Origin: a virus
Length of the DNA stretch: 37,221 bases
Virus record (IMG/VR): IMGVR_UViG_3300044796_000655
Location: 1 to 37,221 of that record
Strand: one strand, 5' to 3'
Below, one piece after another: positions 1-37,221 of this stretch. The notes beneath the pieces were generated by a model. That model made no database searches. It was not told the DNA's origin and was given only the letters and a program-made list of their open reading frames with translations. The position numbers and the translations under genes are program-made. How positions within the stretch are numbered: position 1 is the stretch's first letter; each line of letters begins with the position of its first letter.

Positions 1-384
1 ATGACGCCGGAAAGCAAAAAGAAATTCTTTAGGGCCGCGGCGACGGTGGCGTTGGTGTCGGGCAGTTGCATCATCCTGGCCGTTCTGGCGGTAGTCGCGG
101 TCTTTGTCATCGTCGTCACGCTGCTGTTCGCGTGCTGCTGCGAAGTCCACGACTTTGTAAAGAGCTTCGGGAAGAGCGGCGGGACGAACGCTGGAAGCGA
201 CGGCCGGGCGCACGGCGCCGGCGTTAGAGAGGATTCCGCTCTTCCCGGGGAAACCTGGCTGTACGGCTACACGGAGCGCCAGTCGAGAACGCTCCAGACC
301 AGGTTGGAAAAAGGGAATGGGCCGGCTGCGGACGCTCCTCCGCCACGCAAGGGGCCAAACGAAAGGAAAGAGTGGCTGCAATGA
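1..384 (+). CDS. Small membrane protein with one N-terminal transmembrane segment
   Basis: This 127-residue protein has a short basic N-terminus (KKKFFR) followed by a long hydrophobic stretch, about residues 13-44, ending in three adjacent cysteines (45-47). The rest is polar, Gly- and Arg-rich and probably disordered. It looks like a single-pass inner-membrane protein with a long soluble tail. The start lies at the window edge, so its upstream region cannot be inspected. Its stop overlaps the next start (ATGA at 381-384), which suggests translational coupling. I recognise no family. A holin or superinfection-exclusion role is possible for a small phage membrane protein, but nothing in the sequence decides it. 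Confidence 0.6.
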   Translation: MTPESKKKFFRAAATVALVSGSCIILAVLAVVAVFVIVVTLLFACCCEVHDFVKSFGKSGGTNAGSDGRAHGAGVREDSALPGETWLYGYTERQSRTLQTRLEKGNGPAADAPPPRKGPNERKEWLQ

Positions 385-647
385 ACGGAGCGGGCCTGAG
401 CGCGAACCTCGTGCTGACTCACATCGTGGCGATGGAGATGGCCGGAATGCTGGAGAACTGGCGGTTCGACGGCGACGCCATCCACATCCTGCTGGGAATT
501 CCGGCGAGCGTTTGCGGCTGCAAAAAGCCGCACACCTGGTTCATCAACCGCGAAGGGCGCACGCGCTGCTGCCAGTGCGACGACGCCTACGTGCAGGAAA
601 GAGCGGCCGCGGCGCGCGCCGCCGTGGGAATGGAGAGCGCGGCATGA
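381..647 (+). CDS. Small Cys-rich putative zinc-binding protein
   Basis: This is an 88-residue protein. The ATG at 381 is chosen because it overlaps the preceding stop; a GTG three codons upstream is less likely. The N-terminal half (1-40) is helical and hydrophobic-patterned. The second half carries a CGC pair (45, 47) and a CCQC cluster (63-66) around a short basic turn, the spacing of a zinc ribbon. It ends in an Ala-rich helix. The stop overlaps the next ATG (644-647), so it belongs to the same coupled operon. The function is unknown; zinc binding is inferred only from cysteine spacing. Confidence 0.6.
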   Translation: MNGAGLSANLVLTHIVAMEMAGMLENWRFDGDAIHILLGIPASVCGCKKPHTWFINREGRTRCCQCDDAYVQERAAAARAAVGMESAA

Positions 648-865
648 CTTCCGATAGTGGGTTGTTGGAACTAGGACGCGAGCGAGCGATGGAATTGCTC
701 TACGGGTACGGAAACAAAACCTGCCCGGATTGTGGGCACTCGAATTGGGCCCATGGTGTGGAAGGTTGTGGGTTCGGATACTTTGGCGCAAATCCATGCA
801 GATGCAAGACGGGAAAAACAAACGAGGAAATCATTTTCGGAACCGATTCGGAGAGTCCGTCATGA
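644..865 (+). CDS. Small Cys/His-rich putative zinc-binding protein
   Basis: This 73-residue protein starts at an ATG overlapping the previous stop and ends at a TGA overlapped by the next ATG. After an acidic N-terminal helix (1-22) it carries CPDC (27-30), a nearby His (37), a Cys at 42 and CRC (52-54), which could hold one zinc ion. Small proteins with a CPDCGH opening and a later HG-x-GC are common in phage early and accessory regions. I cannot assign a function. The tail after residue 60 is acidic and probably flexible. Confidence 0.65.
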   Translation: MTSDSGLLELGRERAMELLYGYGNKTCPDCGHSNWAHGVEGCGFGYFGANPCRCKTGKTNEEIIFGTDSESPS

Positions 866-1296
866 GCGCGCAAGAACGGAAAACGCCCGCGCCGGAAAAG
901 CCGGTTTACCTCACCGTGGACGAAGTCGCGGAACTTATGGGCTGCGCCTGCTTGCCGTGCCAGAAAAAACTTTACCTGGCGCTTGGCGAGAAAGCGGCCG
1001 CGGCAAAGCTTCTGACCACGCGCTTCCGTGGACCGCTCACCGCTCTCGAAGACGAGCTTCAGGATATTTGCCGGAAGCAGGGCGTCGAGACGGGAGTTCT
1101 CCAGCAGGGAAATACCGAGCTGGCAGTCCACGTCCGCCGCCTGGTTTCGCGGCGCGCCCGCGAGCTCGGCTATTCCTACCCGGAAATCGGGCGATTCCTG
1201 GGGAGGCATCACACCGCGGTAATGCACCTGGTGCTGACGGACGGGCACAGCGAGAAGAGATCGGCGCGGAAGGCGGCCGGTGATGGAACGCGTTGA
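862..1296 (+). CDS. Stand-alone DnaA domain IV-like DNA-binding protein
   Basis: This is a 144-residue protein. Residues about 90-124 read ARELGYSYPEIGRFLG followed by RHHTAVMH. This lines up with the DnaA C-terminal signature (helix-turn-helix, S-x-P-E-I-G, then G-R-D-H-T-T-V-x-H) that reads DnaA boxes at oriC. The Asp of the RDH triad is His here. There is no AAA+ ATPase part, so this is only the DNA-reading module behind a different N-terminus (1-85), which has Cys at 28, 30, 33 and 70. It could direct phage replication, compete with host DnaA, or act as a regulator. The start overlaps the previous stop. The family call is good; the role is inference. Confidence 0.75.
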   Translation: MSAQERKTPAPEKPVYLTVDEVAELMGCACLPCQKKLYLALGEKAAAAKLLTTRFRGPLTALEDELQDICRKQGVETGVLQQGNTELAVHVRRLVSRRARELGYSYPEIGRFLGRHHTAVMHLVLTDGHSEKRSARKAAGDGTR

Positions 1297-1849
1297 AGTA
1301 GTGCTGTGCCGCGATTGCCAGGATTTTCGGCAAGAGGTGAAGGCGACGCGGACGATCGGGACCACGGCGGTGTGCGACGAGCATTGGCGCAACCGGCTGG
1401 GGCAAAAGTTCACGGCGCCGACAGCCCCGGCGCTGACTGCGAGAGAACTGCCAGAGGAGAAAGCCATGGATAGAAGAGCTTCGAAACTCGATGCGGAAGC
1501 GATGCAGCGCGATCGCGACGCCGGAACGCGCGTGACGGAGATTGCGAAGAAGCACCAGTGCATTCCTGCCAGCGTTTACAACCACACCACTGGGAACGGC
1601 TCCGGAATTAAGCGCGCGGCGCGTCGGCTGACACTGGCCGAGAAGGCCGCAGCCGCGCTCAGCACCGATGCGCGGCACGGAAACCGAGGGCGCCCAAAGA
1701 AGGCCGACGCCGCGCGCAACGGCCACGCGAATGGCAGTGTGCCGCTCTTGACCGTCGTGGCCACGGACAAAGCCTGCGACGGCATGTGGGACGCGTTGTC
1801 GCTGGAGGAAAAAGCCGATCTGCTGAACCGGCTGCACGAAAAGGATTAA
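1283..1849 (+). CDS. HTH/AT-hook protein with N-terminal zinc-knuckle-like segment
   Basis: This 188-residue protein overlaps the preceding gene by 14 bases. The N-terminus has C9, C12, C31 and H34, a possible zinc site. Residues 70-102 look like a homeodomain-type HTH (DAGTRVTEIAKKH followed by a recognition-like helix). Residues 134-142 contain GNRGRPKKA, an AT-hook-like minor-groove motif. The C-terminus (168-188) is a short acidic helix. A second start, ATG 1466 (residue 62), has a good ribosome site AGAGGAGA at 1453-1460, so the HTH/AT-hook part may also be made alone. It is probably a DNA-binding regulator or nucleoid-like protein; its target is unknown. Confidence 0.6.
   Translation: MERVEVVLCRDCQDFRQEVKATRTIGTTAVCDEHWRNRLGQKFTAPTAPALTARELPEEKAMDRRASKLDAEAMQRDRDAGTRVTEIAKKHQCIPASVYNHTTGNGSGIKRAARRLTLAEKAAAALSTDARHGNRGRPKKADAARNGHANGSVPLLTVVATDKACDGMWDALSLEEKADLLNRLHEKD
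1453..1466 (+). promoter_or_regulatory. Internal ribosome binding site before in-frame ATG 1466
   Basis: AGAGGAGA lies six bases before an ATG that is in frame with the surrounding gene. It would allow separate translation of the HTH/AT-hook half. Confidence 0.4.
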
Positions 1850-1974
1850 ACGGACTTCGGCCGCTGCAGTCCGCTGGATGCAGCAGCGCGGTATCGCCGT
1901 AACGGGAGCTTGGGGTCGCCTTTCCGCGGATTGAATGGCCCCGGCGGCCGAGGATTTTCTGAGGGGGAAGTGAG
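1850..1974. other. Short non-coding gap
   Basis: These 125 bases lie between an HTH gene and the ASCH gene. I see only a weak CTGCA/TGCAG pairing near 1864-1884 and the Shine-Dalgarno stretch GAGGGGGAAG at 1961-1970 serving the next gene. No convincing promoter or terminator is visible. Confidence 0.4.
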
Positions 1975-2355
1975 TTGAAGGTACTGACGCTACATCAGCC
2001 GTGGGCATCGTTGGTGATGGACGGCCGCAAGAGAATCGAGACGCGCTCCTGGGGAACGGAATTCCGGGGGGCGCTCGGGATCCACGCGGGATTAACGGTC
2101 GACCGTGGATTCTGCGAGGAGTTCGGGATCGACCCGTCACTGCTTCCCGTGGGGCAAATTCTTGGCAGCGTCCAGCTTATCGATTGCCAGATTATGACGC
2201 CGCAAAACCTCGGGGACTTCATGCAATGCGAAAAACAGTATGGTCTTTTTCGCGTTGGCCGCTTCGCCTGGCACTTCCACGCCCCGCACTACTGGGCGAC
2301 GCCGGTTGCGATCCACGGGTGGCAACGATTGTGGGACTGGCAGCCAACCGCATGA
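1975..2355 (+). CDS. ASCH-domain protein
   Basis: This 126-residue protein opens with MKVLTLHQPWASLVMDGRK and RIETRSW, then RGALGIHAG, PVGQILGSVQL, and a late RFAWHF. This is the full order of blocks of the ASCH/PUA-like fold (HQPWA, E-x-R-x-W, IHA, P-x-G, G-x-V). ASCH proteins bind RNA or modified nucleosides; some act as RNases or amidohydrolases on modified cytidine. Phages often carry single-domain ASCH genes of unsettled function. The start is TTG, preceded by GAGGGGGAAG; the alternative GTG at 1970 runs straight into a stop. The stop overlaps the next ATG. The fold assignment is confident, the substrate unknown. Confidence 0.85.
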   Translation: MKVLTLHQPWASLVMDGRKRIETRSWGTEFRGALGIHAGLTVDRGFCEEFGIDPSLLPVGQILGSVQLIDCQIMTPQNLGDFMQCEKQYGLFRVGRFAWHFHAPHYWATPVAIHGWQRLWDWQPTA

Positions 2356-2837
2356 CCGAGCAGCTCAAACTCGGGATGCTGTGGGAGCGCTGGCGCGAGC
2401 TGGACGCGCTGGTGCTGGCGGCGCTGGAATCGCCGGAATTGACCGAGCACGAGAAGGAAGTGCTGCGCGTGATCGCGGGACACAAAGGATCGGCGAAGGC
2501 CGTCCGCGCGCGCGAGATTGCCCAGGAACTTGGGCTGCGCGAGGGCGAAGAGGGGCGGCGCTTCATCGCGGGCGTTGTCGAGACCGCGATCCTGCTGCAC
2601 GGCATCCCCATCGGCGCCATTCGCTTCAAGCCTTACGGCTATTTCCTGATCGCCAGCGCCAACGATCTGGACCTGGCCATCGCGCCGCTGTGGGGCGAAG
2701 TCTACGCGCACCTGCGGCGTCTGCGCATGCTCGCGGGTAAGCAGTTCGTGGCGCGCATGTTCGGCCAAGCCATGCTGAAGCTCGATGTCGAGTCCGGGCC
2801 GACCGCCGAAGCCGAGAAGCCCCAGGAGGCCGCATGA
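2352..2837 (+). CDS. Winged-helix-like phage protein
   Basis: This 161-residue protein has its ATG overlapping the ASCH stop. Residues about 30-60 are an acidic helix (LTEHEKEVLRVIA). Residues 52-70 resemble an HTH (AVRAREIAQELGL). Next comes a hairpin-like stretch ending KPYGYFLIAS, and then an acidic-hydrophobic helix (ANDLDLA) and a C-terminal helix rich in Arg and Leu. The order HTH, strand with PYGYFL, then a DL helix is typical of small phage winged-helix proteins encoded near replication genes. It is probably a DNA-binding protein of the early region. No enzyme motif is seen. Confidence 0.6.
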   Translation: MTEQLKLGMLWERWRELDALVLAALESPELTEHEKEVLRVIAGHKGSAKAVRAREIAQELGLREGEEGRRFIAGVVETAILLHGIPIGAIRFKPYGYFLIASANDLDLAIAPLWGEVYAHLRRLRMLAGKQFVARMFGQAMLKLDVESGPTAEAEKPQEAA

Positions 2838-3040
2838 AAAGCGATTTCCTACTGGGTCTTACCGCAGCGCTGCGCGGGAGCCGTGGCGAGCGCGTTGAAG
2901 GCGGCCACGAGCGACTGCTTCGCCGCGCGCGAAGGGCGATCCTCGGTTTTCGGCCCGAACAGCGGAAGTTTCCGGGCTTGAGCGGCAATTCTCACCAGCG
3001 GCGCGTGGCACGGCGAGCCGCGGGAAAGGAGATCGCATGA
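2834..3040 (+). CDS. Hypothetical small basic protein
   Basis: This is a 68-residue, Arg-rich protein. It is supported mainly by its junctions: its ATG overlaps the previous stop (2834-2837) and its TGA is overlapped by the next ATG (3037-3040), as for real genes on both sides. Composition is less convincing: many RR and RG pairs and no recognisable motif. The segment between the two well-supported neighbours has no better reading frame over its full length. Treat it as a probable but unproven gene. Confidence 0.4.
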   Translation: MKSDFLLGLTAALRGSRGERVEGGHERLLRRARRAILGFRPEQRKFPGLSGNSHQRRVARRAAGKEIA

Positions 3041-3615
3041 CGACGGCGGCGGTGCTGACATCGCGGGAAAAGAGAGACGTGGTGGTGCGCGACGGGCGCA
3101 AATGGACGACGGAGATTTCGCGGCATCTTCCGTGGTGTTTCTGGGATGCGCTGTCGAAGAACGATTGGCGGCCGGATACGGCCTGGGCACGGTTCCTGCA
3201 AGGTGCGCGGATCGCGAGCCAGGTGTGGCACGTTCTGGAGCCGCTGCCCATCAACCCGAGCGAGTGGCTGAAGCCGCACTGCTGTTACATGGGCACGGTG
3301 ATTTTCTACCTGCACAACTCGGCGATCGAGGTCGCACGGTGCGAGCACGGACACCGCACCTGGCCGACGATTTCGTTCGTCGAGCGCGACGGCCTGGTGT
3401 ACGAAGTGAACGGCGGCCGGTGCGTGCACGTCTACGGCGCGTGGCAGATGGAATGGTACGCCTACAAAAACACGGACCTGGCGCGGCACTTCAACGGGAC
3501 CCACGACGAGGCTTGCTGGCCGTGCAAATTCCTGCGGCCGCCCGCGGTGCTGCCGAGCGCGGCGGACCTGGACGCCGTGGCTGGCGAAGAGCGCGTGAGA
3601 GAGGAAACAGCGTGA
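3037..3615 (+). CDS. Hypothetical Trp/Cys-rich protein
   Basis: This 192-residue protein is unusually rich in Trp, Cys and His (for example HLPWCFWDAL, KPHCCYM, CEHGH, DEACWPCKF). It has a regular alternation of strand-like and helix-like stretches. The ending HFNGTHDEACWPCKF could form a zinc site with earlier Cys/His residues. Its start overlaps the preceding stop and its own stop overlaps a GTG start. I do not recognise the family; the well-patterned hydrophobic core argues that it is a real folded protein. Context is the accessory region of small metal-binding proteins. Confidence 0.6.
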   Translation: MTTAAVLTSREKRDVVVRDGRKWTTEISRHLPWCFWDALSKNDWRPDTAWARFLQGARIASQVWHVLEPLPINPSEWLKPHCCYMGTVIFYLHNSAIEVARCEHGHRTWPTISFVERDGLVYEVNGGRCVHVYGAWQMEWYAYKNTDLARHFNGTHDEACWPCKFLRPPAVLPSAADLDAVAGEERVREETA

Positions 3616-3839
3616 AGCGCGGCAATCGAAATCCGAAACTCGAAGAGTGCCGCCACTGCGGCTGCACGCGATTGCGCGGCTGCAAAATCATCACGACCTT
3701 GATCGTTCAGGCGCCGAACCAGCCTTTTCCAACGTTTCACAATCGCGTCGGAGTCTGCAAATGGACCGATGCGACGAAACGCTGCTGCACGAATCCCTCG
3801 TGCCTGGAAAAAGAAGCGCGGCTAAGGAGGGGGAAGTGA
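3612..3839 (+). CDS. Small zinc-finger-like protein
   Basis: This 75-residue protein has a GTG start overlapping the previous stop. Cysteines come in two groups: ECRHCGC (13-18) with RGC shortly after, and a second group VGVCKW, RCC and NPSC (about 50-68). Two clusters of Cys separated by a hydrophobic beta stretch suggest one or two structural zinc ions. Similar CR-x-CGCT plus C-x-W proteins occur widely in phages as small unknowns. The stop overlaps the GTG start of the membrane protein that follows. Confidence 0.65.
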   Translation: MKRGNRNPKLEECRHCGCTRLRGCKIITTLIVQAPNQPFPTFHNRVGVCKWTDATKRCCTNPSCLEKEARLRRGK

Positions 3840-4114
3840 ATTTCCTGGACTGGTTGGCCAAATTAAAGCTGAGCGAGGCGGCGGCCGCGCAGGGCGTGCA
3901 TTTCCTGGTGGGTTTCACCGGGGTGTTCCTGTGCGCGCACTACGGCGCGAATCCGTGGATCCCGGCGGCGGGGGTGGTTGCCTTCGCGGGGTTCATCGAG
4001 TTCTGGTTCGACGCGAAATACGAGCACCAGCCGCTTTCGAGCAACCTGACGGACTTCCTGGTATACGCCGGCGGCGCGGTGGCCGCGGTGTTGCTGCACT
4101 ACTTCGCGGGATGA
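3836..4114 (+). CDS. Small multi-pass membrane protein
   Basis: This 92-residue protein starts at GTG 3836, just after AAGGAGGGGGAA, a strong ribosome site. About residues 21-35, 41-58 and 72-90 are hydrophobic, giving two or three membrane passes; the loop FWFDAKYEHQP is charged. The size and topology fit a class I or II holin, but it lies well away from the endolysin (12383) and the spanin-like gene (10100), so a holin role is only one possibility. The start overlaps the previous stop. Confidence 0.6.
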   Translation: MNFLDWLAKLKLSEAAAAQGVHFLVGFTGVFLCAHYGANPWIPAAGVVAFAGFIEFWFDAKYEHQPLSSNLTDFLVYAGGAVAAVLLHYFAG

Positions 4115-4127
4115 AACGAGGAGCGTC

Positions 4128-4523
4128 ATGACGTCAACGAACATCGCGCCGCATTGCCCGCTGCACGTCGGCGTCGTGATGCAGCCCGTCGAGACGAAAA
4201 GGCCGAACTGGGTCCCGGTCTGGAAAGAAGAGGCGGCGAAAGGGCCGCGAAAGATTTGGAAGTGCCCGGTGCTCGGATGTCCGCGCGTGATGGTTCGCGA
4301 ATTAACGGACGAGGAGCTCGCCGCGAAGAAGAAGCAGATCCTTTGCCCGAAGTGCGGAAAGCCCACCGATGCGTCGGCGACGATGCGCATCAACGGTAAC
4401 AACAGGTGCCGGGAATGCCACAAACAGGCGCGACGCCTGCGGCGAGAGAGCATGTGGCTGCGCGCGCGGAAGCGCGGCCGCTGGGCGCGCGTGCCGCACG
4501 TCCGGCAGAGGGAGACCGCGTGA
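4128..4523 (+). CDS. Putative zinc-finger protein with basic tail
   Basis: This 131-residue protein starts 13 bases after the previous gene behind GAGGAG. It contains KCPVLGC, CPKCGK and RCREC-H, i.e. three Cys pairs between about residues 45 and 102, then a very basic C-terminus (ARRLRRESMWLRARKRGR). The layout, zinc ribbons followed by a basic arm, suggests nucleic-acid binding. It is immediately followed (GTGA overlap) by the polymerase-like nucleotidyltransferase, so a joint role on DNA or RNA ends is conceivable, though not shown. Confidence 0.6.
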   Translation: MTSTNIAPHCPLHVGVVMQPVETKRPNWVPVWKEEAAKGPRKIWKCPVLGCPRVMVRELTDEELAAKKKQILCPKCGKPTDASATMRINGNNRCRECHKQARRLRRESMWLRARKRGRWARVPHVRQRETA

Positions 4524-5137
4524 GTTTTCCACTGTGCGAGGCGCTGAAGAAGGCGGTGGACCTGAAGGCGGAGCTCGCGCCGTTCTGCGAACGCATCGAG
4601 ATCGCGGGATCGATTCGCCGGGGAAAGCCACAGGTGAAGGACATCGACCTGGTGGCGATCCCGAAGATGGCCTCCCGGTCGGCCTTGTGGAGAAGCGCGA
4701 CGAAAGTTAGCGACACTGATTTCGCGATGGCCGTGCGCGAGCAACTCGTCACCGTCATTGCGGAGGGCCAGAGCCTGCTTCGAGGCACGGCGGGCATGCC
4801 CGACGGCAAAGTCATCGCCGTGGACATTTATATTGCGGCGCCGGAAACCTGGGCGACGGTGTTGCTGATTCGCACGGGAAGCGCCGAGCACAACATCTGG
4901 ATGTGCAATCGCGCGAAAGGGATCGGCGGAAAGCTGCACGCCGACGGCTCCGGGCTGGAAGTGCCGGGGCAATATGACGCCGTGGCGCAGCGCACCGTGA
5001 ATTCCAGGATCCTCCGGCCGGCGAGCGAGGAAGAAATTTTCAAGGCGCTGGGAATGCCAACGCCGCCGCCGAGCCAGCGCGAAATCGTGAACGGCAAACC
5101 GCTGTGGATGGTGGCGCGGCAAGAGTTTGGCAGTTGA
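4520..5137 (+). CDS. Minimal family X DNA polymerase-type nucleotidyltransferase
   Basis: This 205-residue protein starts at GTG overlapping the previous stop. The core matches PolX palm and thumb: AGSIRRGK (29-36, the G-S-x-R-R-G nucleotide-binding motif), KDIDLVAIP with metal-binding Asp 41 and 43, third carboxylate VDIYIA (D102), then RTGSAEHN (118-125) and RAKGIGGKLHADG. The end EEIFKALGMPTPPPSQRE copies the last blocks of PolX enzymes. All three catalytic Asp are present. The helix-hairpin-helix lyase/fingers part and the bacterial PHP domain are absent, so it is roughly half the usual PolX length. It could be a gap-filling, end-adding or RNA-tailing enzyme; the substrate is not predictable. 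Confidence 0.85.
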   Translation: MSFPLCEALKKAVDLKAELAPFCERIEIAGSIRRGKPQVKDIDLVAIPKMASRSALWRSATKVSDTDFAMAVREQLVTVIAEGQSLLRGTAGMPDGKVIAVDIYIAAPETWATVLLIRTGSAEHNIWMCNRAKGIGGKLHADGSGLEVPGQYDAVAQRTVNSRILRPASEEEIFKALGMPTPPPSQREIVNGKPLWMVARQEFGS

Positions 5138-5167
5138 GACGGAGAAAATCGAAGGGGAGGAAACGAA

Positions 5168-5752
5168 ATGCAAATGGATAGCAACCTCGCACGGCCGGAG
5201 GGCAAGCTGACGGCAATTGTCACTCGCGCCGATGGCAGCAAAGAATACCTCGGCGAACTGAAACCCACGTTCTGGCAGAAAGCGCGGCTATGGCTGAAGC
5301 AGAACATCCTGGGCCTGTGCCTGACGTTGTTCCTGGTCTTCATGGGCGGCGTGCTGGCGTTCCCCGGAATCTGCGTGGGCCTGGTGACGACCGTGGGCGT
5401 GAACTACATGGCGGCGGACTTCCGCTCCGGCGGGGTCACTCCAACGATCAGCGGTTTCAAGTTTCACGACTCCGGTACCGGCGTGACGGCCGCAGCGATC
5501 GGCGACACGGGGCTGCAGACGCCCACGGGCATCGCACGCGTAAGCGGAACGCCTGGCGGCTCGACAAACGTTTACCAATCGGTGGCGACGATCGCCTATA
5601 ACGCCACGTTCGCCATCACCGAGTGGGGACTTTTCAGCGCGGCGACGACCGGCACGCTTTGGGATCACCGCGTGTTCAGCGCGATCAACGTGAACAATGG
5701 CGACTCCATCCAGTTCACCTACGCGTTGACGATCGCCGCTGGCGGAAGCTGA
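5168..5752 (+). CDS. Membrane-anchored phage structural-like protein
   Basis: This is a 194-residue protein. Residues 1-40 are polar and include a strand-rich segment (LTAIVTRADGSKEYLGEL). Residues about 46-70 are a strong transmembrane helix. From residue 75 on (VTTVGVNYMAADF, then FHDSGTG, AITEWGLFSA, TLWDHRVFSAINV, GDSIQFTYAL) the sequence looks like a small beta-rich phage virion-associated protein that in many phages stands alone and starts near the TTVG segment. Here it appears fused behind a membrane anchor. The ribosome site AAGGGGAGG precedes ATG 5168. The role is unknown; it opens the block of beta-rich structural genes. Confidence 0.6.
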   Translation: MQMDSNLARPEGKLTAIVTRADGSKEYLGELKPTFWQKARLWLKQNILGLCLTLFLVFMGGVLAFPGICVGLVTTVGVNYMAADFRSGGVTPTISGFKFHDSGTGVTAAAIGDTGLQTPTGIARVSGTPGGSTNVYQSVATIAYNATFAITEWGLFSAATTGTLWDHRVFSAINVNNGDSIQFTYALTIAAGGS

Positions 5753-5770
5753 GCCTCGAGGAGAAAGTAA

Positions 5771-7192
5771 GTGGCTGTCCCGACACTGCTGCAACGATCA
5801 CCGTCGTCCAGCGCTGGCCCCACGGGCCTGGGCACCTACGTGTTCACTCTGCCCAACGCCACGCAGGCTGGGAACCTGATCGTTGTGGCCGGGCAATATG
5901 GGGTGAACGCAGGCGTCACGCTGTCCATCACGGACGACAAGGGACAGAGCTACACAATCGCAAAGACAAACAGCAACACCAACCAGACGGTGTTCATCGC
6001 CTACTTCGCCAACACCGTTGCCGGGGTAAAACAGATCACCCTCACTTATGCGGGAGCCAACGCTAACTACAACGACGCCTGGGCCGGCGAGTTCAATAAC
6101 GTCGCCACTAGCAGTCCCGTGGACAGCAGCAACGCCGCTTCGGGCAGCAGCACAACACCCGCCGCCGGGAGCCTGACCTTCGCCGCGAGCGGCGACCTGA
6201 TTGTTCAAGTGGCCGAGCAGGACTCCACGGGAGCAGTCACCGGATGGACCGCGGGCTCGCAGTCCAACATCACCTGGGCGCTCGCGGATGCGGATCGCGG
6301 AAACGGCGCCCTGGTCAACCAGGCGGTGCAGTGGGGCGTCTACAACTCCACAACCACCTTCAGCCCACAGCTCACCATGGCTCCCACGGGCGGATGGAAC
6401 ACCGTGGCCGTGGCTTTCAAGTCCGCCGCCGCGGGCTCCGCCGAACCGAACACCGTCTACGTGAAAGACGTGAATCACTTCAACCAGGTGTCCGCGCCGA
6501 GCGGCACCGCTTACCAGGCGACCATTCCAGCGGGTTGCAACTGCATCGTGCTGACGCTGATTTCCCCGCACCCGCGAGACATCACGGCGATCTCCGACAG
6601 CCACGGAAACACCTGGCAGAAGCTCGGCGAGATCGACGACAACGGGAACGGCAGCGGTGACGTGGCGATATGGGCCGCATTCAACGCGACGTGTTCGCCG
6701 GACATGACCGTAACGCCCACCGTGAGCAACACGATTCTCGACGGCGACATGGTCATCTACGGAATTCAGTCGCCGACGAATCTGGCGCTGGATACGGGGT
6801 TCGGCACCAGCGGCTTTGTTTCCGCTTTCGGCACGCAGTCCGTTGCCGGGAACCTCTCTACGGTCACTGGAACGCCCAGCACGGCGAACGGCATCATCAT
6901 CGCGGCCTGCGGCTGCAACAGCCCACAACTCAGAAGCCTGGTGACCGGGAATTCCGACATCACTTACAGCCCCCAGGAAGCCAGCTCCGGCGATCTGGAC
7001 GAAAACAACGCCAAGGGACACTACTACAACCCGGACACGTCGACCTTCACGTTTGTCTGGACGTGCGGGGCAACGGCAGTCAGCGGATGGGCGGCAGCAG
7101 CGGCCGCGTTCAAGCTGTCGGGCGCGCTGGCGTTTCCGCCGCTGCTCGGAGCGAAGCAAAATCCAAGAACCAACACACTTCTAAGAATGTGA
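5771..7192 (+). CDS. Two-domain beta-sandwich structural/adhesion protein
   Basis: This 473-residue protein has a GTG start behind GAGGAGAAAG. It is rich in Thr, Ser, Ala, Asn and Gly with almost no charged clusters, typical of extracellular or virion beta proteins. Two similar halves can be seen: about 2-222 (SITDDKGQSYT ... WNTVAVAFKSA) and 223-465 (AISDSHGNTWQ ... WAAAAAAFKLS). Each has an ITD/ISD-x-x-G-x-x-(Y/W) turn early and a W-x-x-x-A-x-A-F-K strand at its end. There is no signal peptide, consistent with virion assembly rather than export. A tail-fibre, decoration or adhesin role is inferred. A related domain appears in the exported protein at 17303. Confidence 0.6.
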   Translation: MAVPTLLQRSPSSSAGPTGLGTYVFTLPNATQAGNLIVVAGQYGVNAGVTLSITDDKGQSYTIAKTNSNTNQTVFIAYFANTVAGVKQITLTYAGANANYNDAWAGEFNNVATSSPVDSSNAASGSSTTPAAGSLTFAASGDLIVQVAEQDSTGAVTGWTAGSQSNITWALADADRGNGALVNQAVQWGVYNSTTTFSPQLTMAPTGGWNTVAVAFKSAAAGSAEPNTVYVKDVNHFNQVSAPSGTAYQATIPAGCNCIVLTLISPHPRDITAISDSHGNTWQKLGEIDDNGNGSGDVAIWAAFNATCSPDMTVTPTVSNTILDGDMVIYGIQSPTNLALDTGFGTSGFVSAFGTQSVAGNLSTVTGTPSTANGIIIAACGCNSPQLRSLVTGNSDITYSPQEASSGDLDENNAKGHYYNPDTSTFTFVWTCGATAVSGWAAAAAAFKLSGALAFPPLLGAKQNPRTNTLLRM

Positions 7193-7202
7193 GGATTTTT
7201 CC

Positions 7203-7673
7203 ATGGCAAGGAACGACACGTATGTGATCCGGCACGAAGCGACGATCTCCACGGCCATCACTTTCATTCAGCTCAAGGCCGGAGCGAACTACGGCTTCGA
7301 GATCCTCGAAGCGGGACTGACGCAAAAAGGTTCGACGGCGAGCGCGTCCGAATCGATCGCGCTGGTCCGCAAGACGGCAGCCGCAACGGTGACGACCGGC
7401 GTCGTTGGCACGCACGTTTTCAAAACGAATTCCGACCAGCCGACGCCGGACCTTTCGTTGGGAACCTCCGCCACGGGCGTCATCGGAACGGCGGAAGGCA
7501 CGGACGGAGACATCATCCTGAAAGAAGGATTCAACGTGCTCAACGGATGGTCGCACGTTCCCATTCCCGAGCACCGCATCCAGTGCAAGGTCTCGGAAAT
7601 CATTGCGCTGAAATTCCTGACGGCGCCGGCCTCACAGCTCTGGCAGGCGTGGCTGAAGATTCGCGAGCTCTAA
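7203..7673 (+). CDS. Hypothetical beta-rich phage virion protein
   Basis: This 156-residue protein starts at ATG 7203 after GAGG. It is beta-rich with an acidic-Thr middle (residues 40-105) and a hydrophobic end (EIIALKFLTAPASQLWQAWLKIREL). No signal peptide or membrane segment is seen. It sits between the two-domain beta protein and the repeat protein, eleven and six bases away, so the three were probably made together as virion surface components. I recognise no family. Confidence 0.55.
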   Translation: MARNDTYVIRHEATISTAITFIQLKAGANYGFEILEAGLTQKGSTASASESIALVRKTAAATVTTGVVGTHVFKTNSDQPTPDLSLGTSATGVIGTAEGTDGDIILKEGFNVLNGWSHVPIPEHRIQCKVSEIIALKFLTAPASQLWQAWLKIREL

Positions 7674-7679
7674 CCGACC

Positions 7680-9029
7680 GTGCCGACCTACATCTATCGC
7701 CGGCCGCCCGACCGCGCCCCGAAGAAGGCAGGCGTCCTGCCGACGCTCGCCGGCGGCCCGAACAACTATCAGCAGCCGCTTACCGCGGCGATGGCGAGCT
7801 TCGCCGGCGTGTTGACAAAGAGCGCCGCGAAAGTTTCCGGTCTCGCGGCGGCTACGGCGGCTTTCGCTGGTGCGCTCTCGCGCAAAGCCTCGAAGGGGCT
7901 CGCGGCGGCAACCGCTAACTTCTCCGCCGCGATCGCGCGGCTGACCTCGAAGGGCATCCCGGCGGCAACCGCAAACTTCGCTGGCGCGTTGAATCGAAGC
8001 ACGGCGAAGCTCCTCGCGGCCGCGGCGATGGCGGCGTGGAGCGGCGCGCTGGGCACAACCAAGGTCAAGCTCCAGGCGCTGGCCGCATCGATGGCGTCGT
8101 TCGCCGGCGCGCTGACGAAGCAGGCGGGGAAATCGTTGACGGCGAGCATGGCGTCGTGGACTGCCACGCTGACGCGCGCGGTCGCCAAGGGATTCGCGGC
8201 GGCCACGGCGGCGTTCGCCGGGGCGCTCGGAACGACAAAGGTGAAACTGCAGGCATTGGCTGCAGCGATGTCCAACTTTGCCGGAGGCCTCGCGAGAAAG
8301 ACTTCGACGGGCCTCGCGGCCTCGATGTCGGCCTGGTCCGCGACGCTCGGCCGGAGCATCGCGAAAGGAATCGCCGCGACTTCTTCCACCTGGTCTGCGG
8401 TTATCAACAAAGTTACGAGCAAGAACCTGACAGCCGCGGCGATGGCGGCGTTCGCCGGAGCGCTGGCCACAACGAAGGTGAAGGTGCAGGCGCTTGCCGC
8501 TTCGATGGCGGCGTTCTCCGCAAGCCTAGCGCGGAAGACGAATACCGGAATCGCGGCCAGCGTTGCCGCCTGGTCCGCGACGCTTAATAGGAAAACTATT
8601 AAGACTTTGGCGGCCGCGGCGATGGCGAACTTTGCGGGCACGCTCGGCGCGACGCGGATCAAGCTCCAGGCGTTCGCCGCGACGATGGCCAGCTTTTCCG
8701 GCGGGATCTCCCGCCTCACCGCAAAAAACATTCCCGCGGCCACGGCGAACTTCGCGGCAAGCCTTTCGCTGCTTACGCGGAAGACGATCGCCGCGGCGAC
8801 GGCCGCGTGGAGCGGGGCGTTGGCTGGCGTGTGGCGCGGCATCAATGCGGGCGCGGTGCTGATGTTCGCGAAGATGCAGGCGTTCGCGCAGGTTTTTTCG
8901 CTGGGTTCGCTTTTCTCCGGGATGACGCGCACGAAGGTGCAGAGCTTTCCACAGATGTCGCTTTCCGGTTTTCAAACTTTTTCGCAGATGCTCCCGCGCG
9001 CGGGGATGCGGGTGATCTGCCTTGACTGA
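7680..9029 (+). CDS. Alanine-rich 18-repeat protein
   Basis: This 449-residue protein starts at GTG 7680. After a 33-residue basic, Pro-rich head come 18 tandem units of 19-22 residues with consensus L-A-A-x-M-A-x-(F/W)-x-G-x-L-x-(R/K)-x-x-x-K-x. Units 5, 8, 12 and 15 are longer and carry TTKVKLQA-type ends (TTKVKVQA in unit 12, ATRIKLQA in unit 15). The C-terminal 65 residues drop the repeat and are rich in Phe, Met and Gln. The regular amphipathic pattern suggests a fibrous helical or solenoid structure. The lack of a signal peptide and the context favour a virion fibre or surface protein. DNA repeats are diverged, so the repetition is old and selected at protein level. Confidence 0.7.
   Translation: MPTYIYRRPPDRAPKKAGVLPTLAGGPNNYQQPLTAAMASFAGVLTKSAAKVSGLAAATAAFAGALSRKASKGLAAATANFSAAIARLTSKGIPAATANFAGALNRSTAKLLAAAAMAAWSGALGTTKVKLQALAASMASFAGALTKQAGKSLTASMASWTATLTRAVAKGFAAATAAFAGALGTTKVKLQALAAAMSNFAGGLARKTSTGLAASMSAWSATLGRSIAKGIAATSSTWSAVINKVTSKNLTAAAMAAFAGALATTKVKVQALAASMAAFSASLARKTNTGIAASVAAWSATLNRKTIKTLAAAAMANFAGTLGATRIKLQAFAATMASFSGGISRLTAKNIPAATANFAASLSLLTRKTIAAATAAWSGALAGVWRGINAGAVLMFAKMQAFAQVFSLGSLFSGMTRTKVQSFPQMSLSGFQTFSQMLPRAGMRVICLD
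7779..8831 (+). repeat. Tandem coding repeats (about 57-66 bp units)
   Basis: Eighteen consecutive in-frame units encode the L-A-A-x-M-A-x-(F/W) repeat. Lengths of 57, 63 and 66 bp correspond to 19-, 21- and 22-residue units; unit starts can be followed by the recurring GCGGC and GCGATGGC codons. Confidence 0.75.
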
Positions 9030-9035
9030 GGGAAC

Positions 9036-9392
9036 ATGCCATCACTGTCCTACACGCTGACGCAACTGAACAACCAGTACTTCGAGATCGACGGGCTGAT
9101 CGACGGCAAGACGAAGGACAGCGCGACTCCGACGTACATCAATAACGCCACGGGAACGTTCCAGTTGAAAGATCCGAGCGGCGTCCTGGTGATCATCGGC
9201 CCCGCCGGCGCGACCTCCGCGGCATTCGCTTACGTGGCCACGTCGAACGGGAATTACCAGGCGCTCGTTACCAGCGTGTTCGATGCGCCGGTGGGGCCAG
9301 GGTACCGCGCCATCATCGACCTGACCGCAGCCGGAGGATTCATCGGCCACTGGGAGCCGCCCGTCAGCGTTCGTGTGCGGAGCACGCCGTGA
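9036..9392 (+). CDS. Small beta-sandwich phage protein
   Basis: This 118-residue protein starts at ATG 9036 behind TGAGGGAAC. Strands can be read throughout (YFEIDGLIDG, ATGTFQLKDPSGVLV, GNYQALVTSVF, GPGYRAIIDLTA) and it ends PPVSVRVRSTP. This pattern, an Ig-like small domain with a GNY and a GYRA strand, is frequent in phages next to tail-fibre or decoration genes. A structural role is inferred. The stop overlaps the GTG of the following HTH gene. Confidence 0.55.
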   Translation: MPSLSYTLTQLNNQYFEIDGLIDGKTKDSATPTYINNATGTFQLKDPSGVLVIIGPAGATSAAFAYVATSNGNYQALVTSVFDAPVGPGYRAIIDLTAAGGFIGHWEPPVSVRVRSTP

Positions 9393-9688
9393 GCAAGGGC
9401 ATCCGCATGACCGTGAAGGGAAGACAACTGGTGATCTCTATTCCTTTCCGGCTGCGCGCTCAGGCCGAACCGGCTGGCGACAAACCCGGCGCGCTGGCCG
9501 ACCCGTTCCTGACGCCGCGCCACCGCCAGATCCTCGATGGAATATTGGCGGGAAGCCAAAACAAGGAGATCGCCGCGAAGATGGGCATCAGCGTGAGGAC
9601 GGTGAAGGTTCACGTCACCGCGGTCCTCAAGCTATTCGGCGTGCACAGCCGCTACGAAATCCAAAAGGCCTTCTGGCAACGCAAGTGA
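9389..9688 (+). CDS. LuxR/GerE-type HTH transcription regulator
   Basis: This 99-residue protein starts at a GTG overlapping the previous stop. Residues about 50-95 are a complete GerE/LuxR DNA-binding domain: LTPRHRQILDGILAG, SQNKEIAAKMGIS, VRTVKVHVTAVLKLFGV, HSRYEI. The conserved Leu-Thr-x-R, the NKEIA helix and the TVK-V-H-T/A-x-L-K-L-F-V core are all present. There is no receiver or ligand-binding domain, only a 45-residue N-terminus, so it is probably constitutive or controlled by its level. Its place just before the lysis-like membrane genes suggests control of late or lysis expression, which is inference. Confidence 0.8.
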   Translation: MSKGIRMTVKGRQLVISIPFRLRAQAEPAGDKPGALADPFLTPRHRQILDGILAGSQNKEIAAKMGISVRTVKVHVTAVLKLFGVHSRYEIQKAFWQRK

Positions 9689-9843
9689 TGGAGACGAAGC
9701 GGCACGTCTTCCGGTGGCGGCGGCTCGGTAAACGGTTTGTCCGGATTTGCGGCGCGTGCGGCGCGCATCCCCGGAAGCGCGGCATAGACGGGCCATGCAA
9801 GGGAATGCCGAAAGCGGCGAGGAGACAGACGGAGGAACGATGA
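9688..9843 (+). CDS. Tiny basic zinc-ribbon-like protein
   Basis: This 51-residue gene is bounded by coding overlaps on both sides: its ATG shares the A of the previous stop (9688) and its TGA is overlapped by ATG 9840. It is very basic and carries CGAC (about 24-27), H30 and a later C39, a possible single zinc site. It ends RRQTEER. Function unknown; nucleic-acid binding would fit the charge. Confidence 0.5.
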   Translation: METKRHVFRWRRLGKRFVRICGACGAHPRKRGIDGPCKGMPKAARRQTEER

Positions 9844-10097
9844 AATTTCTGATGGACATTTTCAAGGAAGACGACGGCAAGGCCAGCCTGAGCCGCGTGA
9901 TGACCGCGCTGTTCGCGGTTTTCGCGTGCTATTGGGTGACGTACCTGGTGAGGAAAAACGGCGCGATGCCGGATTTCACCGGCTTGATCCTCTTCATCAG
10001 CATGGCCTACGGACTCAACCAGGCCGCCAGGCTGGCCGCCAATGTGCTCGCGAGCAAGACAGCCGCGGCCGCAACGACGACGGGCGGGGGGAGCTGA
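9840..10097 (+). CDS. Holin-like small membrane protein
   Basis: This is an 85-residue protein; the ribosome site GGAGGAACG runs into ATG 9840. A charged, amphipathic start (MKFLMDIFKEDDGK) precedes two hydrophobic helices, about 20-37 and 46-65, separated by a charged turn (RKNGAMPDF). It ends in an Ala/Thr/Gly tail. Two-pass proteins of this size next to a spanin-like gene are usually holins; that is the best guess here. The next gene starts three bases after its stop. Confidence 0.55.
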   Translation: MKFLMDIFKEDDGKASLSRVMTALFAVFACYWVTYLVRKNGAMPDFTGLILFISMAYGLNQAARLAANVLASKTAAAATTTGGGS

Positions 10098-10099
10098 CC

Positions 10100-10801
10100 A
10101 TGTGGGCGTTTCTGGCGATTCCGGCGGTGCGCAAGATAGGCGAAGGGCTTCTGGTGCTGGCGATGCTCGTCGCCGTGGTGTACGCGATTTACCACGCGGG
10201 GCGCCGCGCCGGCGAAGCAGGCGAAGCGGGAAAAGAGACCGAAGCGGGCCGCGCACAGTTTGACCAGATTAAGCAAACGCTGCAAACGGACATCGCCGCG
10301 GGGCAGGCTCGCGAAGCGCAGCTCATGGCCATGGCCACGAAGTTCGCGGATATCGCGGCAGCCGCGAGCCAGCGCGTGCAGACGGCGCAAGCCGCGGGAC
10401 AGGCGGACGCGGCGAAGGTGAACGCGCTTCCGGATTCCGCGTTGAAGAGCGACCTAGAAGCCAAGGCCGGAGGGCCGCTGGAAAATCCCGCGGTGCTGCG
10501 GCACGTTGACGATGTCTTCACCGACTATCCGCACAAGACGGACGAACTGAAGGCCACGAACGACCAGCTCGCCGCGGTGAATTCCCGCCTCGATACGGTG
10601 CAGGAGCAGATCGCCACCGTGAGCGGCGAGCGCGACGCGGCGCTGGCGGCGTTCAACCAGGTTGTTCCGCTCTATACGCAGGCTTACAACGCGGCGATTC
10701 AGGGCCACCGGAAATGGTACTGCCTGTGGGTCTGCAAAAAGAAGAATTCCATGGCGCTGCCGGAGCCCGCGACGCTCCTGAAACTGGCCGCAAAGATTTG
10801 A
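10100..10801 (+). CDS. Spanin-like (Rz-type) membrane/coiled-coil protein
   Basis: This 233-residue protein has one N-terminal membrane helix (about residues 13-32) followed by a long Ala/Gln/Glu-rich helical periplasmic-type region (35-200) with heptad-like stretches (LKATNDQLAAVNSRLDTVQEQIATV). The C-terminus (KWYCLWVCKKK) has two cysteines and aromatic residues. This is the layout of inner-membrane spanins (Rz), which bridge the envelope at the last step of lysis in Gram-negative hosts. No separate outer-membrane lipoprotein partner (Rz1 lipobox) was found overlapping it. It sits three bases after the holin-like gene. Confidence 0.55.
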   Translation: MWAFLAIPAVRKIGEGLLVLAMLVAVVYAIYHAGRRAGEAGEAGKETEAGRAQFDQIKQTLQTDIAAGQAREAQLMAMATKFADIAAAASQRVQTAQAAGQADAAKVNALPDSALKSDLEAKAGGPLENPAVLRHVDDVFTDYPHKTDELKATNDQLAAVNSRLDTVQEQIATVSGERDAALAAFNQVVPLYTQAYNAAIQGHRKWYCLWVCKKKNSMALPEPATLLKLAAKI

Positions 10802-10809
10802 GAGTTTGA

Positions 10810-10829
10810 CATGGCCACATATGGCCATG
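10810..10829. repeat. Short perfect palindrome
   Basis: CATGGCCA, four bases, TGGCCATG: an 8-bp perfect inverted repeat in the gap after the spanin-like gene. It could be a protein-binding site or a small RNA hairpin; there is no U-run after it. Confidence 0.4.
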
Positions 10830-10860
10830 ACGAGGTCAGTCGTTCTGAGGGGACGAGGGA

Positions 10861-11028
10861 ATGCCAAGAAAATGTGTGCGCACTGAGTGTCAGAAGCCAA
10901 TCCTTAATAAGGACGGAAGCCCGGACTACGGCACCCATTTTTGCAGCGACGAGTGCAAGAAGGCTGATCACCGGGAGATGCTTCAGGAACGTGCCAAGCG
11001 CCGGAAAGCGCGGGCGCAGAGCCGGTGA
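10861..11028 (+). CDS. Tiny zinc-finger protein (FCS-like)
   Basis: This 55-residue gene starts at ATG 10861 behind GAGGGGACGAGGG. It reads MPRKCVRTECQKPI, then GTHFCSDECKKA and a basic helix RAKRRKARAQSR. The Cys spacing (C5, C10, C28, C32) and the FCSDEC element match small FCS/MYM-type zinc fingers. A competing frame from ATG 10811 lacks such a pattern and is rejected. The stop overlaps the GTG of the next Cys-rich gene. Probably a nucleic-acid or protein-binding adaptor. Confidence 0.65.
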   Translation: MPRKCVRTECQKPILNKDGSPDYGTHFCSDECKKADHREMLQERAKRRKARAQSR

Positions 11029-11297
11029 CGGAGACCATCTTGTGCGCTTGCGGATGCGGCCGAAGGTTTGAGGCCGCGAACCCTCGGCGCAAATATTTCG
11101 ATGTGCGGCAAGGGAGCCTTTGTCGGCACCGCGCATGGAATTCCAGATGGCTTCGTAGGGTGCCAGCCGCGGGTCCTGGGAGGCCCGTGGCACCGTCCGG
11201 ACGGTCATCCAAGAGGATTTACTGTCGCCGGTTCTTCGAGGTCGGCTGGGCGCGAAAGGCGCTTGCCCTGGTGAGAAAGGTGCCCATTGAGTCCTAG
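11025..11297 (+). CDS. Small Cys-rich basic protein
   Basis: This 90-residue protein starts at GTG overlapping the previous stop. Its first third (CACGCGRRFEAANPRRKYFDVR, then CRH) matches the CxCGCG ... RRKYC-like opening common to tiny zinc-binding proteins. The rest is Arg/Pro-rich with one further Cys (about 70) and ends with a hydrophobic helix. The zinc-site assignment covers only the N-terminus. Its end overlaps the start of the GemA-like gene by about 11 bases. Function unknown. Confidence 0.45.
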   Translation: MTETILCACGCGRRFEAANPRRKYFDVRQGSLCRHRAWNSRWLRRVPAAGPGRPVAPSGRSSKRIYCRRFFEVGWARKALALVRKVPIES

Positions 11298-11844
11298 TAC
11301 GATTACCGGGAAGCAGTTGAAGCGCCTCCAGACGCTTTGGGGGCTTTTCTGCCGCCAGTCGCAGCTCGACGCGAAGGACCGGGCGGCGCGGCTGGGCTGG
11401 CTGGCCGGAGCGGTTGGGCGGCAGCTTGGGTCGGCCAAGGAACTGACCGTCGAGGAGGCTGTCACGGCCATTCAGGCGATCCAGAAGCACCTGCCGCCGG
11501 AGCTGCTGCGCCGCAAGCGCCCGGAGCGCCGCCTGGCGTATGCATATGGCACCGCTGGAAGGCGCGGCGTGGACTCGAAAACCGTGCGCATGGCGGACGC
11601 GGACACCTGGTCCTTAATCGACCGGCTGCTGGGGCAGCTTGGATGGACTCGCGACCGCCTGGACGCGTTCATTCGTTCGTCGAAATCGCCGCTGCGCGGC
11701 AGGTTGATCAGCACCCTGGGCGACGCCAACCGCGTGATCTGGGCGCTGAAGGGCATGCTGCGCCGCGCCGACGCTTCCGCGAAGCGAGTGATAGAAGACA
11801 AACCCGCGCAGGCCGCACCTGCCGAACCGGAGGTCGTGGCGTGA
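11287..11844 (+). CDS. GemA/gp16-like phage protein
   Basis: This 185-residue protein starts at TTG 11287 (GAGAAAGG upstream). Residues 5-65 (TGKQLKRLQTLWGLFCRQSQLDAKDRAARLGWLAG followed by KELTVEEAVTAIQAIQKHL) resemble the Mu gp16/GemA family: an S/T-x-x-Q-L start, a 30-residue helical pair, and an 'ELT-x-E-A' helix. GemA of Mu modulates host gene expression and DNA topology in the early phase. Residues 100-160 form a second helical part that ends WALKGMLRRA. Together with Mu-like head genes downstream this fits a Mu-type genetic background. The family call is moderate because it is from pattern only. Confidence 0.5.
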   Translation: MSPSTITGKQLKRLQTLWGLFCRQSQLDAKDRAARLGWLAGAVGRQLGSAKELTVEEAVTAIQAIQKHLPPELLRRKRPERRLAYAYGTAGRRGVDSKTVRMADADTWSLIDRLLGQLGWTRDRLDAFIRSSKSPLRGRLISTLGDANRVIWALKGMLRRADASAKRVIEDKPAQAAPAEPEVVA

Positions 11845-12038
11845 TGGAAAAATCCAACAAGCCGAATCTCGGGACCATCTCCGTGAGCAACGCCGCAAGG
11901 ATGCTGAGTCTTTCGCGTTGGACGGTGGTTCGCATGCTCGAAGATGGCACGTTGGAAGGTTGCCAACTAAGGAAGCGCGGCTGGCGTCGCGTGAAATACG
12001 AATCGGTGCTGAAGCTCCGCAAGGATGCGGGCGTTTAG
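11844..12038 (+). CDS. Excisionase/MerR-like HTH protein
   Basis: This 64-residue protein has its ATG sharing a base with the previous stop. It reads TISVSNAARMLSLSRWTVVRMLEDGTLEGCQLRKRGWRRVKYESV: a winged-helix 'helix_turn_helix_17/excisionase' pattern with S-x-x-x-A-A-x-x-L-x-x-S-x-x-T-V-x-x-x-(L/I)-x-x-G-x-L. Such small proteins act as excisionases or local transcription regulators (AlpA-like). It is the last gene before the main non-coding gap and its inverted repeat, so self-regulation or control of the downstream late operon is plausible. No integrase is in the window. Confidence 0.7.
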   Translation: MEKSNKPNLGTISVSNAARMLSLSRWTVVRMLEDGTLEGCQLRKRGWRRVKYESVLKLRKDAGV

Positions 12039-12063
12039 AAGAAATCCGCAACGCAAATAAAAA

Positions 12064-12113
12064 TTGAGCAGATGGAGCACGCTTTTTTCGCGTTCGGTGC
12101 AGACTGTGCTCAA
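12064..12113. promoter_or_regulatory. Operator-like inverted repeat
   Basis: TTGAGCA (12064-12070) and TGCTCAA (12107-12113) form a 7-base inverted repeat; a further GAGCA copy sits at 12075-12079, so the half-site occurs three times within 50 bases. It lies directly downstream of an HTH gene in the only sizeable gap before the late genes. A binding site is inferred. No good -35/-10 pair could be read here. Confidence 0.35.
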
Positions 12114-12156
12114 CGTATGTTTCGAAGCCACAACCTGGCAATGCCCCAACGCCCCA

Positions 12157-12196
12157 CCGCGGCGGAGATGAGACCCTCCGCCGCGGTTCGCTTTTT
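12157..12196 (+). terminator. Rho-independent terminator
   Basis: An 11-bp perfect GC stem, CCGCGGCGGAG (12157-12167) with CTCCGCCGCGG (12176-12186) around an 8-base loop, is followed within five bases by CTTTTT (12191-12196). This should end the transcript from the GemA/HTH genes, or act as an attenuator before the lysis and head genes. Confidence 0.75.
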
Positions 12197-12208
12197 AGGA
12201 GAGACGCC

Positions 12209-12373
12209 ATGACCGCTGGCAAGAAGATTTTCGTCGGAGAGATCACGCAGCTCGCGGGAGCGTGCGCGGTCCTGGTGGGTTTGGTTCTGACCCTGCATCA
12301 CTGGGGCGCCGCGGCCGCGCTGCTCGGCGGCATCGCGGCGTACTTCGTCGGAAAGAAACTGCGCGGAGTCTGA
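12209..12373 (+). CDS. Tiny two-helix membrane protein (holin candidate)
   Basis: This 54-residue protein starts at ATG 12209 behind TAGGAGAGACGCC. After a short polar N-terminus (MTAGKKIFVGEITQ) it has two hydrophobic stretches (about 14-29 and 32-48) separated only by HHWG, and a basic end KKLRGV. It lies nine bases before the endolysin gene, the classical place for a holin. Size, topology and place make a holin or pinholin the best guess, though the 85-residue protein at 9840 is a competing candidate. Confidence 0.55.
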   Translation: MTAGKKIFVGEITQLAGACAVLVGLVLTLHHWGAAAALLGGIAAYFVGKKLRGV

Positions 12374-12382
12374 AAGAAGAAG

Positions 12383-12868
12383 ATGCGGGTGAGCTCCTCC
12401 ACGATCGCGGAACTCTGCAAGCGCTTTGGGCCCGCTTTGAAACTTCCCCCAGGAATCGACGGCGCGAAATTGCTGTGGGCGCTGGCGGGAAACGAATCGA
12501 GCTTCGGCAGCCACTGCGGGCCGCGCCATGAAAATGGCTATTGCTACGGCGGCAAGTATTTCGATCCCGCGCTGACCGCGCTGTGGGGCTGCCTGGCGCA
12601 CATGAGCTACGGCCCCTGGCAGGTGATGTACCCAAACATCAGCAAAGGCAGCCTTGACCCCCGCATCGCTTCGGGAAATCACGAGCTGACCTGCAACGCC
12701 GCAGTGCAGCTCATCAACGACCGCATCCTGGAACACGAACACGCCACCACGATCGAGCAGATCGCGGACGCCTACAATTCCGGCGACTGGCGGGACGCCA
12801 ACGTGCCGGTACAGTACATCGCGGACCTGGTGAAGCACTACGCCCTGGCAGTCGGGAGCGTGCAATGA
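12383..12868 (+). CDS. Endolysin, lytic transglycosylase-like
   Basis: This 161-residue protein has the signatures of an SLT/lysozyme-like fold. These are WALAGNESSFG with the likely catalytic Glu 38, YGPWQVMYP (76-84, the G-x-W-Q block that follows the catalytic Glu in lytic transglycosylases), CNAAVQLIND helix, and IADAYNSGDW (127-136, the A-x-N-x-G sugar-binding block). The active site lies in a typical E...GxWQ...YNxG order. It has no signal peptide, so it would need a holin; a tiny membrane protein is encoded just upstream. It cleaves peptidoglycan glycan strands at lysis. The stop overlaps the start of the next membrane gene. Confidence 0.8.
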   Translation: MRVSSSTIAELCKRFGPALKLPPGIDGAKLLWALAGNESSFGSHCGPRHENGYCYGGKYFDPALTALWGCLAHMSYGPWQVMYPNISKGSLDPRIASGNHELTCNAAVQLINDRILEHEHATTIEQIADAYNSGDWRDANVPVQYIADLVKHYALAVGSVQ

Positions 12869-13302
12869 GGTTCGCGGAATTAGGCATCAAGGTTCCCGAG
12901 GGCGTTGTGCTGAGGGCAAAAACGGGCGCAGTGCGTTGGGTGCTGACGGCGTTCGGCGGCGGCGCTGGAGCGGCACTGGGCTACACCGCGATCCAGGCCA
13001 TCAAGGCGCATCCGGAACTGCTGCAGCAACTGCTTTCCAGCGGAGCTTTCGGTTTTGCCGCGCTGATCATCGGCATGGTGATCTTTCGCCAGCAGTTCGA
13101 GAATTTCAACGTCACGCAACAACGCGGCGTGTTCGCGCAGGAGCAACTGGCCATCAGCATCAGCGAACTCGTCAGCCGGGACGACCAGCGCGCGCGCGAG
13201 CAGGAGCTCACGTTAAACCACCTGGCGCGCGGCACCGATGAGATCCTGCGCCGCCTGGACGATCTTGCTTGCTTGCAGAAAAAGCAGTGTGACCTGAAAT
13301 GA
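12865..13302 (+). CDS. Membrane/coiled-coil protein at the Mu gp26 (DUF2730-like) position
   Basis: This is a 145-residue protein. Residues about 25-46 and 58-76 are hydrophobic (two membrane passes, or one plus a helix). From 78 to 140 it is a charged helix (FENFNVTQQRGVFAQEQLAISISELVSRDDQRAREQ ... DEILRRLDDL) with coiled-coil character. In Mu and relatives a small membrane/coiled-coil protein (gp26 type) sits between lysis genes and the small terminase, exactly this place; the homology is positional, not proven. It could be a second spanin-like or a lysis-control protein. Start overlaps the endolysin stop. Confidence 0.5.
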   Translation: MRFAELGIKVPEGVVLRAKTGAVRWVLTAFGGGAGAALGYTAIQAIKAHPELLQQLLSSGAFGFAALIIGMVIFRQQFENFNVTQQRGVFAQEQLAISISELVSRDDQRAREQELTLNHLARGTDEILRRLDDLACLQKKQCDLK

Positions 13303-13610
13303 TCAACGCCCAAGTAAAGCGCCGGCTTCGCGGGGAAATCCTGAAGCTGATCTACGAAAATCACGAATCGCAGCGCACGCGGCTGGACGACGTAACGCTT
13401 GCCGGCGTCCTGGAACGCCTGGGCTTCGACGTATACGTCAACCTGGTGCGCGAGCTGCTTCAGGATTTGCAGGAGCGCAACTGCGTGAAGTTCGAGGAAG
13501 AGAAGAACCGCCGCACCGGCGAAATGACCATCCGCAAGATTCAGATTTTGCCGCGCGGCAGCGATGTCGTCGAAGAGACGATCGTGGAACCCGCTGTGGA
13601 CGTGGAATGA
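13299..13610 (+). CDS. Winged-helix-like small protein before the terminase
   Basis: This 103-residue protein has its ATG overlapping the previous stop. Residues 5-75 run helix, helix, helix, strand (RRLRGEILKLIYENHES, DVTLAGVLERLGFDV, VNLVRELLQDLQERNCVKF, MTIRKIQILPRG), a winged-helix-like succession ending in a beta hairpin. The C-terminus is acidic. In Mu-like phages a gene of this size precedes the small terminase. It may assist DNA recognition in packaging; this is inference from place and fold pattern. Confidence 0.5.
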   Translation: MINAQVKRRLRGEILKLIYENHESQRTRLDDVTLAGVLERLGFDVYVNLVRELLQDLQERNCVKFEEEKNRRTGEMTIRKIQILPRGSDVVEETIVEPAVDVE

Positions 13611-14273
13611 ATGGCGCGAAAGCAAAGACCGAGAACGGGGGAGCCAAGGGCGAAGCACCAGCCCTTCGCGATCGACAAACTGCCGTCCGCGTGGCGCGAC
13701 CGCATTATCGGCTTGCGCGCCAAGTGGATGACCTGGGAGCAGATCTCGCAGGAAACCACCGCGTGGGAGTGGGACAAGCTCGGCGACGCGCAAAAGGCGC
13801 TCTTCGTCAAGCGGCGTATTCCGCTGACCACGCTGCACCGCTGGTACGACGTCCAGGTGCAGCAAAAGTTGACGGAGATCGCCACGGAGCGCCAAGCGTC
13901 GCTGGCCATCGCGGAAAAGTTGGGCGCCGGCGGATACGAGAAGCTGGACCAATCGGTGAAAAACGCGATGGCCGACGTAGTGTTCGGCTACGCCAAGGAT
14001 TCCAGCGACCCGGAATTGTTCCGCAAAGCGCTGGGCGAATTGGGCTGGCTGCTGGCGCGTAACCGCCAGTTGGACATCGCCAAGTTGAAGGTGGAAGTCG
14101 AGAAGGCCAAGGTGGACGAGCTGATTGGAAGGGCAGAGAAAGCAACGAATGACGCCGCGAAAAAACTCGGCAAGGGAGCCAAGCTCACACTCCAAGACAT
14201 CAACCGTCTCCGTGAGCGGACCTTTGGGCTCCCGCCCATCGAGCGAAGCGCTGCCGCCGGTACTCCAGCTTAG
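13611..14273 (+). CDS. Terminase small subunit (Mu gp27-like)
   Basis: This 220-residue protein starts at ATG 13611, directly after the previous stop. Residues 20-75 read IDKLPSAWRDRIIGLRAKWMTWEQISQETTAW ... RIPLTTLHRWY, an 'LP-x-x-x-R' opening plus an HTH as in Mu gp27/DUF3486 small terminases. The HTH would recognise packaging DNA. Residues 85-180 are helical and probably oligomerise into a ring. The gene is followed by the large terminase with a long overlap. Compared with Mu gp27 the N-terminal HTH region contains an insertion (WEWDKLGDAQKALFV). Confidence rests on pattern and gene order. Confidence 0.65.
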   Translation: MARKQRPRTGEPRAKHQPFAIDKLPSAWRDRIIGLRAKWMTWEQISQETTAWEWDKLGDAQKALFVKRRIPLTTLHRWYDVQVQQKLTEIATERQASLAIAEKLGAGGYEKLDQSVKNAMADVVFGYAKDSSDPELFRKALGELGWLLARNRQLDIAKLKVEVEKAKVDELIGRAEKATNDAAKKLGKGAKLTLQDINRLRERTFGLPPIERSAAAGTPA

Positions 14274-15801
14274 GCCGTATCAGCAACGCTGGATCGACGA
14301 CACGTCTCGCTTCAAGGGTGCGGTGAAGTCCGCGCGCATCGGCTTTTCGTTCGCCACGGCCGCGGAGGCCGTGCTCGATTGCATTGAGCATGACGGAACA
14401 ACGTGGACCGTGCTGAGCCATTCTAAATCCGGCTCCCAGGAATTCATCGAGAAAGGCGCCGCGCCGATTATCGAGGCCATGAGCGCGGTGGCTGAAGTGA
14501 CGCAGGAGCTGTTCGCCGATGAGTTGGGAGCAACCGACATTCAGGTGACGCGGATACATTTCGCGAACGGTTCGCGCATCATCGCCCTGCCCTCGGATCC
14601 GCGAACGGCTCGAGGATATCCCGGAAACGTGATTCTGGATGAGTTCGCGCACCATCAAGATTCCTATTCCATCTGGGCCGCAGTGTCGCGCCAAGTCGCT
14701 CTCGGCCACAAGATGCGCATCCTCTCGACTCCAAACGGCGAACAGGGAAAATTCTTTGACCTGGCGCGGGAGTTCGGGATGGCGGATGGCGTGGCTCCGG
14801 CAGCGAATCCCCAGAAGCAGGGCGCGTGGTCCTGGCATTGGATCGACGTCGACATGGCGATCCGCGAGGGTTGCCCAATCAACAAAGCCGAACAGATGGA
14901 TCTCTATAAGGGCGACCCGGACACTTTCGCTCAGGAATTTCTTTGCAGCTTCCTCAAAGCTGTGGGCGCTTGGCTTTCTCTGGAACTGGTTTCGCGGGCC
15001 GAGGACGAAAACGCCACGATGGAATGGCCGCCGGGCTACCTTCCCGTAGGCTCGCTCTTCTGCGGCATCGACGTGGGCCGCGATGGCGATCGCACGGTCG
15101 CCTGGCTCGACGAGCATATCGGCGACGTGGCCTGGGCGCGCATGGTGCTGCGGCTGTACAACACGCCGTTCTTCACGCCCGAGGGCGAATTTGCGAATAA
15201 CGATCAGGCGCGCATTTTGCTTCCCTGGATTCGCATGGCCGAACGCACGGCCATGGACTCGACGGGCATCGGGCTCGGGCTGTTCGAGTTTCTCGCTTCG
15301 AAATGTCCCGGCCGCGTGATGGGCTTGAACTTCGGCGGCTCGATTCCAGCGGAGAATTCCGCTGTGACGGCCGGGACGCAGAACGTGAAGATCAAAACGG
15401 ACCTGGCCGTGCGCATGAAGCAGCGCTTCGAGCAGGGCCGCAACCGCATTCCCCACGATCCGCAGATTCGCCAGGAGCTGCAGGCCATCAAAAAGGAATA
15501 CTCCGGCGGCGCGGTAAAGTTCGACGCGCCGCGAATCGAAGTGGATACGGCCGTCGCGGGCGGGAAGAAGCGCAAAGTCTTCGCGCACGCGGACACGTTC
15601 TGGGCCAAGGCCATGGCGGACTTCGCGGCAGCCAGCGCGCCGGCGGCGGTGTTCGCGCACGCCGATGCGGCCGATCCGCGCGCGACGCGCGAGCCGCATG
15701 GTGCGCTCTCGCAATTGCTCACGGACCTGGTGGCGCGCGAGCACGCGGAAGGGCGCCACGTTTCATCCGAGCAGCGGCAGCGGAGGACGATATGGAGCTG
15801 A
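14212..15801 (+). CDS. Terminase large subunit (Mu gp28-like ATPase/nuclease)
   Basis: This is a 529-residue protein from GTG 14212 (62-base overlap); ATG 14149 is an alternative start. ATPase domain: adenine-binding RPYQQRW (21-27), a deviant Walker A KSARIGFSFA (39-48), Walker B VILDEFAHH (140-148), coupling motif LSTPNG (171-176). Nuclease domain: CGIDVGRDGDRT (284-295, first metal Asp 287) and AMDSTGIG (347-354, Asp 349). It drives ATP-dependent DNA packaging through the portal and cuts DNA. The Walker A lacks the usual GK(S/T), relying on an Arg as in some terminases. Gene order (small subunit, this, portal, F-like) is as in Mu. Confidence 0.85.
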   Translation: MSGPLGSRPSSEALPPVLQLRPYQQRWIDDTSRFKGAVKSARIGFSFATAAEAVLDCIEHDGTTWTVLSHSKSGSQEFIEKGAAPIIEAMSAVAEVTQELFADELGATDIQVTRIHFANGSRIIALPSDPRTARGYPGNVILDEFAHHQDSYSIWAAVSRQVALGHKMRILSTPNGEQGKFFDLAREFGMADGVAPAANPQKQGAWSWHWIDVDMAIREGCPINKAEQMDLYKGDPDTFAQEFLCSFLKAVGAWLSLELVSRAEDENATMEWPPGYLPVGSLFCGIDVGRDGDRTVAWLDEHIGDVAWARMVLRLYNTPFFTPEGEFANNDQARILLPWIRMAERTAMDSTGIGLGLFEFLASKCPGRVMGLNFGGSIPAENSAVTAGTQNVKIKTDLAVRMKQRFEQGRNRIPHDPQIRQELQAIKKEYSGGAVKFDAPRIEVDTAVAGGKKRKVFAHADTFWAKAMADFAAASAPAAVFAHADAADPRATREPHGALSQLLTDLVAREHAEGRHVSSEQRQRRTIWS

Positions 15802-17306
15802 CGCTGCTGAAACTTCGTGACGCCGCCATGGTTTGCCGGGCCAAGGAGCAGGAAAAGGAAAAGCGCGTGGCGGAAGCGGTGTCGCCGGAACTGTTCTCGC
15901 TGCTGGCGGGCGACGCGGAAGACGCCACGTTCCGCAGGATCACCTCGCCGGCGACGATGCGCGATCTGAACCCGCTGATGCACGAACGCATGCAGCAGGT
16001 GTGCTTCTTCCTGGCGGTCACCACGCCGTTCGGCAAACGCATCATCCGTCTGCTCACCGACTACGTTGTGGGCGAGGGTTTCAAAGTCATAGCCAACGAA
16101 GCGGAGCTGCAAGCCGTGGTGGACCGTTTCTGGGAAGACTCCGTTAACGACATGGCCCAGAACTGCGACTCGTGGTTTTCCGAGCTGATGACCTTCGGCG
16201 AAATCTGCCTGCCGGTCGCGGTGAATCCCGTGGACGGCTTCGTGCGCATGGGCTACATCGATCCGCAGAAGATCGAAGCGGTCGAGTATTCGTTGATGCA
16301 GACCGGCACGTCCCAGGAAGTGACCGTGCCGATCGCGGTGCGGCTGCGCCGGGGAATCGGCGAGAGCGAAGGGCGCCGGCTGGAGATCATTCATCAGGAC
16401 GAGGACGTGAACTCGCCCACGTTTGGGCAATCGAAGGGCGACTGCTTCTATTTTGCGATCAACAAGGCCAAAGCGGCCTCGCGGGGGATCTCCGAGCTCT
16501 TCGCGCTGGCTGACTGGATCGACGTCTTCGACAACATGATTTTCGACTTCGCGGACCGCGTGCGCCTGCTGAATTCCTTCGTGTGGCATTACGTCGTGAA
16601 GGGCGGCGACGATCCGGCCGTTCAGAAGATTCGCGACAAGGTGATGAAGTCTCCGCCGCGCCAGGGCGGCATAGAAGTCACCAACGACCAGATCTCCATC
16701 GAGGCGCGCACGCCGGACCTGAAGGGCGCGGACATGGTCAATACCGAGCGCGTGGTGAAGAACTACGGCCTGGCGGGAGCGGGATTTCCGCCCTGGTTTT
16801 TCGCGGACGCCGGAAACACGAACCGCGCGACCGCGGATGAGATGGCCGGACCGACGGGAAAGATGCTGACGAACCGCCAAAACATTCTGCGGCGCATCGT
16901 CACGCAGGTGATGAACTACGTGATTGCCCAGGCCATCGCGCATGGCGTGCTCTCGCAAAGCATGGACCTGGGCTGGAACCTGCAGGTGCCGGACCTGCGC
17001 ATGAAGGACATGGCCCAAGCGGCGACGGCACTCCAGACCGTGGCGAACGCCGCGGGCATTGCCGAGGATCGCGGGTGGATCCGCGCCGAAACGGCCGCGC
17101 GGGCGTTTCACACCGTCCTGACGCAGGTCGGGGTCGAGGTGGAATCCGGGGAATTCGACGCGGCGCAAGCGGACAAGACAGCGCGCGAGGCGAAGCAGCA
17201 GGACGCGTTGAATTCGCAAAAGAACCTGGCGGCCGCGCTCGTGGCGAAAAAGAATTCAAAGAACGCGCTGGCAGACGCGACGCCCGCGACTCAGGCGGTG
17301 CAATGA
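15792..17306 (+). CDS. Portal protein
   Basis: This 504-residue protein overlaps the terminase by 10 bases, behind GGAGGACG. Portal landmarks: an N-terminal helical part with LLTDYVVGEGFKV (wing start), the WF-x-E-L-M-x-x-GE-x-x-LP stretch, VRMGYIDPQKIEAVE, a GISELFALADWIDVFDNM clip/stem transition, AFVWHYVV-type strand, PPWFFADAGNTNRATADE (crown-side motif) and a long helical C-terminus rich in Ala and Lys. It forms the dodecameric DNA channel and docks the terminase. Position directly after the terminase and before the Mu F-like gene supports this. The last 60 residues (QADKTAREAKQQDALNSQK...) are probably a flexible barrel tail. Confidence 0.85.
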   Translation: MELTLLKLRDAAMVCRAKEQEKEKRVAEAVSPELFSLLAGDAEDATFRRITSPATMRDLNPLMHERMQQVCFFLAVTTPFGKRIIRLLTDYVVGEGFKVIANEAELQAVVDRFWEDSVNDMAQNCDSWFSELMTFGEICLPVAVNPVDGFVRMGYIDPQKIEAVEYSLMQTGTSQEVTVPIAVRLRRGIGESEGRRLEIIHQDEDVNSPTFGQSKGDCFYFAINKAKAASRGISELFALADWIDVFDNMIFDFADRVRLLNSFVWHYVVKGGDDPAVQKIRDKVMKSPPRQGGIEVTNDQISIEARTPDLKGADMVNTERVVKNYGLAGAGFPPWFFADAGNTNRATADEMAGPTGKMLTNRQNILRRIVTQVMNYVIAQAIAHGVLSQSMDLGWNLQVPDLRMKDMAQAATALQTVANAAGIAEDRGWIRAETAARAFHTVLTQVGVEVESGEFDAAQADKTAREAKQQDALNSQKNLAAALVAKKNSKNALADATPATQAVQ

Positions 17307-18223
17307 TGGGAGAAGCGACTATGCGAAACCTGGCTGGAAGATTCACTCTCGCGGTTCTGGCGTTGGCGCTCGTCGCGTTTTCCGCTGCCGCGCAAACTCC
17401 TGTCGCCGTTCGCACAGCGAGCGCAGCTTGGGGCAGCGGCCTGACGGCCAGCGCTAGCATCGCGGCCGTTGCCGGCGACGCTTTGCAAGTCGGATGCAAC
17501 GTGCCATCGAGGTTCATGGTTACAGGCGCGACGGATAGCCAGGGCGATATTTTCGCGTTGGTGCAGTCGCAGGTCGTCAGCACCGTCTCGCAATCCCAAT
17601 ACGCGTTCGTGGCCACGGGCATCAAGGGCGGAACGACGAAAATAACTTGCACGGCGAATGCCGCCCCAGGCAGTGGAGAAATCTATGTTTCGGACCTTGG
17701 GAAGGTGGACCCTAACAACCCCGTCTGCGCAAGCGCGGCCTTCTTTGGCGTCACAGGCAAGGCTAGCGGCTCGCTGAAGGTTCCCACGGCGAATTGCCTG
17801 ACCCTGGCCTACGTGGTTTCGGGCACGGTGAGCAACGCCGTCGGCTGGACGGCGCTCTCGACGTTCGATTCGAACCTGGTCACTTCGCTTTCCGGTATTC
17901 CCGCCAACACCATCGCATCGGGCGCCTTCGCAGCTTCGTCCAACTGGTCGATTATTTTTGTTGCCTACAACCCCGTCGCGCCGCCTCCGCCGCTCTACGT
18001 CTATCAATTGGCGGGCGGCCCCAGCGTAAGTTTCTGGATGGCCACGCCGCCTACGTGTGGGCCGGATGACGGCGCGAACTGCACGATCACGATTCAAGTG
18101 ACGGACAGAAGCGGCAATGTCGTGGCATCGCTTGCGCCGGGCGATACGGCAACGATCTCGCTGGTCAAGACAGGCGCGCAGGGAACGCAGGTAACGGTCG
18201 TCGCCACGGCAGGTCCGCAATGA
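17303..18223 (+). CDS. Exported beta-sandwich protein with signal peptide (moron candidate)
   Basis: This is a 306-residue protein starting at ATG 17303, overlapping the portal stop. Residues 1-31 form a clear Sec signal peptide: basic MRNLAGR, a 17-residue hydrophobic core (FTLAVLALALVAFSAA) and an AAA/QT cleavage site. The mature part is Ser/Thr/Ala-rich beta structure. It includes VTGATDSQGDIFALVQS and a KITC strand, similar to the ITD-x-x-G turn of the 5771 protein, and a second Ig-like part at about 235-300 (YVYQLAGGPS ... TVVATAGPQ). Export is unexpected between portal and head genes. A lysogenic-conversion or surface-modifying role is possible; head function is unlikely. Confidence 0.65.
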   Translation: MMGEATMRNLAGRFTLAVLALALVAFSAAAQTPVAVRTASAAWGSGLTASASIAAVAGDALQVGCNVPSRFMVTGATDSQGDIFALVQSQVVSTVSQSQYAFVATGIKGGTTKITCTANAAPGSGEIYVSDLGKVDPNNPVCASAAFFGVTGKASGSLKVPTANCLTLAYVVSGTVSNAVGWTALSTFDSNLVTSLSGIPANTIASGAFAASSNWSIIFVAYNPVAPPPPLYVYQLAGGPSVSFWMATPPTCGPDDGANCTITIQVTDRSGNVVASLAPGDTATISLVKTGAQGTQVTVVATAGPQ

Positions 18224-18419
18224 ACGATCTTGGCAGGGACTGGCAAACATCAACCAGGCCCACTTCCGTGGGCACGGGGAAGGCAGAGACTGCAGGCCGT
18301 AACAATTCATGGCGCGCGGCCGCAAGAAGGACGCGCGCTGTTTCTGGCGCAACGGATAGCGGTACATCGAGAGATGGAGGCACTCGGGCAGTTTCGTTCG
18401 CTGGCCCTTGCCAATTGAG
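18224..18419 (+). other. Ambiguous segment between exported protein and Mu F-like gene
   Basis: These 196 bases hold two competing short frames. One starts at TTG 18230 (62 residues, ending ...REMEALGQFRSLALAN at 18418, one base before the next ATG) and looks helical. The other starts at ATG 18220 (67 residues, ending 18423) and is Thr/Arg/Ser-rich. A third frame, shared with the following gene, has two stops (18300-18302 and 18357-18359) yet encodes a plausible fragment MARGRKKDARCFWRNG. Codon use separates none of them clearly. I would keep 18230-18418 as a weak gene candidate only. Confidence 0.3.
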
Positions 18420-19313
18420 ATGAGCACGCAAGACCAATTCGCCGCGAAGGTCGCCGAGCTGATCAGGCAGGCCAAGACGTTTGGCCCGGAGATCCGCGCC
18501 AACGTGATGGAGATGCTCGAGGAAGCGCGCAAGAAAATCGTGGGCGAACTCTCCGCGATCGACGACCAGAGCTACATGGCTGCGCAGCTCCGCGTGCTCT
18601 CGCAGGAGATCAAGAAAAGCATGGAGCAATTCTCCACGCAGTTCACGGACGCGGTGAATAGCGCGCAAGACGACGCTTTCGACCTGGGCACGGCGACCAT
18701 CGACCAGCCGCTGGCCGCCGCGGGCTTCCCGTACAAGAGTTTCGTGGGCCTGGACACGTCCGCGCTCTCGATCGCGCAGGGTTATACCGCCGACCTGATT
18801 TCGGGACTGACGAAGGATGCGGCGGCCAAGTTGAATGCCGCGATCCAACGCGCCTTCCTGGGCGGCCAAAGCGTTTCGGACATCATCGCGCAAGTGGGCC
18901 GCGCGATCGGTGGCGACAAATTCAGCGGACTGTTTTCGCCCATCGGCGCGCGCGCGGAAACCATCGCGCTTAACGAAGTTCTCCGCGTGCACTCGATCGC
19001 GGGGCAGGCGCGCCTGGAAGACCTCGCCGATCAGATTCCCGCGCTGCAGAAACAGTGGCTGCACGTTCCCGCGTCGCTGGCTCCGCGCATTGCGCATATC
19101 TTCGCCAGCGGCCAGGTGCAGGACGTTGGTGATCCGTTCCTGGTGGACGGCGAGGAGCTGATGTATCCGCGCGATCCCAACGGGGAGCCGGAAAACACCA
19201 TCAATTGCCACTGCATGCTGGCGCCTTACGTGGATCAGAGCCTGCTGGAGGCCACGCCGTCGCACAAAAAGATTTTGAGTGATTTGGGGCTGGAAGTATC
19301 CGCGACGGCCTGA
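18420..19313 (+). CDS. Mu F-like head morphogenesis (minor head) protein
   Basis: This 297-residue protein starts at ATG 18420. The N-terminal half (1-90) is a charged coiled helix. The C-terminal half carries the Phage_Mu_F landmarks in order: ARAETIALNEVLRVHSIAG, KQWLHVP, APRIAHIFASGQV, DPFLVDGEELMYPRDP, and ENTINCHCMLAP with the paired Cys near residue 263-265. In Mu and SPP1 (gp7) such proteins bind the portal or capsid interior and are needed for correct head assembly and DNA ejection. The gene follows the portal after the exported-protein insertion. Assignment is secure at family level. Confidence 0.85.
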   Translation: MSTQDQFAAKVAELIRQAKTFGPEIRANVMEMLEEARKKIVGELSAIDDQSYMAAQLRVLSQEIKKSMEQFSTQFTDAVNSAQDDAFDLGTATIDQPLAAAGFPYKSFVGLDTSALSIAQGYTADLISGLTKDAAAKLNAAIQRAFLGGQSVSDIIAQVGRAIGGDKFSGLFSPIGARAETIALNEVLRVHSIAGQARLEDLADQIPALQKQWLHVPASLAPRIAHIFASGQVQDVGDPFLVDGEELMYPRDPNGEPENTINCHCMLAPYVDQSLLEATPSHKKILSDLGLEVSATA

Positions 19314-19336
19314 CGGCCCGCGGCAAGGAGAGTGTC

Positions 19337-19693
19337 ATGGCGGACGAAAAGTTGCTGATCCCGGAAGCGCCGGAGGTTCACGGGGCGCTGGCTCCGTTGC
19401 CGGAGGCCAAGCGCAAGGAGTGGCGCGACGGTTATTCGAGAGGTCTGAAGCAAGCCAAACTCGACCACGCGGAGGATCCCTTCGAGCAGGCGAGGGGCGC
19501 GCTCCGGGAAGCCAACCGCGTTTTTTGGATCGACGAGATCACCACGTATGAGGGGGCGATCGCGCTGCAGGACTGGCAGTTGATGCATCGCAGCGAGCGC
19601 GGCGGCCACCTCAAGATCGTGACCATCGAGGGGAAAAAGTATTCGTTCCCGATTCCGCGGGAAGAGCCCAAGGCGTCTACCAAGAAGTGGTGA
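19337..19693 (+). CDS. Hypothetical small head-region protein
   Basis: This is a 118-residue protein behind GGAGAGTGTC. It is acidic-basic mixed: a Pro-rich start (LIPEAPEVHGALAPLPEA), a helical middle (KRKEWRDGYSRGLKQAKLDHAEDPFEQA) and a strand-rich end (HLKIVTIEGKKYSFPIPRE). No known motif is seen. It lies 24 bases after the F-like gene and 42 before the protease-capsid ORF, so it may be a minor head or assembly protein. The next gene starts with its own good ribosome site. Confidence 0.55.
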   Translation: MADEKLLIPEAPEVHGALAPLPEAKRKEWRDGYSRGLKQAKLDHAEDPFEQARGALREANRVFWIDEITTYEGAIALQDWQLMHRSERGGHLKIVTIEGKKYSFPIPREEPKASTKKW

Positions 19694-19734
19694 TCTCGTC
19701 GATCCAAAAAACAGAGAAGTAAAGGAGCATAGCC

Positions 19735-22476
19735 GTGGCCGCAAAAACGAAGAGCATGGACGGGAAGGAACTGACGGCGTCGAACTTCGCCTATGTGGGC
19801 GACGCCAACGATCCGGCGACCTGGCATCTGCCCATTCCCGACGCGGCGCACCTGAAAGACGCGCTGGCGCGGTTCAATCAAACGGACCTCCCCGACGCGG
19901 CCAAGAAACGCGTGGCGAAGCGGCTGCTGGCGGCAGCGAAGAAGTTCGGAATCGACGCCAGCGGCTTCGCCAGCGAGCACGGCTTGAAGACTTCCGAGGC
20001 CGAGGATTACTCCTTCGAGGAGCTTCAGGACGCGTTGCAGCAGGCGCTGCAGGAGAAGTTCGGCCGCGATGAGCACGGCTATCGCCGCTACTGTCTCTGC
20101 GAAACGTTCCCGGATTATCTGATCGCGCAGGGGCCGGACGGCGAGCTCTACCAGATCGCGTACTCGGTTGGCGCGGACGAAGAAGACATCACGCTCGGAG
20201 ATCCCCAGGAAGTGGAGACGGCATACGTGCCCGTTGCGGAGGCCGCGCGCTTCCTGGCCAAGGAATCCGCCGCGCCCGAATTCACCGACGGATGGACGTG
20301 GCCTGTCGAAGTGATGAAAGCGGGCGAGGCCTTCGGCTCCGTGGAGGACGCCAACGGGAAGATGTTGCAGCTTGGCCATTATTTCCCCAGCGAATTCGTC
20401 GGCGAAGTGGCCAAAGCGGTGGAAGGCGCGCGCTTCGGTCGAAGACACCCGCTAAGTGAGGAAGAAGTAAACGACCCGGAGCGGACGGCCGGATGGTTCA
20501 CCGGCAGCGCGATGGCTGGCGATGCCGCGCGCGCGAAGCTGAACCTGCTGAAGAACGAGACGAACCTGCGCGAGAAGCTGCTGGCCGCGAGGGAAAGCGG
20601 CAAGCTGGACCTCTTCGGACTTTCGTTCCTGGGTTATATCTCGTTCAAGCCGGGAAAAATCGCTGGCAAGGACTACTTCGTCGCCCAGAGGCTGGCGAAG
20701 CTGGTCAGCGTGGATATGTGTAATTCGGCCGGCGCCGGCGGTTCGTTCCTGAATCCCCTGCGCGTGGCGGCCTCGAAACAAATTTTCGCGGAAATCGCGG
20801 CAATGCAGAGAGCGCAACGCAAAACGCGCGCGCCAGCCGCGGCCGCAACGCAAGCTTCACCGGGCGCGAGCCTGGGAAGGAACAGCGGCAGCCCGCAAGC
20901 TGCTAGCCACCAAAGGAGCGGACCTATGAAGGATCACATCCTGAAGGTGCTCGAAGCGCTACGCACGATTAACGCGGGACGCGCCGCAGAGCTCCAGAAG
21001 GAATTCGAAAACACGGCGGAGGAAAAGCATTCCGAATTCTTCGCCAAAGTCAGCGAGGCCGTCACGCAGGAAATGCCGGCGGCGCTGATCACCAATGCGG
21101 CCAACGCGAAGGCGGCGATGGAAGGGTTGACCAACGCGGCGAAAACCGCGCTGGATAACCAGAACCTCGAAGTGCTGGCCAAGACCAAGGAAGCCCTGGA
21201 CAACGCGAGGAAAGTCAATTTCACCTCGACGCTGGACCGCAAACTCACCGAATCGAAGTTGCCGGTCCCGGCGGCTTCGCTGGTGCGCGAGCGTTTCGCG
21301 GACCAGGTCGCGGAAGACAAGGACGTGGACGCGTACATCATGAAGACGCGCCAGGCCTTCGCCGCGTTCAGCAACGTGGGAACCATCGGCACCGGCGGCA
21401 CGATCGAAGTCGGGCGCAACAGCCTGGACAAGATCCAACTCGCCTCCGACGCCATGCTGGGCGTGAAGGAAGCGCTCAAGGACAGGAACGTGAAGCCCTT
21501 CCGCGGGCTGCGCGAGATGTATCGTTACTGCACTGGTGACGAGGAAGTGCACCTCGACGGCCGCGGCTTCTACCGCGTTTCCGAAGCCATCGCCTCCTCG
21601 GACTTCCCGCAGATCCTGCTCAGCTCGCTGACCAAGAAGCTGCTCCAGGATTACGCGGAATTCCAGATCGTTCCCGGCCTGGAAAAGCTCTACACCACTT
21701 CGATCCTCGGCGATTACAAGCCGCAAGACCGCGTGCGCATGGGCTATCTGGGCGATTTGCCGACGGTGACCGAAGCCGCGGCTTACGTCGAGCTGACGAA
21801 GCCCACGGACGAGAAGATCACCTATTCGATCCTGAAGAAGGGCGGATTGCTAACCATCTCGGAAGAGACGATCCGCAACGATGACCTGGGCAAAATCGCG
21901 CAGTTCCCGAACCGCCTGGCTCGCGCCGCGCGGCACACCCTGGCGACGTTCGTCACGGCGTTCTTCATCACCCCGCCGGCCTATGATCCCGACACCATCG
22001 CGTGGATGCACGCTTCGCATGCCAACCTGGGCAGTACGGCGCTTTCCGCGGCCGAGTTGGACGCCCGCGCGATCCTGCTGGCCAAGCAATCGGAGAAGGA
22101 CAGCACCAACCGGCTGGGCTTGACGCTCGACTGGATCATGATCCCGGTCGATCTGAAGCCCACGGCCCAGATGATCAACCGCAACATGACAGGCACGAAC
22201 AGTTGGGTCGACAAGTTCGGCGAAAACGAAGAGAACATCATCGTCAACCCGCTGCTGACCGACGTGAACGACTGGTACGGCGGGACCCTCCCGAATAACG
22301 CGCCGTTCCTGGAAATCGGCTTCCTGGACGGCTACCAGACGCCGCAGCTCTTCATCGCCAACCTGCCCACGCAGGGCACGCAATTCACCAACGACCAGCT
22401 CCAATACAAGGCGAAGTTCGTCTTCGGCGGAAAGCCGATCGATTATCGCGGCGTGTTCAAGGAAGTGGTCGCCTAA
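19735..22476 (+). CDS. Prohead protease-scaffold-major capsid fusion protein
   Basis: This is a single 913-residue frame from GTG 19735 (AAAGGAG upstream). Residues 15-75 (FAYVGDANDPATWHLPI ... RFNQT ... AAAKKFGI) are a short domain often seen in phage proteases. Residues 180-345 look like an HK97/Mu-type prohead protease: RRHP with likely catalytic His 238, GLSF with likely Ser 297, and the closing KLVSVDMCNSAGAGGSFL block. A low-complexity linker (358-397) leads without a stop into ATG 20926 (residue 398). The remainder is a helical scaffold-like stretch (400-510) and an HK97-fold-length capsid part. An intact protease and capsid normally occupy separate genes; self-cleavage at the linker is a likely outcome. 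Confidence 0.7.
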   Translation: MAAKTKSMDGKELTASNFAYVGDANDPATWHLPIPDAAHLKDALARFNQTDLPDAAKKRVAKRLLAAAKKFGIDASGFASEHGLKTSEAEDYSFEELQDALQQALQEKFGRDEHGYRRYCLCETFPDYLIAQGPDGELYQIAYSVGADEEDITLGDPQEVETAYVPVAEAARFLAKESAAPEFTDGWTWPVEVMKAGEAFGSVEDANGKMLQLGHYFPSEFVGEVAKAVEGARFGRRHPLSEEEVNDPERTAGWFTGSAMAGDAARAKLNLLKNETNLREKLLAARESGKLDLFGLSFLGYISFKPGKIAGKDYFVAQRLAKLVSVDMCNSAGAGGSFLNPLRVAASKQIFAEIAAMQRAQRKTRAPAAAATQASPGASLGRNSGSPQAASHQRSGPMKDHILKVLEALRTINAGRAAELQKEFENTAEEKHSEFFAKVSEAVTQEMPAALITNAANAKAAMEGLTNAAKTALDNQNLEVLAKTKEALDNARKVNFTSTLDRKLTESKLPVPAASLVRERFADQVAEDKDVDAYIMKTRQAFAAFSNVGTIGTGGTIEVGRNSLDKIQLASDAMLGVKEALKDRNVKPFRGLREMYRYCTGDEEVHLDGRGFYRVSEAIASSDFPQILLSSLTKKLLQDYAEFQIVPGLEKLYTTSILGDYKPQDRVRMGYLGDLPTVTEAAAYVELTKPTDEKITYSILKKGGLLTISEETIRNDDLGKIAQFPNRLARAARHTLATFVTAFFITPPAYDPDTIAWMHASHANLGSTALSAAELDARAILLAKQSEKDSTNRLGLTLDWIMIPVDLKPTAQMINRNMTGTNSWVDKFGENEENIIVNPLLTDVNDWYGGTLPNNAPFLEIGFLDGYQTPQLFIANLPTQGTQFTNDQLQYKAKFVFGGKPIDYRGVFKEVVA
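20912..20928 (+). promoter_or_regulatory. Internal ribosome binding site and start of capsid part
   Basis: AAAGGAG (20912-20918), seven bases, then ATG 20926. This is a textbook site inside the fused frame and in phase with it, so the scaffold-capsid part can be translated on its own at high level. Confidence 0.75.
20926..22476 (+). CDS. Major capsid protein with N-terminal scaffold (internal start product)
   Basis: This 516-residue product of internal ATG 20926 lies in frame with the longer protease fusion. Its first 110 residues are helical and Ala/Glu/Lys-rich (scaffold or delta domain, removed in many HK97-type heads). Next comes a capsid-like body: FRGLREMYRYCTGDEEV, PTVTEAAAYVELTKPTDEKITYSILKKGGLLTISEETIRND, then RLARAARHTLATFVTAFF and an acidic C-terminus with NAPFLEIGFLDGYQTPQLF. 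It is by far the best candidate for the main shell protein from its position after the protease and before the connector genes. High-level independent synthesis is expected because hundreds of copies are needed against few protease copies. Confidence 0.75.
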   Translation: MKDHILKVLEALRTINAGRAAELQKEFENTAEEKHSEFFAKVSEAVTQEMPAALITNAANAKAAMEGLTNAAKTALDNQNLEVLAKTKEALDNARKVNFTSTLDRKLTESKLPVPAASLVRERFADQVAEDKDVDAYIMKTRQAFAAFSNVGTIGTGGTIEVGRNSLDKIQLASDAMLGVKEALKDRNVKPFRGLREMYRYCTGDEEVHLDGRGFYRVSEAIASSDFPQILLSSLTKKLLQDYAEFQIVPGLEKLYTTSILGDYKPQDRVRMGYLGDLPTVTEAAAYVELTKPTDEKITYSILKKGGLLTISEETIRNDDLGKIAQFPNRLARAARHTLATFVTAFFITPPAYDPDTIAWMHASHANLGSTALSAAELDARAILLAKQSEKDSTNRLGLTLDWIMIPVDLKPTAQMINRNMTGTNSWVDKFGENEENIIVNPLLTDVNDWYGGTLPNNAPFLEIGFLDGYQTPQLFIANLPTQGTQFTNDQLQYKAKFVFGGKPIDYRGVFKEVVA

Positions 22477-22521
22477 TCATAGGCAAAAGCCTGGCGATTC
22501 GAACGAGTGAATGATTCCGGC

Positions 22522-22546
22522 GCGGGCCGGTGAAGAACCGGCCCGC
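22522..22546 (+). other. GC-rich hairpin after the capsid gene
   Basis: GCGGGCCGGT (22522-22531), loop GAAGA, ACCGGCCCGC (22537-22546): a perfect 10-bp stem in the 97-base gap after the capsid gene. It lacks a U-run, so it is more likely a mRNA 3'-stabilising or pausing structure than a terminator. Confidence 0.6.
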
Positions 22547-22573
22547 AGCCGCAAAGTTGGAAGGAGAAATCGC

Positions 22574-23041
22574 ATGTCTCAGTTTGGGCAAGAAGTAAAG
22601 CCTCCTCGCGTGGGCTTGCAGTTGACTCGCGCGCATACCATCACCCTGCACAAGGCCGGCAACACTTCGGTCGCGAACGACGTGGCGGGGCACGAGTTTC
22701 AGCGCCGCGGGCGCATCGTCGAGGTGGAAACCTACCTTGGCAACATCGGCGCGGTTTCCGGAGCGACGCAGGTGGACGGCAAGCTGAATGGCACGTCGAT
22801 CTTCTCGACGGTGCCCAGCATCGCCTACAACGCCGCAACGAAGCGCCGGCGCGACGCCGCCTCCGCATGCATTCTGCCGACGGGCGGGGCGGGCAGCGGC
22901 GTGATGACGCCGGTTTCCGGCGAGCCTACGGGCGTGCGCGTGCAGCCCGGCGATTACTACCGCGTGGACGTGTTGGCGGTGGCGGGAACGGTCGGAACCG
23001 ACCTTTCGGTGTACCTCCACGTCGTTTTCGAAGACGTGTAA
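22574..23041 (+). CDS. Putative capsid decoration protein
   Basis: This 155-residue protein starts at ATG 22574 behind AAGGAGAAAT. It is beta-rich: ITLHKAGNTSVANDVAGHEF, GRIVEVETYLGNIG, TSIFSTVPSIAYNAAT, GVRVQPGDYYRVDVLAVAG, LSVYLHVVFEDV. Strand pairing and the YYRVDVLAVAG core resemble small trimeric beta proteins of phage surfaces. Position right after the major capsid gene is the usual place for a decoration or head-fibre protein. No motif proves it. It is separated from the capsid gene by the hairpin, and may be expressed from its own strong ribosome site. Confidence 0.5.
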   Translation: MSQFGQEVKPPRVGLQLTRAHTITLHKAGNTSVANDVAGHEFQRRGRIVEVETYLGNIGAVSGATQVDGKLNGTSIFSTVPSIAYNAATKRRRDAASACILPTGGAGSGVMTPVSGEPTGVRVQPGDYYRVDVLAVAGTVGTDLSVYLHVVFEDV

Positions 23042-23053
23042 CACAAAGCTGCG

Positions 23054-23767
23054 ATGACGCACACGATCGACCAGTTCCAGAATCAGCGTGACATCGTCCT
23101 CCAGGACGCGGCGATGAAACTCGCCACGGGGGACCGCGACGCGCTGCTGCAGCAGGCCATCGTGCAACGCTACTCGAAGGATCGCTCGCGGGAAATCGTG
23201 ACGGACATGCCGGGGCTCGGCACATCGTTCGTCAATATGCCCGCGAGCACTCCCGATTCTTTCGAGGACGGATTTTCGATCATCAAGAGCGTCGAATATC
23301 CCATCGGGCAAGTTCCTTTGAGCCTCGTGCTGGAAGAGAACTGGCAAATTTATCGCGCGCCTGCACCGACGGGCCTGCAAGTGCTGTTTATCGCCAATCA
23401 GCCCATGACGTCGGAGGTAGTGCGCTTCACCTGGACGGCGCGGCACAAGCCCGACGGCTCGACCGTGCCGGACGTGGATTTCGAGGCGGTGTGCGATTAC
23501 GCGGCCGGCCTGTCTTTCGCGGCGCTCGCCGCGATCTACACGCAGACTGGCGATGCCACGATCATGGCGGACAGCGTGAACTACCGCACCAAGGGCCAGG
23601 AGTACGCGGGGCTGGCGAAGGCGGCCGCCAAACGCTATTTCGATCACGTTGGCGTGGCGGCGGACGACAAAGCCGCGCAAGCGGGCCCGGCGATCGCCAC
23701 GGGCAGCATGCACGAACTTTTGGGAATGGGGCTGGACCGGCTGACGCACCGCAAGGCGTCGAGATGA
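23054..23767 (+). CDS. Putative head-tail connector/adaptor protein
   Basis: This 237-residue protein has a mixed fold: an N-terminal helix and tail (QRDIVLQDAAMKLATGDRDALLQQAIVQRYSKD), a beta part (VEYPIGQVPLSLVLEENWQIYR ... VLFIANQPMTSEVVRFTWTARH) and a C-terminal helical part (FEAVCDYAAGLSFAALAAIYTQ ... QEYAGLAKAAAKRYFDHVGV). The C-terminal helices resemble the L-x-x-R/K-Y-x-x-H connector type that follows the capsid gene in many Mu-like siphoviruses. Gene position (after decoration, before the gp10-like protein) suits a neck protein. The family is not firmly recognised. Confidence 0.5.
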   Translation: MTHTIDQFQNQRDIVLQDAAMKLATGDRDALLQQAIVQRYSKDRSREIVTDMPGLGTSFVNMPASTPDSFEDGFSIIKSVEYPIGQVPLSLVLEENWQIYRAPAPTGLQVLFIANQPMTSEVVRFTWTARHKPDGSTVPDVDFEAVCDYAAGLSFAALAAIYTQTGDATIMADSVNYRTKGQEYAGLAKAAAKRYFDHVGVAADDKAAQAGPAIATGSMHELLGMGLDRLTHRKASR

Positions 23768-23771
23768 CGGC

Positions 23772-24299
23772 GTGAGCGTGAGGATCACAATCCGGGGACT
23801 GGACACGGCGACCGCGCAGGTGCAAGCCGCGGTGCGCACCGGCGTTTCGAACGGCCTTGCGGTTGCCGGCGCGCGCGGTGAATTCCTGGTGAAGCAAAAC
23901 ATCACGCATCCCTATAGCGGCCGGCCGCCCGCGGTTTCCACGGGGATCCTGGCGAACGCGATCTCTTTCAAAATCGCGCGGGAAGTTGGAATCTCGCGCG
24001 TTGTGGTGTTCGCCATGCCGCCCGCTGACGTCTATGTGGATCCCGTGGAATACGGCAGCCGGCCGCACTTTCCTCCGGTGAGCGCGCTGCTGATGTGGGT
24101 TGAGCGCAAATTCCATCCGGGAACGGAAAAGGCCGCGCTGAAAATCGCCTGGGCCATCGCGGTGAGCATGTCGAAGCGCGGCATGAAACCTTTCCTGATG
24201 TTCGCGCGGGCGTTTGCCGTGCTGCAGACGGAGCTGCAGGGAATCTTTACGAACAGCATCGCGAGCGCGATCCAGGCCGCGGGATTGGCGAAAAAGTAG
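23772..24299 (+). CDS. HK97 gp10-like tail/neck completion protein
   Basis: This 175-residue protein starts at GTG 23772, four bases after the previous stop. The middle has VYVDPVEYGSRPHFPPVSALLMWVERKF, the V-E-(Y/F)-G-x-x-x-H-x-P-x-x-P/x-L block typical of HK97 gp10-type proteins, which act at head-tail joining or tail completion. The N-terminus (MSVRITIRGLDTATAQVQAAVRTGVSNGLAVAGARGEFLVKQN) gives the usual beta start and long helix. The C-terminal helix is Ala-rich. The family assignment is moderate to good. Confidence 0.65.
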   Translation: MSVRITIRGLDTATAQVQAAVRTGVSNGLAVAGARGEFLVKQNITHPYSGRPPAVSTGILANAISFKIAREVGISRVVVFAMPPADVYVDPVEYGSRPHFPPVSALLMWVERKFHPGTEKAALKIAWAIAVSMSKRGMKPFLMFARAFAVLQTELQGIFTNSIASAIQAAGLAKK

Positions 24300-24776
24300 A
24301 TGGCACTCATGGAAATCAAGGCGCGAATTCAGGCGATGGTCGCCGCGGCCGACCCCGCCGCCAAGGTGTGGCCGAGATTGCGATATCTCAACGCGGAATC
24401 GCAGGCCGATCAGTTGGCGGGCACGGACGGCACTCTGCACGTATGGTTTATTTGGCGCGAGGGCTCAGCTCTTGAGGATGAGGTTATCAATCAGAACTTC
24501 ACAGAACAGACGGACACGCTTGTAATCGAAGGCTTCTACGCGATGAACGATGCGAACAATTCAGACGGGGAGTTCGAATCGAACGTGGACGCTGTGCTCA
24601 AATCAATCAGCGATGACCGGCGCTGCGCACCGGGCGGCACGAAGCTGGGCGGTACCGTGATGTCCGCGAGAGCGCCGCAGCGCAGAAAAACCGATCTAGT
24701 TATGTATGGCCCGAGCCAAGTGCTCTGTCATCACACTGAGATCGCGATGACGGTGGTATCGAGAGATTTGCAGTGA
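24300..24776 (+). CDS. Putative tail terminator/neck protein
   Basis: This 158-residue protein has its ATG sharing the A of the preceding stop. Short helix (EIKARIQAMVAAADPAAKVWPRLRYLN), then strands (TLHVWFIWREG, TLVIEGFYAMND) and a helix (NSDGEFESNVDAVLKSISD), ending with two strands (LVMYGPSQVLCHHTEIAMTVVSRDLQ). This alpha/beta order (helix, beta sheet, helix, edge strands) is shared by tail terminator proteins such as lambda gpU-type. Position between the gp10-like protein and the tail tube genes fits exactly. Sequence alone does not prove it. Confidence 0.5.
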   Translation: MALMEIKARIQAMVAAADPAAKVWPRLRYLNAESQADQLAGTDGTLHVWFIWREGSALEDEVINQNFTEQTDTLVIEGFYAMNDANNSDGEFESNVDAVLKSISDDRRCAPGGTKLGGTVMSARAPQRRKTDLVMYGPSQVLCHHTEIAMTVVSRDLQ

Positions 24777-24786
24777 GGAGCCGCGC

Positions 24787-25008
24787 ATGAGCCAGGATGA
24801 TTTCGTTTCAGTGAGAGCGATAAGCGAGGGCGTCGTGTCGTTCGCCATGGGCGAGAAATACGGCCTGAAGCTGGCGCCCGGGGAGATCAGCGACAAGTGG
24901 ATGGACGGTTCGCCGATCACCCGCGCGGAGTTCGACGCCATTCTCGCGCCCAACGGGCCGTTCGAGATCGTGCCGCCCGCGGCGGCCGGAAGCGTTCCAA
25001 GCGTTTAG
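24787..25008 (+). CDS. Small protein upstream of the tail tube genes
   Basis: This 73-residue protein starts at ATG 24787 behind GAGGAGCCGCGC. It is compact: MSQDDFVSVRAISEGVVSFAMGEKYGLKLAPGEISDKWMDGSPITRAEFDAIL, then a Pro/Ala-rich tail. I recognise no family; it may be a small assembly or structural accessory of the tail. A degraded copy of its 3' end occurs between the two tail tube genes (26077-26143), which shows that this end was part of the duplicated unit. The stop is just before the ribosome site of the first tube gene. Confidence 0.5.
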   Translation: MSQDDFVSVRAISEGVVSFAMGEKYGLKLAPGEISDKWMDGSPITRAEFDAILAPNGPFEIVPPAAAGSVPSV

Positions 25009-26061
25009 GAGGAAATCGTGGGCATGCCGTCAAGGATGGAGGACAGGCTTTTAGTCCTGTCGAAACTGAAGCAGACCGCCTACGCGACGATATTAACTGA
25101 CGCCAACCTGATCGCGGGCAAACGCATCGCGGTCGAGGGCGCCGTCTTCGGCCAGCCGAGCATCAAGCGTTGGACCTCGCAACCGCTCGCCATGGTCGGC
25201 CACGACTTCGCGACCCAGGTGCAGGAAGTGGAACGCGATCTGACCGAATCGCTCAGCGTTCCGATGGACTCCTGGCTCGCCGCGTGGGTCTGCGCCTTCG
25301 GCATGGGCAGCGTCTCCTCCGCGCTGCTTTCCGGAACGGCCTACGCGCATACCATCAAGCCGATGGACCCGAACGCCGGCAAGGATTTGCCGGTGACGAC
25401 GATTTATACCGAGGCGGCGAACGTCGCGGGCCTGGCGCGACGGCTGCAATCCTGCTGCGTGAAGGATTTCACCCTGGAATTTCCGGCAAGTGCGCCGGGA
25501 AAAATCACCGCGAACTTCATCGGCTCCGGCCAAATCGTCACGGGCATTCTGGCCACGCCGCCTTCACTTCTGCCGTACAACGTGCTGATGTCCAACGACA
25601 TGCTTTTCAAATACGGCGCGCAGGCCGCGCCGACGGATATCTCCGCGCAAATCGTGCTGGGCAGCGTGAAGCTGACTTTCACCTGGGCGATGGACGACAA
25701 AAATTCGCGCGCTCCGGGCGGCGGACTGTATCGCTCGCGCGCGTGGCTCGATGCGCCCAGCATTACGCTTAGTTTCCAGCGCTGGGTGGACGATGCGAGT
25801 TCCACGCCCAACGACGACTGGCTGGCGGACACGATTCAGGAAGTGAACATAACCGTCAACGGCGCGCTGATCACCGGCGCCTACTACCACAGCATCAACA
25901 TTCGCGGCCTGGCGGTGGTTCCCACGGTGGTGAAGCTCGGCCAGGTGGGAAACAAGTCCATCTATGATTACACCATCCAGCCGGATCACTGGCTGAGGCA
26001 GGGTTCGGCCGACGTGCTGATCATCACCGTGCAGAACTTGGAGACGAGCTACCTGGTTTAG
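24943..26061 (+). repeat. Tandem duplication, unit 1
   Basis: This unit begins in the 3' end of the 73-residue gene and runs through the first tail tube gene. The second copy is 26077-27199. Offsets between matching landmarks are 1134-1135 bases. Confidence 0.8.
25018..26061 (+). CDS. Major tail tube protein, copy 1
   Basis: This 347-residue protein starts at GTG 25018 behind TAGGAGGAAATC. It is beta-rich and shares most positions (about 85 % by hand alignment) with the protein at 26153. It opens SRMEDRLLVLSKLKQT, has a central GKITANFIGSGQI and VLMSNDMLFKYGAQA, and an end with PTVVKLGQVGNKSIYDYTIQPDHWL. Its length, gene order (after neck proteins, before tape measure) and beta content fit a tail tube protein, which polymerises into hexameric rings. 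Why two tubes are kept is unknown. Confidence 0.7.
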   Translation: MGMPSRMEDRLLVLSKLKQTAYATILTDANLIAGKRIAVEGAVFGQPSIKRWTSQPLAMVGHDFATQVQEVERDLTESLSVPMDSWLAAWVCAFGMGSVSSALLSGTAYAHTIKPMDPNAGKDLPVTTIYTEAANVAGLARRLQSCCVKDFTLEFPASAPGKITANFIGSGQIVTGILATPPSLLPYNVLMSNDMLFKYGAQAAPTDISAQIVLGSVKLTFTWAMDDKNSRAPGGGLYRSRAWLDAPSITLSFQRWVDDASSTPNDDWLADTIQEVNITVNGALITGAYYHSINIRGLAVVPTVVKLGQVGNKSIYDYTIQPDHWLRQGSADVLIITVQNLETSYLV

Positions 26062-26076
26062 GAGGGCCCGGCTAGG

Positions 26077-26143
26077 CTCGCGCCCAAGGGGCCATTCGAA
26101 ATCGCCGCGTCCGGCAAGCGGAGAAACCGTTCCAAGCGTTTAG
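26077..26143 (+). pseudogene. Relic of the 3' end of the 73-residue gene
   Basis: CTCGCGCCCAAGGGGCCATT matches CTCGCGCCCAACGGGCCGTT inside the gene at 24787 (from 24943). After a diverged middle, both copies share CCAAGCGTTTAGGAGGAAATC. An indel shifts the relic's frame and no start codon is present, so it is non-coding debris that still carries the ribosome site of the second tube gene. Confidence 0.8.
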
Positions 26144-26152
26144 GAGGAAATC

Positions 26153-27199
26153 ATGAGCATCCCGTCAAGGATGGAAGACAGGCTTCTAGTCCTGTCCAAA
26201 CTGAAGCAGACGAACTACGCGACGATCCTTACGGAGGCGCAACTGCAAGGCGGAAAGCGCATCGCTGTGGAAGGCGCGGCTTTCGGGCAGCCGAGCATCA
26301 AGCGCTGGACCTCGCAGCCGCTGGCCATGGTCGGCCACGATTACGCGACGCAGGTGCAGCAAGTGGAACGCGATTTGACCGAAACGCTCACCGTTCCGAT
26401 GGACACCTGGCTGGCCGCTTGGGTGGCGGCTTTTGGAATGGGCAGCGTCTCCTCCGCAATCCTTGGAGCAGGTCCCGCGTATGCGCATACCATCAAGCCG
26501 ATGGCTCCGAACGCCGGAATGGACCTTCCGGTGACGACGATTTATACCGAGGCGGCGAACGTCGCCGGCCTCGCGCGGCGGTTGCAATCCTGCTGCGTGA
26601 AGGATTTCACGCTGGAGTTTCCCGCAAGCGCGCCGGGAAAAATTACCGCGAACTTCATCGGGTCCGGCCAGATCACCCCGGGCCTTCTGGCCACGCCGCC
26701 ATCGCTCGCGGCCTACAACGTGCTGATGTCCAACGACATGGTTTTCAAGTACGGCGCGCAGACCACGCCGGCGGACATCTCCGCGCAAATCGTGGTCGGC
26801 AGCGTGAAGCTGACCTTCAGTTGGGCGATGGATGACAAAAATTCGCGCGCGACGGGCGGCGGACTGTATCGCTCGCGCGCGTGGCTCGATGCGCCCAGCA
26901 TTACGCTTAGCTTCCAGCGTTGGGTGGATGACGCGGTTTCCGCGCCGGACGACGATTGGTTGGCGGACACGATTCAGGAAGTGCTCATCACCGTCCAGGG
27001 CGCGCTGATCGCCTCCACCTACTACCACAGCATCAGCATTCGCGGCCTGGCGGTGATTCCGACGGTGGTGAAGATGGGACAGGTGGGAAACAAGTCCATC
27101 TACGAATACACGATCCAGCCGGACCATTGGCTGAAGCAAGGCGCGGCCGACGTGCTGGTCATCGTCGTCCAGAACCTGGAAACGAATTATCTGGTTTAG
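26153..27199 (+). CDS. Major tail tube protein, copy 2
   Basis: This 348-residue protein starts at ATG 26153 behind the same TAGGAGGAAATC as copy 1. It differs from copy 1 at about 55 positions. Many changes are conservative (S/T, D/E, L/V/I), while the central KDFTLEFPASAPGKITANF block and the RSRAWLDAPSITLSFQRWVDDA block are unchanged. One residue is inserted in the SSAILGAGPAYAH loop. Silent and conservative changes indicate that both copies have been under purifying selection since an old duplication. Either both build the tube, or one has taken a specialised place (for example tube end or neck). Confidence 0.7.
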   Translation: MSIPSRMEDRLLVLSKLKQTNYATILTEAQLQGGKRIAVEGAAFGQPSIKRWTSQPLAMVGHDYATQVQQVERDLTETLTVPMDTWLAAWVAAFGMGSVSSAILGAGPAYAHTIKPMAPNAGMDLPVTTIYTEAANVAGLARRLQSCCVKDFTLEFPASAPGKITANFIGSGQITPGLLATPPSLAAYNVLMSNDMVFKYGAQTTPADISAQIVVGSVKLTFSWAMDDKNSRATGGGLYRSRAWLDAPSITLSFQRWVDDAVSAPDDDWLADTIQEVLITVQGALIASTYYHSISIRGLAVIPTVVKMGQVGNKSIYEYTIQPDHWLKQGAADVLVIVVQNLETNYLV

Positions 27200-27380
27200 T
27201 TGGAGCAGCATCCCGGAACGGGCGCTTCCTCAGCGCAAACAAGCTGGCCGGGACATTTTCAGGGCGCGGCCACTAGCCGTGGCCTGAAGAACTCAGGGCT
27301 TTGGAGCTTGAACCAAGTGGGCGCGGCAAAACCCAGCCGCCCCCGAGCCTGAGACACCCGAAACGTGAAAGAGGTGTCTC
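27200..27380 (+). promoter_or_regulatory. Structured leader between tail tube and chaperone genes
   Basis: This 181-base gap has three hairpins: GGCCAC/GTGGCC at 27268-27284; GGGCGCGGC/GCCGCCCC at 27319-27344 with one mismatch; and GAGACACC (27351-27358) with GGTGTCTC (27373-27380). The last stem ends immediately before ATG 27381, and the purine-rich GTGAAAGA sits in its loop. Lack of U-runs argues against simple terminators. It probably tunes expression of the downstream tail gene. Confidence 0.5.
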
Positions 27381-28226
27381 ATGGACGCAATGGCAAGTTT
27401 TCCAGTTTCGCAATTTCACGAAGGAATCGAATCGACGCCGGGCCCAGTGCCCGTCACAGAGGGAACGGACCTTCTTCCGCTCGATGTGGCCGAGCGCCTC
27501 GTGGTGTTCCGCTCGGGCGGCAAATCCTATCGGCACATCTTCAACCGCCTGCGTCCAGCGGATTGGGAGAAATTCTTCGGGCACATCGTGGCCGAGTTCA
27601 AACAGGAAAAGGGCGGCTTCTCGCAAGTCGTCGACGCGGATTACGCTTCGCTGGTGTTCTACGCGAAAGCCATCAAGCGCGTCGAGGGCTATCTGACGCG
27701 CGATGGCAGCGCGCCGGAGAATCTTCCCACCTGGCCGGAATGCGTGCCGCAGCATCACCGCCTGGCCGCGGTGGATTTGCTGATGCGCGTCAGCCGCGGC
27801 GAAGCGGGCGACGATTCCATGCTCGAAGCCGAGGGCGTGACGGTGACGCTGGACGCGTTGTGGAACGAATCCGCTCCCGGCGAGATGAAGCAATACAAAG
27901 GCCTGGTCCACAAGTTTTCTTCGCCCACGGCGGAGCAGCGGCGGCGTTCGCTGCGCGCCAAGAATCGCGCGTTCATTGCCGGAGGATCGCGCAGCGGCAT
28001 CACCATGCTGCCGTCTTCCCACCTGGTCCTGGTGAAGCTCTACGACGACCTGATCCTGAGCGTCGAGGGCTATGGCGTGGCTGGCCGGCCGCTGGACTCG
28101 CGCGAGCAGATCGCGCGAGAGATGGATTCGCTCCACAAAGCGCACGCCGTGGGGCAACTGTTTCCCACATCGCTGAAGACGGACGCGCCCGAGGAAAAGG
28201 GCGCGGAACCGGAGGCCACCGAATGA
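27381..28226 (+). CDS. Putative tail assembly chaperone or tail-associated protein
   Basis: This 281-residue protein starts at ATG 27381 directly after a hairpin. It has a strand-rich start (VFRSGGKSYRHIFNRLRPADWEKFFGHIVAEF) and a helical middle. Near residues 183-205 comes RRRSLRAKNRAFIAGGSRSGITML and after it a two-strand end (LVLVKLYDDLILSVEGY). The place between tail tube and tape measure is where tail chaperones (lambda G/GT type) are encoded. The following gene overlaps by four bases, and the -1 frame is open from the stop region into it, so a shifted fusion is conceivable. Family not recognised with confidence. Confidence 0.45.
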   Translation: MDAMASFPVSQFHEGIESTPGPVPVTEGTDLLPLDVAERLVVFRSGGKSYRHIFNRLRPADWEKFFGHIVAEFKQEKGGFSQVVDADYASLVFYAKAIKRVEGYLTRDGSAPENLPTWPECVPQHHRLAAVDLLMRVSRGEAGDDSMLEAEGVTVTLDALWNESAPGEMKQYKGLVHKFSSPTAEQRRRSLRAKNRAFIAGGSRSGITMLPSSHLVLVKLYDDLILSVEGYGVAGRPLDSREQIAREMDSLHKAHAVGQLFPTSLKTDAPEEKGAEPEATE

Positions 28227-28576
28227 CCTCCCTATGGCCGATCTTCGCAATGCTCATCGCTCTTCTTCTGGTGAATCTGGCGCAGCTCAGCGTCGCCAGT
28301 TCCACGCGGAGAATGCTCAAATACAAGGAGGAAATCATTTCAGTTGAACTCGATGCACTCACCCAGGAAGTAAACGACAGCATCACGGTGGAAGCGTCCG
28401 CGATCGTGCTGATCACTGGATTGTCCGCGCAGATCACCGCAGCCGGAACCGACCCCGCGAAGCTCTCCGCGCTGACGGCGCAGCTCGATGCCGGAAAGCA
28501 GCAGCTCGCCGCGGCGATTGTCGCCAACACTCCGGCTGCTCCGGCACCGGTGGTGGCGCCCGCTCCGACGACGTAG
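28223..28576 (+). CDS. Membrane-anchored small phage protein
   Basis: This is a 117-residue protein with its ATG overlapping the previous stop. Residues 4-25 (LWPIFAMLIALLLVNLAQLSVA) are a membrane helix. From 37 on, EEIISVELDALTQEVNDSITVEASAIVLITGLSAQITAAGTDPAKLSALTAQLDA resembles a small helical protein found on its own in many phages, starting near I-S-(V/L)-E-L-D-A-L. Exactly there (28325-28331) lies AAGGAGG, followed five bases later by an in-frame ATT. This suggests a former separate gene, now fused to a membrane anchor. It ends with a Pro/Ala tail. Function unknown. Confidence 0.5.
   Translation: MTSLWPIFAMLIALLLVNLAQLSVASSTRRMLKYKEEIISVELDALTQEVNDSITVEASAIVLITGLSAQITAAGTDPAKLSALTAQLDAGKQQLAAAIVANTPAAPAPVVAPAPTT
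28325..28339 (+). promoter_or_regulatory. Strong internal Shine-Dalgarno before an in-frame ATT codon
   Basis: AAGGAGG at 28325-28331, then five bases, then ATT (residue 39 of the gene at 28223). Either a relic of a lost ATG or a rare-start site. Confidence 0.4.
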
Positions 28577-28603
28577 CGGTCCATTTCAACCTTCAACCGC
28601 GAC

Positions 28604-28635
28604 GGGCGGCCGCGAGCAGCATGCCGCCCAGTTTT
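28604..28635 (+). terminator. Weak terminator-like hairpin
   Basis: GGGCGGC (28604-28610) pairs with GCCGCCC (28623-28629) over a 12-base loop and is followed by AGTTTTC. The stem is short; it may only reduce read-through. Confidence 0.35.
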
Positions 28636-28662
28636 CAGAGAACAAACGGAGGGGGGAATCAA

Positions 28663-28902
28663 ATGCACTATAAGAATGGACGCGAAGCGAAGAACGGCGA
28701 CAAGGTTGTCTTGATCCCAACTTACGGGGCGCCTGTCATCGGCATTCTGTATGACGCAACGGCAGGCAACGATTTTTGCAACGGGAAGATTGCAGTCACC
28801 AAACCGAACGACCCGTGCCCGAACCTGAAGGAATGTTTGCATCTCGACGACGTGCTCAAAGCTCTTCCGGCGAACGTTCCCGACAGTTCGACTAAGACGT
28901 AA
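28663..28902 (+). CDS. Small beta protein of a widespread phage/bacterial type
   Basis: This 79-residue protein starts at ATG 28663 behind GGAGGGGGGAA. It opens MHYKNGREAKNGDKVVLIPTYGAPVIGILYDATAGNDFCNGKIA: a small SH3-like beta barrel start (K-N-G-R-E-A-x-x-G-D-x-V) that is seen in many short phage and bacterial proteins. A CNG and a later KECLHLDDVL helix follow. The role is unknown. It lies between tail chaperone-like and tape measure genes, possibly a cargo gene in the tail operon. Confidence 0.6.
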   Translation: MHYKNGREAKNGDKVVLIPTYGAPVIGILYDATAGNDFCNGKIAVTKPNDPCPNLKECLHLDDVLKALPANVPDSSTKT

Positions 28903-28914
28903 GGGATTTACGAA

Positions 28915-29325
28915 ATGATTGCGGTGGCACAAGACGAAGAGGGACTCCGCCAGGCGGCGCGCGAATTGCTGGAAGACGCGTTCAACGCGCCGGTGCGCGA
29001 GCGCAACGCGAAGATCGCGGAGCAGTCCGCCGATCCGGAACTCGTGCTGCGTGCCGGCCATCCGGAGCGCGCGCTTTCCCCGGGGTATTACATGTGGCTG
29101 GGCTACGTGGCGGAAGAGATCGAGCAGCCGCTGGAAGCGGGCGTCTCTTTTGGCAGTGCGGATTTGCTGGCGGACGAGCTCCTGGCGCTGAACGTTTTGA
29201 AGGAAGCGCGCGCGGAATTCCGCAAAAAGCATCCGCCGTGCCGCGGGTGCAACAAGCCGCTGCCGAACGAGTGGGACAAAATGTGCAACGACTGCCAGCG
29301 CGAAGCGGCAGCGAGGGGAAATTAG
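28915..29325 (+). CDS. Putative zinc-binding protein before the tape measure gene
   Basis: This is a 136-residue protein, 12 bases after the previous stop. Residues 1-70 are helical with an RAGHPERALSPGYYMWLGYVAEE stretch; 75-100 helical; the C-terminus has CRGC and CNDC (two Cys pairs at about residues 111-128), a zinc ribbon. The stop is three bases before the tape measure start. Tail assembly chaperones precede tape measure genes in many phages, but they do not usually carry zinc ribbons, so I do not assign that role. Function open. Confidence 0.55.
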   Translation: MIAVAQDEEGLRQAARELLEDAFNAPVRERNAKIAEQSADPELVLRAGHPERALSPGYYMWLGYVAEEIEQPLEAGVSFGSADLLADELLALNVLKEARAEFRKKHPPCRGCNKPLPNEWDKMCNDCQREAAARGN

Positions 29326-29328
29326 GGA

Positions 29329-31944
29329 ATGGCGGCGACTGCTTCCATCATCATCGAAGTCAACGATGCCGGCGCGACGCAAGCGTTCCAGCGAATCAAC
29401 GCCGAGGGCGCGGCGCTTGGAAATAACTTAAAACCCATCGGGGGACTTTCGGACGAGGCTTTCGGCAGCATCCAGAGCGGTGCAACGCGCGCGCGCGAAA
29501 GCACCATGCTGCTCAGCGAGGAGCTGGGAATACACATTCCTCGCGCGATGCAGGGCGTGATTGCGGGGATGCCGGGAATCAGCGCGGCCATGAACGCCGC
29601 GTTCTCCGGAATGGCCATCGTCGGATTCATCATGATCGCGGAGCAGGCCGGGCAAGCCGTTGTGAAACTCGTCGAGCGCTTCACCGGTTGGGCCGAGGCC
29701 GCGAAGAAGACGATGGACGCGCAGACGGCGCTGAACAAAACCATCATCGACAGCAACGACAAGATCGACAAGCTGGACAACGCGTACCGCCTCATCGGGC
29801 TTCAAGGCCTTCCGTTGCTCTCGGAAAAGCAAAAGCTGGCGAACGAGGACCTGGACGCGGCGAAGAAGAAAGTTTCGGACCTGACGGACACTCTCGCGAA
29901 GCTCCAGAAGCAGTCCGCGGAAACCGCGAACGTCACGAGCAGGGTGGCCATGGGCACGCGTGGCGGCATAATGACCACGTCCTCGGTGCAGCCGACGGGG
30001 GCCGCAGTGGCGGCGGCTGGTCAGATCCCGGACGTCACGAACGCGCTGGCGGCCGCGCAGCAGCAAGTGAAAGAACTGATACCGGCCGTGCGAAACGCTG
30101 GCGCGGAACTGGGGGACGCGTTCTCCAAACAGAAAGCCGACGCGATCCACGAGATTGGCGTGCAGGCGCAGGATGCGTTGAAGAAGCTGCAATCCATGGC
30201 ATCCGATGCCTCCAAACCAGGAAGCGGCACGGAAGCTGCGATCGCCGCGGACCTGCAAGCCAAACAGACGGAGATCGCCAACCTGCTGACGTTTTCAGGC
30301 GACGAAGAAACGGTGCGCCTGGCCGCGGCGACCGCGAGCGTGGCCATCGAGAAAAAGGCCAGCGACGATCGGGTGAAGTTGCTCACCGACGAAGCCGACA
30401 AAAAGCTGAAAGCGATCACCGATGAGTACGAGGCCGAGGACAAACTTGCGCAAGAGCAAGCGGTGAAGATGCGCAAGATGGAGACCGACACCGAAAAAAT
30501 GGAGACAGACGCGGCGATCGCCCTGGCACCGCCGTGGGAGCGCGCCAACGCTAAAATCGTCGAGGACTATCAAGAGCGCAACCAGAAAATTCAGGCGATG
30601 CTGAACATCGGCGAGCTCAGCAGCGACCAAGCCGCGCGGCGCATGGCCGCCAGTTGGACGCAAGCGTTCGCGCAGATGCGCGACGAGCTGGCGAACAAGA
30701 TGGAAACGCTCTTCGACGACATCACTTCGGGAAACATCGGCCAGGCGTTCCTGAAGATGTTCAAGGCGCTGGTGTTCCAGATGCTGGCGACGTGGATCCT
30801 CGGGATGCAGGGAATGCACGCCGCCGCGTCGCAAACGATGACGGGAAGCGGCGGCGGAATGCTGGGCAGCATTTTGGGTTCGCTCGGAATGGGCGGAATC
30901 TCTGGAGGCGGCAGCGGTGGCGGGAGCCAGTCGAATATCAGCAATCTTCCGGGCGTGATCACGAATATGGGCGGCGGATCGAGCGGCGAATCGAGCAGCG
31001 ACAACCCGTTCGGACTTATTCCAGGAATGACGATTTCCGCGGGCGCCGGTTCGGGAAGCCTTGGAACCGTCTTGCCGGCGGGAGCGTTCGGCTCTTCTGG
31101 TGGCGGCATCATGGGGCTGCTGCAAAACGGACAGATTCAGCAACTGATGGCGGTGGGCGGAACTGCGCTGTTTATCAACGGGCTGGGCAAGGCCGGACTC
31201 GGAGGCGCGCTGGAGCGCATTGGCGGAGGGGCTTTGAGCGGCGCGGGCATCGGGTCCATGATTCTTCCCGGCATCGGCACTGTCATTGGCGCGGCCATCG
31301 GGGCACTGGTCGGTTTGTTCGCCGGACTTTTTGGGCAGCACACGGGAGACAAAGCGCGGATCAATGTGATGGAGCCGTTGGTGGCGCAGATCAAGGTCAT
31401 CACGGATTCCTACGACGTTTTCCAGACGGACTACAACTCCGGCGTTACCGGGCTCGAAACCTTGCGCACGGATTCGATCGCGGCGCTGAAGAAGATTGGC
31501 GGCCGCCAGGTCAGCGGCAACACAAAAGGCGTCGACGCGGACGTCGACGCGGCCGAGCTGCACCTGAAGACCACGGAAGCCGAGCGCAATCGTCGCGCGC
31601 AAATCGATTTCGGGCCGCCGCAGTTTCTCGCTGGCGGCTATGTGGACGCGGGTCTTGCTGGCGGCGCGCCTGCCGGATTCGCGGCCAGCGCGTTGCACTT
31701 CGCCAGCGGTGGCGCGGTGCCCGCGATTCTGCACGCCGGCGAATACGTGATGCGTCCTTCGGCGGTGCAGCGCATGGGCGTGGACACGCTTTCGGCGATG
31801 AATAGCGGCGGCAGCGGCGGCGGCTTCACGAACATCAACATCACGACGATGGATTCCAAGAGTTTCAGCGGTTGGCTGCGCGATGGCGGCTTGCGCGTGA
31901 TCATGCGGGAAATGGCGCGCGGGAATTCGGAAGGTGGCTTTTGA
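29329..31944 (+). CDS. Tail tape measure protein
   Basis: This 871-residue protein starts at ATG 29329. It is helical, Ala-rich and of very low Cys content, with an N-terminal part (IIIEVNDAGATQAFQRINAEGAAL), a hydrophobic segment (about 75-120), long coiled helices (130-200, 340-400), a Gly/Ser-rich middle (500-590), a second hydrophobic region with SMILPGIGTVIGAAIGALVGLFAGLFG (about 640-668), and the usual end FASGGAVPAILHAGEYVMRPSAVQRMG. Tape measure proteins set tail length and enter the host membrane during DNA transfer. At roughly 0.15 nm per residue this predicts a tail near 130 nm (general rule, not measured). Confidence 0.85.
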   Translation: MAATASIIIEVNDAGATQAFQRINAEGAALGNNLKPIGGLSDEAFGSIQSGATRARESTMLLSEELGIHIPRAMQGVIAGMPGISAAMNAAFSGMAIVGFIMIAEQAGQAVVKLVERFTGWAEAAKKTMDAQTALNKTIIDSNDKIDKLDNAYRLIGLQGLPLLSEKQKLANEDLDAAKKKVSDLTDTLAKLQKQSAETANVTSRVAMGTRGGIMTTSSVQPTGAAVAAAGQIPDVTNALAAAQQQVKELIPAVRNAGAELGDAFSKQKADAIHEIGVQAQDALKKLQSMASDASKPGSGTEAAIAADLQAKQTEIANLLTFSGDEETVRLAAATASVAIEKKASDDRVKLLTDEADKKLKAITDEYEAEDKLAQEQAVKMRKMETDTEKMETDAAIALAPPWERANAKIVEDYQERNQKIQAMLNIGELSSDQAARRMAASWTQAFAQMRDELANKMETLFDDITSGNIGQAFLKMFKALVFQMLATWILGMQGMHAAASQTMTGSGGGMLGSILGSLGMGGISGGGSGGGSQSNISNLPGVITNMGGGSSGESSSDNPFGLIPGMTISAGAGSGSLGTVLPAGAFGSSGGGIMGLLQNGQIQQLMAVGGTALFINGLGKAGLGGALERIGGGALSGAGIGSMILPGIGTVIGAAIGALVGLFAGLFGQHTGDKARINVMEPLVAQIKVITDSYDVFQTDYNSGVTGLETLRTDSIAALKKIGGRQVSGNTKGVDADVDAAELHLKTTEAERNRRAQIDFGPPQFLAGGYVDAGLAGGAPAGFAASALHFASGGAVPAILHAGEYVMRPSAVQRMGVDTLSAMNSGGSGGGFTNINITTMDSKSFSGWLRDGGLRVIMREMARGNSEGGF

Positions 31945-32747
31945 GCGAGCAGAACATTCTGAATCCGTCGCAGACCAGCCTCTTCAGCCCGGATTGGGGT
32001 TACACCGAGGGGCTGCAGGAAGTGCGCACGATCTTCCAGGCAGCTTCGGGAAACATCTTCCAGCGGCAGCAATCCGGCCTGGGCCGCGTTTACGCGCTCG
32101 GCTGGAACTCTCGCGACCTGGCCACGAAACACGCGCTGCAGCAATGGGAAAACCAGTATCGCGACGATTACTTCACGCTGGCGGATTGGGAGCGCGCGCG
32201 CTATTTCACGGGACGCTTTGCCGCTCCGCTGACGTTCAGCCCACACGGAAATCAGCAATACGACATCAAAGGCTCTTTCCTCGAGCTGCCCGGGTTGCCG
32301 ATGTATGCGTATCCCGCGAACTGGGCGCGCGACGCGTTCTTCCTAGAGGAACGAAACAGCAAGGGCGAGGACCTGGTGAACCTGACGGGGGCGTGGACTT
32401 ACTCGGTCGATGCCCGTTGGCATGGTGGCGCTTCCTACTACTCCAACGTGACAAACAACCTTGCCGAGTGGCTCTATTTCGGGTATGGGTTTCAATACTG
32501 GGCGCCCACATCCCAGAGCAGCGGGATCCTGGAATACACGTTGACCCGGGTGCGCGACGGCGCGGTGATGGCTGGCCCGACGTTGTTCGATCAGTATTCG
32601 GCGCTGACTCAGCCATCGGCCATGCTCTTTGCGGTTCCGAATCTCCCGCTGGATTTCTATCGGCTGAAACTCCGCGTGACCGGGACGAAGAACGTCTCTG
32701 CCACTGATTACGTTCTTTGGGCGGATGCGGTGCAGGTGATGCGGTGA
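31941..32747 (+). CDS. Distal tail protein (lambda gpM position)
   Basis: This 268-residue protein starts at TTG 31941, overlapping the tape measure stop. Residues 1-100 (LFSPDWGYTEGLQEVRTIFQAASGNIFQRQQSGLGRVYAL ... WERARYFTGRFAAPLTFSP) look like a short tail-tip domain. From about 105 to 268 a beta sandwich follows, with LPGLPMYAYPANW, WTYSVDARWHGGASYYS and LKLRVTGTKNVSATDYVLWADAVQVM. Carbohydrate-binding-type beta sandwiches often decorate tail tips. The place after the tape measure is that of gpM in lambda. The start and the L-like gene next to it support a tail-tip role. Confidence 0.55.
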   Translation: MSEQNILNPSQTSLFSPDWGYTEGLQEVRTIFQAASGNIFQRQQSGLGRVYALGWNSRDLATKHALQQWENQYRDDYFTLADWERARYFTGRFAAPLTFSPHGNQQYDIKGSFLELPGLPMYAYPANWARDAFFLEERNSKGEDLVNLTGAWTYSVDARWHGGASYYSNVTNNLAEWLYFGYGFQYWAPTSQSSGILEYTLTRVRDGAVMAGPTLFDQYSALTQPSAMLFAVPNLPLDFYRLKLRVTGTKNVSATDYVLWADAVQVMR

Positions 32748-33928
32748 GGACGCAGCCGGCGGGAATGACGTCCGACCTGGCGCAGCGCCTTGGACGCGTT
32801 TCGCGCATTCATTTGTTCGACATTCAGCGCGGCGACGGCACAAACTATTTCTGGTCGTCGCACGAAGGCGCGTTCCTCTCGCGCCTGACCGGCTCCGTGC
32901 AGCAATACAAGCCGTGGGTGAAGACGCCGCCGACGATCAAGATGACGCGATCGCTGCAGGCGGACGGCGGCCAGTTCGCGATCCAGAATTTAAGCGGAAA
33001 CACCATCGACCGCGAAGTGGCGGCGCTCTTCAAGGCCGGCGAATTCGAAGGCGCTTATGTGATCTACCGGCCGTGGATGATTCCGCTGGACGCCGCGCCG
33101 TGGGAGTTCCACGGATTCATCAGCGAGCAGAGCGTCGAGCCGGAAGACGTGACGCTGCGCATGTTGCAGCTCTTCCAGCCGAATGAAGTTCCATCCTACG
33201 ACCTGCGCCAAACGCGCGGCTGCGGCTGGCGATTCACTTCCGCGCAGTGCGGGTATCGCCGCGGCCAGCTCTTCGTGCCGCTGACCACGGCGACGGCGTT
33301 CAGTGCGAACACCATCGGGGCGTCCGGCCTGGCGCTGACGCCGAATCTGTTCAATGGCGAACTGGTGATGATCCTTGCCGGTACTGGCGCGGGGCAAGAG
33401 CGCTATGTGCTTTCGCATACGGCGACGACGTTCACGCTGAAAACGAATTGGACGACGAACCCGGACGGCACCAGCAAATTCATCGTGACGGGTCCTGGAA
33501 TCATGAAGGTGCCGGCGACGACGGCCACCGCGTTTTCGAGCAACACGATCGGCGCCAGCGGCCTGACCCGCATCCCGAATCAGGACCTCGACGGAGCCAT
33601 CTTCATCGTCACCGGAACGGGCGCGGGGCAAAATCGCGCGATCGTGGGAAACACGACGACGACGTTCACTGTGGCGCCGAATTGGACGACGATCCCAGAC
33701 GGGACGAGCGTGTTCATCGTGACGTACCGCGTTTGCGCGAAGGACCTTCCTTCCTGCACGCAACGCGGCGTGGTCGAAAGGTTTTGCGGGATCATCTTTC
33801 TGCAGCCGCAAATCACCACGGTGAACGGTCCAACGGCCGTTGGCACTGGCGGTGCCACAGGTGGCAGTAGCGGCGGTCCCGATGACTGGAGGAAGTACGT
33901 TCCGAAACAGTTTGGGGGCTCCGCCTGA
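32744..33928 (+). CDS. Tail-tip protein resembling lambda gpL, with inserted repeats
   Basis: This 394-residue protein starts at GTG overlapping the previous stop. Residues 15-150 form a beta-rich domain. C160-x8-C169 and C331-x6-C338 have the spacing known from lambda gpL, whose four Cys hold an iron-sulfur cluster at the tail tip. A fifth Cys (C348) follows in RFCGIIF. Between the pairs lie two similar beta repeats, residues 180-250 (TTATAFSANTIGASGL ... FTLKTNW) and 257-327 (TTATAFSSNTIGASGL ... FTVAPNW). A Gly/Ser tail and KYVPKQFGG close it. The gpL assignment comes from Cys spacing plus gene order; the inserts are unusual. Confidence 0.65.
   Translation: MRTQPAGMTSDLAQRLGRVSRIHLFDIQRGDGTNYFWSSHEGAFLSRLTGSVQQYKPWVKTPPTIKMTRSLQADGGQFAIQNLSGNTIDREVAALFKAGEFEGAYVIYRPWMIPLDAAPWEFHGFISEQSVEPEDVTLRMLQLFQPNEVPSYDLRQTRGCGWRFTSAQCGYRRGQLFVPLTTATAFSANTIGASGLALTPNLFNGELVMILAGTGAGQERYVLSHTATTFTLKTNWTTNPDGTSKFIVTGPGIMKVPATTATAFSSNTIGASGLTRIPNQDLDGAIFIVTGTGAGQNRAIVGNTTTTFTVAPNWTTIPDGTSVFIVTYRVCAKDLPSCTQRGVVERFCGIIFLQPQITTVNGPTAVGTGGATGGSSGGPDDWRKYVPKQFGGSA
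33281..33724 (+). repeat. Two in-frame beta repeats in the gpL-like gene
   Basis: Codons for residues 180-250 and 257-327 encode two related units of about 71 residues. They share TTATAFS-x-NTIGASGL, TGAGQ-x-R, TTFT and NWTT-x-PDGTS elements. Confidence 0.75.
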
Positions 33929-33930
33929 TC

Positions 33931-36900
33931 ATGGCTTCCCAGAGCGCACAATTCGACCTCTCGACCGCGTTCCTCGATCAGCCGAAGACGATCGCGTATG
34001 GGCTCGTTCGTGGCGCAGGCAATCTGATCCTGCAGCAGGAGCTGGCGGACAAGTCGCGCGTGTCGTTCTACATGCTCGGCGAGGGTCCGTGGGATTCGAT
34101 TCTTCGGTTGTGGATCAACAATAACCTGGTGAGCTTGCCGAACACGGCCACGGTTCATTTTCATCCCGGCGGGGATGGCGAAATTGGTTACGGCCTTTCG
34201 CCGGTTTCCACCGGCGGCGATCAACACGTCGATCAGTTCTTTACGCTGATTCCGGGCGGTCTGGACCCCATCACCTTCAGCCGCTTCGCCTGGCTCGCGC
34301 TGAAGACCGCGCCCGATCCTTCGGCGCCGTCGGCGCAGCTCACGGTGCTCGCGGATTATCAGGCGATGAAGGTTCGGCAGTTCGATTCCAGCGGAAACCA
34401 GACGGCTTTCGCGTGGACGCAAAACTGGGCCTGGATCATCTGCGATTACCTAATCCGGAAATTCATACTGCGCGAGGGCAAAGCGAATCAGCCGCTGGTC
34501 GCGGCTGAGCTGGCGCGGTTCGATTGGGCTTCCTTCGCCGCCGCGGCCACCTATTTCGATGCGGTGATTCCCTCGCAGCAGGCGACGGACAGTTTTTTCC
34601 GCGCGAATGCCAACCCTATCGGCGGCCAATCCGTCACGGTGCCGGGATGCAACGCGATGCAGATCCTCTCCAACATGGCGCAGGGCACCGTGGTCGGCGG
34701 CGTCAGAAACGCCGCATACGCCACGTCGGCGCCGTGGAAAGCCGACGGCTATAGCGAAATCACGATCGGCGCGCTGGGCTCATCGGCCGACTATGTGGGC
34801 GCCACGTATCGCGCGGGCTTGGGCGCCTCGGAAAATCAGTACGCCGCTCTGGCCCTGGGGCCTCTCGGCGCGACTGCCCAGCTCCTCATTTATAGGTACG
34901 TCGCGGGCGCGCCGACGAATTTGGCCAGCGGCACCTTCACCGTGAACGCCGGCGATCTGCTCCGCCTCGAATGCTCCGGGACGAACCTCACGCTGAAGCT
35001 GAACGGCGTGGTGAAACTGACGGCGACTGACTCTGCGCTGACGAGTGGCAGCCCTGGCATTTATGCCATGGCCACCAGCGGCGCGCTGAACCTGGCGACG
35101 ATTGCCGGGTGGAGCGCGGGTTCGTTCGTGAAGCGATTCAGCGACGGCGGCGTGGTCTACGCGAACGACACCCAAAACGCCAGCAACGTGCTGGAGCAGA
35201 TGCTGATGCTGTGCCGCAGCTATTTGCTGGAGCGCAATGGGAAACTTTCTCTCTACGTCGACCAGCCGCGCTCCTCCGTGTTCACCTTCACTTCGGACAA
35301 TATCGCGCCCCTGAGCTTCAAGGCCAGCAAGACCACTCTTCGCGCGGCCACCAATCGTTTTGTGGCCACGTACCGCGATTCGGATATCGCGCTGGGCAGC
35401 ACGGATGACGCGACGCGCTTCGCGATTTCCTCTCTGCCGGTGGACCATGAAGCGCATCAACGCGCGGTAGGCGCGCGCGGTCCGGGCCTTTCGATTATTC
35501 CAAAAGTGACGGAACTCGCCGTGGATCTTGGCGTGAACACTTCCGAGCGCGCCTGGCGGATTCTCGGCTCGCAGTTGCTGCGGCAACTCGGGCCGGACGT
35601 GGACGCGAACACGCCGTACAACGCACCGTTCTCGGCCGAGTGGACGGGCTTCGAGGATTCCGCGGCCGTCGAGCCCGGCGACATCGTGACCATCGATCCT
35701 TCGATCAGTGAGGAGTTTGGCGGCAAACAAATCGAAGTGTTGGAGACGGACGAAAACCCTGACGGCACGCGCGGCATCATCGGCCTGGAATATATGCCAA
35801 ATTCGTTTCTCGATGTGGCGCCTGTGCAGCAGACGTTGGAAGCGCCGCTGCCAGGTACCGGTGTTCCAGTTCCCGCCGGCCCCGGGAATTTCAGCTATCG
35901 CCCAACGTCGAACCCGTTGACGGCCACTGACAACGGCTCGAATCCATTGGTAACGATCGCGGCGTTCGCGATGCGCGTTTCTGGGATGAACGATGTTTCG
36001 CTGAATGGCGGAACGGCCAGCGCGAGCTCCGGAGACTACGGCAAGACGGCGTTCATCTTCTATGACGACATCGGCTTCGCTGGTGGCACTCCCGCTGGGG
36101 GCTACCAGATCACCTTCACGCGAGAAACCGCTCTTTCCGGCGCGAGCCGGTTCTTTGTGGGCTCGATCTCGCTGCCGCAGTCAGGAGCAGGCGCGACTGT
36201 CGGAAACAACGATGGCGGCGCTGGCGGCCAATATGCGAAGACGCTTCGGCTGCAGCCGACGGTCTCCACGCTGACCGGCGCGTGGACGAATCCGGGCGGC
36301 GCAATCGACAACGATGCCTCGACCTTTGCGTCTGCTTCGAGCACAACGGCGAACATCATTTACCTCGCGACCGTCTTTCCGTCGTTCGTCAATTGGTTCA
36401 CTTCCGTCGTTCTCCAGGTCATCTCTCAAATCACCGCTGTTTCCGGCGGGAGTGTGCTGATTGAATATTCCACAAACGCGGGTGGCTCCTGGCAGACCCT
36501 GCGCTCCGTCTCGACTCCCGATTCTGTGCCGGTCACGTCGCAAGTGAATTTGTCTTTGAGCACTCCCACCCAGAACATCCAGGTACGGATCACGCTTCCG
36601 GGAAGCACGGGAGGCACGCAGGCGAATGTCTCTGCTTACGCGGGTACCGGAGCTGACGACGCGTCCTCGGGAACACTGGTATGGATCAACCCGACGAATG
36701 CGCAGGGAAATCAGTCCGCGGTTTTTGCGTCCTCCATAGACGGAACGGCCAACATCCTCGCGTATTCCCACTATCTGAAGCTGACAAATTTTGGATTCGC
36801 CGTCCCCTCGGGGGCGACGATCAATGGGATTCAGGCAACGATCCTGCGTTCTTCGAACTTTGTCGATGATGGGATGGGCAACGACAGATACATCAACGAC

Positions 36901-37221
36901 AACGTGATTAGGCTCTACAAGGCGGGAGTTCTTTCGGGCAGCAACTACGGTAGTTATGCTGCGAACTGGCCGACGACCAAAGCCACCGCGACCTATGGAG
37001 GATCGAGCGATCTTTGGGGAACTACCTGGACCTACTCAGACGTCAACAACGCGAATTTCGGCATCGGGATCCAGGCGATGCTTGAGAATGACGGGACGTA
37101 CAATAACGCGATCGCCCGCGTCTACAGCTTACAGATCACGGTCTATTACACTACTTCCGGGGGCGGGGCGGCGAGTGCTGCTTCCAAGGTTTTCGACATC
37201 GCTTTGGTGGTGACCACATGA
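33931..37221 (+). CDS. Tail hub / receptor-binding protein (lambda gpJ-like position)
   Basis: This 1096-residue protein starts at ATG 33931. Residues 1-250 form the tail hub start (DQPKTIAYGLVRGAGNLILQQELADKSRVSFYMLGEG). About 261-397 is an inserted lectin-like beta sandwich (YVGATYRAGLGASENQYAALALG ... LKLNGVVKLTATD). About 398-630 resumes the hub with VYANDTQNASNVLEQMLML and a beta end GKQIEVLETDENPDGTRGIIGLEYMPN. C-terminal domains: beta at 650-760, a discoidin-like part near 783-905, and a final domain (from about 912: WINPTNAQGNQ, FGFAVPSGATINGIQATI, TYGGSSDLWGTTW, VYSLQITVYYTT) common at phage tail tips. It should contact the host receptor. The gene is complete and ends at the window end. 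Confidence 0.75.
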   Translation: MASQSAQFDLSTAFLDQPKTIAYGLVRGAGNLILQQELADKSRVSFYMLGEGPWDSILRLWINNNLVSLPNTATVHFHPGGDGEIGYGLSPVSTGGDQHVDQFFTLIPGGLDPITFSRFAWLALKTAPDPSAPSAQLTVLADYQAMKVRQFDSSGNQTAFAWTQNWAWIICDYLIRKFILREGKANQPLVAAELARFDWASFAAAATYFDAVIPSQQATDSFFRANANPIGGQSVTVPGCNAMQILSNMAQGTVVGGVRNAAYATSAPWKADGYSEITIGALGSSADYVGATYRAGLGASENQYAALALGPLGATAQLLIYRYVAGAPTNLASGTFTVNAGDLLRLECSGTNLTLKLNGVVKLTATDSALTSGSPGIYAMATSGALNLATIAGWSAGSFVKRFSDGGVVYANDTQNASNVLEQMLMLCRSYLLERNGKLSLYVDQPRSSVFTFTSDNIAPLSFKASKTTLRAATNRFVATYRDSDIALGSTDDATRFAISSLPVDHEAHQRAVGARGPGLSIIPKVTELAVDLGVNTSERAWRILGSQLLRQLGPDVDANTPYNAPFSAEWTGFEDSAAVEPGDIVTIDPSISEEFGGKQIEVLETDENPDGTRGIIGLEYMPNSFLDVAPVQQTLEAPLPGTGVPVPAGPGNFSYRPTSNPLTATDNGSNPLVTIAAFAMRVSGMNDVSLNGGTASASSGDYGKTAFIFYDDIGFAGGTPAGGYQITFTRETALSGASRFFVGSISLPQSGAGATVGNNDGGAGGQYAKTLRLQPTVSTLTGAWTNPGGAIDNDASTFASASSTTANIIYLATVFPSFVNWFTSVVLQVISQITAVSGGSVLIEYSTNAGGSWQTLRSVSTPDSVPVTSQVNLSLSTPTQNIQVRITLPGSTGGTQANVSAYAGTGADDASSGTLVWINPTNAQGNQSAVFASSIDGTANILAYSHYLKLTNFGFAVPSGATINGIQATILRSSNFVDDGMGNDRYINDNVIRLYKAGVLSGSNYGSYAANWPTTKATATYGGSSDLWGTTWTYSDVNNANFGIGIQAMLENDGTYNNAIARVYSLQITVYYTTSGGGAASAASKVFDIALVVTT

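Follow-up and report, generated by a model that had tools for sequence, protein, structure and literature searches.

It was found that a prohead protease, a scaffold and a major capsid protein are encoded in one open reading frame of a virus, and that this frame has an in-phase internal start, preceded by a Shine-Dalgarno sequence, at the protease/scaffold junction. The internal start is conserved among related genes beyond codon chance. With a probability of roughly 0.78, this is a nested dual-start gene, whose long protease-scaffold-capsid product and short scaffold-capsid product would be co-assembled and then cleaved by the protease to give an HK97-fold shell. The window, meaning the whole stretch of DNA analysed here, is 37,221 nt long (positions 1 to 37,221 of the IMG/VR virus record IMGVR_UViG_3300044796_000655). 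The head genes and the main parts of the fused gene are as follows.

14125..15801, + strand: terminase large subunit gene (phrog_2, 9e-31)
15303..17306, + strand: portal protein gene (phrog_10963, 7e-35)
18408..19313, + strand: head morphogenesis (MuF-like) gene, a neighbour of the fused gene (phrog_2468, 3e-34)
19721..19727, + strand: Shine-Dalgarno sequence AAAGGAG of the full-length start (7-nt spacer to GTG 19735)
19735..22476, + strand: fused prohead protease-scaffold-major capsid gene, 913 aa, a single open frame from GTG to TAA
19735..19989, + strand: N-terminal domain, residues 1-85 (weak DUF6582-like match over residues 26-75)
20743..20925, + strand: low-complexity linker, residues 337-397 (mostly at pLDDT <50 in AlphaFold2)
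20912..20918, + strand: internal Shine-Dalgarno sequence AAAGGAG (7-nt spacer to ATG 20926), the subject of the conservation tests
20926..22476, + strand: nested scaffold-capsid frame, 516 aa, a putative second product (junction start codon in 30/30 non-redundant family members)

The genes upstream of the fused gene follow the usual order of head genes, namely terminase, portal and MuF-like gene; the true start of the portal gene probably lies downstream of 15303, given the overlap with the terminase frame. Direct reading of the sequence bore out the 913-codon frame at 19735-22476 that the original prediction had reported. The landmarks that it named were also placed correctly: the histidine of RRHP is residue 238, the serine of GLSF is residue 297, SVDMCN is present, and AAAGGAG at 20912-20918 is followed by the in-phase ATG 20926. 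Since this ATG is residue 398, the extra part of the long form, which had been put at about 397 residues, is exactly 397 residues long. The two starts share the same AAAGGAG and the same 7-nt spacer and differ in the start codon, which is GTG upstream and ATG internally. The frame is not a product of chance, because its N-terminal part matches phrog_29592 by itself and its C-terminal part matches capsid families. This profile of 893 positions, which has no assigned function, is matched by the N-terminal half alone at 5.7e-07 (profile positions 78-367) and by the whole protein at 7e-73, the best stretch being the C-terminal half, and all 32 aligned family members match it. In the 32-sequence family alignment, the linker of residues 337-397 varies in both length and sequence. 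Residues 1-85 are absent from many relatives and are present only in the closest ones.

Is the same fusion found in related phages? When viral contigs and prokaryote genomes were scanned, 48 related loci turned up, and Microcystis phage Mae-JY22 was added to them. All 39 relatives with a complete gene, at 27-66% identity, carry it as a single uninterrupted frame, about 600-940 aa long, with no stop in the linker, as the original prediction had proposed to check, and a search for a split gene among these 39 found none. Apart from L039 and L040, the remaining loci run off the ends of their contigs. Because these 39 relatives, which stem from other samples and genomes, all have the frame uninterrupted, an indel or an assembly artefact is excluded, and the chance that two genes were joined by a sequencing or assembly error is negligible. 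In distant relatives from an Acidobacteriota-phylum sample (L139-L141), the protease, a decoration-like protein and the capsid are encoded by three separate genes, an arrangement that possibly pictures the unfused state.

The protease part of the fused gene has the following features.

20218..20742, + strand: prohead protease domain, about residues 162-336 (family alignment, phrog_15531, AlphaFold2 and T4 gp21 fold match)
20446-20448, + strand: codon of His238, in RRHP
20623-20625, + strand: codon of Ser297, in GLSF, invariant in 32 sequences
20713-20715, + strand: codon of Asp327, invariant in 32 sequences

The histidine is present in the equivalent region of most relatives and aligns imperfectly in the 32-sequence alignment. 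The 'head maturation protease' family phrog_15531 is matched by 18 of the 32 aligned members, and the Peptidase_S77 profile (PF03420) by two of the 32 relatives (best E 0.022) and not by the window protein. The N-terminal part searched alone against Pfam gave no protease match, the protease alignment, searched by sequence against solved structures, had no hit, and the sequence similarity between the window protein and T4 gp21 is not significant. The AlphaFold2 model of residues 1-397 has a mean pLDDT of 78.5. The best match to it among solved structures is T4 gp21 (5jbl), a separate protein in T4, with a Foldseek value of 6e-5 and a Z score of 11.1 over 146 residues at 3.3 A (residues 162-334 of the predicted model); the herpesvirus proteases are the next fold matches, at a Z score of about 5. 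The modelled fold predicts a protease of the gp21/herpesvirus kind, as opposed to ClpP.

Downstream of the internal start, three parts were distinguished.

20926..21381, + strand: helical scaffold/delta-like domain, residues 398-549 (AlphaFold2)
21373..21414, + strand: disordered hinge, residues 547-560 (AlphaFold2), where the stand-alone capsid homologues L039 and L040 begin
21403..22473, + strand: HK97-fold major capsid domain, residues 557-913 (PF25209 and Foldseek)

The 152 residues of the scaffold part are nearly all helix in the predicted model. The capsid part matches Phage_capsid_4 (PF25209) at 3.7e-37, with 129.5 bits vs a gathering cut-off of 27 bits, and the predicted model of residues 398-913 has a Foldseek match to HK97 (5.6e-08) and to other capsids. 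Thus, domain matches and predicted folds support the earlier view that protease, scaffold and capsid share one frame. It is likely that the maturation cleavage occurs at the hinge of residues 547-560 and that the mature capsid protein begins near residue 557, since the capsids of L039 and L040, which stand alone, start there and the stretch is disordered. Over window residues 557-913, these two genes (L039:5911-7080 and L040:5881-7074) show 78% and 72% identity, respectively. They are accompanied by neither protease nor scaffold and lie between a cI-like repressor upstream and a tape-measure-like gene downstream; L039 additionally has a Mu-like transposase. Judging from this gene content, the two loci, which come from Acidobacteria MAGs, may represent satellite-like elements or reduced prophages.

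The conservation of the internal start was assessed in three sets of fused genes, <75% identical: set A comprises the fused gene of the window and its family members, 30 genes in all; set B comprises 23 genes with HK97-type proteases; and set C comprises 17 genes with ClpP. A core of GGAG or GAGG was scored 5-17 nt upstream of the junction start, and the null was obtained by redrawing synonymous codons in 4000 trials. Since this null keeps the protein sequence, an excess of Shine-Dalgarno sequences is not a by-product of the residues before the methionine. Genes were counted as independent, with thinning to <45% identity as a guard against shared descent. In set A, an in-phase ATG or GTG is found at the protease/scaffold junction in 30/30 genes, and the core precedes it in 26 (null mean 12.7, maximum 21; 0/4000) and is lacking in four. 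As a control, the core was scored at ATGs elsewhere inside these genes and precedes 17 of 242. In a column scan over part of the gene in set A, starts that follow a Shine-Dalgarno sequence peak at the junction column (20/30), while the maximum anywhere in 100 synonymous shuffles is 16.

The choice among nearby ATGs in set A made use of the Shine-Dalgarno sequence, and some of the hand choices in set B were first spotted via it; because the hand choice was thus partly guided, figures from a blind rule are also given. When the ATG nearest by alignment is taken in set A, blind to the Shine-Dalgarno sequence, 24/30 genes have the core vs a null maximum of 19. A junction Shine-Dalgarno sequence is present in 18/22 hand-chosen cases of set B (blind rule 17/23, null maximum 15) and in 10/12 hand-chosen cases of set C (blind rule 11/17, null maximum 10). 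The column scan of sets B and C was not significant, because their linkers align poorly. Pooled and thinned to <45% identity, the sets give 22/25 vs a null maximum of 18. Among 14 actinophage fusions, a junction start is present in 11 and absent from SallySpecial, Emperor and EricDab, and the Shine-Dalgarno sequences of these 11 are not above the synonymous null (7/11 vs 5.0; 528/4000). The proposed internal start is thus kept across relatives beyond what the protein sequence explains. By sequence comparison, it is well supported that the junction start with its Shine-Dalgarno sequence is under selection, as a nested start of the kind known from lambda C/Nu3 and Mu I/Z.

How would such a gene work? 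Initiation at GTG 19735 would give the protease-scaffold-capsid protein of 913 aa, and initiation at ATG 20926 would give a scaffold-capsid protein of 516 aa, the counterpart of HK97 gp5 including the delta domain. Local folding of 70 nt of RNA puts the internal GGAG of the window in a paired stretch and leaves the upstream GTG largely paired too, so that the ratio and the relative strengths of the two starts cannot be read from the sequence; ribosomes arriving from upstream would open the paired internal Shine-Dalgarno sequence. The long and short products would co-assemble via their common scaffold and capsid domains. The short product would form the shell, and a minority of the prohead subunits would bring in the gp21-type protease, facing inward. 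Once assembly is complete, a cut by the protease near residues 547-560 would release both the scaffold and the protease, and an HK97-fold shell would remain. As a general rule, fused tailed-phage genes with gp21-, HK97- and ClpP-type proteases may keep an internal start, with both kinds of subunit made and the strength of the starts setting the number of proteases per prohead; the balance tips slightly in favour of this rule.

Would the full-length fusion alone suffice? If it were the only product, every subunit would carry a protease that is cut off and degraded at maturation, and the internal site would be a relic of an ancestral capsid gene. Such an ancestral start is plausible, since the distant L139-L141 have separate protease and capsid genes, and any full-length translation gives the fusion because none of the 39 complete fused relatives has an interrupted frame; the local fold also hides the internal Shine-Dalgarno sequence in the window. 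A relic should decay, yet the start and the core persist in a highly divergent linker, and their persistence exceeds synonymous chance, down to <45% identity and in three protease classes, which makes a single product unlikely. A protease on every capsid subunit would fill the prohead with hundreds of proteases, a problem to which the conserved internal start is a simple answer. Shine-Dalgarno-like sequences within genes have been proposed to slow ribosomes, and the internal site might mainly be a translational pause between the folding of the protease and that of the capsid and not a true start. Pausing, however, would not depend on a start codon placed at a constant short spacing, whereas an in-phase ATG or GTG is always there in set A, and the short product would be the exact scaffold-capsid domain pair. 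A mere pause is very improbable. The dual-start reading predicts a measurable ratio of protease-bearing to plain subunits. If it is true, the current annotation of these genes with one product (often labelled just 'protease' or 'hypothetical protein') misses what is likely the main capsid precursor.

The protease-scaffold-capsid fusion is already known, and the view that it is without precedent was not borne out. There are two NCBIfam models of prohead protease/major capsid protein fusions, NF045540 and NF045541, and the window protein scores below the cut-offs of both: 162.9 bits vs a curated cut-off of 525 bits for NF045541 (profile positions 181-631 only) and 139.6 vs 475 bits for the ClpP-like NF045540 (profile positions 151-650 only, beyond the ClpP part). 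A sample of 398 genomes from the bacterial phylum of the Dongia genome bearing a related locus (L043) includes 24 in which NF045541 exceeds its cut-off. Effantin's 2010 study of Gifsy-2 is said to speak of a 'tripartite capsid gene'. In the Gifsy-2/F10/MD8 type (NF045540, phrog_133), protease, scaffold and HK97-fold capsid are likewise in one gene, and an in-phase ATG with an AGGA-type site lies at the protease/scaffold junction of Gifsy-2 (M221; region 22471-24561 of its record) and F10 (M220), as in the window; the protease of this type is ClpP-type, whereas that of the window is predicted to be gp21/herpesvirus-type. According to PMC8508860, protease, scaffold and capsid of MD8-type phages are encoded by a single gene, and the word 'internal' is absent from that paper.

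The original prediction named lambda C/Nu3 for a nested scaffold and omitted the many known protease-scaffold-capsid fusions. The nested start of lambda C/Nu3 goes back to Shaw and Murialdo 1980, a reference given in PMC8508860, and PMC4378225 describes, for Mu and Mu-like phages, an in-phase scaffold start with a Shine-Dalgarno sequence inside the protease gene. In lambda C/Nu3 and Mu I/Z, an in-phase start inside the protease gene gives a shorter protease-free product, as is proposed for the window; the nested product is the scaffold alone and the capsid is separate, while the nested frame of the window includes the capsid. A dual start would thus extend their principle to the capsid. In HK97 gp4/gp5, the scaffold is fused to the N-terminus of the capsid and removed by the prohead protease (PMC8508860); the scaffold-capsid fusion is as in the window and the protease, unlike that of the window, is a separate gene. 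No description of an internal start in fused genes was found in the literature passages searched. The conserved internal start thus appears undescribed for fused genes as far as those passages go, and its priority is uncertain.

The NF045541 fusions (Stenotrophomonas S1 and Pseudomonadota prophages) and the actinophage fusions (RRH1, Maggie and cluster EE) have the same order in one frame as the window, whose protein differs from both in its 913 aa and two extra N-terminal regions. In small actinophages, such genes are commonly annotated as 'major capsid and protease fusion protein'; PMC7302621 and PMC5513430 describe their protease-scaffold-capsid fusions, and the portions searched mention no internal start. 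In actinophages of 14-18 kb, the fused capsid ORFs (L059:4439-6424 of RRH1, L142-L144, L147 and L148) have an N-terminal extension of roughly 90-120 aa, which at least in RRH1 is hydrophobic and holin-like. Residues 9-93 of the RRH1 protein match stand-alone proteins of other Rhodococcus phages, and EricDab and Emperor have a second Shine-Dalgarno sequence and ATG ahead of the protease. These actinophage ORFs are possibly a four-part fusion with nested starts.
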